Positions 1-64,000 of a stretch of DNA of 64,000 nt are shown here, piece by piece (position 1 is the stretch's first letter; every line of letters begins with the position of its first letter). The notes beneath the pieces were generated by a model. It made no database searches, was not told where the DNA came from, and was given only the letters and a program-made list of their open reading frames with translations. Source of the stretch: Rhodospirillaceae bacterium (lineage in GTDB: Bacteria; Pseudomonadota; Alphaproteobacteria; GCA-2731375); the NCBI GenBank assembly GCA_018660265.1, contig JABJKS010000089.1, positions 1 to 64,000 of the forward strand, read 5' to 3'. A program made the position numbers and the translations under genes.

Positions 1-501
1 GGTCTTGATGGCCAAAATGGTTTGGACCGCGCCTTGGCGGCCCATCGCTCATGGTCGACAGCGAAACAAGGCGAAGCGCTCAAACTCAAGGTCGTGCGCG
101 CCAGCGTACCGGATAAACTGAGGTTCGCTTTCGTGCCTGATTTGAGCTCCGCCCGGCTACAACTGGTGCATAGTTCCATCCTGCAAGGCCAAAACGGTCC
201 AGCCTTGCTCACTGGCTATGCCGGAAGTCGTGGCTGCCGGGTGACGCTCATGGCGACCGCTGCGGGGAGCGATGTGGGCCATAAGTTTGCATTCTCCAAG
301 CACGCCGGCGTGACCAGCGCCCAATGGCGGGCCGGCTCAATGGACTATGTCATGTTGGCCAAAGGCATGGCGCAACAACGCTTCCATATGCTAGCGACAA
401 GCGTCTTTCAGGCCAGTCTGAAAGCGGTGCCGATAAGCCCCGAAACACGCGTTGCCCTGGCCCGCTCTCGGGCAGAGAGCAAACCCTGCATGTTGGCCTA
501 A
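1..501 (+). CDS. Anti-sigma-factor-like protein, C-terminal part (5' end outside window)
   Basis: The frame is open from base 1, so only the last 166 residues are visible; a TTG at 22 is unlikely to be the real start. The visible part has the layout I know from the C-terminal periplasmic half of alphaproteobacterial transmembrane anti-sigma factors: a VPDLSSARLQLV segment, then GPALLTGYAGSRGCRVTLM, then a W..G..DYVMLAKG stretch, then a helix ending in ASL. Such proteins hold an ECF sigma factor at the membrane, and their operon partner would lie upstream, off the window. The N-terminal sigma-binding part and membrane helix cannot be seen. The assignment rests on pattern similarity only; a general periplasmic protein of unknown function is the alternative. 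Confidence 0.55.
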   Translation, partial: GLDGQNGLDRALAAHRSWSTAKQGEALKLKVVRASVPDKLRFAFVPDLSSARLQLVHSSILQGQNGPALLTGYAGSRGCRVTLMATAAGSDVGHKFAFSKHAGVTSAQWRAGSMDYVMLAKGMAQQRFHMLATSVFQASLKAVPISPETRVALARSRAESKPCMLA

Positions 502-627
502 AAAAATAAAAACTATTTTGGAATAATTTCGAACGCCCGGACGTTTCTTCCTGCTTCAAGCGCGCTGCTCAATCGGGTGGCCCGTGGGGAGGTGCTGCGT
601 AAATGCAGCCAGTCTGGGAGGACTTCT

Positions 628-1935
628 ATGAGCAATAATGAACATGTAAAAGTGCCGGCAAACCTGATGCGGCGCTTTGCCGACGATCCGGAACAAGCTG
701 ACCTTGAGGTTTTTGGTCGGCGGAGTGATGGCGACCGACGCGGCTTCTTGCGTGGTGCAGGATTGGCGACCATGGGTGCGATGTTGGGCGCGGCAATCCC
801 GTTCAACCGAAATATGCCGGCCGGTTTCGTACCCGAAGCTTTGGCACAGAAGGCAATGACGGTAGACGGCAAGGATGGGCTGACGGTATTGAATGATCGC
901 CCGGTTAATGCGGAGACACCGCCACATTTGCTGGATGATGATGTGACGCCGACCGCGCGTCATTTTATCCGTAACAACGGCATCCCGCCCGAAAACACGT
1001 CAGCCGACGGCTGGAGTCTGACTGTTGACGGCCTCGTCAATAACCCGATGACCCTGTCTATCGCGGATTTAAAATCGAAATTTGAAGTCGTGACGGAACG
1101 CCTGGTGGTCGAATGCGGCGGCAATGGCCGGGCCTTTTTCGATCCACCGGCTAAAGGTAATCAATGGAGCCTGGGCGCAGTTGCCTGCTCTGAATGGACC
1201 GGCGTGCGTTACAGTGATGTGCTTAAGGCCGCAGGCGTCAAAGACAACGTGATTTACACCGCGCACGTGGGTGCCGACAGCCACCTATCCGGCAAGGACG
1301 GTAAACTTGCTATTTCCCGCGGCGTGCCCATTGAAAAAGCGATGAACCCGCACAATTTGATCGCCTTTGCCATGAACGGCAAGGAATTGCACCCGATGAA
1401 TGGAGCGCCTTTGCGTTTAGTGGTGCCGGGCTGGCCCGGGTCGTGTTCGCAAAAATGGCTGAAGCGGGTTTGGCTGCGTGATGTGGTTCACGATGGTCCG
1501 AAGATGACCGGCAAGGCCTATAGAGTACCGAAGTACCCGGTAGAAGCAGGTCAAAAAGTGCCGAAGGGCGACTTCGAGATCATCCAGGCCATGCCGGTGA
1601 AATCATTGATCACGACACCGCAAACCGGCATCAAGATGTCGGGCCGGAGCATGAAGGTCGGCGGGCATGCCTGGGCAGGTGACGGCAAGGTCAGCAAGGT
1701 TGATGTGTCGATCGATTTTGGCGCAACGTGGCAAAGTGCTGATTTATCTGATCCGGCAAACCCGTATGCCTGGCAGCGTTTTGGTGCCGGAATTACGTTC
1801 CCCATGGCGGGCTATTACGAAGTCTGGGCACGGGCGACCGATTCCGAAGGCCGTAGCCAGCCGTTTGGCATCGCCTGGAATCCGAAAGGCTACCTCAATA
1901 ATTCCATGCACCGCATTTCGGTCTACGTTTCATGA
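628..1935 (+). CDS. sorA: SorA-type sulfite dehydrogenase, molybdopterin subunit (Tat-exported)
   Basis: 435 residues. Periplasmic sulfite oxidase family enzyme that oxidises sulfite to sulfate and passes electrons to a cytochrome c. The N-terminus carries a twin-arginine signal (DRRGFLRGAG followed by a hydrophobic stretch), as expected for a cofactor-loaded exported protein. VECGGNGR contains the molybdenum-ligating cysteine (Cys163), followed by the Moco pocket (EWTGVRYSDVL, GADSHLSG) and the C-terminal dimerisation domain with MPVKSLIT and WQRFGAGITF. The ATG at 628 is preferred over upstream starts because GGGAGGAC lies just before it and it places the Tat motif normally. It overlaps the cytochrome gene by 4 bp. 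SoxC or YedY-like enzymes are alternatives, but the adjacent cytochrome favours SorAB. Confidence 0.88.
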   Translation: MSNNEHVKVPANLMRRFADDPEQADLEVFGRRSDGDRRGFLRGAGLATMGAMLGAAIPFNRNMPAGFVPEALAQKAMTVDGKDGLTVLNDRPVNAETPPHLLDDDVTPTARHFIRNNGIPPENTSADGWSLTVDGLVNNPMTLSIADLKSKFEVVTERLVVECGGNGRAFFDPPAKGNQWSLGAVACSEWTGVRYSDVLKAAGVKDNVIYTAHVGADSHLSGKDGKLAISRGVPIEKAMNPHNLIAFAMNGKELHPMNGAPLRLVVPGWPGSCSQKWLKRVWLRDVVHDGPKMTGKAYRVPKYPVEAGQKVPKGDFEIIQAMPVKSLITTPQTGIKMSGRSMKVGGHAWAGDGKVSKVDVSIDFGATWQSADLSDPANPYAWQRFGAGITFPMAGYYEVWARATDSEGRSQPFGIAWNPKGYLNNSMHRISVYVS

Positions 1936-2273
1936 TGCAGCGGCTCTTGCCGCATCTATTTGTACTGGTTCTGCTCGGCGCGATCTTACTCGCGCCGGGC
2001 CGGCCAGCATGGGCGGATGAGGATGAATTAGGTGGTATACCGCGGGCACCAGGCGCGGAGGAAACCTATTATCTTTGTTCTGCCTGCCATTCGTTCCGCT
2101 TGGTGGCCCAGCAAGGCCTTAGCTACGAAAGTTGGAAAGAAACGCTGGTCTGGATGATCGAAGAGCAGGATATGTCGACCCCTGAACCGGAAGAACGTGA
2201 GTTAATCACCAAATATCTCGCAAAATTCTATGGCCGCGATCGATTGGCGCGAAAACTCGCAAAGCAGCAATAA
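1932..2273 (+). CDS. sorB: SorB-like monohaem cytochrome c, sulfite dehydrogenase subunit
   Basis: 113 residues with a Sec signal peptide (hydrophobic segment ending near PAWADEDE) and one haem c motif, CSACH, at residues 49-53. A methionine in the segment QDMSTPEPEE is a plausible sixth haem ligand. Its start overlaps the molybdenum subunit stop (ATGA), so the two are almost certainly translationally coupled and form one periplasmic enzyme, with this subunit taking electrons from the molybdenum centre to the respiratory chain. Size and position match SorB of SorAB sulfite dehydrogenases. The direct electron acceptor cannot be told from the sequence. Confidence 0.85.
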   Translation: MMQRLLPHLFVLVLLGAILLAPGRPAWADEDELGGIPRAPGAEETYYLCSACHSFRLVAQQGLSYESWKETLVWMIEEQDMSTPEPEERELITKYLAKFYGRDRLARKLAKQQ

Positions 2274-2603
2274 CGACGCAAAGATCTGGAATTATCAAGG
2301 CCAATTTCCATCAACAATTTCTGTTGGTCCGCTCACGATATGGCGCCACGCTGTTTCCGCTTATCAACCAGCTTCAAGTCATAATTATATCTTTATAATA
2401 TTTGAACTTGACTCAACCAAAAATGGTTGTGGCATTTTCATGTGCTCGCTTTACCCACAGATAAATCATTCTGCCAAGCCAACACCGGCACGTGTACGAG
2501 TGGCATCGGGCTGCCGCCGCACGTATCTCGTAATGGTTTATGAACATTTCCATGGCATTTTTGGTTCTGTTTCAAAAGTTACCAATTGCGATTGGGACGC
2601 AAT
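2274..2603. other. 330-bp non-coding gap with AT-rich promoter-like segment
   Basis: No convincing gene. A short hairpin (CAACA/TGTTG, about 2312-2328) follows the sorAB stop and could end that transcript. The centre is AT-rich with TATAAT at 2395-2400, a candidate -10 box for the downstream kinase, but no good -35 box at normal spacing. A second hairpin (CAACCA-AAAA-TGGTTG, 2414-2429) lies downstream of it. An open frame crossing this gap has no family-like sequence and I do not call it. Confidence 0.35.
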
Positions 2604-5318
2604 ATGAGGTTTAACGGCACAATCGCCCGGTGCTTCTTCAAACTTCTGGATTGGTTCATCCCAGATGAACTGAGGGAGAGTGAGGAGGAGCATCTTCGGC
2701 TGCGCGCCTTCGTGGTCAGCCATGCCTGCGGTCCGCCCTTTGGCACCGTCATTGCGTTGTCGCTGATCGCGCAATATCCCAGCTCGGCCGCCTGGACACT
2801 GTTGATCGGCGTTCTTCTATTCTTGATATTCCCTTTCCTGCTGCGTTGGACAAAGGCCAAACGAGAAGTCGGCTTGGGCTCGCTTCTGCATTTTATCGCC
2901 CTGATCTTTTTCGCCTCCTACCACTACGGTGGCGTTCAGTCGCCTGGCATGTCGTGGACACTGACGGTGCCTATCGTAGCCATGTTCTTCGTCGACGGCA
3001 TTTATCGCCTTATTGGCTTTTTGATCTATGCCTTGGGCTTCGTGATCCTGGGCGGTCTCTATCTTTCCGGCCATGAATTTCCGAGCACATTTGGTGACGG
3101 TGAAACGGGCGGGATCGCATTAGTTCTATTGATCTGCGCCGCCGGATACGTCACCGCCATGGCGCTTACCTACATCGGGCTTTACGAATCATCCATCGCA
3201 CGGATCAGCCTGGCGAAGGAGGATGCGGAAACCGCCAACCGCGCCAAGACCGAGCTTTTGAAACAGGCGCAACAGGCGGATCGTTCCAAGCGTGAAGCTG
3301 AAATTCAGCTGAAAGTTAAAGATGCCATTTCGGCGGAGTTGATCGCCGTGATGGATGCCATTGATTACGGCATATTGCTTTTGGATTCGGATCTGAATAT
3401 CCGATTGGCCAATCGCGCCTATCGAAACATTTGGGGCATCCCGTCCGAGATATTGGTACCCGGGCGGCCGAGCCGCGATTTATTGGAGTACAATCGATAC
3501 AAGGGTGTCTATAAACTCGCCGACGAAGATTGGGATAATTGGCTGGAGACCCGCGCATTGCCGATGCAAGCTGGCGGGTTTTCACCGACAGAGTTGGAAC
3601 TGGCAGACGGCGTGGTGCTACTGATCCAGTGCATGGTCATGCCTGATGGTGGACGTATGCTAACCTATCTGGACATTACCAGCATCAAACAGAACGAAGT
3701 GATGCTGTCGGAAGCCAAGTCAGCGGCAGACGCCGCCAATGAGAGCAAATCACAATTTTTGGCTTCAATGAGCCACGAGATCAGAACACCCATGAATGGT
3801 GTTCTCGGTTTGTCGAACCTGTTGCACGAAACAACCTTGAACGAAGAACAAGCTCAATATGTTGATGCCATAAAGAACTCGGCCGATTGCCTTACCACAA
3901 TTATCAATGACATCCTGGATTTCTCGAAACTGGAAGCCGGGAAGTTAGAACTTGAACGCTTCGATTTCGATCTCTCTCAAGCGGTACAAAGCGTCGCGGA
4001 TCTATTAAGTCCCCAGATATCGGCCAAAAGCCTGCAATTCGAAGTCACCATCGGGTCCGACGTACCTGCCATTATTAATGGTGATCCTGGCCGGCTGCGC
4101 CAAATACTGCTCAACCTGACAGGGAACGCGCTAAAATTTACCGATGATGGGTCGGTTGGAATTTCGGTTGAAATGCAAGATGACGATGACATGGGCGTGC
4201 AATTGCGCTTTGAAGTCACCGACACGGGCATTGGGATACCCGATGATTTTCAACCCAAGCTGTTTGAAAAATTCATTCAGGCGGACGCGTCAACCACGCG
4301 CGACTTTGGCGGCACGGGATTGGGGCTGGCAATCTGCAAACAACTCGTAGAAATAATTGACGGCGAGATTGGCATGCACAGCGCCGTCGGCGAAGGCACC
4401 ACCGTTTGGTTTACGGGCCGGTTTGGCAGACAATCAAAGGCTGTCGATCTATCCCCGGACCTGCCCCTGGCACAGCATGAAGTAGACACCATGCCCCGGC
4501 TGAAAATTCTGATCGTAGAGGACAATTATGTAAATCAGCTGCTCGCCACCAGGACGCTACAGAAAATCGGACACCGTACCGATATTGCATGCAACGGCGT
4601 CGAGGCGATTAAGGCCGTTGAAACCATGCCGTTTGATGTGATTTTAATGGACGTCAATATGCCCGTGATGTCCGGCCTTGAGGCAACCAGGCTGATCCGA
4701 AAAATGCAAGGTGACAAAGGGCAGATACCGATCATCGCATTGACGGCCAATGCCATGAAGGGGGACAGGGAAAGATTTCTTGCGGCAGGGATGAGCGACT
4801 ATGTCTCTAAACCTCTGGATCGGAATAAATTAATTGCCGCGATAAACAAATGGGGCGTGCGAAAAGACCAACTCCACCCCGGCCCAGAGCGCCCCATGCC
4901 GTTGCGCCATGAAGGCCGGGACCGGAATGAGGCAAATATAGATGATGGCGAAATCAAAGCTAAAGAAGATATGGTCATTATCCTAGATGCCAAGGTTCTG
5001 GATGACTGGGAAAAATTTCTACCCGCCGAACAGTTCAGAGAGTTAATCGATGCTCAGCTTAAGGGGGCCCGGGAATGTCTACATAACCTAAAGATTGCAG
5101 TGGAAAATGGTGCCTTGGATGAAGTTGAAGAACTGGCGCACGTTATGAAAAGCACCAGTGGAAGCTTGGGCATGTGCCAAGTTCAAGCCGTTGCCACTGA
5201 TCTGGAGGCTGCCTGTGGCGAAGGGCAGGGGGCAATTGCACTTGAAATGGCGCCAAATATCGACGACGCCATGACCACGGCCATTGATGCGCTTGGTAAA
5301 CGATACGGTGTACATTAA
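2604..5318 (+). CDS. Membrane-bound hybrid sensor histidine kinase with REC and Hpt domains
   Basis: 904 residues from the ATG at 2604; a TTG at 2586 is possible but has no ribosome site. Order: about six hydrophobic helices (roughly 35-195), a coiled linker, a PAS-like fold (about 250-370), HisKA with [11 protein letters not shown] (His391), HATPase with N, G1 (DTGIGIP) and G2 (GGTGLGLAI) boxes, a receiver domain with [10 protein letters not shown] (Asp683), and a C-terminal Hpt domain ([11 protein letters not shown], His846). All residues for a complete His-Asp-His phosphorelay are present, so it probably passes phosphate to a separate receiver; the small response regulator 67 bp downstream is the obvious partner. 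The input signal is unknown, as the membrane region has no recognised ligand site. Confidence 0.92.
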
Positions 5319-5385
5319 TGCCAATTTGCGGTGATGAGGCGCATGAACTCCATGGCCTTTATTCAGAAGGAACCGGGCTAGTTCA

Positions 5386-5775
5386 ATGGCAATAGCAATG
5401 AACAAATTGAGGGTCTTGGTCGTGGATGACACACCCCATGCCAGGGATCTCACAATGATGTTTCTAACCGGACTAGGGGTGCATCAAGTCCATCCGGCAG
5501 CTGATGGTCGCGAAGCTCAGGAGTTTCTGGAATACGCCAGTGATCGGGTAGACCTTATCATCTGCGACTGGCACATGCCCGGCATGACCGGGTTGGAGTT
5601 GTTGCAAAAAGTCCGCGCGATCAACCCTGACATGCCGTTCATAATGGTTACAGGCAATACAGACATAGATGCCGTACAGGCAGCAGGCGAGTTGGCTGTC
5701 AGCGCCTATATTCGAAAACCGTATTCACCTCAGCAGTTCAAGGAAAAGCTGATGGCAGTGTTGGACAAGCTTTGA
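5386..5775 (+). CDS. Single-domain CheY-like response regulator
   Basis: 129 residues made up of one receiver domain. VVDD near the N-terminus supplies the acidic pocket, CDWHMPGMTG the phosphoacceptor (Asp61), VTGN the conserved Thr89 and RKPY the Lys111. No output domain follows, so it works as a phosphate shuttle or by protein interaction. It lies 67 bp after the hybrid kinase on the same strand and is likely co-transcribed. The second ATG at 5398 is an equally possible start. Confidence 0.9.
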   Translation: MAIAMNKLRVLVVDDTPHARDLTMMFLTGLGVHQVHPAADGREAQEFLEYASDRVDLIICDWHMPGMTGLELLQKVRAINPDMPFIMVTGNTDIDAVQAAGELAVSAYIRKPYSPQQFKEKLMAVLDKL

Positions 5776-5919
5776 GCCGAACCAAACTGGTCTAAACACC
5801 GCGCCGGCGGATATGGTGGACAAGACCGGGTCGAATGCCCACTTATGGCAAAAACCAACAGGACACGGCGGCAGCCCTCTTTCCGCTTATCGTTCAGCGT
5901 CAAGCATTGGGAACCGCCT

Positions 5920-6765
5920 CTAAAAGACGGAGAAACCCTTTGCATACTCCAAATACAGCTCTTTGGCCCGGCGGCCCATGGGGCCGGGTTGAAGCTCCCG
6001 GTCCTCAAATTGGGTGACGGCTTTAACTTTGGCGTTGTTGCCGGTCGAGAAGATTTCGTCCGCTGCCATGACATCATCCACGGTCAAAGTACCCTCAATC
6101 ACCTCGACGCCATCTTCGCGCAGCAACTTAATCGTGCGTTGGCGGGTCACACCGTTCAGGAAGGTGCCATTGATCGCAGGGGTAATGACCACGCCATCCT
6201 TGGCCATGAACAGGTTGGAGGAAAGGAACTCCGCCACGTTGCCGTTGGGATCAAGAATGATCGCGTTGTCAAAGCCGCGCTTGGTCGCATCCGTCAAGGC
6301 GAGCGCGGTGTTGGGATAGAGGCAGGACGCCTTGGCCGTCGTGGGTGCCATGTCACGGGCCGGGCGACGACGGGATGACAGACAGACTTTGAATGGTCCG
6401 TCGGGCGGAATGGGGCTGTTATAGATCGCAATGACAAAGGCCGTGCTGTCCGCTTCAGGGATCAAAAAGCCTTCCCGGGCATAGAACATGGGCCGGATAT
6501 AAAGCTCCATATCCCGGGGCAGTTTACGCACGCCAATTCTGCAAAGTTCGGCAATTTCCGAAGGTTCCAACATCGGCGCCAACAACATATTTTTGGCCGA
6601 AACGACCAGGCGGGCACAATGTTCCTCCAGGTCCGGCACCAGACCGCGCAACGAACGGGCCCCGTCGAAAACCACGGACGACATCCAAAAGGCATGGTTC
6701 ATGGGCCCGATCAGCATAGGCTGCTGTTCCTGCCATTCACCGTCGTGATAAAATACTGCCTCCAT
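5920..6765 (-). CDS. Branched-chain amino acid aminotransferase-like enzyme (class IV PLP)
   Basis: 281 residues starting at MEAVFYHDGEW; the longer open frame runs into the upstream gene and is not used. Fold-type IV PLP enzyme: the early MNHAFWMSSVVFDGARS, the middle segment KASCLYPNTALALTDATKRG with the probable PLP lysine, then NVAEFLSSNLF and FLNGVTRQR typical of the IlvE/D-amino acid aminotransferase/ADC lyase group. It would exchange amino groups between an amino acid and 2-oxoglutarate. It begins only 5 bp after the molybdenum hydroxylase-like gene and ends the operon, so its substrate may be the pathway compound rather than Val/Leu/Ile. D-amino acid aminotransferase is an alternative. 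Confidence 0.8.
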   Translation of the reverse strand: MEAVFYHDGEWQEQQPMLIGPMNHAFWMSSVVFDGARSLRGLVPDLEEHCARLVVSAKNMLLAPMLEPSEIAELCRIGVRKLPRDMELYIRPMFYAREGFLIPEADSTAFVIAIYNSPIPPDGPFKVCLSSRRRPARDMAPTTAKASCLYPNTALALTDATKRGFDNAIILDPNGNVAEFLSSNLFMAKDGVVITPAINGTFLNGVTRQRTIKLLREDGVEVIEGTLTVDDVMAADEIFSTGNNAKVKAVTQFEDRELQPGPMGRRAKELYLEYAKGFSVF

Positions 6766-6770
6766 GGGAT

Positions 6771-9038
6771 CTATTTCACCCCATCCAAAGCTGCCAGCAT
6801 CTTCGGCGGTGAAATAGGCAGGGACGTCACCCGAACACCGGTCGCATCTTCCACTGCGTTTGCCACGGCTGCCATGACGGGGACGATACATGCTTCCCCC
6901 ACACCCTTAACGCCATAGGGATGATCCGGGTTCGGCACCTCGACCACCACCGCATCAATCATGGGCAGGTCGGACGCCAGGGGCATACGGTAATCTAGGA
7001 AGCCGGTATTTTGTAGTTTACCGTCTTCGCCGTAGATATATTCTTCGTTCAACGCCCAACCGATGCCCTGAACGACGCCGCCTTGGACCTGCCCCTCCAC
7101 GTAAGAAGGATGGATCGCCCGGCCGGCATCCTGGGCCGCAGTATATCGCAATATTTTGACAAAACCCGTGTCGGGATCGACCTCAACATCGCAGATCTGT
7201 GTCGCCACGCCGGGACCAACGCCCGTCGGATTAACGCCGGCGCTGCCAACGATCGGACCACCTGTGGCGGATTTTTGGGCCGCGATCTGGGCCAGGGATA
7301 AAGGCTCAAAATCACCGACGTTGGTGGATGCGGGCTTGGCATGGCCGTCTTCCCAGATCACGCCGTCCGGATCCACATCCCAGATTTTGGCAGCGCGCAC
7401 GCAAAGTTCGGCAATCACTTCCTTGGCGGAATTGATCACAGCCAGGCCGGATGCCAGGGTCACCCGGCTGCCGCCCGTTACATGGGTGTAGCCCACATTG
7501 GCCGTATCGGCCACGGTGGCGCGAACCTGATCATAGTCGATGCCCAGGGTCTCTGCCGCCATGATCGCCATGGATGCGCGGGAGCCGCCAACATCAGGGC
7601 TGCCCGTTGCCACAACGGCCGTGCCGTCATCATTGATGGCCATGGTCGCAGAAGAATCCCCGCCGCCGTTAAACCAAAAGCCCGAGGCCACGCCCCGTCC
7701 CTGGTTCGGACCCAGAGGAATTTTATAATTTGGGTGATCCATCAATGCCTCAAGTGTTTCGGCATAACCGATGGAGTTGAAGGTCTGGCCGAATATGGTG
7801 GTGGAGCCATTTCGCGCCGCATTTTTCAGGCGGATCGCCAAGGGGTCCATACCGATTTTGCGGGCCAGCACATCCAACGCACTTTCCACCGCATAGGCCG
7901 CGATGGGAGAGCCTGGTGCACGGTAGGCCGCCGCCTTGGCCCGGTTCACCACCACATCGTATGCAATGGCCTTGGCATTTTTCAGATCATAGCGGGAAAA
8001 GGCGCACATAGCCGCACCGATCACCGGGGCACCAGGAAAGGCACCGCCGCCGAAATACAACGTCACTTCAGCGGCGCAAATGGTACCGTCTTTTTTGGCA
8101 CCCATTTTGACCATCATGACACTGTCCGACGTTGGCCCCGAAGCCTGGAAGACTTCGATCCGGGACATCACGATACGCACCGGCAGAGAGCATTTGCGGG
8201 ACAGGGCCAGGGCCAGCGGCTCAAGATAAACGACTGTCTTGCCGCCGAATGCACCACCGAGTTCCGATGGTGTCACCTTCAAATCCGCTTGGTTCATACC
8301 CAGCAGCTTGGCGCAAATATTACGGGCCACAAAATGACCTTGGGTACAGGTCCACAATTCCGCCTGGCCATCCTGGTTAAAGCGGGCGGTACAGGCATGC
8401 GGCTCGATATAGCCCTGATGCACCGCCTCGGTGGAGAACTCCATCTCCACAACCTCATCCGCCTCGGCAAAGCCGGCGGCGTTATCCCCAACCTCGAAAT
8501 CTGCATATTTAGCGATATTCGATGGTTTCGTCGGGGCCGGGTCCATACCCATGGTAATCTGGTCTTCAAACAGCAGGGGCGCATCCGGTTTCATCGCCGC
8601 TGCGACACCAGTGGCATGGGGCAGCACTTCGTAATCCACCTCGATCAACTTCAACGCCGCATCCGCAATGGCGTCGGTCGTCGCGGCAACGGCTGCAACC
8701 GCGTGCCCTTCGTACAATGCCTTTTCACGGGCCATGATGTTGCGGGTGATATGATGCAGGTTCTGCTGCACCCGCGCGGGACCGGCATAAACCGATGGCT
8801 GATCGAGAATATCGGCAGACGTAATAACAGCCTTCACACCCTGCAATGCCTCTGCCTTGGAGGTATCGATGCCGCGAATACGTGCATGGGCGTGGGGCGA
8901 GCGCAAAACTTTGCCGACAATCATGCCCGGCAGAACCAGGTCGGCACCATAACGGGCCGCACCCGTCACCTTTTCTACCCCATCGGGGCGGATGGGGCGT
9001 TTGCCAATCCAATTGAACTGCTGGCTGTTATCGTTCAT
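6771..9038 (-). CDS. Xanthine dehydrogenase/CoxL-family molybdopterin-binding subunit
   Basis: 755 residues, the full length of the large Moco subunit of molybdenum hydroxylases. It begins with an Ald_Xan_dh domain (VTGAARYGADL, LRSPHAHARI) and continues with the Moco-binding domain (GGAFGGKT, AAYRAPGSP, GSPDVGGSR). Near the C-terminus GVGEACIVP contains the catalytic glutamate of the family. The loop AYRAPGSP differs from the AYRCSFR of true CO dehydrogenase, so CO is not its substrate; hydroxylation of an N-heterocycle, aldehyde or related compound is expected. The FAD and 2Fe-2S subunits normally beside it are absent in this window. It is the fourth gene of a minus-strand operon from 11417 to 5920. 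Confidence 0.88.
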   Translation of the reverse strand: MNDNSQQFNWIGKRPIRPDGVEKVTGAARYGADLVLPGMIVGKVLRSPHAHARIRGIDTSKAEALQGVKAVITSADILDQPSVYAGPARVQQNLHHITRNIMAREKALYEGHAVAAVAATTDAIADAALKLIEVDYEVLPHATGVAAAMKPDAPLLFEDQITMGMDPAPTKPSNIAKYADFEVGDNAAGFAEADEVVEMEFSTEAVHQGYIEPHACTARFNQDGQAELWTCTQGHFVARNICAKLLGMNQADLKVTPSELGGAFGGKTVVYLEPLALALSRKCSLPVRIVMSRIEVFQASGPTSDSVMMVKMGAKKDGTICAAEVTLYFGGGAFPGAPVIGAAMCAFSRYDLKNAKAIAYDVVVNRAKAAAYRAPGSPIAAYAVESALDVLARKIGMDPLAIRLKNAARNGSTTIFGQTFNSIGYAETLEALMDHPNYKIPLGPNQGRGVASGFWFNGGGDSSATMAINDDGTAVVATGSPDVGGSRASMAIMAAETLGIDYDQVRATVADTANVGYTHVTGGSRVTLASGLAVINSAKEVIAELCVRAAKIWDVDPDGVIWEDGHAKPASTNVGDFEPLSLAQIAAQKSATGGPIVGSAGVNPTGVGPGVATQICDVEVDPDTGFVKILRYTAAQDAGRAIHPSYVEGQVQGGVVQGIGWALNEEYIYGEDGKLQNTGFLDYRMPLASDLPMIDAVVVEVPNPDHPYGVKGVGEACIVPVMAAVANAVEDATGVRVTSLPISPPKMLAALDGVK

Positions 9039-9119
9039 TTTCTGTCTTCCCTTGGCATTCGCGAATTCGTCCTAGTTTGCGGCAATGATACTGCCCCAAG
9101 GGCGGGTAGCACAAGCAGA

Positions 9120-10175
9120 CTAGTTGGACGTCGGGACAGGTGCGGGCGCGTCCTGGCGCAGAAATCCCTGTTGTTTCAGTTCCGACCATAGATCGCTGGG
9201 AATAACAGCGGCAAATTGCGCCAAATTGGCCGCAATCTGATCAGGATGGTTGGCACCGGCGATCACAGTGGCCACTGCCGGGTGATGCAGGGGAAATTGC
9301 AGTGCGGCGGCGGCAAGTTCCACACCGTGCCGGGCACAAATATCTTCCATTGCCCGAACTTTATCGAGAATAACCCCGTCCGCATTTTTGTAGCGATATT
9401 GCGCGCCTTCATGGGCCCCCGTCGCCAGAATACCAGAGGCGAAAGCAGCGCCAAGGACGACAGAGATATTGTGTTCCACACACAACGGCAGGTCCTCATC
9501 CAGCGCAGGTTGATCCAGCAGATTATAAGGCGAGGCGATCAGGAAATAATCCATCTCGAACCGTTCTACGAAACGCGGGATCATGCCTGTCTCGTTGACC
9601 CCGGCACCAATCGCGGCGATCTCACCCTGATCCTTTAGGGCCTGCAAAGCGGCAAAGCCACGCCCCCCCTCCAGTTGGTTGAGGGCGGCGATAACGCCGT
9701 CCTCGGACTTTTGATGCCGGGGGTCAAGGTCGTGGATCGCCAAAAAATCGATCTTGGGCAGTCCCATGCGGGTCAGGCTGTCCTCATATGAGCGCATGAC
9801 GCCATCATAGGTATAGTCAAAGCGTAAATCGAACGGCAGTCCGCCGCGCCAGCGCTTCGCCCACGGGGAATTCGCCATGAAATCCGCGACGTCGTCGGGC
9901 CGGGTGTAAACCCGGCCAATCTTGCTGGACAGAACAAAGCTCTCTCGCGGCTTGTTACGCAAAAACTGCCCCAGGCGGTGTTCGCTTTTGGTATTGCCGT
10001 ACCAGGGCGCGGTGTCGAAATAACGCAAGCCGCCGTCGTAGGCTGCCGCCAACGTCGCCTGCGCCTGTTCATCCGAGATGATTTCCGTTGCATCCCCCAG
10101 GGGAACGCCGCCATAGCCCAATTGCGTGACCGAGACGCCGGTGTCCGAAATTTCAACTTTTTGGCTTGGATTCAT
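9120..10175 (-). CDS. Aldo/keto reductase
   Basis: 351 residues with the AKR (beta/alpha)8 pattern and the complete catalytic tetrad: Asp54 and Tyr59 in RYFDTAPWYG, Lys85 in LSSKIGR and His148 in FLAIHDLD. The GVPLGDATE start and YNLLDQPAL resemble the D-threo-aldose 1-dehydrogenase/L-fucose dehydrogenase/pyridoxal reductase branch. NAD(P)-dependent carbonyl or sugar-aldehyde oxidoreduction is expected; the substrate is unknown. It sits 21 bp after the GNAT gene and 81 bp before the molybdenum subunit, within the same operon. Confidence 0.87.
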   Translation of the reverse strand: MNPSQKVEISDTGVSVTQLGYGGVPLGDATEIISDEQAQATLAAAYDGGLRYFDTAPWYGNTKSEHRLGQFLRNKPRESFVLSSKIGRVYTRPDDVADFMANSPWAKRWRGGLPFDLRFDYTYDGVMRSYEDSLTRMGLPKIDFLAIHDLDPRHQKSEDGVIAALNQLEGGRGFAALQALKDQGEIAAIGAGVNETGMIPRFVERFEMDYFLIASPYNLLDQPALDEDLPLCVEHNISVVLGAAFASGILATGAHEGAQYRYKNADGVILDKVRAMEDICARHGVELAAAALQFPLHHPAVATVIAGANHPDQIAANLAQFAAVIPSDLWSELKQQGFLRQDAPAPVPTSN

Positions 10176-10196
10176 TAGGGGGAACCTATCCTTGGG

Positions 10197-10634
10197 TTAG
10201 GGTGCTGCCGATTTCAGCATGAACTTTTCCGCCTCAGCTAGGTTTTCAAAGCCATATTGCCGGTAAAGACCGTGGGCATCGTTCGTGGCCAAAAGAAAGC
10301 GCGTGACATCGACAAGTTCGGGATGGTCGACGGTGCACCCCACCAGGAACTTGCCCAAGGCACGCCCCCGCATCTCGTCCAGCACGAAGACATCCGACAA
10401 CCAGGCAAAGCGGGAAAAATCGGTCACCACCCGGCAGAAGCCGACCTGTCGCGCCGTTTCGTCTTCATAAAGGCCGAAAATTAAAGCGTTCCCGATAGAT
10501 TTTTCGATCTTTGCCTTTGGCGTGCCCTTGCACCAATAAGTTTCCGCCAGGGCATCGACCGTAAAGGCCATATCCAGGCGCGCCGGATCGGTCGAGACGG
10601 TGAAACCATCGCGCTGCCAGTCCATATGCATCAT
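10197..10634 (-). CDS. GNAT family N-acetyltransferase
   Basis: 145 residues. Single GNAT fold: beta-strand FCRVVTDFSRFAWLSDVFVL followed by the acetyl-CoA loop DEMRGRALGKFLV and a C-terminal GLYRQYGFENL motif shared by many small acetyltransferases. The start is MMHMDW; the first ATG follows AGGCAGGC, overlapping the preceding SDR stop region, which suggests coupling. The substrate cannot be named; its place between an SDR and an aldo/keto reductase suggests a small-molecule role. Confidence 0.8.
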   Translation of the reverse strand: MMHMDWQRDGFTVSTDPARLDMAFTVDALAETYWCKGTPKAKIEKSIGNALIFGLYEDETARQVGFCRVVTDFSRFAWLSDVFVLDEMRGRALGKFLVGCTVDHPELVDVTRFLLATNDAHGLYRQYGFENLAEAEKFMLKSAAP

Positions 10635-10640
10635 GCCTGC

Positions 10641-11417
10641 CTAAATTGTCTGCTTGGTCTTGGCCGCGGCAACGTCTGCCGACATATCGCGCGGGTCCGT
10701 CGCCGCGATGGCCAGTTCCGAAACCATGGCCCGGCGCGGCAATGACACAGCCATCAACACGGCTGCGGAGATATCTTCGGGCATCATCATGCGGGCCCGC
10801 GTCTCGGCATCAGGCGGCAGGGCCCGGTTGTCGAGAATTGGCGTATCCACTTCGCCCGGGAACACAGTGATGCAGCGAATACCATAGGGCCGCATTTCCT
10901 GAGCCAGAACATTCATATAGGCCCGTGCCGCAACCTTGGCCGCACTATAGGCAGCCCCCGCCATAATGGAGGGGTTGATCGCCGCCATGGAGGATATCAT
11001 CACCACATCGCCACGGCCTTTTTCAACCATCGCCGGCAGCAACGCCTTGGTCAGCACCACCGGGCCCATGGTGTTGACGTCCATGACATCCCGCCATTCC
11101 TCAGCACCGATATAGCGGCTGCTTCTGATTTTGGAGCTGAAGCCGGCGTTGTTGATCAGAATATCGATCGTGCCGTGTTCGGCCAGCAATGCCTGGGCGC
11201 ATTCTTCGATGGCATCAGGGTCCGTCAGATCACAGGTCACCGCACTGGCCACCCCGCCCACGGCGGTGATCGATTGCACCGTTTCCTCCAAGGGGCCGGG
11301 CCGGCGGCCGCAAACAATAACCTTAACCCCGGCAGCAGCCAGATCCTGGGCAATGGCCTTACCAATACCCGTGCCCGCCCCGGTTACAAATGCTGTTTGT
11401 CCCTGCAATAAACTCAT
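10641..11417 (-). CDS. Short-chain dehydrogenase/reductase (SDR), classical
   Basis: 258 residues. Classical SDR: cofactor motif TGAGTGIG (residues 12-19), INNAG structural motif, catalytic Ser in MISSMA (about 142-143), Tyr157 and Lys161 in AAYSAAK. The CGRRPG after the second beta strand suggests preference for NADP over NAD. It is the promoter-proximal gene of the five-gene minus-strand operon and diverges from the P450 gene across 93 bp. The substrate is unknown. Confidence 0.87.
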   Translation of the reverse strand: MSLLQGQTAFVTGAGTGIGKAIAQDLAAAGVKVIVCGRRPGPLEETVQSITAVGGVASAVTCDLTDPDAIEECAQALLAEHGTIDILINNAGFSSKIRSSRYIGAEEWRDVMDVNTMGPVVLTKALLPAMVEKGRGDVVMISSMAAINPSIMAGAAYSAAKVAARAYMNVLAQEMRPYGIRCITVFPGEVDTPILDNRALPPDAETRARMMMPEDISAAVLMAVSLPRRAMVSELAIAATDPRDMSADVAAAKTKQTI

Positions 11418-11510
11418 AATGTGCTCTCTCTATCCTTTAAATGAATGAATGCTGATATTCCTTGCGGTAAATGTTATCATCTCCACCGAAACTTGGGAGA
11501 CTGAATTATA

Positions 11511-12860
11511 ATGGCGTTGAGTGAGACCATAAAGACGGCGCCCGCATCGACGGGACGGCTGGATCATATACCCGGTCATATGGGCCTGCCCATATTCGGC
11601 AATACCTTTGAATTCCTGAAAGATCCGTTCGCCTTCCATCACCGGCGGCGGCAGGAGCATGGATCGGTCTATAAGTTTGGCGTCTTTGGTGGCCAGACCG
11701 TTGCCTTATATGGCGCGGATGCCCTGGAATATGTCCTGATGGACCGGGACAAGATTTTTGGCTCGCGCAATGGCTGGCGTTTGTTGGAGAAATTGTTCCC
11801 CAATGGCCTGATGTTGCGGGATTTCGAAGACCATCGCAGCCATCGCCGGATCATGCAGGCCGCGTTTAAGCCGAAACCCATGCAGGATTATATGCTGCGC
11901 CTGAACGAGGGCATCGCCCACAGCATGCAGGCGTGGTCGCCGGCAACCCGGTTTGAATTCTATCCTGCAATCAAGGACCTGACCTTGGAACTCGGTGCCT
12001 CGGTCTTTCTCGGCCTGGAAATGGGTGATGAAGCAGCCAAATTGAACCAGGCCTTCATCGACGAAGTCGCCGCCTCTGTCGCCGTGATCCGGCGGCCTTG
12101 GCCGGGCACGGCCATGGGCCGGGGGGTGAAGGCCCGGGCCTTCCTGTTGGCCTATTTTCGCGATCTGATCCCGGAACGTCGCGCCGGTGACGGCGATGAT
12201 ATGTTCAGCCAGTTCTGCAAAGCCAAATCGGAGGACGGGGCGTTTTTCAGTGACGATGAAATCGTCGACCACCTAAATTTTCTGCTGATGGCAGCGCATG
12301 ACACCACCACCTCCGCTCTGACGACAATGGTCTGGGCCCTGGCCGCCTATCCCGATTGGCAAAATGCCGTGCGCGAAGAGGTTTTGTCCTTGGGATCAGA
12401 ACAGCTGGACTATGGCGATCTGGATAAACTGGTCCTGACAGAGCGTGTCTTCAAGGAAGCCTTGCGCTTTCGCCCGCCGGTGCCGTTTCTGCCGCGCTTT
12501 GCGAACGAGGCGTTTGAATTTGGCGGTTACGAAATCCCTGCCGATACCTCCGTCTCGGTCTCTCCCGGCATGGTTCATATGGCGGAGGAGATCTGGACCC
12601 AACCGACCCTGTTCGACCCGGATCGTTTCTCCGACAACCGGGCCGAAGACCGCCGCCACCGCTTTGCCTGGACACCGTTCGGCGGCGGGGCGCACAAATG
12701 CATCGGCATGCATTTCGCCATCATGCAGGTGCGCGCCTTTGTGCATCAGTTCCTCCAGCACTATCGGGTCGCATTGCCCGATGGCTACCAACCCCGCTGG
12801 CTATCCATCCCGATCCCGAAACCACGAGACGGCCTGCCGATCATCCTGTCTCGCCTATGA
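11511..12860 (+). CDS. Cytochrome P450
   Basis: 449 residues, full length for a soluble P450. The I-helix oxygen-activation segment is LLMAAHDTTTSAL, the K-helix ExxR is EALR, and the haem loop is FGGGAHKCIG with the thiolate Cys397. There is no membrane anchor or fused reductase, so it must use separate ferredoxin and reductase partners, none of which is nearby. The start ATG follows GGGAGA at a good distance. It diverges from an SDR gene and is followed by a Cache protein and two flavin monooxygenases. The closest family feel is CYP51/CYP120-like bacterial P450s, but the substrate is open. Confidence 0.92.
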   Translation: MALSETIKTAPASTGRLDHIPGHMGLPIFGNTFEFLKDPFAFHHRRRQEHGSVYKFGVFGGQTVALYGADALEYVLMDRDKIFGSRNGWRLLEKLFPNGLMLRDFEDHRSHRRIMQAAFKPKPMQDYMLRLNEGIAHSMQAWSPATRFEFYPAIKDLTLELGASVFLGLEMGDEAAKLNQAFIDEVAASVAVIRRPWPGTAMGRGVKARAFLLAYFRDLIPERRAGDGDDMFSQFCKAKSEDGAFFSDDEIVDHLNFLLMAAHDTTTSALTTMVWALAAYPDWQNAVREEVLSLGSEQLDYGDLDKLVLTERVFKEALRFRPPVPFLPRFANEAFEFGGYEIPADTSVSVSPGMVHMAEEIWTQPTLFDPDRFSDNRAEDRRHRFAWTPFGGGAHKCIGMHFAIMQVRAFVHQFLQHYRVALPDGYQPRWLSIPIPKPRDGLPIILSRL

Positions 12861-12878
12861 AGTAAGCCTGAGGTAGAC

Positions 12879-13355
12879 ATGAAAGCTGCACCGCACACCC
12901 TTGCCGCGATCATTATGGCACTTGTTGTTGCGGTGCTGCCAATTGGGGCAAATGCGGATGATCAATGCCGACGCCCCGGCACCCCCATGGAGGCAAAGGC
13001 CCTGGCGGAAGAGGCCGCCGCTCATTTGGCAAAAGAGGGCATGGGCAAGGCCTTCAACGATTTCATGCAGCCGGACAAGGGTTTCATGCCTTACGATCTG
13101 TACGTTTTCGTTATCGACGACCAGGGCCGGATGTGGGTCAACGGGCGGTTTCCCGGCATGATCGGCAGCAATATCGGGGCCGGTGGGGACGTCATGGGCA
13201 AGGCTATTACCCGGGCCAGGCGCGAGGGTTCGGCCTGGGCGGAATATCAATGGTATAATCCCTGCAGCGGCAGCCCTATGCCGAAATCCACCTATATTCT
13301 GCGCGCGGGAGAATTTTTCATCGGCGTCGGCGCCTATGGTAGGCTAAGCGCATAA
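12879..13355 (+). CDS. Exported single-Cache-domain protein
   Basis: 158 residues: a signal peptide (hydrophobic 7-24, ending ANADDQC), then a compact domain with AAAHLAKEGMGKAFNDF, YVFVIDDQGRMWVN and KSTYILRAGEFFIGVGAY, matching the small soluble Cache (sCache_2) domains of periplasmic ligand binders. Cache domains bind small carboxylates or amines; no signalling domain is fused. GAGGTAGAC just upstream serves as ribosome site, 18 bp after the P450 stop, so co-transcription with the P450 is likely. The ligand is not predictable. Confidence 0.75.
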   Translation: MKAAPHTLAAIIMALVVAVLPIGANADDQCRRPGTPMEAKALAEEAAAHLAKEGMGKAFNDFMQPDKGFMPYDLYVFVIDDQGRMWVNGRFPGMIGSNIGAGGDVMGKAITRARREGSAWAEYQWYNPCSGSPMPKSTYILRAGEFFIGVGAYGRLSA

Positions 13356-13383
13356 GAAACGAACAAGGCGGGAAGCGTTCGGT

Positions 13384-14415
13384 ATGAGTGATATCAGCTA
13401 TGGCGTCTTTGATCACCTCGATCACAACAGTTGGGGCCAGGATGACCTGACGGCCTTCTACGAAGACCGCCTGCGCCTGATCGAGGCCTATGACGCGGCG
13501 GGGTTTTACGCCTATCACCTGGCCGAACATCACGCCACGCCCCTGGGCACTGCACCTTCGCCGGGGATATTCCTATCTGCCGTGGCGCAACGGAGTACGC
13601 GCCTGCGCTTTGGCCCCATGGTCTATTGCCTGCCGCTGTATCATCCAATCCGCCTGCTGGAAGAAATCTGCATGCTGGATCAATTAAGCGGCGGTCGGTT
13701 GGAGCTGGGGGTGGGGCGCGGCATCTCGCCCATCGAAGTGGGATATTTCGGCCTGGATACGGAGACGGCCCCCGCCATGTACCGGGAAGCGTTGGATTTG
13801 ATCCTGCAAGGCATGCAGTGTCAAAAAGGGGGTGGCGACCTGACCTTTGCCGGCGAACATTATCAGGTCACTGAAATGCCGGTAACCCTGCAGCCCCGGC
13901 AACAACCCCACCCGCCCTTGTGGTACGGCCTCTCCCACCCCGATAGTACGGTCTGGGCGGCACAGAACGGCGTCAACATCATCACCAACCGGGATGAAGC
14001 GGGCAGCCGCCAGATCACCGACCGCTACCGCCAGGAATGGCGCAATCTTGGGCACGATGAGGCGACCCTGCCCCGCATGGGCATGAGCCGTCATGTTATC
14101 ATCGCAGAGACCGAAGTAGAGGCCTTCGAGATCGCCCGGCGCGCCTATCCCGTCTGGCGGCGCAGTTTTTATCAATTGTGGGATCGCCACGGGATGAAGC
14201 CCATCAATGTGAATTTCCCCGAAAGCTTTGATGAACTGGTCACCCTGGGCCAGGCTATCGCCGGCACCCCGGATCAAGTGGCCGGCGAAATAGAGCGTCA
14301 GGCAAAAGCCAGCGGCATAAATTATTTTCTCTGCCGCTTTGCCTTTGGCGATATGCGTTATGACGAGGCCAAACAATCCGTCGACCTGTTCGCCCGCCAC
14401 ATCACCACTATCTAA
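13384..14415 (+). CDS. LLM class flavin-dependent oxidoreductase (bacterial luciferase-like)
   Basis: 343 residues with the luciferase-like TIM barrel: YHLAEHHATPLG near the N-terminus, LRFGPMVYCLPLYHPIRLLEEICMLD and GRLELGVGRGISPIE in the flavin-binding middle, and PLWYGLSHPDS later. Such enzymes use FMNH2 from a separate reductase to oxygenate small compounds, or F420 in some branches. It follows the Cache gene by 28 bp and precedes a second LLM gene by 24 bp, so it may share substrate or reductase with it. Confidence 0.87.
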   Translation: MSDISYGVFDHLDHNSWGQDDLTAFYEDRLRLIEAYDAAGFYAYHLAEHHATPLGTAPSPGIFLSAVAQRSTRLRFGPMVYCLPLYHPIRLLEEICMLDQLSGGRLELGVGRGISPIEVGYFGLDTETAPAMYREALDLILQGMQCQKGGGDLTFAGEHYQVTEMPVTLQPRQQPHPPLWYGLSHPDSTVWAAQNGVNIITNRDEAGSRQITDRYRQEWRNLGHDEATLPRMGMSRHVIIAETEVEAFEIARRAYPVWRRSFYQLWDRHGMKPINVNFPESFDELVTLGQAIAGTPDQVAGEIERQAKASGINYFLCRFAFGDMRYDEAKQSVDLFARHITTI

Positions 14416-14439
14416 AGATCTGAATTAGAGAGGCCCAAC

Positions 14440-15747
14440 ATGTCCGACAAGATGCATCTACTCGCCTTTATGATGCACACGCCCATCAATCACATGACCA
14501 TGAGCTGGGCCGATGCGGATGATGCCCAGGCCCAGGGTTTAAGCTCCATAAGCCATTGGCAGGATCTGGCCCGAACGCTGGAGCGGGGCTATTTCGATGG
14601 CATGTTTTTCGCCGATGTTCCGGCGGTTTATGATCACTATCAGGACAATACGGATGTGGCGATCCGCTATGGCGTCAACTGGCCGACCCACGATCCCGTG
14701 GCCCTGATCGGCATCATGGCGGCGGCCACATCCCATCTTGGCATTGCCTCTACCGTATCGACGGCATCCCAGCATCCGTTCCTGGCTGTGCGCGCGCTGA
14801 CCTCGTTGGATTTTTTGAGCGGCGGGCGGGTAGGATGGAACATTGTTACCGGTAACGCGCGCTCCGAACATCGCGCCATGGGTCTGGATTTCATGGGGCA
14901 TGATCAGCGCTATGACCGGGCGGAAGAATATATGCAGATCTGTTATGCCCTGTGGCGAGGCATCCCCAAAGACGCGGTTTTGCAGGACAAGAAAAACGGC
15001 ATTTTTGCCGATCCATCGAAGATTGAGAAAATTGCCTTTGACGGTGAATATCTCAGCTGTCACGCCACGCCATCTGTCCTGCCCTCACCCCAGGGCAGAC
15101 CGGTCCTGTTTCAAGCAGGTTCATCCGGGCGGGGGCAGCAATTCGCCGTCAGTCATGCGGACGTCATTTTTGCCATTCAACCGGACCTCGCCCGCATGCA
15201 AACCTTCATGGCGCAAATTCGCGCTGCCGGCAAAGCCAATAAGCGCCGGGATCCGGTTCGCGTCACCTTCGCCATACAGCCCTTTATCGGCGAGACTCTG
15301 GCGGGGGCAGAGGCAAAACGCGATGCCATGCTGGCCCGCATTCCGCTGGAAGCGGCCCTGACGCGCATCTCAGGCACTTTTGGCATTGATCTCGATACGG
15401 TGGATATCGACCTGCCCCTTCAGGAGATCAGCACACAGGCCTCCCAAGGTCTGGTATCGGCCATGTCATCCATGTTCGGGGACAAGAACATCACGCTACG
15501 CGAAGCGGTTCGCCTGTCCGGACTGGCCGGCATGATCCCGCAAATACTGGGCACGCCGGAAGACGTCGCCGACCAGTTGGAGGAGATCTGGCGGCAAACC
15601 GGCTGCCATGGCTTTAACCTCACACCGGCGATCGTGCCGGGGGGCTATGAAGAATTCGTCGATCAGGTGGTCCCCCTTCTACAGCAGCGGGGCATTTTCC
15701 GAACCGAATACGAAGCCGACACTTTGCGCGGCAACATGATCGATTGA
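14440..15747 (+). CDS. LLM class monooxygenase, NtaA/SnaA/DszA type
   Basis: 435 residues. Matches the larger NtaA/SnaA/SoxA (DszA) branch of FMNH2-dependent monooxygenases: WQDLARTLERGYFDGMFFAD, STASQHPFLAVRALTSLDFLSGGRVGWNIVTG, RYDRAEEYMQICYALW and VLFQAGSSGRGQQFA are hallmark segments. Members cleave C-N or C-S bonds of aminopolycarboxylates, heterocycles or sulfones with reduced flavin supplied in trans. A candidate reductase, the nitroreductase-family protein, is 2 kb away on the opposite strand. The gene ends just before a large inverted repeat. Confidence 0.9.
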   Translation: MSDKMHLLAFMMHTPINHMTMSWADADDAQAQGLSSISHWQDLARTLERGYFDGMFFADVPAVYDHYQDNTDVAIRYGVNWPTHDPVALIGIMAAATSHLGIASTVSTASQHPFLAVRALTSLDFLSGGRVGWNIVTGNARSEHRAMGLDFMGHDQRYDRAEEYMQICYALWRGIPKDAVLQDKKNGIFADPSKIEKIAFDGEYLSCHATPSVLPSPQGRPVLFQAGSSGRGQQFAVSHADVIFAIQPDLARMQTFMAQIRAAGKANKRRDPVRVTFAIQPFIGETLAGAEAKRDAMLARIPLEAALTRISGTFGIDLDTVDIDLPLQEISTQASQGLVSAMSSMFGDKNITLREAVRLSGLAGMIPQILGTPEDVADQLEEIWRQTGCHGFNLTPAIVPGGYEEFVDQVVPLLQQRGIFRTEYEADTLRGNMID

Positions 15748-15765
15748 AAATTTCGAACAATTTTC
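15746..15765 (+). terminator. Small stem-loop at the end of the LLM gene
   Basis: GAAAATT and AATTTTC pair around TCGAAC, beginning within the stop codon. It is AT-rich, with no T tract directly after it. It precedes the large inverted repeat and may be part of the same transcription-ending structure. Confidence 0.35.
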
Positions 15766-15778
15766 GAGATTGAACTAC

Positions 15779-15860
15779 CCACCCGCTCCCCCGTCCCGTC
15801 CACCCACAGGGTACCATTAATGGGTGGCAATTACGCTCTGGGGGACGGGGGAGCGGGTGG
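15779..15860. repeat. Large inverted repeat between convergent genes (copy 1)
   Basis: Arms 15779-15797 and 15842-15860 are perfect 19-bp complements, C-rich on the left and G-rich on the right. Inside, CCACCCA (15800-15806) pairs with TGGGTGG (15821-15827) around a loop containing GGTACC. About 14 extra bases between inner and outer right arms make a one-sided bulge. It lies between the convergent LLM and GMC genes, and a second small hairpin (TTCGAT/ATCGAA, about 15869-15884) sits beside the GMC stop. The inner core is shared with the repeat at 40905-40969. A bidirectional terminator or a dispersed palindromic repeat unit is likely. Confidence 0.8.
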
Positions 15861-15890
15861 CCCGGCTATTCGATGAATATCGAAAATGGC

Positions 15891-17546
15891 CTAGCCGGAT
15901 TTGCTCTGGATGCCCCTGATTAGGGCGGCGGCTTTTTCGCCGATCATGATCGTGGGAGCATGCAGGGCGGCGTTGGGGATGCGGGGCATGATCGAGGTAT
16001 CCGCCACACGCAAACCATTGATGCCGCGCACCCGGAGTTCGGGATCCAGGACCGCATCGGGGCCCGGCCCCATGGCGCAGGTGCCGCACTGGTGATAGGC
16101 GGTGGCGCCATTGCTGCGGATATCCACCTCCAACGCCGCATCGCTTTGAATATGTTCACCGGGCATCATCTCCCGGTCTATAAAGCGGGCAATGGCGGGC
16201 TGACGCATCATCTCGCGCATGCGCTTAACAGCCTTCAGCAGAACTGCCATATCCCGCGGGTCGGAAAAATAACCAGGCGCGACCTTTGGTGTTGCCCAGG
16301 GATCGGCGGAACGCAAGGTCACCGCGCCGCGACTGTGGGGGGAGCCCTGATAGATCGTCAGGCCAAAGCCATGTTCCTTGGGCAGCAAATCCCTAATTCT
16401 GAACCGACTGCCGCTGACAGAGGTTGGTGCCAAGGCAGAGAGAAGCACCACCTGGGCATCGGGGGTTTCAAGGCCCGGATCAGTACGAAAAAAACCACCC
16501 GCAGGGGCATAACTTTCCACCAACGGCCCCTGGCGGCGAAAAGCATAGTTCAGGCCTGCCTTGATGGCGTTCAGGGGGGCTAGGTGGCGATCGGCGGTAA
16601 CGGGTTGATTGGTGATATATTGCGGCCGGTAACAGACATGGTTCTGCAGGCCCTGGCCAACCCGTGGCGCATCATGATGGACGTTGATATCAAGGCTACG
16701 TAATTGATCCGCCGGGCCGATGCCGGAGAGCAACAGCAACTGCGGCGTTTTGATGGCACCGGCGCAGACAATGACCTCCCGCGCCGCGCGGATGGTTGCG
16801 GCTTGACCACGGATCGAGACCTCCGCCCCCCTGGCCCGCCCTTTTTCTATGATCAGGCGCAGGGCCATGGCCTGGCTCATCACCACCAGGTTTTGCCGCT
16901 CCTTTAGCGGGCGCAGATAAGCTGTTGCAGTGCTCATACGCCGCCCGCCGCCACCACCTCTGGCCCAACCGGCATTAATATCGTAGTAGCCGAAGCCATC
17001 GATGGTATCGCGGTTCAAATCGTCCAGCACGGGAAAGCCCGCGGCCTCTGCTGCCGCCAGAAAGGCATCGCAGATGGGCACGTCCGGGCGCGCCGGGCGC
17101 ACTTTCACCGGCCCCGCACCGCCATGCCAGGGGCCCTCACCCCGTTCATTGCCCTCGGATTTCTTAAAATATTCCAGGACATCGTCACCGCCCCAGCCCC
17201 GGCATCCCATCTGCTGCCAGATGTCATATTCCCGGCCATGGCCACGGGTATAGATCATGCCGTTAATAGAGCTGGAGCCGCCCAATACTTTGCCCTGTAG
17301 AAAGACCAGTTCACGGTTATCCATACCGGCAATGGGTTCTGTGGGGTGGCTCCAATTATAGCGGGGATGGGCCCCGACGGCGAAGCCGAGACCCGGCAGC
17401 TTCAACAATAGACTGCGATCCCGGCCACCGGCTTCCAGCAGGACAACCTTGACGTCCCGATCTTCAGAAAGACGGGCGGCGACCACAGCCCCCGCCGCAC
17501 CGGAGCCGATGACCAGGTAATCACAAACCGTTGGCAATTCCGTCAT
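15891..17546 (-). CDS. GMC family FAD-dependent oxidoreductase (choline/alcohol dehydrogenase type)
   Basis: 551 residues from MTELPTVCDYLVIG; the longer start at 17576 adds ten residues without family character. The FAD dinucleotide motif GSGAAGAVVAARLSE and VVLLEAGG are at the N-terminus. The GMC signatures GKVLGGSSSINGM and GAIKTPQLLLLSGIGP are present, and the catalytic His region AYHQCGTCAMG is near the C-terminus, followed by GLRVADTSIMP. It oxidises a primary alcohol or choline-like compound, reducing FAD. Convergent with the LLM gene and separated from it by the large inverted repeat. The true substrate is unknown. Confidence 0.9.
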   Translation of the reverse strand: MTELPTVCDYLVIGSGAAGAVVAARLSEDRDVKVVLLEAGGRDRSLLLKLPGLGFAVGAHPRYNWSHPTEPIAGMDNRELVFLQGKVLGGSSSINGMIYTRGHGREYDIWQQMGCRGWGGDDVLEYFKKSEGNERGEGPWHGGAGPVKVRPARPDVPICDAFLAAAEAAGFPVLDDLNRDTIDGFGYYDINAGWARGGGGGRRMSTATAYLRPLKERQNLVVMSQAMALRLIIEKGRARGAEVSIRGQAATIRAAREVIVCAGAIKTPQLLLLSGIGPADQLRSLDINVHHDAPRVGQGLQNHVCYRPQYITNQPVTADRHLAPLNAIKAGLNYAFRRQGPLVESYAPAGGFFRTDPGLETPDAQVVLLSALAPTSVSGSRFRIRDLLPKEHGFGLTIYQGSPHSRGAVTLRSADPWATPKVAPGYFSDPRDMAVLLKAVKRMREMMRQPAIARFIDREMMPGEHIQSDAALEVDIRSNGATAYHQCGTCAMGPGPDAVLDPELRVRGINGLRVADTSIMPRIPNAALHAPTIMIGEKAAALIRGIQSKSG

Positions 17547-17627
17547 ATTTCCGAACCCGGAGGATCCGCAAGCCAATAGTGGACGGGCACGGGGAAACGG
17601 GCCGCAGGTACGTTACCGCGTGTTCCT

Positions 17628-18284
17628 CTACCACTGCTCCCAATGAGTGATCTCTGAAATGGGGGGACGCTTGGCCCGTTTGAAGTCCGTGCCTTTGGTA
17701 TAGGCCACGGGCAACAGCGCCACCTGCATGAAATCGTCAGGAATACCCAACAATTCCGAGGCCTCTTTCTCATGCGCCAGATGCAATGTGGTCAGGACGG
17801 AGCCCAAACCACGGGCCCGCAGGGCCAATTGAAAGCTCCACACCGCTGGCATGATAGACCCCATAACCCCGGCCCAGGCGGCCCGCGGCGGATTATCAGC
17901 CATGTGGCCGACATTGATGCATGGGATCACAAGAACCGGCACATCCTTCATTTTGTCAGCCAGATAAAGCGCTGAATCAATCACGCGGGAGGTCTGGCCC
18001 GCATCATCTATTTGCGCAGCATCCTTTTCCGCCTGGTTCAGATAGGCAATGGCACCGCGATGATACATATCCCCCAGCGCGGCGCGCTTGTCCGCATCCG
18101 TCACCACCACCCAGGCCCAACCCTGCTTGTTAGAGCCGGTTGGCGCCTGTTGCGACAGATCCAGGCAGTCGTTGATGACTGAAGCGGGCACCGCGCGCTC
18201 CAAATCCAGCCGCTTGCGCACGGCACGGGTGGTGGAAAGAAGATCATCGGTCACGGAAAGGTCAAATACGGTCATGTCATCCAT
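17628..18284 (-). CDS. Nitroreductase family protein
   Basis: 218 residues from MDDMTVFDL; nearby ATGs at 18323 and 18275 are alternatives, and no strong ribosome site decides between them. Nitroreductase fold: the early TTRAVRKRLDLERAVP corresponds to the FMN-binding R-S-x-R region, SQQAPTGSNKQGWAWVVV is the second flavin segment, and ARGLGSVLTTLHL is the C-terminal one. Family members reduce nitro groups, quinones or flavins with NAD(P)H. Given two FMNH2-dependent monooxygenases close by, a flavin-reductase role is possible but only inferred. Confidence 0.85.
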   Translation of the reverse strand: MDDMTVFDLSVTDDLLSTTRAVRKRLDLERAVPASVINDCLDLSQQAPTGSNKQGWAWVVVTDADKRAALGDMYHRGAIAYLNQAEKDAAQIDDAGQTSRVIDSALYLADKMKDVPVLVIPCINVGHMADNPPRAAWAGVMGSIMPAVWSFQLALRARGLGSVLTTLHLAHEKEASELLGIPDDFMQVALLPVAYTKGTDFKRAKRPPISEITHWEQW

Positions 18285-18426
18285 CGCTATTTGGTTGGAA
18301 GAAATCTGCGCCAAGCCTAACACGCCGCAGCATCGAAGTCGCCTCCCGCCTTCGCCACCGTACCAACGCGAACATATTTAAATGTTGAAACAGCCTATAG
18401 TTCTGTGGAATTATGCGAGTGATATA

Positions 18427-18461
18427 TTCGGCAAGTACCATTATAAGGCGATAGTGCCGAA
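18427..18461 (+). promoter_or_regulatory. Inverted repeat in the leader of the protease lipoprotein gene
   Basis: TTCGGCA (18427-18433) and TGCCGAA (18455-18461) are perfect 7-bp complements 21 bases apart, ending 13 bases before the ATG. The ribosome site (TTGGAG) begins right after the right arm. It could be an operator or a leader hairpin that affects translation. Confidence 0.4.
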
Positions 18462-18474
18462 ATTGGAGTTATAG

Positions 18475-20739
18475 ATGCAGCATATACTAAAGGCCGCGTT
18501 ATTGTGCAGCTTGTTAATAGGGTGCCAAACTGTTCAAAATGGCAGTAGTGGTGGCGATAATTACAACATTTTTTTCAGCCAAGCGGACCACGTTAAGGCG
18601 TTGTTGGCCAAGGGCAAAATTCAAGAAGCCTCTGATGTATATAGTGAATACACATCTTTTTTTCTCGGCAAGGGGAAGACGCATACCGATCTGCTAGCGA
18701 AATTGCGCACTGGTACTGAGACTTTGGTCGGGCAATCTTTGAGCCCGCTAGCCTCCCAAATAGCGGCACAATCCTGGCCTGCACCGCAGGCTGAATGGAA
18801 AGAGCTTGGCGCTTTATTATCCCGATCTGATGCTGAGATAGATCGCGCAAAACGCAATAAGATCCTAACCCATGCATCGCGGTCACCTTCTATCCATAGG
18901 GCGGTAGTAGCCTTCGACGATCTTACACGAAAGATCACAGCTTCCGTGGACGATGAATTCGATCAATATGACATCTTTAATAGCCCAAATTTTGGCGAAG
19001 TTTACCCGGTCAAAGTGGAATTGACGGCATTGCTAGATGACAACGCGGATCGTTTATTAAAGGAATTATCAGATAGCAACATTGCGGTCGTTTCCGGCTT
19101 TAAGGCGACTTACAAGACCGACTTGCCGGAAACCATGAACATACCGGTTGCGAAGATATTCTTCGACCATTCCTACGCCGCATTGAGGGCACAAAATAAA
19201 ACAAAAATCGGGGCGCTCATTAAAGCAATTACACAAAGTAACGAAGCTGGATTTGAAGTCAAAACACTGGACTCTGCGCGGATCAAGGCCGTGGATATTA
19301 CCAGCAAGGCATTGATGAACGCCCGGCAAATCGAATTTCCCATAGAGCTGGAACGAGACTTGCCGATTGAAGTGGTCGCCACGGATCTTGATAATGCGGT
19401 TCTCGAAAATGCCGAACTCGAAACGGAAATTTTGGTCCTGATTGACGTCGCGGCAGCAAAGGTTGACCGCGACATTGACGCTTACGAACCCGTCTCATCA
19501 GAGCATCAAATAGGGACCCAATCGTATCCCAATCCAGGCTATGCAAATGCGCAAAATGCCGTGACGCAAGCGCAAATGAATCTTCAGGGCGCACAGCTAC
19601 GTCAAATGACAGCCGGCAAAGGGCCCTGCACTGGCTTTGGCTGTATCTTGCACATTGCTGCCGCTGCCGTCGCGATTGCAGCCGTGGCGGAAGCCGAAGA
19701 AGAAATGAATGGCGCCATGTCGACCATGCAAACGACGCCAATGATGCTCGAACGACCTGTATACAAGTCATACGATTTCCGCAAAGCCTCTATTGATGCG
19801 TCAAAACTGGCGGTCGTGAACTACTACATCATCGACAAAAACGAGGGGCGGTATGTCAAAGGCACGTTTGATGCGAAGGAAACCCAGTCCTTTACTGTCC
19901 CTTACGGCATGAAGCTAGAGGATCGGCATAAAGACAGGCATCTGGCCGCGCTGGATACAGAGGCAGAGGTCAAGGCATTTGAAGAAAAATCGTTCGGCAT
20001 CTCCCTCACCAGTATTATTGAAGAATATACAGCCACAGAAGTTTCGATGACGAAGCTGAAAAGCCTGCGTGCGCTTCGCACTCAAATCCTCGAAGACAAG
20101 AACATCGCCATTGCGCGCTTTCAGGCCGACAGGATCAGAGCTGCTGAAGACACAACATACGCTGATTTGGCGCGAAGTGTCGTAGTTGTCTACAATCCTC
20201 AGGGAGGTCTCGGCACGGGCTTTTATGTGAATGATGATTTGATCCTGACGAATTTTCACGTGATAGAAGGCACAACCTTTGTCGAGATGAAGCTGAAGGA
20301 CGGGACCGAGACTTTCGGCAAGGTCATCGCCAAAGATGTCCGCTTGGATCTGGCATTGATTAGAACTCAGCATCGGGGAAAACCGGTGAAATTTCACCAC
20401 GGCAACGATATAGGGATTGGTGCCACTGCTATTGCCATCGGTCACCCAAGAGGTCTTGAGTTCACGACGACACGGGGTATTGTCAGCGCTATCCGGGCTC
20501 ATAAAAATGTTATTTTCGGCCACGGCAAAGAGGTCTATTTCGTCCAAACAGATACACCCATTAATCAGGGTAATTCCGGCGGGCCACTTTTTCTTGATGG
20601 CTCGATTATTGGCGTCAATGATTGGGTGGTATCAAAGCAAATTGCCGAGGGCCTAAATTTTGCGATCCATGTCAAGGAGGTCCTGCGATTTCTGCGAAAG
20701 GAAAACGTCCAGGTGAATATTGCAGGCGAAACATCATGA
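18475..20739 (+). CDS. Lipoprotein with C-terminal trypsin-like (S1C/DegP-type) protease domain
   Basis: 754 residues. Lipoprotein signal with lipobox LLIGC (Cys17), so it is anchored in a membrane on the periplasmic side. Residues about 20-550 form a large, mainly helical and charged region I do not recognise, interrupted by a hydrophobic alanine-rich stretch (about 387-405, AAAAVAIAAVAEAEEE). The last 200 residues are a trypsin-like protease with His595 (TNFHVIEG), Asp625 (RLDLALI) and Ser701 (NQGNSGGPL). No PDZ domain follows, unlike DegP/DegS. It overlaps the next lipoprotein gene by 4 bp (ATGA). An inverted repeat lies in its leader. Target proteins are unknown. Confidence 0.82.
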   Translation: MQHILKAALLCSLLIGCQTVQNGSSGGDNYNIFFSQADHVKALLAKGKIQEASDVYSEYTSFFLGKGKTHTDLLAKLRTGTETLVGQSLSPLASQIAAQSWPAPQAEWKELGALLSRSDAEIDRAKRNKILTHASRSPSIHRAVVAFDDLTRKITASVDDEFDQYDIFNSPNFGEVYPVKVELTALLDDNADRLLKELSDSNIAVVSGFKATYKTDLPETMNIPVAKIFFDHSYAALRAQNKTKIGALIKAITQSNEAGFEVKTLDSARIKAVDITSKALMNARQIEFPIELERDLPIEVVATDLDNAVLENAELETEILVLIDVAAAKVDRDIDAYEPVSSEHQIGTQSYPNPGYANAQNAVTQAQMNLQGAQLRQMTAGKGPCTGFGCILHIAAAAVAIAAVAEAEEEMNGAMSTMQTTPMMLERPVYKSYDFRKASIDASKLAVVNYYIIDKNEGRYVKGTFDAKETQSFTVPYGMKLEDRHKDRHLAALDTEAEVKAFEEKSFGISLTSIIEEYTATEVSMTKLKSLRALRTQILEDKNIAIARFQADRIRAAEDTTYADLARSVVVVYNPQGGLGTGFYVNDDLILTNFHVIEGTTFVEMKLKDGTETFGKVIAKDVRLDLALIRTQHRGKPVKFHHGNDIGIGATAIAIGHPRGLEFTTTRGIVSAIRAHKNVIFGHGKEVYFVQTDTPINQGNSGGPLFLDGSIIGVNDWVVSKQIAEGLNFAIHVKEVLRFLRKENVQVNIAGETS

Positions 20740-21464
20740 ACCAAATGACCCGCCATTTTATCCTGTCGGCAATCCCGATCATTCTTTTTGCCGCTGCCTG
20801 CGCGCCGCAAAGCCGCATGGGGATGATTGTTGATCGCAATACCGGGCTGCAAATCGGCTCCACCATCGAACGGAATATTGTGGTTGATCCTTCGCTGTTC
20901 CAAAACAGCGGCGTCAAACTGCGCATTCGCAATACGTCTGGGCAAACTGACTTTGGCATTAAGCGGTTTCGCCAACGGCTTCTGTCTGCCTTCGCAGCGA
21001 CTGGCTATGACACAAACCCCGGTGATGACTTTGGCATCCTTATTGATGTCAATGTCATGTATGCGGGCCAGGCATCAACCAACCTTGGAGCGGAGTTCGC
21101 CTTTCTGGGCGGTGCCACGGGCGGCATTGCAGTGGGATCAGGCAATCTGGCAACCGCGGGTGCCGTTATTGGCGGCGCAACATTGGGCGCCATTGTTGGA
21201 TCATACATCACGCAAGACACTTATATGATCGTTTCGGAAGTGACCATCGGTGTCATCGATCAACGACGCGGGAAATCCAAAAAAACCCTTGTGTTCGGTG
21301 CAAGCAAGCGAAAGAAATCAAAACGCAAACGCGCCTATAAGGGCTTTGCCCGGCAGTCGCGCACTAAAATTGCCGTCTATGCCGGCGGCACCAATATCTC
21401 GCCCGGTCAGGTCGCAGCCCAGGTAAATCAGCGACTAGTCAGCATTATTGGTGACGTAATCTAA
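20736..21464 (+). CDS. TraT-like outer-membrane lipoprotein
   Basis: 242 residues from the ATG overlapping the protease stop; upstream starts lie inside the protease gene. Lipobox FAAAC (Cys22). The body resembles the TraT complement-resistance/surface-exclusion family: LQIGSTIERNIVVDP, VKLRIRNTSGQTDF, a GYDTNPGDDFGILIDVNVMYAG segment, then a glycine-rich hydrophobic hairpin (GGATGGIAVGSG...GGATLGAIVGSY), then a VSEVTIGVIDQR strand and a lysine-rich stretch KKSKRKR. TraT proteins form oligomers in the outer membrane. No conjugation genes are nearby, so this is a chromosomal homologue; coupling to a protease lipoprotein is unusual. Confidence 0.78.
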   Translation: MNQMTRHFILSAIPIILFAAACAPQSRMGMIVDRNTGLQIGSTIERNIVVDPSLFQNSGVKLRIRNTSGQTDFGIKRFRQRLLSAFAATGYDTNPGDDFGILIDVNVMYAGQASTNLGAEFAFLGGATGGIAVGSGNLATAGAVIGGATLGAIVGSYITQDTYMIVSEVTIGVIDQRRGKSKKTLVFGASKRKKSKRKRAYKGFARQSRTKIAVYAGGTNISPGQVAAQVNQRLVSIIGDVI

Positions 21465-21503
21465 CGCACGCCCCTAAATGCGCCTGCAATGCACCTGCTC
21501 TGA

Positions 21504-22283
21504 TTAAAAATTGCTTTCATAAAGACCACCGTCGATCAACAGGCTTTGGCCGGTGATATAGCCGGCCTGGGCACTACAGAGGAAGGCGCAGGCTTCGCCG
21601 AATTCTTCCGGGTTGCCAAAACGTTTTGCGGGCACTTGGCCGGCTTGATTTTCCGCTGCCTGTTCGACCGAGATATTATTCTGTTGCGAATTATAGGCCA
21701 AGCCGCCACGCAGACGATCCGTATCGATGTAGCCGGGCAGAATATGGTTAATGGTGACATTGTTTTTCGCCACCGAACGGGCGACACCGGCCAGAAACGC
21801 CGTCAAACCGGCCCGCGCGCCGGAGGATAAATCAAGACCGAAGACCGGCTTCATAACGGAGACTGAGGTGATGTTGACGATGCGGCCAAATCCCTGGGCG
21901 ACCATCGGATCGATCACTGCCTGGACCAGTTCGATGGGCGTGGCAAAGTTCATGGTGACACCGGCCAGCATATCCTCCCGCGTCAGTTCCCGAAAATCAC
22001 GGAACGGCGGGCCGCCATTGTTGTTGACCAGAATATCGGGCTGCGGGCAGGCCGCCAATAAGGCTGCCTGGCCCTCCTTCGTGGAGACATCAGCGATGAC
22101 CGGGGTGACATCCACGTCTGACGCGGCGCGAATTTCATCCGCCGTGGCCGTTGTCACAGCTTCGTCCCGACCGTTGATCACCACATTGACACCGTTTTGC
22201 GCCAATGACATGGCACACCCCCGGCCCAGGCCCCGTGAGGACGCACAGACAATGGCGCTGCGCCCCTGAATACCTAAATCCAT
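21504..22283 (-). CDS. SDR family protein lacking the catalytic YxxxK motif
   Basis: 259 residues with an SDR Rossmann fold: cofactor loop CASSRGLGRG, a VNNNGGPP segment in place of NNAG, Ser-containing VNITSVSV, and C-terminal GYITGQSLLIDGG. Where classical SDRs have YxxxK, the sequence reads LSSGARAGLTAF, so the catalytic Tyr and Lys are replaced by Ser and Arg. I recall a branch annotated as BKR-like SDRs with this NGARAGL or SGARAGL motif, so the change is probably a subfamily property and not decay. The reaction is uncertain. It is 23 bp upstream of a 2OG oxygenase on the same strand. Confidence 0.82.
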   Translation of the reverse strand: MDLGIQGRSAIVCASSRGLGRGCAMSLAQNGVNVVINGRDEAVTTATADEIRAASDVDVTPVIADVSTKEGQAALLAACPQPDILVNNNGGPPFRDFRELTREDMLAGVTMNFATPIELVQAVIDPMVAQGFGRIVNITSVSVMKPVFGLDLSSGARAGLTAFLAGVARSVAKNNVTINHILPGYIDTDRLRGGLAYNSQQNNISVEQAAENQAGQVPAKRFGNPEEFGEACAFLCSAQAGYITGQSLLIDGGLYESNF

Positions 22284-22306
22284 GATAACTTCTCCCTATA
22301 TATCTA

Positions 22307-23347
22307 TCAGTCGTACTGGTTCTTCATCTCGACCGTTTTGTGGTCCTTTTGATGAAAATAATTGGCGCTGTAGAATTCCTTCATCAGGTCTGCATACAGC
22401 CGTGGTTCGTATTTAGCCGGGCTGTCATCGTCTATGCAGGACGGTGCCACGCGGATCATCCGGTATGGGTTTGGGCTGTGAAAGTAGGCGATGGAATAGC
22501 GGTCCATGTTGCCGTCGACGATCACCCCATGGGGCGTTGAGAGGAAATTATCATTCGACATGCGCCGCGCCATGTTGCCGATGTTCACCAAAAAAGTACC
22601 GGGGATCAGGGGCGGCGGCAACCACTCTCCCGAAGGCAGGCGGATGGCCAGGCCCGGCACTTCCATCCGTGCCAGGATGGTCATGAAAGAATTATCCGTA
22701 TGAGGTGCCGTGCCGAAATCATTGTCGACGACTTCGGTGGGCGGATAATGCAACATACGCAGGGTGGCGTTGTTCTCATCAGCGAAATCTACATCCAGAT
22801 AATCTGCCGCCATGCCTAAAGCACGGGCAAAGGGCGGCACCAGGCTATGGCCCAATGCATTGACGGCCTGGAAATAGGCCATCACCCCATCGCGAAAGCC
22901 CGGCAGATCATCGGGCCAGTAATTTTGGCCCCGCAAGGGCGTGCCTTTAAGCACATCGGGGTGGTCGTCCGGGCGATCGTGGGTCACGAAAAATGATTCA
23001 TTCTGGTTCGGCGTGGTCGCCTTATGAACCGTGGAATGGGCCTGCATGGACGTGTTCATGGCCATGTAGCCGATATTGGCAGCATCAAGGGGGTGGCGGT
23101 TTTTGACCTCCAACGGCAGGGCATGAAAGCGTTTCGACTGCGCAAAAGCCCCTGTGATCAAATCTTCGGGCACACCATGATTGGAAATATAGAAAAATCC
23201 CACCCGGGCGCAAGCATCCTTAATTTCGCCGGCCAGGGCATCCAAAGCGCCATTTTTTCCCGCCAAATAGGGGCCAAGATCAAGAATGGGTATTTGGGCC
23301 AGGGCGGCATCCATGTCGCTGGCGGCCTGTTCTTGAAATAGATGCAT
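22307..23347 (-). CDS. 2-oxoglutarate/Fe(II) oxygenase, isopenicillin N synthase-like
   Basis: 346 residues from MHLFQEQAASD, chosen because GGAAGGGA lies 8 bases upstream; the longer frame to 23494 has no family sequence. The N-terminal PILDLGPYLAG and GFFYISNHGVPEDLI are the DIOX_N signature. The iron site is HTD (in APHTDNSFMTI) and the His in STPHGV, and the RYSIAYF segment holds the Arg-x-Ser that binds 2-oxoglutarate. Such enzymes hydroxylate or desaturate small molecules. It may act with the SDR immediately downstream. The substrate is unknown. Confidence 0.87.
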   Translation of the reverse strand: MHLFQEQAASDMDAALAQIPILDLGPYLAGKNGALDALAGEIKDACARVGFFYISNHGVPEDLITGAFAQSKRFHALPLEVKNRHPLDAANIGYMAMNTSMQAHSTVHKATTPNQNESFFVTHDRPDDHPDVLKGTPLRGQNYWPDDLPGFRDGVMAYFQAVNALGHSLVPPFARALGMAADYLDVDFADENNATLRMLHYPPTEVVDNDFGTAPHTDNSFMTILARMEVPGLAIRLPSGEWLPPPLIPGTFLVNIGNMARRMSNDNFLSTPHGVIVDGNMDRYSIAYFHSPNPYRMIRVAPSCIDDDSPAKYEPRLYADLMKEFYSANYFHQKDHKTVEMKNQYD

Positions 23348-23540
23348 CAACAAAATCCCTTCCACGCAATTCAGCCGACCGAGGTGTTGGTTGAGTATAA
23401 CCAAATTCACCAGCTTGGAACCACGGCTTAAATTTAATCTGAAACCGCCTTCATTAGGTCTAATTTTTGCTGCTGTTGCATATGAAACGAACATAACTCG
23501 GAAGGTGACCGGGGGCGGCCGGGAACGAGCGGCATGGCAA

Positions 23541-23556
23541 CTCGATGAAAATCGAG
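23541..23556 (-). terminator. GNRA-loop hairpin after the helicase gene
   Basis: CTCGAT and ATCGAG form a 6-bp stem closed by a four-base loop, 5 bp beyond the helicase stop on the minus strand. It is flanked on the far side by a G-rich block (23511-23523). It resembles the small hairpin beside the 15.8-kb repeat, but no large inverted repeat is present here and there is no T tract. Confidence 0.4.
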
Positions 23557-23560
23557 ATCT

Positions 23561-26014
23561 CTATAATAGGCAGGAGGCTTCGTTGATGAGGTCTTCCGCC
23601 GCTTCGCTTAACAGCTCCTCCATACTGTCCCCATGCACCGCCTCGCGGCCGATTTCCAGCATCAGGGGAACGGCCAGGGGTGAGACGCGGTCCAGTGATC
23701 GATGATCGATCCGGCCTTTGACCCGCGCCAGCATGTCCCCCAGACGCCCGATATCCAACAGACCCGTGGCCGCATCCGCTTGCGTGGCGCGCAACAGAAT
23801 ATGGTCGGGTTCGTATTTGCGCAGCACGTCATAAATCAGATCGGAGGAAAAGGTCATCTGTCGTCCGGTCTTTTCCTGGCCCGGATGACGGCGGTCAATC
23901 AGGCCTGCAATCAGGGCCACATTGCGAAAGGTGCGCTTTACCAAATTGGATTCCGCCAGCCATTCCTCCAGATCATCGCCCAGCATATCCTCGCCAAACA
24001 GGGGCTCCACATCCTCCACCCTGTTCAAGCTCCATACCGCTAAAGCATATTCAGAGGCGACGAAGCCAAACGGGCGATGGCCCGCGCGTTCCATGCGCCG
24101 GGTCATCAGCATGCCCAGGGTCTGATGTGCCAATCGCCCCTCGAACGGGTAACAGACCAGATAATGCTTACCGCCACGGGGAAAGCCTTCCACCAACAAA
24201 CCTTCCGGCCCCGGCAGAACAGAACGGCGGCGTTGCATGTCCAGCCAGTCCCGCACCGGTGGGGGCAGGCGGTTTCGCGCTGCCTCATCCGCCAATAGCC
24301 CCCGTACACGGGCGGCCAGATAGGTGGAGAGGGGGAACTTACCGCCATAATAGGACGGCACCTTGGCCTCCACCCCCGCAGCCCGGCTGACCGTCGCCAC
24401 GGTTTCGCGCATGCCTTCAAAGCGCAGGATCTCACCGGCAAAGGCGAAGGTATCCCCGATCACCAGTTGATCTATAAACCATTCCTCAATCTGACCCAGA
24501 TTACGACCGCGTTTTAAGCGCACATGGATCATCGGCTCGGCCACAATGGTGCCTACGTTCAGGCGATATTGCCGTGCCACCCGCGGGCCGGAGACATCGT
24601 GCCGCCCCTCGCTATCGCGCACCAGGCGGGCGTAACGTTCGTATTGGCGCAGGGCATAGCCCCCTGTCGCGACATAATCGACCACGCGATCGAAACTATC
24701 CCGGCTTAGTCCGGCATAGGGTGCGGCGCGGCAAACCTCCGCATACAGTTCGGCAGCATGAAACGGACCGCCGCAGGCCGTGCCCAGAATATGCTGGGCG
24801 AGGACGTCCAGACCACCCCGGCGCGGGGGCTCACCATCCAACTCCCCTTCCATCACCGCCTCGGCAGCGGCCTGACATTCCAAGACTTCAAACCTGTTCG
24901 AGGGCACAAGCAGGGCGCGGCTGGGTTCGTCCAGACGATGATTGGCCCGGCCTATACGCTGGACCAGGCGGCTTAATCCCTTCGGTGCGCCCACCTGGAT
25001 GACCAGATCAACCGCGCCCCAATCAATGCCCAAATCCAAGGTCGAGGTGCAGACCACCGCCCGCAAGGCCCCGCGCACCATGGCGGCTTCTACCTTGCGG
25101 CGCTGTTCGGGCGCGAGGGAACCATGATGCAGGGCAATGGCCAGGCCATCCTCATTCAAACGCCACAGATGATTGAAAACCACCTCTGCCTGGGCCCTGG
25201 TATTGACGAAAACCAGGCTGGTCTGTTGCGCCTTGATGGCACTATAAACATCCGCCATGGCGTGCAAGGTCATATGACCGGCCCACGGCACCCGGGCCGA
25301 GGCGGCCATGATATTGATTTCAGGTCGCGGGCCCGGACCACCGTCAATGACCGCAACAGGGCCGGCGCAGGCCAGAAAGCCGGCCATTTTATCGGGCGCG
25401 GCCACTGTGGCTGATAGTCCGATCTGCCGTGCGGCGGGTGCCATACCGGCCAGACGGGCCAGACCCAGGGCCAAAAGATCGCCGCGCTTATTTGCTGCCA
25501 GGGCATGCAGCTCGTCGATAATCACATAACGTAAATGGGCAAAATAGCGCCCCGCATCCCGGTAAGACAACAACAACGCCAATTGCTCCGGCGTGGTCAG
25601 CAACATATGCGGCGAGTTGCGCCGTTGACGCTGGCGCCGGGATTGCGGGGTATCCCCGGTGCGGCTCTCCACCCGAATGGGCAGGCCCATATCAGAAATT
25701 GGTTCTTCCAGATTACGGCGCACATCAACCGCCAGTGCCTTGAGGGGGGAGAGGTAGAGGGTATGCAGCCGGCCATCGCTTTTCACCGCATCGACTGTAT
25801 CGCCCGCCATCAGATCACACAGGCTGGGCAAAAACCCGGCCAGGGTCTTACCGCCCCCCGTGGGGGCCGACAACAATACGGACAGACCGGCATGTGTATG
25901 TTGCAGGACGGCCAATTGATGCGGCCGGGGCTGCCAGCCACGGGCAGCAAACCACGCTACCAGGGCGGGGGGCAGCCCCGGCGACAATTCATGCCCTTGC
26001 GCGATCTCATCCAT
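23561..26014 (-). CDS. Lhr-like DEXH-box helicase (ligase-associated DNA-damage type)
   Basis: 817 residues from MDEIAQGHELS; a start at 26065 is also possible. Superfamily 2 helicase: Q-like RPHQLAVLQ, Walker A APTGGGKT, DEXH-type box IIDELHAL, motif III LSAT, and motif VI QRIGRANHR, then an Lhr-type winged-helix/C-terminal domain (VGTIVAEPMIHVRLKRGRNLG, GDTFAFAGEILRFEG). The length and the start LPPALVAWFAARGWQPRPHQ match the family found beside ATP-dependent ligase and exonuclease genes in many proteobacteria. Those partners are absent here, so the repair role is from family knowledge only. It diverges from the MFS gene. Confidence 0.88.
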   Translation of the reverse strand: MDEIAQGHELSPGLPPALVAWFAARGWQPRPHQLAVLQHTHAGLSVLLSAPTGGGKTLAGFLPSLCDLMAGDTVDAVKSDGRLHTLYLSPLKALAVDVRRNLEEPISDMGLPIRVESRTGDTPQSRRQRQRRNSPHMLLTTPEQLALLLSYRDAGRYFAHLRYVIIDELHALAANKRGDLLALGLARLAGMAPAARQIGLSATVAAPDKMAGFLACAGPVAVIDGGPGPRPEINIMAASARVPWAGHMTLHAMADVYSAIKAQQTSLVFVNTRAQAEVVFNHLWRLNEDGLAIALHHGSLAPEQRRKVEAAMVRGALRAVVCTSTLDLGIDWGAVDLVIQVGAPKGLSRLVQRIGRANHRLDEPSRALLVPSNRFEVLECQAAAEAVMEGELDGEPPRRGGLDVLAQHILGTACGGPFHAAELYAEVCRAAPYAGLSRDSFDRVVDYVATGGYALRQYERYARLVRDSEGRHDVSGPRVARQYRLNVGTIVAEPMIHVRLKRGRNLGQIEEWFIDQLVIGDTFAFAGEILRFEGMRETVATVSRAAGVEAKVPSYYGGKFPLSTYLAARVRGLLADEAARNRLPPPVRDWLDMQRRRSVLPGPEGLLVEGFPRGGKHYLVCYPFEGRLAHQTLGMLMTRRMERAGHRPFGFVASEYALAVWSLNRVEDVEPLFGEDMLGDDLEEWLAESNLVKRTFRNVALIAGLIDRRHPGQEKTGRQMTFSSDLIYDVLRKYEPDHILLRATQADAATGLLDIGRLGDMLARVKGRIDHRSLDRVSPLAVPLMLEIGREAVHGDSMEELLSEAAEDLINEASCLL

Positions 26015-26080
26015 AAAGGCATTTATAGCGCACTGTGACCATTTGCGCGCCCATGCGCCCTTCATTCAGAAAGTAAATTC

Positions 26081-27331
26081 ATGCCCCCGTCCCTGCCTTC
26101 GGGCCGGATTGTCCTGATGTTTTTATTGTTCGCCCTGTTATTCGGGACCGGGCAGTTCCATCGCGTCTCAACCTCCGTCCTGGTACCCGAACTAACGGCG
26201 GAGCTGAACCTCGGTGCCAATGCCCTGGGCGGCATTTCGGCTGTCTATTTTCTGTGCGGTGCCTTGATGCAAATTCCCATCGGCATGTGCCTGGACCGTT
26301 TCGGCACCCGGCGGACCTTGCCGGTGCTTTTGCTCATGGCATCAACGGGCACCTACCTCTTTGCCACTGCGCATGACATACCCGGCCTGATGTTGGGGCG
26401 GGCTTTGATGGGGATGGGATTTGCCTCCTCCATGGTGGCAGCGTTCATTGTCTTCGCCCGTTGGGTCCCGCCGGAGAAATTCGCAACCACGTCTTCGCGT
26501 ATCATTGCCTTGGGCAGCGTCGGCGGCCTGCTTGCCACCACCCCCCTTGCCTATGCCGTCAGTTTTTACGGCTGGCGCCTGCCAATATTGGCGGTTTGTG
26601 CCATGACCATCGCTATGTTGGCGTTGATCATCGGTCTGGTTCGTGACGCCCCGCCAGGTTTGCGTCCACTGGAAGGCAAACCAAGCAGCCTGGCTGGCAA
26701 TTTAGCCGGCCTATGGTCCGTCATGAAGGATCGACAAATGCGCTATATCCTGATCATGGGATTTGCCACATTTGGCCCCGGCATGGTGCTTCTGGGTCTG
26801 TGGGGCGGGCCGTTCCTGGCCGACGTACATGGCCTGGATGCGATCGACCGTGGCTACCTGTTGCTGGCCATGGCGTTAATGGCACCGCTTGGGTTGATGG
26901 TGATCGGACCCTTGGATAGATATTTCAACTCCCACAAAAAGGTCGTGATCCTTTCTGCCCTTGGCATGGCCCTGGGCTTTGCCTTCCTGGCCATAGCCGG
27001 ACAGGTCAGTTTATGGCTGGTCGGGCCCGTCATGTTGTGGACCATGTTTGCCCAGGCCTACTATGTCACCCTACATGGCCACTGCCGGGCCTTGTTCCCG
27101 GCCGGCATGGCGGGACGGGCGGCAACATTGGTGAATTTGGTCGCCGTCGCCGGTATTGCCTTGATGCAAATCTGCTCGGGCCTGCTGATGGAAGCTTTTC
27201 CCAGTCCGACAGGCATAGCCGATAGTATGGGTTATCGCCTGACCTTCGCTGCAACCGCCCTGATATTGGTCTTTTGCACGGCCTGCTATGCCCGTGCGGA
27301 CGATGTACCGGTTCGCCCGGCCCTGGAATAG
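26081..27331 (+). CDS. MFS transporter
   Basis: 416 residues with twelve hydrophobic segments. MFS signatures: CLDRFGTRRTLP between helices 2 and 3, GRALMGMGFASSMVAAF in helix 4, and a weaker repeat DRYFNSHKKVVIL in the second half. The pattern is that of proton-driven uptake or export of small molecules (nitrate/nitrite-like and sugar phosphate-like branches are possible), but the substrate cannot be told. It diverges from the helicase gene and is followed by a terminator-like hairpin. Confidence 0.87.
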   Translation: MPPSLPSGRIVLMFLLFALLFGTGQFHRVSTSVLVPELTAELNLGANALGGISAVYFLCGALMQIPIGMCLDRFGTRRTLPVLLLMASTGTYLFATAHDIPGLMLGRALMGMGFASSMVAAFIVFARWVPPEKFATTSSRIIALGSVGGLLATTPLAYAVSFYGWRLPILAVCAMTIAMLALIIGLVRDAPPGLRPLEGKPSSLAGNLAGLWSVMKDRQMRYILIMGFATFGPGMVLLGLWGGPFLADVHGLDAIDRGYLLLAMALMAPLGLMVIGPLDRYFNSHKKVVILSALGMALGFAFLAIAGQVSLWLVGPVMLWTMFAQAYYVTLHGHCRALFPAGMAGRAATLVNLVAVAGIALMQICSGLLMEAFPSPTGIADSMGYRLTFAATALILVFCTACYARADDVPVRPALE

Positions 27332-27335
27332 AATT

Positions 27336-27351
27336 CCCGCAGTATTGCGGG
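27336..27351 (+). terminator. Stem-loop downstream of the MFS gene
   Basis: CCCGCA-GTAT-TGCGGG: a perfect 6-bp GC-rich stem with a four-base loop, 4 bp after the stop codon. Only a weak T content follows, so termination may be partial. Confidence 0.5.
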
Positions 27352-27466
27352 CTTAACAACTTATTTACCAGGTTGGCGCTAACATCCATTGCTATGGAAT
27401 TATCGCGGATAGTCGTGATGAAAATTGCGATGACAACGGCGGAATTTAGCGGATGCAGCGGCAATA

Positions 27467-28039
27467 ATGGCCTATAATCTAGAATATTTGCAGGTCCAGT
27501 TAATTGAGGACAATCGCAATATGCGCGCGCTGGTCAAGGCCATGCTGAACGCATTGGGCATGAAGGATGTGCGCGATTATGCCAATGGCAAGCAGGCCTT
27601 GGATGCGATCCAGGATTTCACCCCTGACCTGATCATCACGGATTGGATGATGTCGCCCGTCGATGGCCTGGAATATACCCGATTTATTCGCGGCGACGTT
27701 GACAGTCCCGATATCTTCACTCCCGTCATTTTGATGACCGGACATACGGAAAAGTGGCGGATTATTACGGCCCGCGATGCCGGCGTAAACGAGCTGCTGG
27801 CAAAGCCTATTTCGGCCAAAACACTCTATGACCGCATTCTGGCGGTGATCGAGAAACCGCGACCCTTCGTACGCACCAAATCGTTTTTTGGTCCCTGCCG
27901 CCGGCGGGTGAACTGGAAAGAATATATGGGCCCCGAAAGGCGCTTCCGAGCGGACCAGCAGGCAGGTTTGATGGACTTCGACGGAGATCAAATGGATGAC
28001 GGCATTGATGATGTCGAGAGACTATTAGAATCGCTTTGA
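27467..28039 (+). CDS. Response regulator with short C-terminal extension
   Basis: 190 residues. Receiver domain: acidic pair in LIEDN, phosphoacceptor Asp59 in ITDWMMSPVDG, Thr in LMTGHT, and Lys113 in LLAKPIS. After about residue 125 comes a basic segment, FFGPCRRR, then EYMGPERRFR and an acidic tail. There is no DNA-binding or enzyme domain; this layout is common in alphaproteobacterial orphan regulators. It is followed 52 bp later by an Hpt-domain protein, an obvious phosphotransfer partner. The ribosome site is weak. Confidence 0.87.
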   Translation: MAYNLEYLQVQLIEDNRNMRALVKAMLNALGMKDVRDYANGKQALDAIQDFTPDLIITDWMMSPVDGLEYTRFIRGDVDSPDIFTPVILMTGHTEKWRIITARDAGVNELLAKPISAKTLYDRILAVIEKPRPFVRTKSFFGPCRRRVNWKEYMGPERRFRADQQAGLMDFDGDQMDDGIDDVERLLESL

Positions 28040-28091
28040 CCGCCCCGCGCCGGCATTGCCAATCAAACATCTAAAACAGGAAATTTAGATC

Positions 28092-28601
28092 ATGCCCCGT
28101 TCAGTACCCACAGAAGATACCGCCCCGCGCGGTGAACCTGGCGATTATGAGGAAATCGCCGTTCCCAATAAGCTACTGACGAAAATCGGCCCGGGTCATG
28201 GCGCTAATCAGGCCGCAATTGATCGCGCCGATCAAATTGTCGAGCGCATGAAAGGCGTCTATGAAGCCCGTCTGCAGACAGAGTTGGAAAACCTGTTGGC
28301 GGAGTATGAGGAGATGCGTGCGTCGAAAAATTTCAACCTGGACGACCTCCACGACAAGGTGCATGAAATTCGCGGCGAAGCGGGAACCTTCGGTTACGAC
28401 CTGGTTTCCGATATTGGCAAACTATTGTGTGAAATGCTCGCCCCTATTGGCGAGGTAAGGCCAAATGATGACCGGGCCATTCACACCCATATCAAGGCAA
28501 TGCACACCGTGGTGGCGCAAAAGGTTACTGGTGCGGGCCCGGAAGTTGCCAAACAGATCGTGCGCGGGCTGACAACGATTGTGGATCAATCGAAAGCATA
28601 G
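28092..28601 (+). CDS. Hpt domain protein, partner of the upstream response regulator
   Basis: 169 residues, mainly helical. LHDKVHEIRGEAGTFGYDLVSDIGKLLC carries the Hpt pattern H-x-x-(K/R)-G-x-x-x-x-x-G, with His91 the probable phosphorylated residue. The N-terminal 50 residues are variable and charged. It contains no kinase domain, so it must take phosphate from a hybrid kinase and pass it to a receiver. The hybrid kinase 23 kb away already has its own Hpt domain, so the donor is likely elsewhere. Confidence 0.75.
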   Translation: MPRSVPTEDTAPRGEPGDYEEIAVPNKLLTKIGPGHGANQAAIDRADQIVERMKGVYEARLQTELENLLAEYEEMRASKNFNLDDLHDKVHEIRGEAGTFGYDLVSDIGKLLCEMLAPIGEVRPNDDRAIHTHIKAMHTVVAQKVTGAGPEVAKQIVRGLTTIVDQSKA

Positions 28602-28607
28602 CGCCCA

Positions 28608-28662
28608 TTTGACGTTGTGTCTTTCGGGCCCTATGACGGGGTTATGGACACAGACAGTCAAA
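28608..28662 (+). terminator. Long imperfect stem-loop between the Hpt and chaC genes
   Basis: TTTGAC plus TGTGTC (28608-28621) pair with GACACA plus GTCAAA (28647-28662) around an asymmetric internal loop. It begins 6 bp after the Hpt gene stop and may end that transcript. Confidence 0.4.
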
Positions 28663-28672
28663 CGTCTCCTGC

Positions 28673-29410
28673 ATGACGGAAAAATCGGACAAGGTTGGTG
28701 AAAGCCGACAAATGGTTGATGACGGCCTGCGCCGGGATGAATTGACGGAAGACCGCATTGGCGAGTTGATCCGGGAATACGGCGACACAGGCGTGATCCG
28801 CATCTATACAGAGGCGGAACGGGACACGATCCGCCACAAGGTTCTGTCAGATCACCCCGAAAACCAGGACCTTTGGGTCTTCGCCTATGGTTCGTTGATG
28901 TGGAACCCGGCCTTTCACTACAGCGAAACCAGATCAGCGCGCATATTTGGCCATCACCGCCGATTTTGCTTATGGACCCCAATTGGGCGCGGCACGCCGG
29001 AGCGTCCGGGATTAACCCTTGGCTTGCAACAGGGCGGGTCCTGCCACGGCCTGATCCTGCGCATACCGCATGACCAGATCGAGGCGGAGACGCGCATTGT
29101 CTGGCGTCGGGAAATGCTGGCGGGAGGCTATCGGCCGGTCTGGATACAGGCACGCTGCGCCGGCGCGACCGGTGACGCGGCCACTGGCGAAACTGTTCGG
29201 GCCATTACCTTTGTTGCCAATACGGACCATCATCGATTTGGCGGCGGCATCTCAATAGCCGAGGCTGTGGAGGCCATTGCGACGGCAGAGGGAAGGCTGG
29301 GACGTTGCCGGGACTATTTACACAATTTGGTTTTGCATCTTGATGAATTGGGTATTGCTGACGGCCAGATGCATCGCCTGTATAAGTTGGTTGAGGGTCA
29401 TTCGCCGTAA
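28673..29410 (+). CDS. chaC: Glutathione-specific gamma-glutamylcyclotransferase (ChaC family)
   Basis: 245 residues. The gamma-glutamylcyclotransferase fold is shown by the glycine loop VFAYGSLMWNPAF, GHHRRFCLWTPIGRGTPERPGLTLGLQQGG and the conserved acidic residue in IVWRREML. ChaC proteins cleave glutathione to 5-oxoproline and Cys-Gly. The N-terminal 60 residues are variable and charged, somewhat longer than in E. coli ChaC, so a start further in is possible. It is convergent with the next gene, with only 6 bp between. Confidence 0.87.
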   Translation: MTEKSDKVGESRQMVDDGLRRDELTEDRIGELIREYGDTGVIRIYTEAERDTIRHKVLSDHPENQDLWVFAYGSLMWNPAFHYSETRSARIFGHHRRFCLWTPIGRGTPERPGLTLGLQQGGSCHGLILRIPHDQIEAETRIVWRREMLAGGYRPVWIQARCAGATGDAATGETVRAITFVANTDHHRFGGGISIAEAVEAIATAEGRLGRCRDYLHNLVLHLDELGIADGQMHRLYKLVEGHSP

Positions 29411-29416
29411 CAGACC

Positions 29417-30019
29417 CTATCGCAGACTTGCCACCTCCGCTTCCAACTCTGCAATGCGGGCTTGCAGGGGACTGACCAGGGCCACTATTTGATCGTCGGT
29501 GTAGCGTTGCGCAATGTGTTTGGAGCAGTTGATATCCCAGGCTTCCACGTTGATCACCATTGCCGCCTCGACCTCCGCCTTGTAATCGGGATCACTTAGC
29601 TGTTGGTTCAATGCCGGATCATCATCAATGACCTGGGCCCGGCCCCAGATCTTGATCCGGCGACGGTTTGGATAATCGATCAGGAACAGGGAAACTTTAT
29701 CGTTCTCCGACAAATTCCCTACTGAGATATATTGCCGGTTGCCGGTGAAATCAGCAAAGGCCAGGGTTGTGTCATCCAGGACACGAAGAAAACCAATCGG
29801 TCCGCCGCGATGTTGCAGACTGGGCTGCCCGTCGGCGTTGGCTGTTGCCATATAGAAAGAATCTCTTTCAGCAATAAAGGCCACCAAATCCGGGCTAATT
29901 GTCGTGCGCCAACCGCCCTTTGCCTCCATCTTGGCATAGCCGTCGCGGGAGCCCTTATTGACCTGTATCGCCTTGACCGTCGGGCTAAAAGCCACGTCTG
30001 AACTGTAATGTTCGCTCAT
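29417..30019 (-). CDS. Pyridoxamine 5'-phosphate oxidase-family flavoprotein
   Basis: 200 residues with a PNPOx-like split beta-barrel: DSFYMATANADGQPSLQHRGGPIGFLRVLDDTTLAFADFTGNRQYISVGNL, then VSLFLIDYPNRRRIKIWGRAQVID. This is the pattern of the general family that binds FMN or F420 and reduces or binds small substrates, and not the biosynthetic PdxH. A C-terminal coiled helix (LQARIAELEAEVASLR) follows. The function is not known more exactly. It lies 15 bp downstream of the bicupin gene. Confidence 0.82.
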   Translation of the reverse strand: MSEHYSSDVAFSPTVKAIQVNKGSRDGYAKMEAKGGWRTTISPDLVAFIAERDSFYMATANADGQPSLQHRGGPIGFLRVLDDTTLAFADFTGNRQYISVGNLSENDKVSLFLIDYPNRRRIKIWGRAQVIDDDPALNQQLSDPDYKAEVEAAMVINVEAWDINCSKHIAQRYTDDQIVALVSPLQARIAELEAEVASLR

Positions 30020-30034
30020 CCCTAAACCCCCGAT

Positions 30035-30697
30035 TTATCGCCCTGTTAGATGTCCGGCCTTAAAAAAAAGCGTGCAGCCGTCCGTGCTAAAGGGCGTGTG
30101 ACTGCTGCCTGTCGGCATACGCAACCAAGTACCGGCGGGATAACGACCATGTTCATCCTCCAAGGCACCATCCAGGATCAGGATTTCTTCCCCGCCCGGA
30201 TGCTCATCCAGCGGATAACCGTGGCCCGCTTGCCAGCGCACCATGCCGACCCGTTCCGCGCCGAATTCATGCAGGGGCAACACGGACATGCCCGCCACCG
30301 GGCCTGGCTGCCAATTACCGTCCGGGGAGGTATCAATGCGCACCAATTCCTGGTCCGCTTCAGCCATTTGGCACAGCTTGACGAAGATCGTACAGCCGTC
30401 CTTGGTAAATGGTGTATGGCTGGTACCGATAGGATTGCGCACATACATGCCGGCCCCAAAATCACCGGTGTCGTCGGAAAATGTCCCTTCCAGAACCAAA
30501 AACTCCTCACCGCCCGTATGAGTATGAGGCGGGAAATAGCTGTCCGGGGCGAAGCGAACAATGGTCGTCGCCCTGCCTTCCTCCGCCGCCTCCCGGTCCA
30601 GCATGCGCCGTTGAACGCCGTTGGCGCGGGTTTCGACCCATTCCTGGGCCTCGGTATCAATCAGCACCCTCTGCTGAAAGTCCATATTGATCCGCAT
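30035..30697 (-). CDS. Bicupin, ChrR-like cupin protein
   Basis: 220 residues from MRINMDFQQRV, because GGGAGGGG stands right before this ATG. There are two cupin domains in tandem: PPHTHTGGEEFLVLEGTFSD...SHTPFTKDGCTIFVKL and LDEHPGGEEILILDGALED...SHTPFSTDGCTLFFKA, each with His/Glu metal ligands. The similarity is to the cupin half of ChrR anti-sigma factors, without the zinc-binding anti-sigma domain. It could be a metal-dependent dioxygenase or isomerase of small substrates, or a sensor. It is probably co-transcribed with the PNPOx-like gene. Confidence 0.78.
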   Translation of the reverse strand: MRINMDFQQRVLIDTEAQEWVETRANGVQRRMLDREAAEEGRATTIVRFAPDSYFPPHTHTGGEEFLVLEGTFSDDTGDFGAGMYVRNPIGTSHTPFTKDGCTIFVKLCQMAEADQELVRIDTSPDGNWQPGPVAGMSVLPLHEFGAERVGMVRWQAGHGYPLDEHPGGEEILILDGALEDEHGRYPAGTWLRMPTGSSHTPFSTDGCTLFFKAGHLTGR

Positions 30698-30775
30698 GTC
30701 CCCTCCCCCGACTTCAGGAAAATCTGTCAAATATAGATAGGCGATCAAATCGCCCCATCAAGACCTCATCAAGGC

Positions 30776-32437
30776 CTAGCCAATATTAGGCAATTTATAA
30801 TCCACGAACTGTTCCCGCAGGATTAGCTTATGCACTTTACCAGTGCCTGTGTGGGGCAGTTCATCAACAAAAACCACATCGTCAGGCAGCCACCAGGTGG
30901 CTATCTTATCGCCCAGCCAGGCCAGAATTTCAGCGCCGGTTACCGTTGCACCTTCCCGCAGGACGGCAATCAGGATGGGACGTTCCTGCCACTTGGGATG
31001 CTCGGCCGCGATCACCGCCGCCTCGAATATATCCGGGTGCCCCATGGCCGCATTCTCCACCTCGACCGAGGAAATCCATTCACCACCCGATTTGATGACA
31101 TCCTTGGACCGGTCCGCCAATTCCACATAGCCGCCCGGATGCATCGCCGCGATGTCGCCGGTATGCAGCCAACCGTCCTTGACTCCCGTGGCACCCCCCA
31201 TCGCCGCAGGCGCACCGCCGCCATCCTTGAGATAGCCTGACGCGACCCGGTTGCCGCGCACCAGCAAATGGCCCGTGCTTTCACCATCCCAGGGCAGGAT
31301 ATTACCGTCGTCATCAACAATTTTGTATTGCGAGCCAAAGGCCACGCGCCCACCACGCATTTTGATATCAATCCGTGCATCACCGGACAGCTTGTCGAGC
31401 CCTTGTCTCAAGCCGGCCTGACCGGCGGTCAACGCCTCCGTCATGCCCCAAACCTGCGCGGTATCAATGCCATAGGTCAGCTCCATCGCCTCGACCAGGC
31501 TACGGGGTGGTTTGGAGCCGCTCATCAAGGCCGCCCGCAGGGTGGAAAAGCGCAGATCGTTCTGCTGTATATAGTCAATCAACAATAACCAGATTGTCGG
31601 CACCCCGGCAGCCACGGTGGCACCTTCACTTTCGATCAGTTCATACAGCTTGTCCGCATCGAAATTGCGCCCCGGCAGGACCAGGCGGCTGCCCGTCATG
31701 GGCGCCACATAGGGCATCATCCAGCCATTGCCATGAAACAAGGGCGCAAAAGGCAAATAGCATTCCGTAGCACCATTGACGTGACCACCGATAAATTCCT
31801 GATTGCAAAAAGTCAAAGCATGCAGCACCGCCGCGCGATGACTATAGACCACGCCTTTCGGGTTTCCCGTGGTGCCGGAGGTATAGCAGATGGTGGATGC
31901 TTCCCGCTCATCAAACAGTGGCCATTCATATGCACCGTCTTCAGCAGCCAGCAAACCTTCGTAATCCAGCAGGCTGGGCAGTGTGGTATTGCCGGGCCGG
32001 GCGGCGGGGTCATCCATCCAGATATAGCCCTGAACCGTCGTCAGTTCCGGGGCGAGCTGTTCTGCCAACGCAAGTGTGCCACGATCCACGCAAAGCCAAC
32101 GATCCTCGGCGTGATTGATGATATAGACCAGCTGTTCGGGAAACAGGCGTGGGTTGATGGTATGCAGGGCCGCACCCATGCCCGATATGCCGTAAAAACA
32201 TTCCAAATAGCGGGAGGTATTCCAGGCCAGTGCGCCAACCACATCGCCCTGGCGGACCCCCAAACGCTCCACCGCCTGGGCCAGGCGTTTTGATCTGCCG
32301 TGGACGTCGGCATAGGTATAGCGATGGATTTGGTCGTCCAATTCCCGTGACGCCACGACGACGTCGCCGTGACATTGCGCGGCATAGTCAATAATGCTGC
32401 TGACCAGCAGCGGGATATCCATCATCAAGCCACGCAT
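30776..32437 (-). CDS. AMP-binding acyl-CoA ligase (long/medium-chain fatty acid type)
   Basis: 553 residues. ANL superfamily: P-loop YTSGTTGNPKGVVYSH, VWGMTEALT, the adenylate-binding HTGDIAAMHPGGYVELADRSKDVIKSGGEWIS segment and the C-terminal catalytic Lys in GTGKVHKL. The last two motifs are those of fatty-acid-CoA ligases of the medium-chain (AlkK-like) type. It activates a carboxylic acid to acyl-CoA via an acyl adenylate. GGGAGGA before the ATG supports this start. It follows another acyl-CoA ligase gene by 23 bp, and both are probably in one operon. Confidence 0.9.
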   Translation of the reverse strand: MRGLMMDIPLLVSSIIDYAAQCHGDVVVASRELDDQIHRYTYADVHGRSKRLAQAVERLGVRQGDVVGALAWNTSRYLECFYGISGMGAALHTINPRLFPEQLVYIINHAEDRWLCVDRGTLALAEQLAPELTTVQGYIWMDDPAARPGNTTLPSLLDYEGLLAAEDGAYEWPLFDEREASTICYTSGTTGNPKGVVYSHRAAVLHALTFCNQEFIGGHVNGATECYLPFAPLFHGNGWMMPYVAPMTGSRLVLPGRNFDADKLYELIESEGATVAAGVPTIWLLLIDYIQQNDLRFSTLRAALMSGSKPPRSLVEAMELTYGIDTAQVWGMTEALTAGQAGLRQGLDKLSGDARIDIKMRGGRVAFGSQYKIVDDDGNILPWDGESTGHLLVRGNRVASGYLKDGGGAPAAMGGATGVKDGWLHTGDIAAMHPGGYVELADRSKDVIKSGGEWISSVEVENAAMGHPDIFEAAVIAAEHPKWQERPILIAVLREGATVTGAEILAWLGDKIATWWLPDDVVFVDELPHTGTGKVHKLILREQFVDYKLPNIG

Positions 32438-32460
32438 GGCATCCTCCCAAAATATTCAGC

Positions 32461-34059
32461 TTAGGTTACGGCGTTGACCCGCTCTTCGGCCATGCGGCGC
32501 AACGCCGCGCGCTGGATCTTGGTGCCGTTGGCACTTTGTGTGGTTGGGAATTCGTCCAGGGGGAAAATTCGTACCGGTGCCTTAAAGCGTGCCAGGTTTT
32601 CCAGACAATGCTGCCGCAGGATATCTTCATGGAAATCCGCGCCGTCATGCAAAATGACAAACCCGACGGCCCGAACACTGCCATCGGCCGTCGTGACGCC
32701 CACGACCTGACTATCGGCAACGCTGTCATGGTCGATCAATTGGTTCTCAATCTCCGCCGGGCTGGTCAGAAAACCTCCCAGACGCAGGACATCGCCCATC
32801 CGCTGTAGGTAGAGGAAACGGCCATCCGCGGTCATTTCAGCTAAATCGCCCGTACGCAGATAGCCATCGTCGGTAAATTCCTCCGCCGTGGCCTCCGGGT
32901 TCAGATAATATTCCTTCATCAATGAAGGTCCTGATATTTCCAGTTCTCCCGCCTCACCCGGGCCCAGCAATTCGCCGCTGTCGGGATCCCGTACACGAAC
33001 CTTCGAGGCAGGCGCGATCGGCTTGCCGCCGCCGACAATCCGTTCCAGCAACGGCAGATCCATGGGTTGCAGGGCATACAAGGCCTGAACCTCGCTCATA
33101 CCATACAGACCGACCATGCGAATGCCCCGCGCCTCGGCCCGGGCGGCCAGTTCCGCGTAGTTGGTGGCAAAGGCAGCAGAGCCCACAAAACGGACATTGG
33201 GCAGGGGTTTGTCCAGGGGGCTGTTATCCAGGATGGATTGGATCATATCGTCCGTCGCATTGAAATTGACGACGTTGTGACGGGCGGCAAGTTCAACAGT
33301 CGCGATGGGATCGAATGAAGCGGTCAGCACCGTCGGCTGGCCCGATGCCAGGCCCGCCATAATTTGCGAGAAACCAAAGACACCGCACAACGGCATCATC
33401 TGCAACAAAGCACCTTGCGATGTGCTGTAACCAAAGCCGTCGGCGACCAGGCGGGCGTGGCGGGAAATACTGCCCTGTGAATGCAAAACGAACTTCGGTG
33501 CCTTGGTCGTACCCGACGTCGTGAAAATTTTGCAACCTGCATCCGGGTCCCCATGGTCATCGTCATAAGGGGGGCATTGGATCAGATCGTTGTAGTGCAA
33601 GCGCCGACAATGGGCGACGGCGGTTGGAATTTCATCCACCTTTTGCCCCTCGTCATAGAGGATGATGGTTTTCAGACAGGCCAGGGCCTCAGGCTCGGCC
33701 TCCGCCAACAGAGCCAGAAAATCGATCTCGCGAAATCCAGGCCACATAACCATGATCTCCGCGCCCACCCGGGAAACGATGTCAGAGACCTCGGTCGAGC
33801 GGAAACGGGTGTTGACGGCAACCGCAATGGCACCCAACCGGCAGCAACCCAGGCACAAGGCCACATAGGCGGGACAATTTGGCAGCCACAACGCGACCCT
33901 GTCGCCAGGTCCGACGCCTAGGTCCGCCAGAACTGTCGCGGCCCGACGGCTCATGTCATCCAGCTCTGCATAGGTGATGGGTTCGTCATGGTAAATGATT
34001 GCCGTATCGTTGCCATGGCCGGCAACCATCTCAGCCATCAAAGCGGTAACGGTATCCAT
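32461..34059 (-). CDS. AMP-binding acyl-CoA ligase with altered P-loop
   Basis: 532 residues. ANL fold with YGMSEVQALY, the LRTGDLAEMTADGRFLYLQRMGDVLRLGG segment and the C-terminal Lys region NGTKIQRAALR. The usual P-loop SGTTGxPKG reads TSGTTKAPKFVLHSQG, so a conserved Gly is replaced by Lys and another by Phe. The catalytic Lys is kept, so the enzyme is probably active. The substrate may be an aromatic or alicyclic acid, as in cyclohexanecarboxylate- or benzoate-type ligases, but this is inference. It sits directly upstream of the other ligase gene on the same strand. Confidence 0.83.
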   Translation of the reverse strand: MDTVTALMAEMVAGHGNDTAIIYHDEPITYAELDDMSRRAATVLADLGVGPGDRVALWLPNCPAYVALCLGCCRLGAIAVAVNTRFRSTEVSDIVSRVGAEIMVMWPGFREIDFLALLAEAEPEALACLKTIILYDEGQKVDEIPTAVAHCRRLHYNDLIQCPPYDDDHGDPDAGCKIFTTSGTTKAPKFVLHSQGSISRHARLVADGFGYSTSQGALLQMMPLCGVFGFSQIMAGLASGQPTVLTASFDPIATVELAARHNVVNFNATDDMIQSILDNSPLDKPLPNVRFVGSAAFATNYAELAARAEARGIRMVGLYGMSEVQALYALQPMDLPLLERIVGGGKPIAPASKVRVRDPDSGELLGPGEAGELEISGPSLMKEYYLNPEATAEEFTDDGYLRTGDLAEMTADGRFLYLQRMGDVLRLGGFLTSPAEIENQLIDHDSVADSQVVGVTTADGSVRAVGFVILHDGADFHEDILRQHCLENLARFKAPVRIFPLDEFPTTQSANGTKIQRAALRRMAEERVNAVT

Positions 34060-34093
34060 TAATACATAAACTCCGAACTAATTTTCGCCCGCA

Positions 34094-34438
34094 TCAGATT
34101 TCACCCCTAACCTTACGCATCAGAGTTTTCAGGTCCATGGGCACGATCGTTGTTTCGCTGATCCGTTGATTGATCTCATCGCTGGTCAAACGCCAGCTAT
34201 CATCCTCGATCTCAGCGATGAAAATCTGCACGAATTTGCGATAGTTGCCCAGCGCCGTCTGCGGGTCCGCGTGGTCTGCCAATATGGCCAGCGCCAGTTG
34301 GCTTGGCCCGCTGCCTTCATAGCCCCACTCAAATCCACTGGCATGGAAATCCCGCAAGTCCAGGCGCGCGTCCAACGGTTGGCCATCGACGCTGACCGTA
34401 ACCCGCTCACCCTCCCGTATGCCGGTGTATACTTTCAT
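34094..34438 (-). CDS. DUF6166-like small protein
   Basis: 114 residues from MKVYTGIREGERVTV; longer in-frame starts at 34450 (ATG) and 34456 (GTG) exist without a good ribosome site. The conserved centre FEWGYEGSGPSQLALAILADH matches my memory of the DUF6166 family, whose role is unknown. No signal peptide or membrane segment is present. It lies between the PhzF gene and the acyl-CoA ligases on the same strand. Confidence 0.65.
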   Translation of the reverse strand: MKVYTGIREGERVTVSVDGQPLDARLDLRDFHASGFEWGYEGSGPSQLALAILADHADPQTALGNYRKFVQIFIAEIEDDSWRLTSDEINQRISETTIVPMDLKTLMRKVRGEI

Positions 34439-34528
34439 GGGAGTGATCATAGCCACATCGTCCGGCCAGTGCGACCCCGTCCGTGCGACCCTGGCTGTGC
34501 AAGCCCGCCAACGCGATCTAGGCTGTGA

Positions 34529-35335
34529 TTATGACGGCAAATCAATTTGGCCCGACATAAAGGCGATACAGTTGCCGGTCAGGATTACTCGATCTCCCGC
34601 ATCGTTCCGCATCAGACGGCAGCCAATGTCACCGCCACGGGTTGAGATTTGTTGCGCCACCAACTCTGTCTTGCCCAGACGTTCTGCCCAATAGGGCGTC
34701 AGGGTGCAATGGGCGGAGCCGGTTACCGGGTCTTCATCAATGCCGGACATGGGTGCAAAAAAACGGGAGACGAAATCAACATCATCGCCGGGCGCGGTGG
34801 CGATCACGTTTGCGCCCAGGCCGGCGAAATTCGGGTCCAAACCAGCGACCTGAGCCTCCGTCTCAAGAACCGCCAGAACATACGGTGCGCCATGGACGCC
34901 GCGGATAGCTCGAAACTCAATTGGCATCGCCCCCAGCGCAGAAACCAATGTTGGTGGTGGTTGCACGGCCTGTTCCGCCGGCAGACTTGGGAAATCCATG
35001 GACAATTGGTCGCCATCCCGTCGAACATGCAAAGCGCCCGATTTGGTCTCGAACGACACTTGGTCCAGCTCCGGCGACAAATTGTTCAAGACGACATACC
35101 CAGTTGCCAAAGTGGCATGGCCGCACAAATCAACCTCTACCGCAGGCGTGAACCAGCGCAATTGATAGCCGCCGCCTTCGGGTACGAAGAACGCTGTTTC
35201 GGACAGGTTATTTTCCATGGCGATGGCTTGAAGGACATCATCAGGCAGCCATTCCCGCAACGGACAGACGGCGGCTGGATTACCTTTAAATGGCCCATTG
35301 GCGAATGCATCGATCTGATAAATAGGTATTTGCAC
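34529..35335 (-). CDS. PhzF family isomerase/epimerase
   Basis: 268 residues from a GTG start that reads VQIPIYQIDAFANGPF, chosen because GAGAAGGAT lies 6-8 bases upstream and homologues begin with this segment. PhzF signatures: FKGNPAAVCPL, the catalytic Glu in NNLSETAFF, VDLCGHATLATGYVV, and the C-terminal half with DEDPVTGSAHCTLTPYWAERLGK. Proteins of this family isomerise or epimerise small substrates without a cofactor; most have no known substrate. No phenazine genes are nearby. Confidence 0.87.
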   Translation of the reverse strand: MQIPIYQIDAFANGPFKGNPAAVCPLREWLPDDVLQAIAMENNLSETAFFVPEGGGYQLRWFTPAVEVDLCGHATLATGYVVLNNLSPELDQVSFETKSGALHVRRDGDQLSMDFPSLPAEQAVQPPPTLVSALGAMPIEFRAIRGVHGAPYVLAVLETEAQVAGLDPNFAGLGANVIATAPGDDVDFVSRFFAPMSGIDEDPVTGSAHCTLTPYWAERLGKTELVAQQISTRGGDIGCRLMRNDAGDRVILTGNCIAFMSGQIDLPS

Positions 35336-35395
35336 GATGATATCCTTCTCTAATAATCTTTGATTATACCCCGGTTGGTTATAACCCACGGGAAC

Positions 35396-35617
35396 CTACC
35401 GCCACCAGAATGGCTTGCTGCTTTCCCACTTGACGTCCCGGCGGCTTAAACCCAGATCGCGTAGCATGAAGTCATCCAATGTCGCCAGATCCCGGCGCTG
35501 GCGCAACCTTTCGGACCACAGGCTCAATGTTGCAAAGGCCGCCCTATAGCTAAAAAAATGTCTCAAACTATTCAGGTTGAGGCCTATTGAACCCCATGAT
35601 TTTGATATCGACATCAT
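35396..35617 (-). CDS. DUF1127 small protein
   Basis: 73 residues with the DUF1127 pattern: LWSERLRQRRDLATLDDFMLRDLGLSRRDV, ending ESSKPFWWR. Members are short, arginine-rich proteins widespread in Rhizobiales and Rhodospirillales, and some act in phosphate, stress or RNA-linked regulation. AAGGGGAAC before ATGATG supports the start. It diverges from the MocR regulator gene and shares its control region. Confidence 0.85.
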   Translation of the reverse strand: MMSISKSWGSIGLNLNSLRHFFSYRAAFATLSLWSERLRQRRDLATLDDFMLRDLGLSRRDVKWESSKPFWWR

Positions 35618-35637
35618 ATTGTTCCCCTTTTTACAAA

Positions 35638-35711
35638 TTGAACCATATTTGTGCCCATTCTATCTATATGATTGACACCATTTATGAAGTCAATTACGAT
35701 ATTGATACCAT
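35638..35711 (+). promoter_or_regulatory. Three TTGA-ACCAT direct repeats upstream of the MocR gene
   Basis: TTGAACCAT (35638-35646), TTGACACCAT (35672-35681) and TTGATACCAT (35702-35711) are same-orientation repeats 34 and 30 bp apart. MocR-family regulators such as GabR bind spaced direct repeats with an ATACCA core, so these are good operator candidates for autoregulation and control of the divergent gene. Confidence 0.5.
35672..35700 (+). promoter_or_regulatory. Candidate promoter for the MocR gene
   Basis: TTGACA (35672-35677), a 17-bp spacer and TACGAT (35695-35700) form a sigma70-like promoter. Transcription would begin within a few bases of the ATG at 35710, giving an almost leaderless mRNA, and the -35 box overlaps the second direct repeat. 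Confidence 0.4.
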
Positions 35712-37092
35712 GACAATATATCAGCCCGATTTATCCGACCGGCCCGGACCGAAATACCGCGCCATCGCCCAGGCAATTGCCGAGGACATCGCGTCGGGAC
35801 GTCTGACACCTGGCACCCGCCTGCCCCCCCACCGGGATCTGGCCTGGCGTTTGGGCGTGACGGTCGGCACGATCAGCCGCGCCTATGGGGAAGCCGCGCG
35901 CCTGAATTTGGTTGATGGCGAGGTGGGGCGCGGCACCTATGTGCAGGACCCCGCCGACAGTGGCCCAACCAGCCTGATGGAACCTCACCCCCACTTGATC
36001 GAAATGACCCAGAACAGCCCGGCCCTGGGCCCTCATGGGGCGGCTCTTGGCGATAGTCTGCGTAGTTTGGCGGCAGCCAGGAACGGCAATGCTCTGTTGG
36101 GTTACAATTCGGAAATTGGCCCCCTGGCCCATCGTCAGGCGGGGGCACAATGGCTGTCACGGGTGGGTCTGAATGTCAGCGCTGACGATGTCATAATCGT
36201 GGGCGGTGCCCAATCGGCGCTGTTGTCGACCCTGCAATCTTTCTCTCATGCCGGTGATCCGGTGCTGTTGGAGGCGCTGACCTACAGCCAATTGATCGAC
36301 GGAGTGCATTTCACCCAACGTCGCGGCGTTGCCGTGGCGCTGGATGACGAAGGCATAACGCCTGACGCCCTGGATGCTGCCTGCACCGCTTCGGGGGCAA
36401 AGCTGTTATTCCTGGTGCCGACCCTGCAAAATCCTACCAACGGGGTGATGTCCCTGGCCCGGCGTCAGGCAATTGTTGACGTTGCCCGTCGTCACGATCT
36501 GTTGATCGTCGAAGATGATGTCTATGGCTACCTGATCAAGGATCGCCCGGCACCCATCGCCAGCCTGGCACCGGAGCGGACGATCTACATCACATCAGCC
36601 TCGAAAAGCCTGGCGCCGGGCTTGCGCGTGGCCTGGGTCACCGCCCCGCGTCATCATCTTTCCCGCCTGGCGGAGGCTGTCCGCATTACCACCGTCACCC
36701 AGCCCGCCCTGACCGGAGCCGTTGTCTCGCAATGGATTGAAGATGGTCGCGCGGAAGACCTGTTGCTATGGCAGCGCCAGGAAACTGCGGCCCGGTACGA
36801 GATTGCGGCAAAATATCTCGACGGCATGGATTGGCGCGGCCATGCAGCGGCCTTTCATGTGCTGTTGCATCTGCCACCACCCTGGCAGGCCGATGATTTC
36901 GCCGCCCGCGCGCGCCAAATCGGCATCACCGTGTCGCCTTTGACACCATTTGCCGTTCAGGCGAATGATGCCGCCCAGGCCATACGCATCACTTTGAGCC
37001 AAAGCCCCGACCGCGCCACTTTGGAGCGCGCCCTGAGCACCTTGCGTGATTTGTGGGCGCGCGGCCCCAATCGGCCCCGCGCGATTATCTAA
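35710..37092 (+). CDS. MocR-type regulator (GntR DNA-binding domain fused to aminotransferase domain)
   Basis: 460 residues from MTIYQPDLSDRPGPKYR; ATGs at 35587 and 35668 lead only into non-family sequence. A GntR winged helix (ASGRLTPGTRLPPHRDLAWRLGVTVGTISRAYGEA, about 20-75) is followed by a class I aminotransferase fold with the PLP-binding SASKSLAPGLRVAW (Lys299) and NPTNGVMSL. Such proteins sense PLP, GABA or other amines and control neighbouring metabolic genes. Spaced direct repeats lie just upstream. Its targets could include the divergent DUF1127 and PhzF genes. Confidence 0.88.
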   Translation: MTIYQPDLSDRPGPKYRAIAQAIAEDIASGRLTPGTRLPPHRDLAWRLGVTVGTISRAYGEAARLNLVDGEVGRGTYVQDPADSGPTSLMEPHPHLIEMTQNSPALGPHGAALGDSLRSLAAARNGNALLGYNSEIGPLAHRQAGAQWLSRVGLNVSADDVIIVGGAQSALLSTLQSFSHAGDPVLLEALTYSQLIDGVHFTQRRGVAVALDDEGITPDALDAACTASGAKLLFLVPTLQNPTNGVMSLARRQAIVDVARRHDLLIVEDDVYGYLIKDRPAPIASLAPERTIYITSASKSLAPGLRVAWVTAPRHHLSRLAEAVRITTVTQPALTGAVVSQWIEDGRAEDLLLWQRQETAARYEIAAKYLDGMDWRGHAAAFHVLLHLPPPWQADDFAARARQIGITVSPLTPFAVQANDAAQAIRITLSQSPDRATLERALSTLRDLWARGPNRPRAII

Positions 37093-38055
37093 CTATTCAA
37101 TGACGATCTGAGCGTTCCGCACACCGGTGGCCATGACCTGTTGCAAAATCTTGTCAGCCGCTTCCACCGAGCTCAAGGGCCCCAGGCGGACGCGAAACAT
37201 TTCCTGCCCTTTGATGAAGACATTGGTGATCTCTGACGAGCCCACAAAATAGAGCCGGGCCCGCAGCTTGGAGGCGTTCTCCGCCAAGGCAAAAGCGCCG
37301 GCCTGAATAAATATACTTGCCGGTGCCACAGGTTGCTGGACGACCTGAGCCGGGGCCAGAGGCGCCGTCCCAATAGGGGCCGCGTTGGCTATCCGTACTG
37401 TCCCGTTGTTGCCCGTCGGTTGGGCACCTGCCTGTTTAGTGCCTGGTGGCGGGGCCAGGGTTTGCGTCGTCACATCGCCACGGGGCAAAGCAGGCAACGC
37501 GGTTTTCTGTTCCACGGGCGTTACCGCTTTTTTCGCAATAACCAAGGGCTTGCCCTGATCCAGGATCGCCACCCGCACCTTGGCCGTACCTTGTTTTTGG
37601 AAGCCTAATAACTGCGCCGCCCGGCGGGAGACATCAATGATGCGGCCATTGACGAACGGCCCCCGATCGTTGACTTTCAGAACAAGCGATCTGCCATTAT
37701 CCAGATTGGTCACCCGCACCCGCACCGGCATGGGCAGGGTTTTGTGCGCCGCCGTCAGGGCATTCATGTCGTAAATTTCGCCATTCGCCGTACGCCGACC
37801 ATGGAATTTCTCGCCATACCACGAGGCGATACCAGTCTTGTTATAATCCCCATTCTCGGCTGGGTAATACCATACGCCTTTGACTTGATACGGTTTGCCG
37901 ACCTTATAGACACCGGCGCTCGCACTTGGCTTTTCCGCCGTGGCCCGTTGCATCTGTTTTGCCACATGCAGGGCCAATTGCCCCTCGGCACAGGCCGCCA
38001 GAAGACAAACCAATAATGGCCAAAGCAGAAGTTTAAAAAGACCGCGCAAAGACAT
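37093..38055 (-). CDS. rlpA: RlpA-like septal lytic transglycosylase with SPOR domain
   Basis: 320 residues from MSLRGLFKLLLWPL; its ATG overlaps the stop of the upstream mltB-like gene (TAATG). Lipobox LLAAC near residue 22. The double-psi beta-barrel domain shows GIASWYGEKFHGRRTANGEIYDMN, KTLPMPVRVRVTNLDNG and VNDRGPFVNGRIIDVSRRAA, the RlpA signature. A proline- and alanine-rich linker leads to a C-terminal SPOR domain (FIQAGAFALAENASKLRARL, VRLGPLSSVEAADKIL) for denuded septal peptidoglycan. It acts at cell division on the outer-membrane side. Two murein-cleaving enzymes are therefore in one operon. Confidence 0.92.
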   Translation of the reverse strand: MSLRGLFKLLLWPLLVCLLAACAEGQLALHVAKQMQRATAEKPSASAGVYKVGKPYQVKGVWYYPAENGDYNKTGIASWYGEKFHGRRTANGEIYDMNALTAAHKTLPMPVRVRVTNLDNGRSLVLKVNDRGPFVNGRIIDVSRRAAQLLGFQKQGTAKVRVAILDQGKPLVIAKKAVTPVEQKTALPALPRGDVTTQTLAPPPGTKQAGAQPTGNNGTVRIANAAPIGTAPLAPAQVVQQPVAPASIFIQAGAFALAENASKLRARLYFVGSSEITNVFIKGQEMFRVRLGPLSSVEAADKILQQVMATGVRNAQIVIE

Positions 38056-39035
38056 TACCGACCGCCAATGCCGTCCGAGAGCAGCCCCACGGCCAGAGCG
38101 AAATAGGTGGATCGGTTCCATAACAATACGGTGCGGTAATTGTTGTAGACCATATAGGCGGGCGACATCTTACCCTTTTCCGGCAACACAATAGAGGCAG
38201 TCAGCTGCCGCTCAGGCAAATCACTGCCATCAACATTGCGAACGCCCATAGCCTGCCAACCGCCGATGGCTTTCTTGACCTTCAGATTGGCCATCGCAGG
38301 ATCGAAATTGGCGGGTAATTTGACCTCCCGGCCCCAGGTCTGGTCGTCCCGCCAGCCGGATTTCGCCAGATAGTTGGCGGCGGAGGCAAAAACGTCTGAC
38401 CGTGTGGTCCAAATATCCCGCCGCCCATCACCATCATAATCAAGGGCATGGGCCAGGAATGACGACGGCATGAATTGACATTGCCCCATCGCCCCGGCCC
38501 AAGAGCCAACCATGGCCTGGGGCGTAATATGCCCCTCGTTCAGGATACGCAGGGCATTGTGCAATTCCTTGCGGAAATAGGCGCTGCGCCGACCATCAAA
38601 GGCCAGTGTGGCCAACGCCGGCACAACCTTGAAACCACCTGTAACGCGGCCAAAGTCCGTTTCAATGCCCCATAGAGCGACAATAAAGCGCGGCTGTACG
38701 CCGATCTTTTTGCCGATCTTCTCCAACAATTCGCGGTTCTCGGCCAACTTGCGGCGGCCTTTTTTGATGCGGGACATGGGCACGACCCGGTCACGGTACT
38801 GGGTATAGGTCAGGGTGAACTCAGGCTGTTTGCGGTCCAGCTCCACCACCCGGGGGATCAGGGAAATCCCGTTCAGGGCCCCATCAAGGGTGGCGGTTGT
38901 TATGCCGCGCCCCTGGGCCTCCGCCCGAAGCTCCCGCAACCATGTACCAAAGTCCCCAGTCTCAGCTGCTGCAACCGGCAGCGCAAAGAAAACCAGGGCG
39001 GAAACAAACACCGCAAATCGAGCCAGGATCAGCAC
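38055..39035 (-). CDS. MltB-family lytic murein transglycosylase
   Basis: 326 residues with a Sec signal peptide (hydrophobic 4-24, ending VAAAE). The transglycosylase domain has the catalytic Glu in LWGIETDFG, GSWAGAMGQCQFMPSSFLAHALDYDGDGRRDIW and ASAANYLAKSGW, all MltB (GH103) hallmarks. It cleaves glycan strands of peptidoglycan to 1,6-anhydro products. No lipobox was seen, so it is probably soluble in the periplasm. It is coupled by overlapping stop and start to the RlpA gene. Confidence 0.9.
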   Translation of the reverse strand: MLILARFAVFVSALVFFALPVAAAETGDFGTWLRELRAEAQGRGITTATLDGALNGISLIPRVVELDRKQPEFTLTYTQYRDRVVPMSRIKKGRRKLAENRELLEKIGKKIGVQPRFIVALWGIETDFGRVTGGFKVVPALATLAFDGRRSAYFRKELHNALRILNEGHITPQAMVGSWAGAMGQCQFMPSSFLAHALDYDGDGRRDIWTTRSDVFASAANYLAKSGWRDDQTWGREVKLPANFDPAMANLKVKKAIGGWQAMGVRNVDGSDLPERQLTASIVLPEKGKMSPAYMVYNNYRTVLLWNRSTYFALAVGLLSDGIGGR

Positions 39036-39141
39036 AAAAACCCCCTATATCAAAGACATCAGAACAACAGCAGAAAGTCGTTCCATGGCACAGCTTTTGC
39101 CATAGCGGCGCGGTTACGGCAAGTTGCCGCAGCCGCGCCAT

Positions 39142-40269
39142 TCAGGCACCGCTACCCTTTTCAGCAGCAGCGGCAAAGTCATCGATGCCAATGGCGCCAC
39201 GCCAGCTATCGGTTGCTGCTGCTTTCTCGTCCTCCAGGGGGATACCGGTCGAATCGGCGACCCGGTCGATGGCATTGAACAACGCTGCCACCCCCGCCGT
39301 ATCCGTCAACGCCGCGCCGCCCATTGTTTCGGCAATGGCCGTTCGCGCCGCCGACAATTCGCCTGGATCATCGCCCAACACCGCGTTGGCAAAGCGTGTC
39401 AACATGGCCCCGTTCGGCACACCACCGTCATTGCCGGCATCATCCCCCGTCATGATCGAAAGGTCATAATCACCAGCGTCATCTTTGTTGCTCGCACGGA
39501 GCAGCTGCCCATGGCTGGTGGTTCAGTAAACACACTGGTTAAGGGCCGAAATACGCCCCGCCACCAGCTCTATCTGCGCATGATTGATGGCGCGGTATTC
39601 ATTGTCGAAATCCCGCATCGCCTGGGGTGGCAGATATTGAGCAACCACCAGATCGAAAAAACCTTTGACCGAAGCCGGCACCAGGCTCATGGCCTGATAA
39701 ATATGCGCCGCTGTGGGCCGACCGGCATACAGATCTTCATCCACGGTACCGATGGCACCTGCTGGTGGCAGGGTATGGACCCAGGCCAGCTCCCGGCTGG
39801 CGGCAACGGGCCGCAGCCGCGTCGGCTCTCCCGGTTGGGGGGCAGGCAAGGGCCAGGGGTCCAGCCCCAGACCTTTGGTGAAGGTATCAATGGCGACCAT
39901 ATTGGCAATGACGCCCACGGTCTCCACATAGCGTTCCTCAACCATGCCCTGGTCAACCAGGCCTTGGAACCAGGATCGGCTCAACCGGCCCGGGTCGGTA
40001 CGGATACGATGAATTTGTTCCACCTCCAACGGGGACAATTGGCCCAAATGGTCGTGTTCACCCTGCACGGCTTCGGGGGATAGAGCCTCCTTGCGGGCGG
40101 CGCATAATTTGCAATCCTGGGCGTTTCGCGCCTCTGCCGCCACGGCGAGGCGTTCGGCCCCCGTCAACCAGGTGCCGGGCTGGCCCAACCTTTCCCATGT
40201 CCGCACCTGGGCTGCGGCGACATCGTCGCGCACCGGCCAGGGCAGATCTTGATAGCTGATTTCAGTCAT
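39142..40269 (-). CDS. AhpD-like alkylhydroperoxidase-related selenoprotein (TGA = Sec at residue 249)
   Basis: I read one 375-residue protein through an in-frame TGA (39523-39525). Before it is a 248-residue frame, after it a 126-codon frame with no other stop. The junction reads NQCVY-[TGA]-TTSHGQLLR. In AhpD the active centre is Glu, 12 residues, Cys, 3 residues, Cys, 4 residues, His; here Glu234, Cys246, TGA249 and His253 fit exactly, so TGA sits at the second redox cysteine (CxxU). A SECIS-like hairpin is 24 nt downstream. A separate CxxC (Cys53, Cys56) occurs in the N-terminal half, so two carboxymuconolactone-decarboxylase-type domains are likely. I recall a family named alkylhydroperoxidase-related (seleno)protein. 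No sel genes are visible here; nonsense mutation is the alternative. Confidence 0.85.
39489..39503 (-). promoter_or_regulatory. Candidate bacterial SECIS hairpin
   Basis: On the minus strand TGCTC and GAGCA (39503-39499 and 39493-39489) form a 5-bp stem closed by the loop CGTGC. Exactly 24 nt separate the TGA from the loop, and a G is in the second loop position. This agrees with what I recall of bacterial SECIS rules: loop 16-37 nt after the UGA and a G among the first two loop bases. Confidence 0.6.
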
Positions 40270-40368
40270 CTGCTTTCCAGTTCAGTTTCGTTTACTGCAT
40301 ACTATACTTGCATTCCCGCGCTGGCGGGTGAACTCTATATGCGTTCAAAATATTGGGAGGACTATAAA

Positions 40369-40872
40369 ATGACACTTGTTCTGAGCAGCCAAAGCTTCAA
40401 CGACGGCGACTATCTTGGCAATGACCATGTTCTATCGGAAGCCTTTGGCTTCGGCTGCGCGGGCGGCAACCAATCGCCACAGCTATCCTGGTCCGGCGCA
40501 CCGGAAGGCACGAAAAGTTTCGCCCTGTCCTGCTTTGACCCGGACGCACCAACAGGCAGCGGTTTCTGGCACTGGGTGGCGGTGAATATCCCCGCCAACG
40601 TGACCGAACTAGCTCTCGGGGCCGGCACTAACGGTGGGGGCGGCGGCATGCCCGATGGCAGCTTGCAAACCCGCACGGACTTCGGCGCACCGGGCTATGG
40701 CGGCCCCTGTCCGCCTGAAGGCGATCATCCCCACCGCTATCTGTTCACCCTGCATGCGGTGGGAGAGGAAGCCTTGCCGGTAGAAGCCGATACCTCCGCA
40801 GCCGTGGTCGGCTTCATGCTGCATTTCAACACCATCGAAAAAGCGGCGCTGATGGGGCTTTACAAGCGCTAA
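40369..40872 (+). CDS. YbhB/YbcL family PEBP (Raf kinase inhibitor-like) protein
   Basis: 167 residues from MTLVLSSQSFNDGDYL, with GGGAGG about 9 bases upstream; upstream ATGs give only non-family sequence. Phosphatidylethanolamine-binding-protein fold: NQSPQLSWSGAPEGTKSFALSCFDPDAPTGSGFWHWVAVNIP and GPCPPEGDHPHRYLFTLHAV contain the DPDxP and GxxxPxxGxHxY motifs. No signal peptide, so it is probably cytoplasmic like YbhB. The bacterial role is not well defined. It is convergent with the dialkylglycine decarboxylase gene, separated by a large inverted repeat. Confidence 0.9.
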   Translation: MTLVLSSQSFNDGDYLGNDHVLSEAFGFGCAGGNQSPQLSWSGAPEGTKSFALSCFDPDAPTGSGFWHWVAVNIPANVTELALGAGTNGGGGGMPDGSLQTRTDFGAPGYGGPCPPEGDHPHRYLFTLHAVGEEALPVEADTSAAVVGFMLHFNTIEKAALMGLYKR

Positions 40873-40876
40873 AAAT

Positions 40877-40895
40877 TTTCCGCATAAAGCGGAAA
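40877..40895. terminator. Small hairpin beside inverted repeat copy 2
   Basis: TTTCCGC-ATAAA-GCGGAAA: a perfect 7-bp stem, 4 bp after the PEBP stop. Read on the minus strand it is followed by AAAATTTTT, so it has the form of an intrinsic terminator for transcripts coming from the decarboxylase side. Confidence 0.55.
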
Positions 40896-40904
40896 TGCCA
40901 AGCC

Positions 40905-40969
40905 GCCCACGCCCCCTCCCGGCCACCCACGGGATTATCCTCAATGGGTGGCCGGGAGGGGGCGTGGGC
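40905..40969. repeat. Large perfect inverted repeat between convergent genes (copy 2)
   Basis: Arms 40905-40929 and 40945-40969 are perfect 25-bp complements with a 15-base loop, giving a very stable GC-rich hairpin on either strand. The inner part (CCACCCAC...AATGGGTGG) is shared with the repeat at 15779-15860, while the outer arms differ but remain complementary. Both copies lie between convergent gene ends and both are flanked at about 9 bp by a small hairpin. A bidirectional terminator or dispersed palindromic element is likely. Confidence 0.85.
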
Positions 40970-40987
40970 TGGTCCAGCTATCAGACG

Positions 40988-42852
<1,865 letters not shown>

Positions 42853-42861
42853 GAAGCCCTC

Positions 42862-43269
42862 TTACAACAGATCGCGTAACATGGCGACCAAGGGACGGTC
42901 AGCGGGGGGCATGGGCAGATCACCCATGCGCATGGGCCGCAACCATTGGATCGCCTGGCCCTCGACACCCCGTGGCGTGCCCTGCCAGACCCGACAGATG
43001 AACAAAGGCATCAACAGATGAAAGTCTTCATAGGCATGAGAGGCAAAGGTGAAGGGCGCCAGGCAGGCCTGGGTCACATCGATCTCCAACTCCTCCCGCA
43101 GCTCCCGTATCAGGGATTGCTCCAACCCCTCGCCCGGTTCAACCTTGCCACCGGGAAATTCCCACAGACCGGCCATGGCCTTACCCTCTGGCCGCTGTTG
43201 CACCAACACACGGCCATCGATATCCACCAAGGCGGCGGCGACGACCAAAAGCATGGGGGCGTTTGCCAT
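42862..43269 (-). CDS. mutT: MutT/Nudix (8-oxo-dGTP) pyrophosphohydrolase
   Basis: 135 residues. The full Nudix box is present, from GGKVEPGEG to RELREEL, following the preceding GLWEFP segment typical of MutT. It hydrolyses oxidised nucleoside triphosphates such as 8-oxo-dGTP to protect replication fidelity. Its start overlaps the argJ stop by one base (TGATG), a coupled arrangement that is common in Rhodospirillales. Confidence 0.9.
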   Translation of the reverse strand: MANAPMLLVVAAALVDIDGRVLVQQRPEGKAMAGLWEFPGGKVEPGEGLEQSLIRELREELEIDVTQACLAPFTFASHAYEDFHLLMPLFICRVWQGTPRGVEGQAIQWLRPMRMGDLPMPPADRPLVAMLRDLL

Positions 43270-44519
43270 CAGGAGCGATAGTCGGCGTTGATCGCGATGT
43301 AGCCGTGGGTCAAATCGCAGGTCCAGACCCTTGCTTTGCCCCGGCCCACGCCCACATCGACGGCAATGTCGATAAACGGCCCTTTCATATGGGGGACGAC
43401 CTGTGCTTCGCGATAATCGGGATGGGGATGGCCAGCCTCCGCTATTACCACGCCGCCAATGGTAATGGATAATTGGTCACGATCAGCCTTTTCCCCGGCC
43501 CGGCCCACAGCCATGATAATCCGCCCCCAGTTGGCGTCCTCACCGGCAATGGCGGTTTTAACCAAAGGAGAATTGGCGATGGTCATAGCGATCTGCCGGG
43601 CTGCCTTGGCTGACGCCGCCCCCGTTACATCGATGGTGATGAATTTTGAGGCCCCCTCGCCATCGCCAACGATTTGTTTCGCCAGATCCTGACAGACTGA
43701 CAACAGGGCGGCCTTGAAAGATGCCAGACGCTTGTCTTTGGCATCTGTAACCTTGCCATGCGTCGGCCCTTGACCGGTCGCCGCCAACAATACGGTATCG
43801 GAAGTTGAAGTATCACCATCCACCGTAATGCAGTTATAAGACTGCCCCACCGCCCAGCGTAGCAGATCATCGAGCACACTACCGGGCAGCTTCGCGTCCG
43901 TGAACAGGAAGCTCAACATCGTCGCCATATCGGGTGCGATCATTCCGCTGCCCTTGGCGATGCCGGCAATAGTGATCACCTTGCCATCGATCTCCGCCGT
44001 CGCTGAGGCGCCTTTGGGGAAGGTATCCGTGGTGCAGATAGCCTTCGCCGCCTGGTGCCACCCACCGTCTTTCAATTTGCCGTGCAGATCCGGTACGGCG
44101 CGCACCAATTTGTCCACCGACAGGGTTTCGCCAATGACGCCGGTGGAGGCGACCATGACCTCGCCCGGCTTGCAGCCCACCGCATCGGCGACTGCTTTGG
44201 CGGTTGCGGCCACATCATCGAGGCCCTGACGACCGGTGAAGACGTTGGCATTGCCCGCGTTGATGACCACGGCGCGGGCTTTACCCCTGGCGATATGCTT
44301 GCGGCACCACAGCACCGGCGCGCCTGGCATGGTGGAACGTGTGAAGACCCCGGCGATGGTGCTTCCAGGTGCCAGTTCCATCAACGTCAAATCCGCGCGC
44401 TTGCGATACCGCTCGCCAGCCGCCTTGGCCCCAAGGCGCAAACCGGCGATGGTGGGCAAAGTTGGAAACCGGGCCGGTGCAAAGGGCGAAACGGCAGGCG
44501 AAGTAGCCTTCTTGGCCAT
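43269..44519 (-). CDS. argJ: Glutamate N-acetyltransferase / amino-acid acetyltransferase
   Basis: 416 residues. ArgJ makes N-acetylglutamate from glutamate, using N-acetylornithine or acetyl-CoA as donor, in arginine biosynthesis. The self-cleavage site is DMATMLSFLFTDA, where the Thr becomes the N-terminal nucleophile of the beta chain; GSTIAGVFTRSTMPGAPV, NAGNANVFTG and SYNCITVDGDTSTSDT are hallmark segments. The C-terminus (THGYIAINADYRS) is complete. It is preceded by the parvulin gene (20 bp) and followed by mutT. Confidence 0.96.
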   Translation of the reverse strand: MAKKATSPAVSPFAPARFPTLPTIAGLRLGAKAAGERYRKRADLTLMELAPGSTIAGVFTRSTMPGAPVLWCRKHIARGKARAVVINAGNANVFTGRQGLDDVAATAKAVADAVGCKPGEVMVASTGVIGETLSVDKLVRAVPDLHGKLKDGGWHQAAKAICTTDTFPKGASATAEIDGKVITIAGIAKGSGMIAPDMATMLSFLFTDAKLPGSVLDDLLRWAVGQSYNCITVDGDTSTSDTVLLAATGQGPTHGKVTDAKDKRLASFKAALLSVCQDLAKQIVGDGEGASKFITIDVTGAASAKAARQIAMTIANSPLVKTAIAGEDANWGRIIMAVGRAGEKADRDQLSITIGGVVIAEAGHPHPDYREAQVVPHMKGPFIDIAVDVGVGRGKARVWTCDLTHGYIAINADYRS

Positions 44520-44539
44520 GATCGGTCCTTTACCCAGCG

Positions 44540-45448
44540 CTATTTGGTCCGTGGACCCAGGGTCGGCACCTGGCCCGGCGTACCATCGAGCTTAAACACC
44601 TCGATCTTTGCCTCATTGGACAGGTCCGCCAGCACGCGCTCGGCGACGGCCTGGGACATGGCCTGACGGATGGCCGGCGCGCGCTCGGCAAAAGTCGGCC
44701 CGGCGCTCTTCCGCCGGTCGATGACCTTGATCACATGCCAGCCAAAACCGGTTTTCACCGGGGCCGAGACGTCCCCAACCTTCATGGCAAAGGCTGTATT
44801 GGCGAATTCAGGCACCATCTTGTCCTTGGTAAAATAACCCAGATCGCCGCCCTTGGTGCCGCTGGGACCCTTCGATTTCTCTTTCGCCAGGGCCGCGAAA
44901 TCACCGCCCTTATCCAGGGCGGCGACAAGGGCGTCCGCCTCTTCCTGGGTTTCCACCAGGATATGGCTGGCACGTACTTCTTCAGGACCGCCCTGAGCGC
45001 CCTTTTCCGCATCATAAGCGCTTTTCAGAGCCTCCGGTGTGGCAATGGCATTGATTTTTCGGGTCAGATAGACCTGCTCCATTATGCGTTCACGGGCCAG
45101 GTCCAATTGGGTGACAACTTGCGGATCTTTGGCCAGATTGTCAGCTCTCGCGGCCAACAGCACCAAACGCCGTTCTATCAGTTGCTGAACCAGGGGATCA
45201 TAGACTTTATCAATTGCCAGGCCGCGATATTGTTGCGGCAGATACTGATGGGCCAAACGCACATCCCGGAACAAAATCTTGCTGCCCTTGACCACGGCGA
45301 CGACCTGATCATCGGGAATAGTGATAGGTGCAGCAGCACCTTGCTTCAGCTTTTCGCCAGAGCTCTGCGCCAGGGCTGGCGAGGTCTGCATTAAAGCTAT
45401 GGTCGCCATCGCGGCCAGCACGAGGGGTGCGAAAGAAATTTTTCTCAT
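44540..45448 (-). CDS. Exported parvulin-type peptidyl-prolyl isomerase
   Basis: 302 residues with a Sec signal peptide (hydrophobic 7-27, ending ALAQSS). After an N-terminal SurA-like helical part comes the parvulin domain: VRASHILVETQEEADALV, KGGDLGYFTKDKMVPEFANTAFAMKVGDVSAPVKTGFGWHVIKV. It catalyses prolyl isomerisation and chaperones exported proteins in the periplasm. It is the first gene of the argJ-mutT operon and diverges from secA across 246 bp, a functional link to protein export. Confidence 0.9.
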   Translation of the reverse strand: MRKISFAPLVLAAMATIALMQTSPALAQSSGEKLKQGAAAPITIPDDQVVAVVKGSKILFRDVRLAHQYLPQQYRGLAIDKVYDPLVQQLIERRLVLLAARADNLAKDPQVVTQLDLARERIMEQVYLTRKINAIATPEALKSAYDAEKGAQGGPEEVRASHILVETQEEADALVAALDKGGDFAALAKEKSKGPSGTKGGDLGYFTKDKMVPEFANTAFAMKVGDVSAPVKTGFGWHVIKVIDRRKSAGPTFAERAPAIRQAMSQAVAERVLADLSNEAKIEVFKLDGTPGQVPTLGPRTK

Positions 45449-45694
45449 AGTTAAGGAGTTTCCTATTTCCTGTTAGTTGGCGGAACGGAACCTGTTCCAT
45501 ACCTTGAACACTTGGCGCGTAATATCGATTATTGGCTGCCTGCACACAAGACGTTAAGAGGTTATCTCACATATTCTTGTATGGTTGGGTTTCATGCCTA
45601 CGTTGACAGGGGGGCGGGTGGCCCTTATGTCTCTTTGGTTGCGCGGCAATTTGCCGGATTTGTTGTCTAAATTGTATTTTTTTGGGAATTTTTA
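45449..45694. promoter_or_regulatory. Divergent control region between parvulin and secA
   Basis: 246 bp without a gene. It must hold promoters for both directions. Visible structure: a GGAAC-CT-GTTCC palindrome (45487-45498), a G-rich run GGGGGGCGGGTGGCCC (45609-45624), and a near-perfect palindrome CGGCAA-T-TTGCCG (45644-45656) about 40 bases upstream of the secA ATG, probably a leader hairpin. No clear -35/-10 pair stood out. Confidence 0.4.
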
Positions 45695-48478
45695 ATGGCT
45701 ATTCTCGGCGGCATCGCAAAGCGCTTTTTTGGCTCCTCCAATGATCGTGTTCTCAAGTATCTGGATCAACCAGTCGACAGGATCAATGCGTTTGAAGCCA
45801 ATATGGAAGCCCTCTCGGACGACGAATTGCGCGGCAAGACGGATGAATTCCGCCAACGCCTCAGCGCCGGGGAAAGCCTGGACGACATCATGGAAGAGGC
45901 CTTTGCCACTGTGCGGGAGGCCGCCAAACGCAGCCTGGGGCAGCGGCATTTCGATGCACAGTTGATGGGCGGCATGGTGCTGCACCAAGGCAAAATCGCG
46001 GAAATGCGTACGGGCGAAGGTAAAACCCTGGTCGCCACCCTGCCCGTCTACCTCCACGCATTGGAGGGCAAGGGCGCCCATGTGGTTACCGTGAACGATT
46101 ATCTGGCCAGCCGGGATGCCGGTTGGATGGGCGTGGTCTACGAAAAGCTGGGGCTGACCACAGGCTGTATCGTGCATGGCCTTGACGATGACGAGCGCCG
46201 CGCCGCCTATGCCTGCGATGTCACCTATGGCACCAACAACGAATTCGGCTTTGACTATCTGCGCGACAATATGAAGTTTGAGCGCCCGGCCATGGTGCAG
46301 CGGGAATTCAACTTCGCCATCGTCGATGAAGTGGACTCAATCCTGATCGACGAAGCCCGGACACCGCTGATTATTTCGGGCCAGGCGGAAAATTCCTCCA
46401 CCCTGTACACGACCGTCGATAAATTGATGCCGCTGCTGGCGGAAAGCGACTACGAAAAGGATGAAAAGGCCCGCACCGTGAATTTCACCGACGACGGTGC
46501 CGAAACCATCGAAAATTTATTGCGCGAGGCGGACCTGTTAAAGGGTGATCACCTATATGACATGGAAAATGTCACCATCGTGCATCATATCAACCAGGCC
46601 CTGCGCGCGCATCAGATGTTCCAGCGCGACGTGGACTATATGGTGAAAGACGACAAGATCGTCATCATCGATGAATTTACCGGCCGTGCCATGGAAGGCC
46701 GGCGTTATTCCGAAGGCCTGCATCAAGCTTTGGAAGCCAAGGAAGAGGTTGAGATCCAGCCTGAGAACCAGACCCTGGCCTCCATCACCTTTCAGAATTA
46801 TTTCCGGCTATACCCCACGCTGGCCGGTATGACAGGTACGGCCATGACCGAAGCTGGCGAGTTCCTGGAAATTTACAAGCTGGCCGTGGTGGAGATACCA
46901 ACCCATCTGGACATGGTCCGTGATGATATGGACGATGAAGTCTATCGCACCGAAGAAGAGAAATTTGCCGCCATTGCGGAATTGATCGGCGAATGCCAGA
47001 AAAGCGGCCAGCCGGCCCTGGTCGGCACCGTATCTATCGAAAAATCAGAAATCCTATCGGACCTGCTGACCAAGAAAAAGATCAAACATAATGTCCTGAA
47101 CGCCCGTCATCATGAGCAGGAGGCGCATATTATCGGGCAAGCGGGACGTGTTGGTGCCTTAACCATCGCCACCAACATGGCGGGCCGGGGCACGGATATT
47201 CAGCTCGGCGGCAACCTGGAAATGCGCCTGGATCTGGAAGCCACGGATGCCGAGGGTCATGTTGATGCCGCCAAGGCGGTCGCGATTGAAGCGGAAGTTG
47301 AGGCGGAAAAGGCCAAGGTTCTGGCTGCGGGTGGATTGTTCATCATGGGGACGGAGCGTCATGAGAGCCGACGCATCGATAACCAGTTGCGTGGCCGCGC
47401 GGGTCGCCAGGGTGATCCCGGTGCCTCAAAATTCTTCCTCTCGCTTGAAGATGATCTGATGCGCATTTTCGGTTCCGAACGAATGGACGGCATGCTGCGC
47501 AAACTGGGCCTGGAAGAGGGTGAGGCGATCATTCACCCCTGGGTCAACAAGGCCCTGGAAAAAGCCCAGGAAAAGGTCGAAGCGCGAAACTTTGACCTGC
47601 GCAAAAACCTGCTGAAATACGACGACGTGATGAACGACCAGCGCAAGGTCATCTATGAACAGCGGCTGGAGCTGATGGATGCAGAGGACGTGGCGGAAAC
47701 CGTCACGGATATGCGCCGGGAAGTGGTCGAAGGTCTGGTCGCCAACCACATTCCGGCCAAAGCCTATGCGGAGCAATGGGACGCCGAGGGCTTGGCGTTG
47801 GAAACGTTCGAGATTTTCGGCCTGGAACTGCCGATCCCTGATTGGTGTGCCGAGGAAGGCATCGCGGATGAAGAGATTCGCAAACGCATCTCTGACACCG
47901 CCGACCGGCGGATGGCTGAAAAGGCCGCCAACTATGGCCCCGACGTTATGCGCATGGTGGAAAAAGGCCTTTTATTGCAATTGCTGGATCAGGCCTGGAA
48001 AGAGCATCTGTTGACCCTGGACCATCTGCGTGGCGGCATCGTCCTGCGCGCCTATGGCCAGCGGGACCCGTTGAACGAATACAAGACGGAAGCCTTCACC
48101 CTGTTCGAAACCATGTTGTCGGATCTGCGCTATACCACGACCAGGGTCCTGGCCCATATTGAGCTGCAGGCAGATCCGAACGATGGCTTTATCTCGACCC
48201 AATCGGCGACGCCGATGATGTTGGAAGAACAGCATCTTGATCCCCTGACCGGCATGAACGAAATGGAAGAAGACGAGATGGCCATGGCGGGTGGCGGTGC
48301 CATTAATGGTAGCGGCAGCAATGGTGCTAATGGCGCAGCCGCCGCGCAACCGGCCCGCAGCCGCCAGGCCGCGCCAACCCTGGACCCGGACAATCCCGCG
48401 ACCTGGGGCAAGGTGCCGCGCAATTCAGCCTGCCCTTGCGGATCCGGCAAAAAATACAAACACTGCCATGCGAATTAG
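45695..48478 (+). CDS. secA: Preprotein translocase ATPase SecA
   Basis: 927 residues, a full-length SecA. The motor of the Sec pathway drives unfolded preproteins through SecYEG with ATP. Visible motifs: Walker [28 protein letters not shown]-type [12 protein letters not shown], preprotein-binding segment, and motif VI region [29 protein letters not shown]. The C-terminal zinc motif is complete (Cys913, Cys915, Cys924, His925), binding SecB and lipids. A glycine/asparagine/alanine-rich linker precedes it. The ATG fits homologues; the ribosome site is weak. Confidence 0.98.
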
Positions 48479-48540
48479 GGCAAATTAGGGCGAATTCGGC
48501 CTGTCTCCGCCACAGAAACCGCCGTAGAATCCAACTTGCA

Positions 48541-49431
48541 ATGGACACCATCCGCCTTGGGGCTGTAACGATCGACCGGATCGTCGAAACTGAAGGCCTG
48601 GGCTTTTACCCCGGCTTTCTGTTTCCCCAGGCTGATCTGGAGGCTCTGCACGACGAAGCCCACTGGTTGGCACCTCAATTCTTCGATCCCGGCTCCGGTC
48701 GGTTGCGACAATCCTTGCACGGTTTCCTTATTCGCACACCGCGCCATACGGTTTTGCTTGATACCTGCGTTGGTAACGATAAGCCGCGCCCATCGTCCCG
48801 CGCCTGGCATATGCAGGATCTGCCGTGGCTGGAAACTTTGCAAAAAGCAGGTGCCCGGCCAGAGGCCATAGACGTGGTTCTTTGCACCCATCTGCATGTG
48901 GACCATGTAGGTTGGAACACGCGCCTGCAGAATAGCCGATGGGTACCAACCTTTCCCAACGCGCGATATTTGTTTCACCGCACCGAATACGCCTATTGGG
49001 AGGCAACGCGGGAAATGGACCCAAGCATCGGCTACGGCCGCACGGAAAACAGCTTTGAAGACAGCATCCTACCGGTGGAAGAGGCGGGCTTGGTGGAGCT
49101 TGTCGATGACGGATATCGGATTGATGAATTTCTCACCGTTACTTTGATGGCCGGGCACTCGCCGGGGCATATTGTGCTGAATGTGCATGGGGAAGACGGC
49201 ACAGTGCGGGGCATATTTACGGGCGATATTCTGCATCACCCCATTCAGTGCGCCTATCCCAACTGGAACAGCCGTTATTGCCTGGACGCCGAAGCCGCAC
49301 GACGTAGCCGCAATGGTTTAGTGGACCAATGCGTGGACGCGGACCGACTGATTTTCCCCACCCATTTCGCAGCCCCCACCGCCGGTCGTATTACCTCCGC
49401 CGGCACACGGGCACGTTTTTCGCCGGAATAA
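48541..49431 (+). CDS. Metallo-beta-lactamase-fold hydrolase
   Basis: 296 residues from MDTIRLGAVTIDRIVE; upstream starts would overlap the secA end and add non-family sequence. The metal-binding HxHxDH is CTHLHVDHVGWN, the later ligands are in LMAGHSPGHIVL and FTGDILHHPIQ. The overall layout (RIVETEGLGFYPGFLFP start) resembles quorum-quenching lactonase/AttM-like and related MBL hydrolases, so the substrate could be a lactone or ester. It is convergent with the RND permease gene, only 4 bp apart. Confidence 0.88.
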   Translation: MDTIRLGAVTIDRIVETEGLGFYPGFLFPQADLEALHDEAHWLAPQFFDPGSGRLRQSLHGFLIRTPRHTVLLDTCVGNDKPRPSSRAWHMQDLPWLETLQKAGARPEAIDVVLCTHLHVDHVGWNTRLQNSRWVPTFPNARYLFHRTEYAYWEATREMDPSIGYGRTENSFEDSILPVEEAGLVELVDDGYRIDEFLTVTLMAGHSPGHIVLNVHGEDGTVRGIFTGDILHHPIQCAYPNWNSRYCLDAEAARRSRNGLVDQCVDADRLIFPTHFAAPTAGRITSAGTRARFSPE

Positions 49432-49435
49432 CTCT

Positions 49436-52400
49436 CTATTCCGCCGCCTGTGCCACATCCGGCATTTTCGCGGCCCGGCGACGGGCAAAGTAGGCCGAAG
49501 TGCGGGCACCCAGCGCCAATAGGGAGGGCGTTACGAACAGGGTCAGGATCGTAGCGAAACTTAAGCCAAAGGCCACCGCCGTGGACAATTGCACCCACCA
49601 TTGGGTGGACGGCGCGCCAACGGCGATATCCCGGGTGAAAAAATCAATATTGGTCTGAAACACCATGGGCAGCAGGCCAAAGATCGTCGTGATCGTGGTC
49701 AACATCACAGGGCGCAAACGCTGTGTGCCCGTGCGCACCACCGCCTCCATGGGGTCCATCCCCGACTTCACCAATCGGGCGTAGGTATCGATCAAGACAA
49801 TATTATTGTTCACCACGATACCGGCCAGGGCGATGACACCGATGCCCGTCATCACGATGCCAAATGATTGCCCAGTGATGATCAACCCGGCCATCACACC
49901 GACCGTTGACATGATCACCGCCGTCAGGATCAACAGCGCATGATAAAAGCTGTTGAACTGGGTAATCAGAATAATGGCCATAACGAACAGGGCCACACCG
50001 AAAGCTTTCTTCAGGAATTCGGCTGCTTCTTTTTGATCGCGATCGGCCCCACGAAAACGAATATCGACCTCCCGATCGAAGGTGTTTTCCGCCATCCAGG
50101 CACGGATTTCCTTGACCTTGTTATCGGGCAGCAAGCCCTCAGCCACGCTGGCCTGCACCTTAATTACCCGTTGTCCGTCGCTGCGTCTCAACAGGCCGGA
50201 ACGTTGCTGGGGAGAGCGATCAACGAAGTTTGAAATCGGCACCTGGCCATGGCTGGTTTGCACCCGCAACAAATCCAGCTGATCAATATTACGGTATTGA
50301 TCGGGGAAGCGAATTCGAATCTCCACCTCTTCATCCGCATCATCGGGGCGGTATTCACCAACCTTAATACCGTTGGTGACAAGTTGGACCACCTTGCCCA
50401 CGGTCAGAATATCGGCGTTGAAGCGGCCCGCCTGGGCCCGGTCGACCTGGACCTGCCATTCGATACCCGGCAGGGCACGGCTGTCTTCAACATCCAACAG
50501 GCCATCAATGGCTTCAAGCTTTTCACGGAACCGGGCAACCAGCGGTTCCAACTTCTCGGGGAAGCGGGAACGAAATTCGATCTGGATATCCTTGCCCGTG
50601 GGCGGGCCCACATCCGGCTCTCGCGGTTCAACCCAAACGCCTGCCAAATGGGCCGTCCGCTGACGGACATCCGCCATCAATTGCGCCGAAGTCGGGCGTT
50701 TATCCCAATCGGCGAATTCAACAAAGATCGTGCCAATGACATCCTGGGCCTGATCCTCACCGCGCGCGGAACCACCCGTACGGGCGTAAATGGTGCGGAT
50801 ACCGGGCAGAGTCATCAACTGGGCCTCAACCTCGCGGACGAGGACGTCTTTTTCCTTGGTCGACATGTTGCCACGGGCGTGAACGTGGATCAGACTTTGT
50901 TCCGGCTCAACATTGGGGAAGAATTCCACCCCCTTGCCCTGGGACCAATAGGCCGTCTGTACTCCAACCAAGATAACGATTGCCGCAAGCAAAACCAAAA
51001 TGGGCCGGCGGATCAGAAACCATAACGTACGGGCATAAAGTCCGGTCATACCGGGCAATTGGCGGACATCGCCGCCTTCGGATACGGCCAAGGCGGCGAG
51101 AACCTCCTTGTTGGCAGAGCCCGCCTTGCCGATCAAACCACCCAAAGTCGGGACGAAAATCAAAGCCATCAGCAACGAGCCGCTCAGGGTCATCACAAGA
51201 GTGATGGGCAGAAATTTCATGAATTCGCCGACCACGCCGGGCCAGAATATCAGCGGCATAAAGGCTGCCAAAGTTGTCGCGGTGGAGGCGATGATGGGCC
51301 AGGCCATGCGCTGTGCGGCCAGGATATAGGCCTCCTTGCGATGCAACCCCTCGGCCAGTTTCCGGTCGGCATATTCGGTTACGACGATAGCCCCGTCCAC
51401 CAGCATCCCCACGGCCAGGATCAAGGCAAACAGAACCACGATATTGACTGTCAAGCCCATGGCATCCAGCACCAGTATACCGAACAGGAACGAGGCGGGA
51501 ATGGCCAATCCGACTAATCCGGCCGTGCGCAAACCGAGGGCGGCAACAACAACGATCATCACCAACAGAATAGCACTGAGGACATTGTTCTGCAGATCAT
51601 CCAGCATGCGGCGGATGTTACGGGATTCATCTTGTATGAAATTTACCTGCACGCCCACGGGCCAGCTTTTTGCCCGCTCGTTCACCAGAGCGCGGACCTG
51701 ATCAATGGTCTCGATCACATTCTCGCCCAAACGTTTTTTGATCTCCAACGTCACACCGGGTTGGCCGTTGATGCGGGCATATGATGTGGCATCGCGAAAG
51801 GTGCGGCGCACAGTCGTGATATCGGCCAAGGTAATAACCCCGTCACCGACCGCTTTGATGGGCAGATCCAGAACGTCCTTGGCGGTTTCAAACAGACCCG
51901 GCACCTTGATGGCAAACCGGCCCTTGCCCGTATCCATGGCACCGGCTGCAATTAATTGGTTGTTCCGGGTCACGGCCAGAACCAGTTCTTCCTGGCTGAT
52001 ATTGTAGGTTTCCAAACGTACGGGATCGACCAGAACTTCCAGCATCTCCTTCCGCTCACCGGCGATGTCGGCCTCCAGCACACCGGGCATGGCCTCCAAC
52101 TCGTCCTGCAGGTTACGGGCCAGGCGCAGCAACGTCCTCTCGGGCACATCACCGGCCAGGGTGACGACCAAAACCGGGAACAGGCCGACGTTGACTTCAT
52201 GGGCGGTAGGCTCGTCAGTTTCATCGGGCAAATCGGGCTTAACCAGATCAATGGCCTGGCGCACTTCGCGCATGGCCAGATCCACGTCAAAGCCGGCATC
52301 GAACTCCAACAACACCGAGGCGTTTGAGGTCTCGGCCCGGCTGCGCATTTCCTTGATACCTTCGATGGAGCGTAATTCCTGCTCCATGGGGCGGACCAAC

Positions 52401-52588
52401 AAGCGTTCGGCATCTTCCGGCGAGATGCCGTCATGATGCATGGAGACATAGACGATTGGGATATTGATATCCGGCTTGGATTCCTTTGGGATCGTCAGGT
52501 AAGAGACCAGACCCGCGATCAGCACCAAAACCAGAATGGAAAGGACGGAACGGGAATGGTGGACGGCGGCCGCAATTATGTTGTTCAT
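49436..52588 (-). CDS. RND efflux transporter permease (AcrB/HAE1-type)
   Basis: 1050 residues, full length for an RND permease with twelve membrane helices and two large periplasmic loops. The N-terminal helix (SVLSILVLVLIAGLVSYLTI) is followed by KESKPDINIPIVYV, and helix 4 has GMLVDGAIVVTEYADRKLAEG with the conserved Asp used in proton relay. A second set of family motifs (IALAGIVVNNNIVLIDTYARL, RPVMLTTITTIFGLLPMVF) lies in the C-terminal half. It exports drugs, solvents or lipids with the adaptor encoded next to it. It overlaps the adaptor gene by 4 bp. No outer-membrane channel gene is nearby. Confidence 0.93.
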   Translation of the reverse strand: MNNIIAAAVHHSRSVLSILVLVLIAGLVSYLTIPKESKPDINIPIVYVSMHHDGISPEDAERLLVRPMEQELRSIEGIKEMRSRAETSNASVLLEFDAGFDVDLAMREVRQAIDLVKPDLPDETDEPTAHEVNVGLFPVLVVTLAGDVPERTLLRLARNLQDELEAMPGVLEADIAGERKEMLEVLVDPVRLETYNISQEELVLAVTRNNQLIAAGAMDTGKGRFAIKVPGLFETAKDVLDLPIKAVGDGVITLADITTVRRTFRDATSYARINGQPGVTLEIKKRLGENVIETIDQVRALVNERAKSWPVGVQVNFIQDESRNIRRMLDDLQNNVLSAILLVMIVVVAALGLRTAGLVGLAIPASFLFGILVLDAMGLTVNIVVLFALILAVGMLVDGAIVVTEYADRKLAEGLHRKEAYILAAQRMAWPIIASTATTLAAFMPLIFWPGVVGEFMKFLPITLVMTLSGSLLMALIFVPTLGGLIGKAGSANKEVLAALAVSEGGDVRQLPGMTGLYARTLWFLIRRPILVLLAAIVILVGVQTAYWSQGKGVEFFPNVEPEQSLIHVHARGNMSTKEKDVLVREVEAQLMTLPGIRTIYARTGGSARGEDQAQDVIGTIFVEFADWDKRPTSAQLMADVRQRTAHLAGVWVEPREPDVGPPTGKDIQIEFRSRFPEKLEPLVARFREKLEAIDGLLDVEDSRALPGIEWQVQVDRAQAGRFNADILTVGKVVQLVTNGIKVGEYRPDDADEEVEIRIRFPDQYRNIDQLDLLRVQTSHGQVPISNFVDRSPQQRSGLLRRSDGQRVIKVQASVAEGLLPDNKVKEIRAWMAENTFDREVDIRFRGADRDQKEAAEFLKKAFGVALFVMAIILITQFNSFYHALLILTAVIMSTVGVMAGLIITGQSFGIVMTGIGVIALAGIVVNNNIVLIDTYARLVKSGMDPMEAVVRTGTQRLRPVMLTTITTIFGLLPMVFQTNIDFFTRDIAVGAPSTQWWVQLSTAVAFGLSFATILTLFVTPSLLALGARTSAYFARRRAAKMPDVAQAAE

Positions 52589-53730
52589 GATGCCGGTGCC
52601 CCACCGGTATTCTTCCCAGCCTTCGAGCCAGATTGCTCGCCTGCAGCGCCTGAAACCCGCACTTCATCGCCCTGGCGGACGAATTCCTGGCCAACCACGA
52701 TCAGCTCTACAGAGGCGGGCAGTCCGGCAACCCAGACGCCGTCCTTGACACTATCAACGATTTCAACCGGATAGAAATCGACCCTGCCGCCGGCACCGAC
52801 ACAGCGAACACCAACCACGCCTTCGTTGTTCAAGGTCAGGACAGCAGGGGTGATCAAATGCGCCGCCACCTGTTCGGTCGGGAAATGCAGCTCGGCCGAG
52901 ACCCCATCACGCAACTGGCCATCCGGGTTCGGCACCAATAATTCCACACGAAAGGTACGCGTGGCTTCATCTGCCGTGGCGGCAATATAACGAATATGCC
53001 CCTCAACCTCCTGCCCGGTGACAAGGCTGGCGCGGCCTTTCTTTTTAGTCCGCAGGCGGCCCACTTCATTTTCGCTGATCTGTGCGACGATCAGATACGG
53101 ATCCTCATCAACGAGCATGGCAATTGCGGTACCATCCTTGACATAGGCCCCCAGCTCCACCGGACGGGCATCAACAACCGCATCAAATGGCGCGCGGATG
53201 ATCGTGCGGGAAATGGAGACCTGCATTTGTTTAACCATGGCACGGGCCCCATCCAGTTTTGCCTGAGAGGCGGCAAACTGGGTTTCCGCGCGATAGCCTT
53301 TGCTGCGCAGTTTTTTCGCCGCCTGGAATTCAACTTCCCGCTGGCGGACCAAAGCTTCCGCCTCTGCCATATGGGCGTTGCGGTCGGCCACATCGATACG
53401 GACCAGAACATCACCACGGCGAACCCGGCTACCTTTCTTGACGACGACTTCCGTGATCCGCCCCTTGATTTCGGACTTCACTGTCAGCTTGCGCTTGGCC
53501 TCCGTATGGCCCCGCGCCGTAATCTCACGCCAATGTTCCTGTGCATTGGAGGATTGGGTGCGAACAGCCGTCAGGGCGGCCACGCCCTGCTCTGCCCTGT
53601 TGTCGGCCACGGATGGCGCCTGTTGCGCGGGTGTTTTGCCATTAACCTCGCCGCCACCGAATTCGCCGCTTAAGATCCAGCCTGCTGCTATAACAGCGAT
53701 GGCGACGGCAAGAATATATGATTTTCGCAT
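52585..53730 (-). CDS. RND efflux periplasmic adaptor (MFP) subunit
   Basis: 381 residues. N-terminal anchor helix (ILAVAIAVIAAGWIL), then the lipoyl/hairpin region KSEIKGRITEVVVKKGSRVRRGDVLVRID, a coiled-coil helical hairpin, TIIRAPFDAVVDARPVELGAYV and a beta-barrel with DGVSAELHFPTEQV. Membrane fusion protein family; it links the permease to an outer-membrane channel. The C-terminal 30 residues are low-complexity. It is probably co-transcribed with the permease and under the PadR-type regulator upstream. Confidence 0.91.
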   Translation of the reverse strand: MRKSYILAVAIAVIAAGWILSGEFGGGEVNGKTPAQQAPSVADNRAEQGVAALTAVRTQSSNAQEHWREITARGHTEAKRKLTVKSEIKGRITEVVVKKGSRVRRGDVLVRIDVADRNAHMAEAEALVRQREVEFQAAKKLRSKGYRAETQFAASQAKLDGARAMVKQMQVSISRTIIRAPFDAVVDARPVELGAYVKDGTAIAMLVDEDPYLIVAQISENEVGRLRTKKKGRASLVTGQEVEGHIRYIAATADEATRTFRVELLVPNPDGQLRDGVSAELHFPTEQVAAHLITPAVLTLNNEGVVGVRCVGAGGRVDFYPVEIVDSVKDGVWVAGLPASVELIVVGQEFVRQGDEVRVSGAAGEQSGSKAGKNTGGAPAS

Positions 53731-53778
53731 GACATTATTCCAACGAGTTGCTGATTAGGATCTGCTGAGACCTTGGGA

Positions 53779-54333
53779 TTATTCGCCCGAAGCCGCCCGG
53801 TCGCTTCCGACCTGGGCCAACAAGGCTTCGCTTTCCACCAAATAACGGTTTTCTTCCAGATAGTTCGCCGCAGCTTCATATAAGGCGCGGCCATAACCAG
53901 CGACGAAACGTTGCGCCGCCGTGCCGCCGCATTCCTTATCGGTCAATTCGGCGACATGGGTACGATGTTCATCAATACGCCGGTCGATCATTTCGCCAAC
54001 GGTTCCCGCAGGCAGCAAATCGGCAAAACACATGGCAACCAGAAATTCAGAGCGCACCCGGTCCCGCCCCGGCAGATTGTTCAGCTCGGTAACAAGGGTC
54101 AGACGGCCATCAACGGTGAGGCTGTAAACTTTCTTGTCCGGACGTTTGGCCTGGGCTTCGGTTTCGCAATGGACCAGCCCTTCGTCCTGCAAACGGCTGA
54201 GGGCAGGATAAATCGACCCGAACGAGGCATCATAAAAATGGCTGAAAACATCTTCGAGGCGTTTCTTGATTTCGTAGCCAGAGGCATCGCCCAAGCTCAA
54301 GACACCCAAACACAATGTACGTACATCCATCAC
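53779..54333 (-). CDS. PadR family transcriptional regulator
   Basis: 184 residues. PadR winged helix: LCLGVLSLGDASGYEIKKRLEDVFSHFYDASFGSIYPALSRLQDEGLVHCE, then KVYSLTVDGR, and a helical dimerisation/ligand domain. PadR proteins often repress divergent or downstream efflux genes; the RND pump genes begin 48 bp downstream on the same strand. The second codon is also ATG (54330). A palindrome ATGTACGTACAT overlaps the first codons. Confidence 0.88.
   Translation of the reverse strand: MMDVRTLCLGVLSLGDASGYEIKKRLEDVFSHFYDASFGSIYPALSRLQDEGLVHCETEAQAKRPDKKVYSLTVDGRLTLVTELNNLPGRDRVRSEFLVAMCFADLLPAGTVGEMIDRRIDEHRTHVAELTDKECGGTAAQRFVAGYGRALYEAAANYLEENRYLVESEALLAQVGSDRAASGE
54315..54326. promoter_or_regulatory. 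ATGT...ACAT palindrome at the padR start
   Basis: A perfect 12-bp palindrome, ATGTACGTACAT, inside codons 3-7 of the regulator gene. PadR operators often contain ATGT and ACAT half-sites, so it could be an autoregulatory site. As coding sequence it could also be chance. Confidence 0.25.
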
Positions 54334-54458
54334 ATACCAACCTCTTCACTAACATCAAACCTACATATAGCAATTCGATATATTAATGTAAAGAGTACGT
54401 GACAAATATATTTTTACTCAGGCCAAAACCTGGCTGTTTCCGGCAAATTCTTGGCGCT

Positions 54459-55403
54459 TCAGGCCGCGCTGGTCATATCGTCCCTATCGCCCGCAGCAGC
54501 CAATTCCCGCCCCAAGAATGCGGCGACACTGGACAGACCCCGGCGGGCCTCGGGCGCCATCCGCCCCTCCGCCTCGGGATTATAGTTCGTGTTGGTATTG
54601 ATATCGTAGGTCAACGCGCGGTCGGATCCATCGACGATAAACTCGATCCCGGCAATCTGGATGTGATTGGCGGCCAGGAAATCTTCATAAGCCTTGATCA
54701 GGGGCGAGGCAAAGCCCTCGATGATCTGGAACATCGGCCCCTGGTCAGAATTTATGGCGCAGGCCTCGGCCGGGCATAGCTGAAAGCCGTCGGAGGTATC
54801 GACCCGCACCGCGTAGAGAAATTCGCCGCCGACGAATTCCACCCTAGTTATGAAAGGCAACGGCGCCTGAATATATTCCTGCATCAACCACAGGCCATCC
54901 ACCGGTGCTTCATAATCCGGGCCATCAAACCACAGGTTCAGAGCTTCAACATCATCGTGGAGGTGAACCCCAAGGCCTTTGCCGCCTCGATTATGTTTCG
55001 AGATAAAGGGGCCGTCGAAGCTTTTGGCTGCTTCAATCATGGCAACCCGGCCCAGGGCCGGGCAAGTGCGCGGGGTCGCAATACCCGCGGCCTGAAGCGC
55101 TGCATATTGGGCGATTTTGGATAGTTCAAGGCGGATGGCCCGACTGCCGTTGATGACGGGACGGCCATGGCTTTCCAACCATTGAATGACCCCGTCAGCA
55201 TATTCCGGGGCAAAGCGATGATCCCTGCTATGGGCAGAGGCGCTCATCCGGGAATAGTACACACCCTTTGGCGGGCTTGCCGACAGGTCGAAATGACCCA
55301 GAGACAGATCCCACAATTGATAGGGCAATTTCAGTTGCGCCAGCTCCCCTACCAGAGGCGCTGTCCATTCATCGTTCTCGAACAGAATATGGATTTTACT
55401 CAT
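54459..55403 (-). CDS. RimK-like ATP-grasp ligase
   Basis: 314 residues with an ATP-grasp fold: DGPFISKHNRGGKGLGVHLHDD (the nucleotide-binding loop), LWLMQEYIQAPLPFITRVEFV and FIVDGSDRALTYDINTNTNYNPEAEGRM with the metal-binding Asp/Asn pair. The N-terminal region RMSASAHSRDHRFAPEYADGVIQWLESHGRPVINGSRAIRLELSK is typical of RimK/alpha-L-glutamate ligase-like enzymes, which join amino acids or related carboxylates to amines. The substrate is unknown. It stands 8 bp downstream of an SDR gene on the same strand. Confidence 0.85.
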   Translation of the reverse strand: MSKIHILFENDEWTAPLVGELAQLKLPYQLWDLSLGHFDLSASPPKGVYYSRMSASAHSRDHRFAPEYADGVIQWLESHGRPVINGSRAIRLELSKIAQYAALQAAGIATPRTCPALGRVAMIEAAKSFDGPFISKHNRGGKGLGVHLHDDVEALNLWFDGPDYEAPVDGLWLMQEYIQAPLPFITRVEFVGGEFLYAVRVDTSDGFQLCPAEACAINSDQGPMFQIIEGFASPLIKAYEDFLAANHIQIAGIEFIVDGSDRALTYDINTNTNYNPEAEGRMAPEARRGLSSVAAFLGRELAAAGDRDDMTSAA

Positions 55404-55411
55404 TATCTCGC

Positions 55412-56212
55412 CTAACCGACCCGAACAGATGAACCGCCATCGACGGGCAACGACACGCCGGTGATAAAGCCAGCCTCGTCGGAAGCCAGAAACAACGCGG
55501 CATTGGCCACATCCCAGGCGGTGCCCATCTTTTTGCCCAAAGGCACCTGGGCATCACGCATGGCAGCGACATCCGCTCTGGATTTGCCCAAAGTCTTGGC
55601 CCGGGTGTCAACCGCCATGGGGGTATCCATCAGGCCCGGCAGAATGACATTGGCGCGAATGCCATAGCTGGCGTTCATGATGGCCAACTGTTCCGTCATG
55701 GCGACGACGGCGGCCTTCGTGGTCTTGTAGGCGACCAGTGGATAGACGGACCAGGCGGCCAGAGACGAGATGTTGATGATCGCGCCGCTGCCCTGTTCCC
55801 GCATGCTGGGCAAGGCATGTTTGCAGGTCAGGACCATGCCGCGCAGGTTGACCGCGACACAATGATCAAACGCCTCCACCGTGATCTCGGTAATCTCCGC
55901 ATCATTGCCGGCGATGGAAATGCCGACGTTGTTGTGCAGGATGTCCAGACGGCCATGCTGGCCCAGACATTCATCAACTGCAGCCTTCACCGCGGCTTCA
56001 TCCTTGACGTCAGCCGCCAGCGCCATGGCCTGCCCGCCCTCGTCCCGGATCATTGCCGCCGTATCCTCGGCCGAAGCCAAATCCCGATCGACGGAGACCA
56101 CCTTGGCACCATGGCGGGCAAAAGTGATTGCAGTCGCCCGGCCATTACCCATGGTCTCGCCCGGGCTTTGCCCGGCACCGACCACCATTGCAACTCGATC
56201 CTGTAAACGCAT
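55412..56212 (-). CDS. SDR family oxidoreductase with modified cofactor loop
   Basis: 266 residues from MRLQDRVAMVVGAG, the second of two adjacent ATGs and at better distance from GGGGAGG. Classical SDR: YKTTK catalytic Tyr/Lys, Ser in INISSLAAWS, and LHNNVG in place of NNAG. The glycine loop is extended and reads GAGQSPGETMGNGRA instead of TGxxxGxG. It likely acts on a secondary alcohol or ketone. It diverges from the SMP-30 gene. Confidence 0.85.
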   Translation of the reverse strand: MRLQDRVAMVVGAGQSPGETMGNGRATAITFARHGAKVVSVDRDLASAEDTAAMIRDEGGQAMALAADVKDEAAVKAAVDECLGQHGRLDILHNNVGISIAGNDAEITEITVEAFDHCVAVNLRGMVLTCKHALPSMREQGSGAIINISSLAAWSVYPLVAYKTTKAAVVAMTEQLAIMNASYGIRANVILPGLMDTPMAVDTRAKTLGKSRADVAAMRDAQVPLGKKMGTAWDVANAALFLASDEAGFITGVSLPVDGGSSVRVG

Positions 56213-56253
56213 CATCGCCTCCCCGGCTTCTTTCAACTATCATTCTGGGCAAT

Positions 56254-56278
56254 CACTATAGAACAACCACTATAGAAC
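56254..56278. promoter_or_regulatory. Tandem 11-bp repeats in the divergent control region
   Basis: CACTATAGAAC occurs twice (56254-56264 and 56268-56278) with 3 bases between, a 14-bp period. It is between an SDR and an SMP-30 gene, close to the latter's start. It may be a regulator-binding site or a small duplication. Confidence 0.35.
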
Positions 56279-56294
56279 TATGGAAGGATTTACC

Positions 56295-57140
56295 ATGCGC
56301 GAAACACCGAAAGTATTGTTGGACGGCCTGACATTCCCCGAAGGACCACGCTGGCACGAGGGGCGTTTGTGGTTTTCAGATTTCTACGCCCACGAAGTCA
56401 TCGCGCTGAGCATGACGGGGGAGCGGGAAACCATTGTCGAAGTTCCGGGCCAGCCTTCCGGCCTGGGCTGGACCCCTGATGGTCGATTGCTGGTGGTTTC
56501 CATGACCGACAGGCGTTTGCTGCGGCTTGATCCCGACGGCTTGGTGGAGGTCGCCAATTTGTGGGATTTGGCCGGCTTCCATTGCAACGACATGGTGGTT
56601 GATGGGGACGGCGGGGCCTATGTGGGCAACTTCGGCTACAACTCTCATGACGGCTCGCCATTCGAAAAAGCCGATCTAATCCGCGTCGACCCGGATGGCA
56701 CCGCATCTGTGGCGGCTACGGGTCTGGCCTTTCCCAATGGTTCCGTCATCACGCCGGACGGCAGCACGCTGATCGTTGGCGAAACCCGGGGCAATATTCT
56801 CAGCGCCTGGGATCGCCATGCAGACGGCAGCCTGCATAACCGCCGGGTCTGGGCCGATCTAAACGGTGGCTTCCCGGACGGCATCTGCCTTGACGCCGAA
56901 GGCGCGGTTTGGGTGGCTGACCCGCGCAACAAGGAAACCATCCGGGTTTTGGAAGGGGGCGAGGTTACTGACCGTATCTCCACCGGCGAGATGGGGTCCT
57001 TTGCCTGTATGTTGGGCGGCCCCGACCGGCGTACATTGTTTATCTGCACATGCCTGCAATCGGGCCCCGGCACGGCAGAGCTACGTTCAGGGCGCATCGA
57101 AACCATCACAGTGAAGGTCCCTGGTGCCGGTTGGCCATAG
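56295..57140 (+). CDS. SMP-30/gluconolactonase/LRE family protein
   Basis: 281 residues from MRETPKVLLDG, with GGAAGGA seven bases before the ATG; the ATG at 56280 is less likely. SMP-30 beta-propeller: LTFPEGPRWHEGRLWFSDFYAHEVIAL, GLGWTPDGRLLVVSMTDRRLLRL, HCNDMVVDGDGGAYVGNFG and FPDGICLDAEGAVWVADP, giving the calcium/metal-binding Glu, Asn and Asp residues. It hydrolyses sugar or aromatic lactones. It precedes a TRAP transporter, so uptake and lactone hydrolysis of a carboxylate may be connected. Confidence 0.88.
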   Translation: MRETPKVLLDGLTFPEGPRWHEGRLWFSDFYAHEVIALSMTGERETIVEVPGQPSGLGWTPDGRLLVVSMTDRRLLRLDPDGLVEVANLWDLAGFHCNDMVVDGDGGAYVGNFGYNSHDGSPFEKADLIRVDPDGTASVAATGLAFPNGSVITPDGSTLIVGETRGNILSAWDRHADGSLHNRRVWADLNGGFPDGICLDAEGAVWVADPRNKETIRVLEGGEVTDRISTGEMGSFACMLGGPDRRTLFICTCLQSGPGTAELRSGRIETITVKVPGAGWP

Positions 57141-57274
57141 GACACTCGCCGGGACATTAGCTGTCCGTAATGATGAATAGTGCGATAACGCTTGGCAGCA
57201 GGCGTTTTCATGTGCAAACATTTCGTCCGAGAAAAACAAATGCAATCAACAGGGTAAAATCGGGAGGTACGATT

Positions 57275-58435
57275 ATGAAGCTATCCCTATCAAATACGAT
57301 GTTGCTGGGTGCAGCCGCGGTTGCCATGACGGCGACAACGGCAACAACGGCGATGGCCGGCGATGTCATGCTACCGAAAACGTTAGTCACGACGGCCTAT
57401 AACACCGGCACCTCGGGCTATAGTCAGATGGTTGCCGTCGGCGCCATGCTGAAAAACAAATACGGCATCAACCTACGGGTTCTGCCGGGTAAGAACGATG
57501 TCTCGCGCCTCTCGCCGGTAAAAAAGGGCGTGGCCCAGTTCACCGCCACGGGTTCAGACAGCGTCTATGCCCAGGAAGCCGTCTACACCTTCGGTAAAAA
57601 GGCCTGGGGCCCCATGCCTGTGCGCCTGCTGCTGTTGAACCGGTCTGCCGGTTGCACCACATTCGCCGTGGCCAATGACATCGGCGTCAAAACCATGGCG
57701 GACTTGAAGGGCAAGCGGATCGGCTGGGTACGCGGTTCACCCGCCCTGCAAAAAGCGGCCGAAGCCCTCCTCGCCTATGGCGGTGTGGGCCTGGATGAGA
57801 TCGAGAAAGTGGAAGTCGGCGGTTGGGGCGCTTCGATCAACGGTATCATCAATGGCAACATCGATGCTTCGATCACCGCCTCTCAATCCACCTTCATGCT
57901 GAAGATGGAAGCCAGCCCCAGGGGCGTCTATCACCCGCCCATGCCTTTCGCTGACAAGGCCGGCTGGGCCCGGACACAGAAACTGGTGCCTTGGTATGTT
58001 CAAGGTATCTGCACCGATGGTCCCGGCGTTCCCGGTGGCCGTTCGGAAGCCGTTGCCAGTGTCTATCCGATCCTGATCTCGACCACGGCAACGTCCGACG
58101 ACATTGCCTATGGCATGACCAAGGCGATGGTTGAAGGCTTCGACGACTTCAAGGACGGCGCCCCCGGTGCCAAGGGCTGGGCCCTGGGACAACAGATGGA
58201 TGATTTCTATCTACCCTTCCATCCCGGGTCCATGAAGTTCCTGAAGGAAGTCGGACGCTGGAACGACAAGGCGGAGGCCAACCAGGCCAAAATGCTGAAA
58301 CGTCAGGCTGTTCTGAAAACCGCCTGGGATGCCCACAAGGCAAACCCCGGCAGTGACTTCAATACAGGTTGGATGAAAGCACGGGCGACTGCGCTGGCTG
58401 CAGCCGGTATGCCGGTTATCTTCGAAACCTGGTAG
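57275..58435 (+). CDS. TAXI family TRAP transporter solute-binding protein
   Basis: 386 residues from MKLSLSNTMLLGAAA, with GGGAGGT upstream. A Sec signal peptide ends near AMAGD. TAXI-type binding protein: TTAYNTGTSGYSQMVAVGAMLKNKYGINLRVLPGKNDVSRLSPVKKGVAQFTATGSD and MADLKGKRIGWVRGSPALQKAAEALLAYGGV fit the family. It collects a carboxylate or related small anion in the periplasm and hands it to the fused permease. Its gene is about 110 bp before the permease gene, with a strong hairpin between. Confidence 0.9.
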   Translation: MKLSLSNTMLLGAAAVAMTATTATTAMAGDVMLPKTLVTTAYNTGTSGYSQMVAVGAMLKNKYGINLRVLPGKNDVSRLSPVKKGVAQFTATGSDSVYAQEAVYTFGKKAWGPMPVRLLLLNRSAGCTTFAVANDIGVKTMADLKGKRIGWVRGSPALQKAAEALLAYGGVGLDEIEKVEVGGWGASINGIINGNIDASITASQSTFMLKMEASPRGVYHPPMPFADKAGWARTQKLVPWYVQGICTDGPGVPGGRSEAVASVYPILISTTATSDDIAYGMTKAMVEGFDDFKDGAPGAKGWALGQQMDDFYLPFHPGSMKFLKEVGRWNDKAEANQAKMLKRQAVLKTAWDAHKANPGSDFNTGWMKARATALAAAGMPVIFETW

Positions 58436-58448
58436 TCACAATTGTGAC
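58435..58448. repeat. 14-bp palindrome at the end of the binding-protein gene
   Basis: GTCACAATTGTGAC is a perfect palindrome beginning in the stop codon. It may be a short transcript-end structure or a protein-binding site; the short length allows chance. Confidence 0.35.
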
Positions 58449-58472
58449 ACCAACTTGACGATCTTACGCTGA

Positions 58473-58506
58473 TGCGGGTCGGGGCTTACGTCTGCCCCGA
58501 CCCGCA
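58473..58506 (+). terminator. Strong hairpin between TRAP binding-protein and permease genes
   Basis: Perfect 13-bp GC-rich arms (58473-58485 and 58494-58506) around an 8-base loop. There is no T tract directly after it. It would allow partial termination or protect the upstream mRNA, giving more binding protein than permease. The permease ATG is 40 bases downstream. Confidence 0.7.
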
Positions 58507-58545
58507 GTCGGCTTGGTTGCATGTATTTGTTTAAGGATTGCCGAG

Positions 58546-60597
58546 ATGAGCGAGCCCTCAGCCCCCAGCCAAGGCCCCAATCAAGGCGATGACGCCAATC
58601 GTCCCATCACCACATCCAGTGGTGAAATCGACGATGTGGAGGTAGCGCGCTATCGCAAGCCGGGGCAATTCTGGACCACAGTTGCGTTCGTTCTGACAAT
58701 TATTGCGACCTGCCTCGCCATTAACGAGATGTTCCAGATCGGGTTTTTCACCCTGTTCCTGGAACATAAGCTGGTACAGAACCAATATATCTATCTGCTC
58801 GTCGGCGTCATGGTATCGATGATTTTCGTCTTCATGCCAGCCTACAAATCCGCGCCACGGGACCGCGTGCCCTGGTATGACCTGATATTGTTCTGCCTGA
58901 CTTTGGGTTTGACGTCGTATTTCACCTACTATGGCCTGGAAATCCTGGAGGAAAGCTGGGAATACAACGCACCCGACTATGCCAAATACATAGCCGTCGT
59001 CCTTTGGGCTGTCATATTGGAGGCGGGCCGCCGCGCCGGCGGGATCGCCGTGTTGGTCATTGTCACCATCGTTTCGCTTTATCCGGTTTATGTGCATTTG
59101 ATGCCGGAGGTGATTTCAGGCGTTAATCAAACCTTCCTCGATACCGCTGCCTATCACGTCTATTCCGAAGAAAGTCTGCTGGGCATTCCCATGCAGGCCT
59201 TTGCGATGTTGTTTTTTGGCTTTTTATTGTTCGGCAACGCCCTGGTTTATACAGGCGGTGGACAGTTCTTTATCAACCTTGCCTTTGCTCTTTTGGGCCA
59301 TGTACGCGGCGGACCGGCCAAGGTGGCGATTTTTTCCTCCGGCCTGTTCGGTTCCATGTCGGGCGGCCCCATCACAAATGTGCTGACAACGGGTGCCCTG
59401 ACCATTCCTGCGATGAAATCTATCGGCGTCCGGGCCAAGACCGCCGGCGCGATTGAGGCCTGCGCCTCCACCGGCGGCACTATGATGCCCCCCATTATGG
59501 GCGCGACCGCATTTGTCATGGCCGATTTCCTGGAAGTCTCCTACGTCACCGTCGCCGTGGCCGCGATTGTGCCGTCATTGCTGTACTACATCGGCTTGTT
59601 CATGCAGATTGATGCTTATTCGGCACAAAATGGTTTGCAGGGCCTGCCCAAGGACGAATTGCCGTCCCTTTGGGCGGTCTTCAAGGATGGCTGGTATTAC
59701 ATTGCCGTCTTTTCTCTGCTGGTCTTCATGCTGGTGTTTTTGAAACGGGAGGCCCATGCACCTTTTTACGCCACAGCATTGTTGCTGATCATCAATCAAT
59801 TCAATAAGAACCATCGATTAAGCTGGGCCACCTTCAAGCAATATATCTATGCCACAGGTGGCCTGCTGGCTGAACTGGCGGGACTGTTGGCGGCTGTCGG
59901 CCTCATCGTTGGCGCCCTACAGGCCACAGGCATGACCGGTACCCTGACCAACGATCTGGTTTTTCTGGCCGGCGGTGCACCGTTGGTCTTGTTGATCATG
60001 GGCGCGCTAACATCGTTCGTCCTTGGCATCGGCATGACCGTGACGGCGGCCTATATCTTCCTGGCCATTATCCTGGCACCCGCCTTGATCAAGGTTGGCC
60101 TGGACCCCATGAGTGTGCATATGTTTCTGCTGTATTGGGGGATGTTGAGTTTCATTACACCGCCCGTTGCCCTGGCGGCCTTTGCCGCCGCCTCTGTTGC
60201 GAAATGCGGCCCCATGGAAACCGGCTTTGAGGCCATGCGCATCGGCACGGTAATTTACTTCATCCCATTCTTCTTTGTCTTCAACCCGGCACTTTTGCTA
60301 CAGGGTGAGGCGGGAGAAATCGTCATCGTCATAACCACGGCCTTAATCGGTATTCTGCTTGTGTCCGCAGGTCTGCAAGGCTGGTTGATCGGCCTGGGTA
60401 GTCTGGGCAAAGGCCTGCTGTCCTGGATCGGACGTCTGTCACTGATCGCGGGTGGTCTGACCTTGGCAGCCCCCGGCGGCGGCATGATCGGACTGGGGCA
60501 TTTGGAACTGGGCGCAATCGCAGTCGCAATCGCAGCGCCGGGTATTTTCCTGGCCTGGCTGAGCGGCACCAAGGGGGCTGCAACCGCATCGGGCTGA
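58546..60597 (+). CDS. TRAP transporter fused permease (DctQM-type, TAXI system)
   Basis: 683 residues from MSEPSAPSQG, with AAGGATTG as ribosome site; the longer frame to 58513 has no family sequence. Many hydrophobic segments: four small-subunit-like helices after about residue 45, then a DctM-like region of about twelve (GSMSGGPITNVLTTGALTIPAMKSIG, STGGTMMPPIMGATAFVMADFLEVSYVTVAVAA, LGIGMTVTAAYIFLAIILAPALIK). The small and large permease subunits are fused, as in TAXI systems. It works with the binding protein encoded upstream for sodium-driven uptake of an organic acid. Confidence 0.92.
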   Translation: MSEPSAPSQGPNQGDDANRPITTSSGEIDDVEVARYRKPGQFWTTVAFVLTIIATCLAINEMFQIGFFTLFLEHKLVQNQYIYLLVGVMVSMIFVFMPAYKSAPRDRVPWYDLILFCLTLGLTSYFTYYGLEILEESWEYNAPDYAKYIAVVLWAVILEAGRRAGGIAVLVIVTIVSLYPVYVHLMPEVISGVNQTFLDTAAYHVYSEESLLGIPMQAFAMLFFGFLLFGNALVYTGGGQFFINLAFALLGHVRGGPAKVAIFSSGLFGSMSGGPITNVLTTGALTIPAMKSIGVRAKTAGAIEACASTGGTMMPPIMGATAFVMADFLEVSYVTVAVAAIVPSLLYYIGLFMQIDAYSAQNGLQGLPKDELPSLWAVFKDGWYYIAVFSLLVFMLVFLKREAHAPFYATALLLIINQFNKNHRLSWATFKQYIYATGGLLAELAGLLAAVGLIVGALQATGMTGTLTNDLVFLAGGAPLVLLIMGALTSFVLGIGMTVTAAYIFLAIILAPALIKVGLDPMSVHMFLLYWGMLSFITPPVALAAFAAASVAKCGPMETGFEAMRIGTVIYFIPFFFVFNPALLLQGEAGEIVIVITTALIGILLVSAGLQGWLIGLGSLGKGLLSWIGRLSLIAGGLTLAAPGGGMIGLGHLELGAIAVAIAAPGIFLAWLSGTKGAATASG

Positions 60598-60722
60598 ACA
60601 GCAACATCGCATTAAAATTAACCATAATCTTGACTAATTCACAGAGCGTGTGAAAGTATTTCTGTAACGATATATATAGCCGAGTAGTTATTTGGGCTGA
60701 GTGAACTTTAGGAGGACGAAAG

Positions 60723-61673
60723 ATGGCACGCATGTCGCTTACAGTTCCACTGAGTTTAATCACAGTTATACTATTATTAGCCGCATGTGGTGATCGCGTA
60801 GAACCAACGGGCGGTGTCACTCTAGCGAATTGGCAGGCCATCGTGCCAACCAAGCTGGTTATTGCCGATACCATGCCGCCCGCTACGACGCCACCGCCCC
60901 CGCCGACCGAGGCGAATGCCGCCCTTGCCAATGAGGCAACTTTAAAGCGGGTTTTGAAATATTACCGACCAAACAATACCTACCCTGGCAATCTTGGTCA
61001 GCTTATCAGCGCCATTAGGGCGGCCGACAGACCGGGGCTAAGGGGTATCGGCGGGGTACCGGGGCAGGTGTTCCTGGATGCAGCAGATGCGGCACTGATA
61101 AGCAATAACTACAACCGCCAAAATCGGGTTACGGTGGAACTGTCCGGGCAAATTTTGGAGTACGAATTTACCAAATCGGCCGGCGTGGAAGCAGGCAACG
61201 GACGAATTGTTGCGGCGACTTATATCAAAAGAAACAGGACGAACTTAAACTCCGGCCATTCCACCACAAAGTTGGAAGCTTTTAAATGGGAGGTTGTGGT
61301 CAACAACGACGGCTTCAAGATTGTCGGCATCGGCGGTGATCCCCTGAACAATCCCTTCCCTGGCACGCTGCCGTTTACACCAGCTATGATCCAACGCGTT
61401 CAGGAAAAAGGCTTCACCCATAAACTTTGGGCAAAAGGCACAGAAATAAGGATCGTCAACGTCTGGCATAAAAACAATTTCAATGGCAGCTGGGGACAGG
61501 CGATACCCATGCACGGGCACCCCCTTAGCGGGCTCTATGATCGATTGGCGGGCAATTGCATTGATATGCTGTTTCCTTATACCCCGCCGCCGAATTTGAC
61601 GGCATTGCGGGAGCCGCCTTTCTATTGCCTTGGGCGGTGCACGCGACCGTTGCTGGTGAACACGGGGTATTGA
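60723..61673 (+). CDS. Lipoprotein of unknown function
   Basis: 316 residues. Lipobox LLLAAC (Cys22) after a hydrophobic signal; then a proline-rich linker (TPPPPPTEAN) and a folded region I do not recognise. GQLISAIRAADRPGLRGIGG, VTVELSGQILEYEF, AFKWEVVVNNDGFKIVGIGGDPLNNPF and GQAIPMHGHPLSGLYDRLAG look like globular beta/alpha sequence. Three cysteines (NCIDML, FYCLGRC) are near the C-terminus. AGGAGG precedes the ATG at good distance. It has its own gap of 125 bp from the TRAP operon and is convergent with the next gene, 15 bp apart. Confidence 0.7.
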   Translation: MARMSLTVPLSLITVILLLAACGDRVEPTGGVTLANWQAIVPTKLVIADTMPPATTPPPPPTEANAALANEATLKRVLKYYRPNNTYPGNLGQLISAIRAADRPGLRGIGGVPGQVFLDAADAALISNNYNRQNRVTVELSGQILEYEFTKSAGVEAGNGRIVAATYIKRNRTNLNSGHSTTKLEAFKWEVVVNNDGFKIVGIGGDPLNNPFPGTLPFTPAMIQRVQEKGFTHKLWAKGTEIRIVNVWHKNNFNGSWGQAIPMHGHPLSGLYDRLAGNCIDMLFPYTPPPNLTALREPPFYCLGRCTRPLLVNTGY

Positions 61674-61688
61674 CGATTGTTCGGACCC

Positions 61689-64000
61689 TTAATCGGTGCG
61701 GTCCAATAGACGCTTGGCTTCGACTAAATCCGGTTCCTGGCCGACCGAATGAAATTGTGCGAAAATGGTTTCAAGGACCGAGCGGGCGGCCTCAAGATTG
61801 CCGTGGCCGGTGACGGCAGCGGCGGCTGTGAACAGGTCCATCGCGGCCCGCAGTTGAAGAACCGGCGCGCGCTGGCTGACGGCCAAATCCAAGGCCTGTT
61901 GGAAAAATACTGACCCATCGCCTGTACTGCTTTGCTGCAGCAGCTGGCCATGAATGCGCAGCGCCTCAGCCTCGTAAAAAGTTACATCCGTTTTGTTGCC
62001 TTGACCATGCGCCGCCTCCACGGCGGCAATGCCCAATTCCGGCTGCCCCGACCAGCCATAGATCTCCGCCAACAGGGTCTGGATATAGGGTGTAATTTGT
62101 AGTGCGCCCGTACCCTGATAAATTTTCAAGCCGTCCTGCAATATCGCCAACCCCTCTTCACCGTCCCCCAGTGCCGCCATGGCCCAGCCCTGCATCACCT
62201 TGGCCCAGCCGAACCAATAGGGATAATCGTTCTGACGGGCCAACGCGATGGCTGCCTCCGCATGTTGGCGGGTTGCATCCGGTTCACGGCAGAATTGAAA
62301 CATCGATGCGGCAAGGCCATGAGCATAGGCCTGACTGAAAGGGTGCTGGATGGCATCACCATGGGCCAGCGCCTGGTGAATATTGTCCCGCGCTGCCGCC
62401 CCATCACCCAAAAACCAATGCACCCACGCCGTCATGCTCAAACCAATGACCGCAGGATCTGTGCCTTGCGAAAACTTCTGCATACCATGGCTTGCCGGAT
62501 CGTAGATTTCGTTGGCGCGCTGCAGATCCGCCAGGGCGGCGGAGAAATCGCCCGTAAAGAACGAACACATCCCCACAGAGCGATACCCGCCCATCGCCAG
62601 GTCGCGGTTGTCCTCTGCCAAGGCGATGGAGAGTTGACGTTGGGCCAGCTCCCGAGATTTTCCCACCTCGCCTTTCAGGAAGAAAACATTCCCCAATCCA
62701 CGCAGGACGTTGACCTTCTTAGCACTGTCATCGCTGCTCTGGCTCAGGACATAGGCGCGTTGGTAATTCGCCTCCACGCTTGCCGCCGACCAACCCTCAA
62801 CCGCCAGCAAAGACGCGCCCAAGGCCAGGCGAAAATCCAGTTCCTGCTCTGAACGCACCGGGCCCTCCTCTAGTTGGAGCAGTTCCGATAGGCCCTGCCG
62901 CAGGTTCGATACCGCCTCCACCAACTCAGACCTTTCATTGGCGCGTTGCCCTGCTTCAAACCAATGATCGACGGCCTTGCGCGGTTGTTTGCCAGCAGAA
63001 AAATGGCGTGCGACCACTTCCGGTTCCGCCAACGCACGAGCGGGGAATTCGTGCAGCAAAACATCCGCCACCCGGCCATGATACCGCTGGCAGGTGCTGC
63101 GCAATAACGTCTCATATGCCGTATCCTGGACCAGGGAATGTTTGAAGCTGTATATGGCTTCGGGCGGAATGCCTCTGCACGAGATCAGTTCTGCATCGAC
63201 CGCCCGTTCCAAAGCCGCCTGTGAAGCCGCATGAGAGCCACCCAGAACCGCTGCCGCCAAATCATAGGGGAATGATCGCCCAATAACTGCGCCGATTTGC
63301 ACCACCTCTCGTGCGGAGCCAAGTCGGTCCAACCGTGCGATAAGAGAGGCCTGAAGGCTGGTGGGGATAGCCTCTATCGCGCCCCCATCAACACCGTCAT
63401 TGCCGGATGTCTCGGCCTCCAGGACCGATTTTGTCAGCTCCTCAATGTAAAGGGGAATGCCGTCCGCCCGCTCCGCTATGCCTTCGATCATCTGGCGCGG
63501 GAGCACCCCGCTGCCGATTGAAGCCGCAATTTCCAGGCTTTCCGCCCGGTCCAAACGGTTTAGGTCCATTGATATCAAATTCGGAAAATTCCGCACAGGG
63601 AAGGTATAGGACGGACGATGAGTGATCAGCATCAGAACCGGTGCCGCTTGGATTAAGGCCATGGTTTCGATCAACAATGCCTCCGTGGTCGGATCAATCC
63701 AATGGGCGTCCTCCAGACAGAACAGGACCGGCTGCTGTCGGCTGAGGTCAATTAGCTGTTGGTTCAGGGCAGCGATTGTATTTTTTCGGCGCTGCTGCGC
63801 GGTCTGCCCAGGGCTAGGAGACCGCCCCTCTTCCGGCAACGACATCAACGCCGCCAATAGGGGCCCGGTTTCTGTGATATCCTCACTTCCCAGGCGCAAA
63901 AGATTATCCAATTTGGCGCGTTTTTGACTATCTGTATCCTCCGGGGCGAACCGTGCTGTTCGCTCCAATCTTTGGATGACCGGGTAAAGTCCGGTGTTGG
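61689..64000 (-). CDS. AAA ATPase/TPR protein, likely C-terminal part of a cyclase-linked regulator (5' end outside window)
   Basis: About 770 residues are visible; the frame is open to the window edge (LYPVIQRLERTARF precedes a TTG codon that is no true start). The visible part starts in the AAA_16-type domain after Walker A; VLFCLEDAHWIDPTT is the Walker B region and LITHRPSYTF follows. After about residue 280 come repeated helical pairs of TPR type (ALADLQRANEIYD, AHGLAASMFQF, AGLAILQDGLK-like segments). This architecture is known from adenylate/guanylate cyclase proteins with an N-terminal cyclase domain, and from LuxR/BTAD-type regulators. The N-terminal domain is not visible, so the cyclase is inference. 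Confidence 0.72.
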   Translation of the reverse strand, partial: NTGLYPVIQRLERTARFAPEDTDSQKRAKLDNLLRLGSEDITETGPLLAALMSLPEEGRSPSPGQTAQQRRKNTIAALNQQLIDLSRQQPVLFCLEDAHWIDPTTEALLIETMALIQAAPVLMLITHRPSYTFPVRNFPNLISMDLNRLDRAESLEIAASIGSGVLPRQMIEGIAERADGIPLYIEELTKSVLEAETSGNDGVDGGAIEAIPTSLQASLIARLDRLGSAREVVQIGAVIGRSFPYDLAAAVLGGSHAASQAALERAVDAELISCRGIPPEAIYSFKHSLVQDTAYETLLRSTCQRYHGRVADVLLHEFPARALAEPEVVARHFSAGKQPRKAVDHWFEAGQRANERSELVEAVSNLRQGLSELLQLEEGPVRSEQELDFRLALGASLLAVEGWSAASVEANYQRAYVLSQSSDDSAKKVNVLRGLGNVFFLKGEVGKSRELAQRQLSIALAEDNRDLAMGGYRSVGMCSFFTGDFSAALADLQRANEIYDPASHGMQKFSQGTDPAVIGLSMTAWVHWFLGDGAAARDNIHQALAHGDAIQHPFSQAYAHGLAASMFQFCREPDATRQHAEAAIALARQNDYPYWFGWAKVMQGWAMAALGDGEEGLAILQDGLKIYQGTGALQITPYIQTLLAEIYGWSGQPELGIAAVEAAHGQGNKTDVTFYEAEALRIHGQLLQQSSTGDGSVFFQQALDLAVSQRAPVLQLRAAMDLFTAAAAVTGHGNLEAARSVLETIFAQFHSVGQEPDLVEAKRLLDRTD

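Follow-up and report, generated by a model that had tools for sequence, protein, structure and literature searches.

The selenoprotein family to which the gene studied here belongs appeared in the Sargasso Sea selenoproteome of 2005 under the name 'hypothetical protein 1', characterised by a CXXU motif (PMC1088965), and is mapped to the NCBIfam model NF041238 in Table 1 of a 2026 review (PMC13188914). The same review gives the rules for bSECIS elements: a loop of 3-9 nt with G in the first two places and then U, an upper stem of 4-16 bp and a distance of 16-37 nt from the UGA (PMC13188914). Sestrin is built from a pseudo-symmetric pair of AhpD-like domains and has a single active Cys (Kim et al., PMC4674687). 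A 2024 review lists bacterial fused AhpD dimers, and the whole words selen and Sec are absent from its text (PMC11429811). In a non-exhaustive search of the literature we found no description of a sestrin-like tandem arrangement of NF041238.

We identified a gene of this family on the minus strand of a 64,000-nt stretch of Rhodospirillaceae DNA (the window; Table 1). The initial annotation had described two in-phase minus-strand frames split by one TGA and, across it, the motif NQCVY-U-TTSHGQLLR with E234, C246, U249 and H253 at spacings of +12, +3 and +4. Translation of 40269-39142 bears out both, giving a single frame of 248 codons, the TGA, 126 codons and a terminal TGA. The read-through protein scores 469.2 bits against NF041238, 'alkylhydroperoxidase-related (seleno)protein' (curated cut-off 175; profile positions 1-356 of 357), which is exactly the family label given in the annotation, and its two halves adjoin within this one model (positions 1-238 and 241-356). 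The gene resembles NF041238 (AhpD_rel_CFYUT) in its full-length match far above the cut-off, its CxxU motif and the UGA at the Sec position; the family motif C-x-Y-U-T, with its in-frame TGA, reads CVYUT here, whereas the family name carries CFYUT. The gene is thereby confirmed as a newly found member of an already published, NCBI-curated selenoprotein family. In the best explanation, which we hold with high confidence, Sec is inserted at UGA249 and completes an AhpD-type active site made up of E234, C246-V-Y-U249 and H253.

Table 1. Features of the selenoprotein gene, in window coordinates
Feature	Position	Strand	Basis or remark
Selenoprotein gene	39142..40269	-	375 residues with Sec249; NF041238 family (AhpD_rel_CFYUT); ATG start, final TGA stop
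In-frame TGA, predicted Sec249, second position of CxxU motif	39523..39525	-	Translation; TGA in 57/57 homologues
Cys246, first residue of CxxU	39532..39534	-	Invariant, 57/57
Glu234, AhpD-type relay glutamate	39568..39570	-	Invariant, 57/57
His253, AhpD-type relay histidine	39511..39513	-	Invariant, 57/57
bSECIS-like hairpin within coding sequence, U-GCUC-CGUGC-GAGC-A	39489..39503	-	Loop from 24 nt after UGA; rule from PMC13188914
N-terminal C53-K-L-C56 motif	40102..40113	-	Kept in 52/57; deleted in L090-L092 group
N-terminal half (1-160), probably diverged AhpD-like unit	39790..40269	-	Half-vs-half profile comparison; structure matches
C-terminal AhpD-like unit with CxxU active site (~residues 159-355, plus tail)	39145..39795	-	AhpD profile and structure matches

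The genome encodes three NF041238 members (on contigs C109, C80 and C114), and in each of them the region matched by the model contains a single TGA, which falls at the Sec position. The two paralogues (L052:4172-5221, G000:C80; L053:3963-5045, G000:C114) and the gene in the window represent three separate subclades within the genus. A single alphaproteobacterial genome thereby contributes three UGA-containing genes to a selenoprotein family that has been little studied. A phylum-wide sample of 398 genomes contained no further members above the cut-off and two distant Cys-type relatives below it, and a search of plasmids yielded no relative. The 2005 survey lists Cys-containing homologues of 'hypothetical protein 1' (PMC1088965), whereas our class sample contained none.

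An AlphaFold2 model, built with Cys in place of Sec, is confident, with a mean pLDDT of 93.3 and a pTM of 0.93. Its C-terminal part (approximately residues 159-355) matches AhpD-like structures with Z scores of 12-13 (fold Z 13.4), the profile match to 6k40 reaches 4.5e-15, and the AhpD structures 6k40 and 3c1l, both matched by this half, carry Cys at the Sec column. The PF02627 CMD domain is barely passed (23.1 bits versus a cut-off of 23.0), with the Glu-Cys-x-x-Cys(Sec)-His active site present; scores for the AhpD models TIGR00777 (14.7 versus 191.95) and TIGR00778 (25.7 versus 27.8) and for the peroxidase-related enzyme model TIGR01926 (37.6 bits versus 81.8) lie below their cut-offs. The C-terminal half is thus like AhpD and peroxidase-related enzymes (TIGR01926, TIGR00778, PF02627; 6k40, 3c1l, 2oyo, 2prr) in fold and in the spacing of Glu, CxxC(U) and His, whereas those enzymes have Cys instead of Sec and one unit of ~190 residues per chain.

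Structure and profile comparisons make the N-terminal half a probable second AhpD unit that has diverged. When this half was predicted alone, only AhpD-fold entries exceeded Z 5 (best 7.6) and the next rows dropped to 3; a half-versus-half profile comparison aligned C53-x-x-C56 with C246-x-x-U249, with a single-comparison P of 0.0022 and a probability of only 13%. The N-terminal CxxC is not essential to NF041238, because 52 of the 57 homologues keep it and one clade deleted it. In that clade (L090-L092) the CxxC region is missing and the CxxU site is kept, and L090 carries two family members in tandem.

The best whole-chain structural match of the AlphaFold2 model is human Sestrin2 (5dj4; Z 16.6 over 238 residues, rmsd 3.3); as helical proteins can reach Z ~13 without kinship, we take this match to indicate shared architecture and not as proof of descent. 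Like sestrin, to which its identity is ~10%, the protein is predicted to fuse two AhpD-like units in one chain. They differ in the placement of the active site: the only active Cys of sestrin, Cys125, lies in the N-terminal unit, and the C-terminal unit, in which an electronegative hinge with a DDYDY motif replaces the active site (PMC11429811), has none (PMC4674687), whereas here the Sec lies in a C-terminal unit that retains CxxU. The comparison gives NF041238 a structural frame of two AhpD-like units in a sestrin-like arrangement.

By analogy with AhpD, we infer that the enzyme is a thiol peroxidase or a disulfide relay. The selenolate of Sec249, which occupies the place of the second redox Cys in AhpD, would attack the substrate, a hydroperoxide or some other oxidised compound, and become a selenenic acid. 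Resolution by C246 would give a selenenylsulfide for reduction by a thiol donor, and the Glu234/His253 pair would relay protons as in AhpD. A serious competitor, to which we give a little less than an even chance, is that the selenoprotein carries out disulfide exchange, as an AhpD electron adaptor or in a thioredoxin-like manner, or another CMD-family reaction, and does not reduce peroxides directly. The C-x-x-U motif and the AhpD fold suit both roles, the structure 1knc is titled as AhpD with thioredoxin-like activity, and the debrominase Bmp8 is among the AhpD-fold relatives; the conservation of the Glu/His relay residues as in AhpD peroxidases argues against this alternative. Motif and fold point to a redox function, for which hydroperoxide and protein disulfide substrates are not separable by sequence. 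We found no conserved redox partner gene downstream of the 57 homologues, and none beside the gene outside the genus.

As in sestrin, the chain is predicted to contain two AhpD-like folding units. The N-terminal CxxC could pass electrons on, although it is dispensable, one clade being without it. We speculate, while considering it rather improbable, that NF041238 enzymes combine two AhpD units in a sestrin-like tandem and that, within one chain, the selenenylsulfide formed at CxxU in the C-terminal unit is reduced by the N-terminal unit with its CxxC. If this were true, the members of the family would be selenoperoxidases with a self-contained relay and would parallel, in bacteria, the two-domain sestrins.

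The reading of UGA249 as Sec has to be weighed against a true stop, that is, a pseudogene or two separate genes with no Sec made. Stop is the default meaning of TGA in the genetic code, and the upstream part alone, with 248 residues, is a good match to NF041238. A TGA split by itself is weak evidence, as the window holds two other same-frame TGA-split open stretches of like size (TGA at 6376 and 12858) that have no such meaning; one is the end of a P450 gene (TGA at 12858) followed by a signal-peptide-like protein, and the other shows no sign of a gene. What counts is homology, here the adjoining match of both halves to one NF041238 model. Among 57 distinct homologues drawn from the genus, family and class of the window, the Sec column holds TGA in all 57, down to ~30% identity; none has TAA, TAG, Cys or any other sense codon in it, while TGA, TAG and TAA all serve as terminal stops among these genes. 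The Sec codon is therefore fixed throughout our whole NF041238 sample of the class. The initial annotation had proposed looking for Cys or U in this column, and Cys does occupy it in AhpD and peroxidase-related relatives, solved and unsolved. E234, C246, H253 and the adjacent Thr250 are invariant in the 57 homologues.

Judged from substitution patterns, the sequence downstream of the TGA is under purifying selection and evolves as protein. Compared with ten close orthologues, dN/dS is 0.12-0.26 after the TGA, with most changes at third codon positions, and 0.07-0.16 before it. A fixed TGA followed by a stretch under purifying selection is not what a pseudogene or a true stop predicts. A stop would also leave the active site without its second redox residue and His253, and it fits poorly with the perfect co-occurrence of the family with SelA (27/27, see below). 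We thus regard termination at this codon as extremely unlikely.

Downstream of the UGA, we identified a GCUC-CGUGC-GAGC hairpin with a 5-nt loop (CGUGC) and, in the window sequence, a 5-bp stem. The loop begins 24 nt past the UGA and has G at its second position, followed by U, so that the hairpin agrees with the bSECIS rules for loop, stem and spacing (PMC13188914). The three most synonymously constrained of 88 testable codons, L257 (CTC in 56/56), S260 (AGC/AGT) and R258 (CGT/CGG), all lie within the hairpin. The complete set of four core pairs is present in 52 of 57 sequences, as compared with ~12% of synonymous recodings, and 94% of cells are paired versus 32-60% when the pairing is slid. 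Covariation across the homologues is thin, the core pairs being nearly invariant, and the case for the hairpin therefore rests on synonymous constraint. Folding energy is weak by itself at -5.9 kcal/mol for nt 16-45 (bSECIS threshold -7.5); the 55-nt element reaches -17.5 (z -1.25), and energies are not unusual relative to synonymous recodings (mean z -0.53). An Rfam search of the window returned no match. Overall, the evidence that a bSECIS-like hairpin is conserved downstream of the UGA is good but indirect.

The genome also encodes the machinery for Sec insertion. The initial annotation had named selA, selB, selD and a Sec tRNA as the genes to look for, and all are present: SelA with SelB beside it, SelD, and one tRNA with anticodon TCA that ARAGORN called as tRNA-Sec. 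In a class sample of 385 genomes, NF041238 occurs in 27 and SelA in 56, and every one of the 27 also has SelA (hypergeometric p 3e-26 over the 385 class genomes, a figure that ignores kinship). In 7 of the 27 family-bearing genomes, no more than 4.6 kb separates a family member from selA. The proposal that UGA is read as Sec is thus supported by the TGA in 57/57 homologues, the selection downstream of it, the bSECIS-like hairpin and selA/selB/selD/tRNA-Sec(TCA). We suggest that SelB, Sec-tRNA(Sec) and the hairpin just 3' of the UGA would direct the ribosome to insert Sec at UGA249. Other genes are known to be read through without Sec, and an insertion of Trp, Cys or a suppressor residue at this UGA would be a case of it; we consider this highly implausible given that tRNA-Sec(TCA), SelA, SelB and SelD are all in the genome, that the UGA aligns with the redox Cys of Cys-type relatives, that a hairpin satisfying the bSECIS loop and spacing rules follows it, and that TGA also terminates ordinary genes of the window, the P450 at 12858 among them, so that UGA is not reassigned.

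Gene callers would truncate or miss NF041238 genes of this kind. The initial annotation had expected an automatic caller to report two unrelated proteins; misannotation is to be expected, but it need not take that form, since an antisense open frame of 319 aa also spans the site. This frame (window 39124-40083, plus strand, TTG start) runs across the Sec codon and could lead gene callers astray.

Several further observations concern the genes around selD and the family members. The SelD of this genome at L048 (G000:C31:57158-58084) is itself a selenoprotein that carries the usual Sec (GGGUGCK), and a 787-codon open frame on C97 that looks like a fusion contains another SelD-like match. In other genomes of the class the family member adjoins selD-selA(-selB) or selA-selB (L100, L103, L104, L101), and at L100, L103 and L104, three of the 7 loci within 4.6 kb of selA, it is divergent from selD-selA, which selB follows wherever the contig extends far enough; the selD, selA and selB names at these three loci derive from the ORF sequences and from SelA positions in the class search. 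At L079, L080, L094 and L095 the family member is faced by an ORF with the stretch FAAGDCAA..GVYAVRQGPVLAENLRRAV, which we take to resemble the NADH dehydrogenase-like oxidoreductase that is fused to SelD in some bacteria. A short frame after the C114-type paralogue (L057 downstream of 1780, and L099) begins MARLLVIVHAPSPNTKR and is possibly a flavodoxin-like reductase partner.
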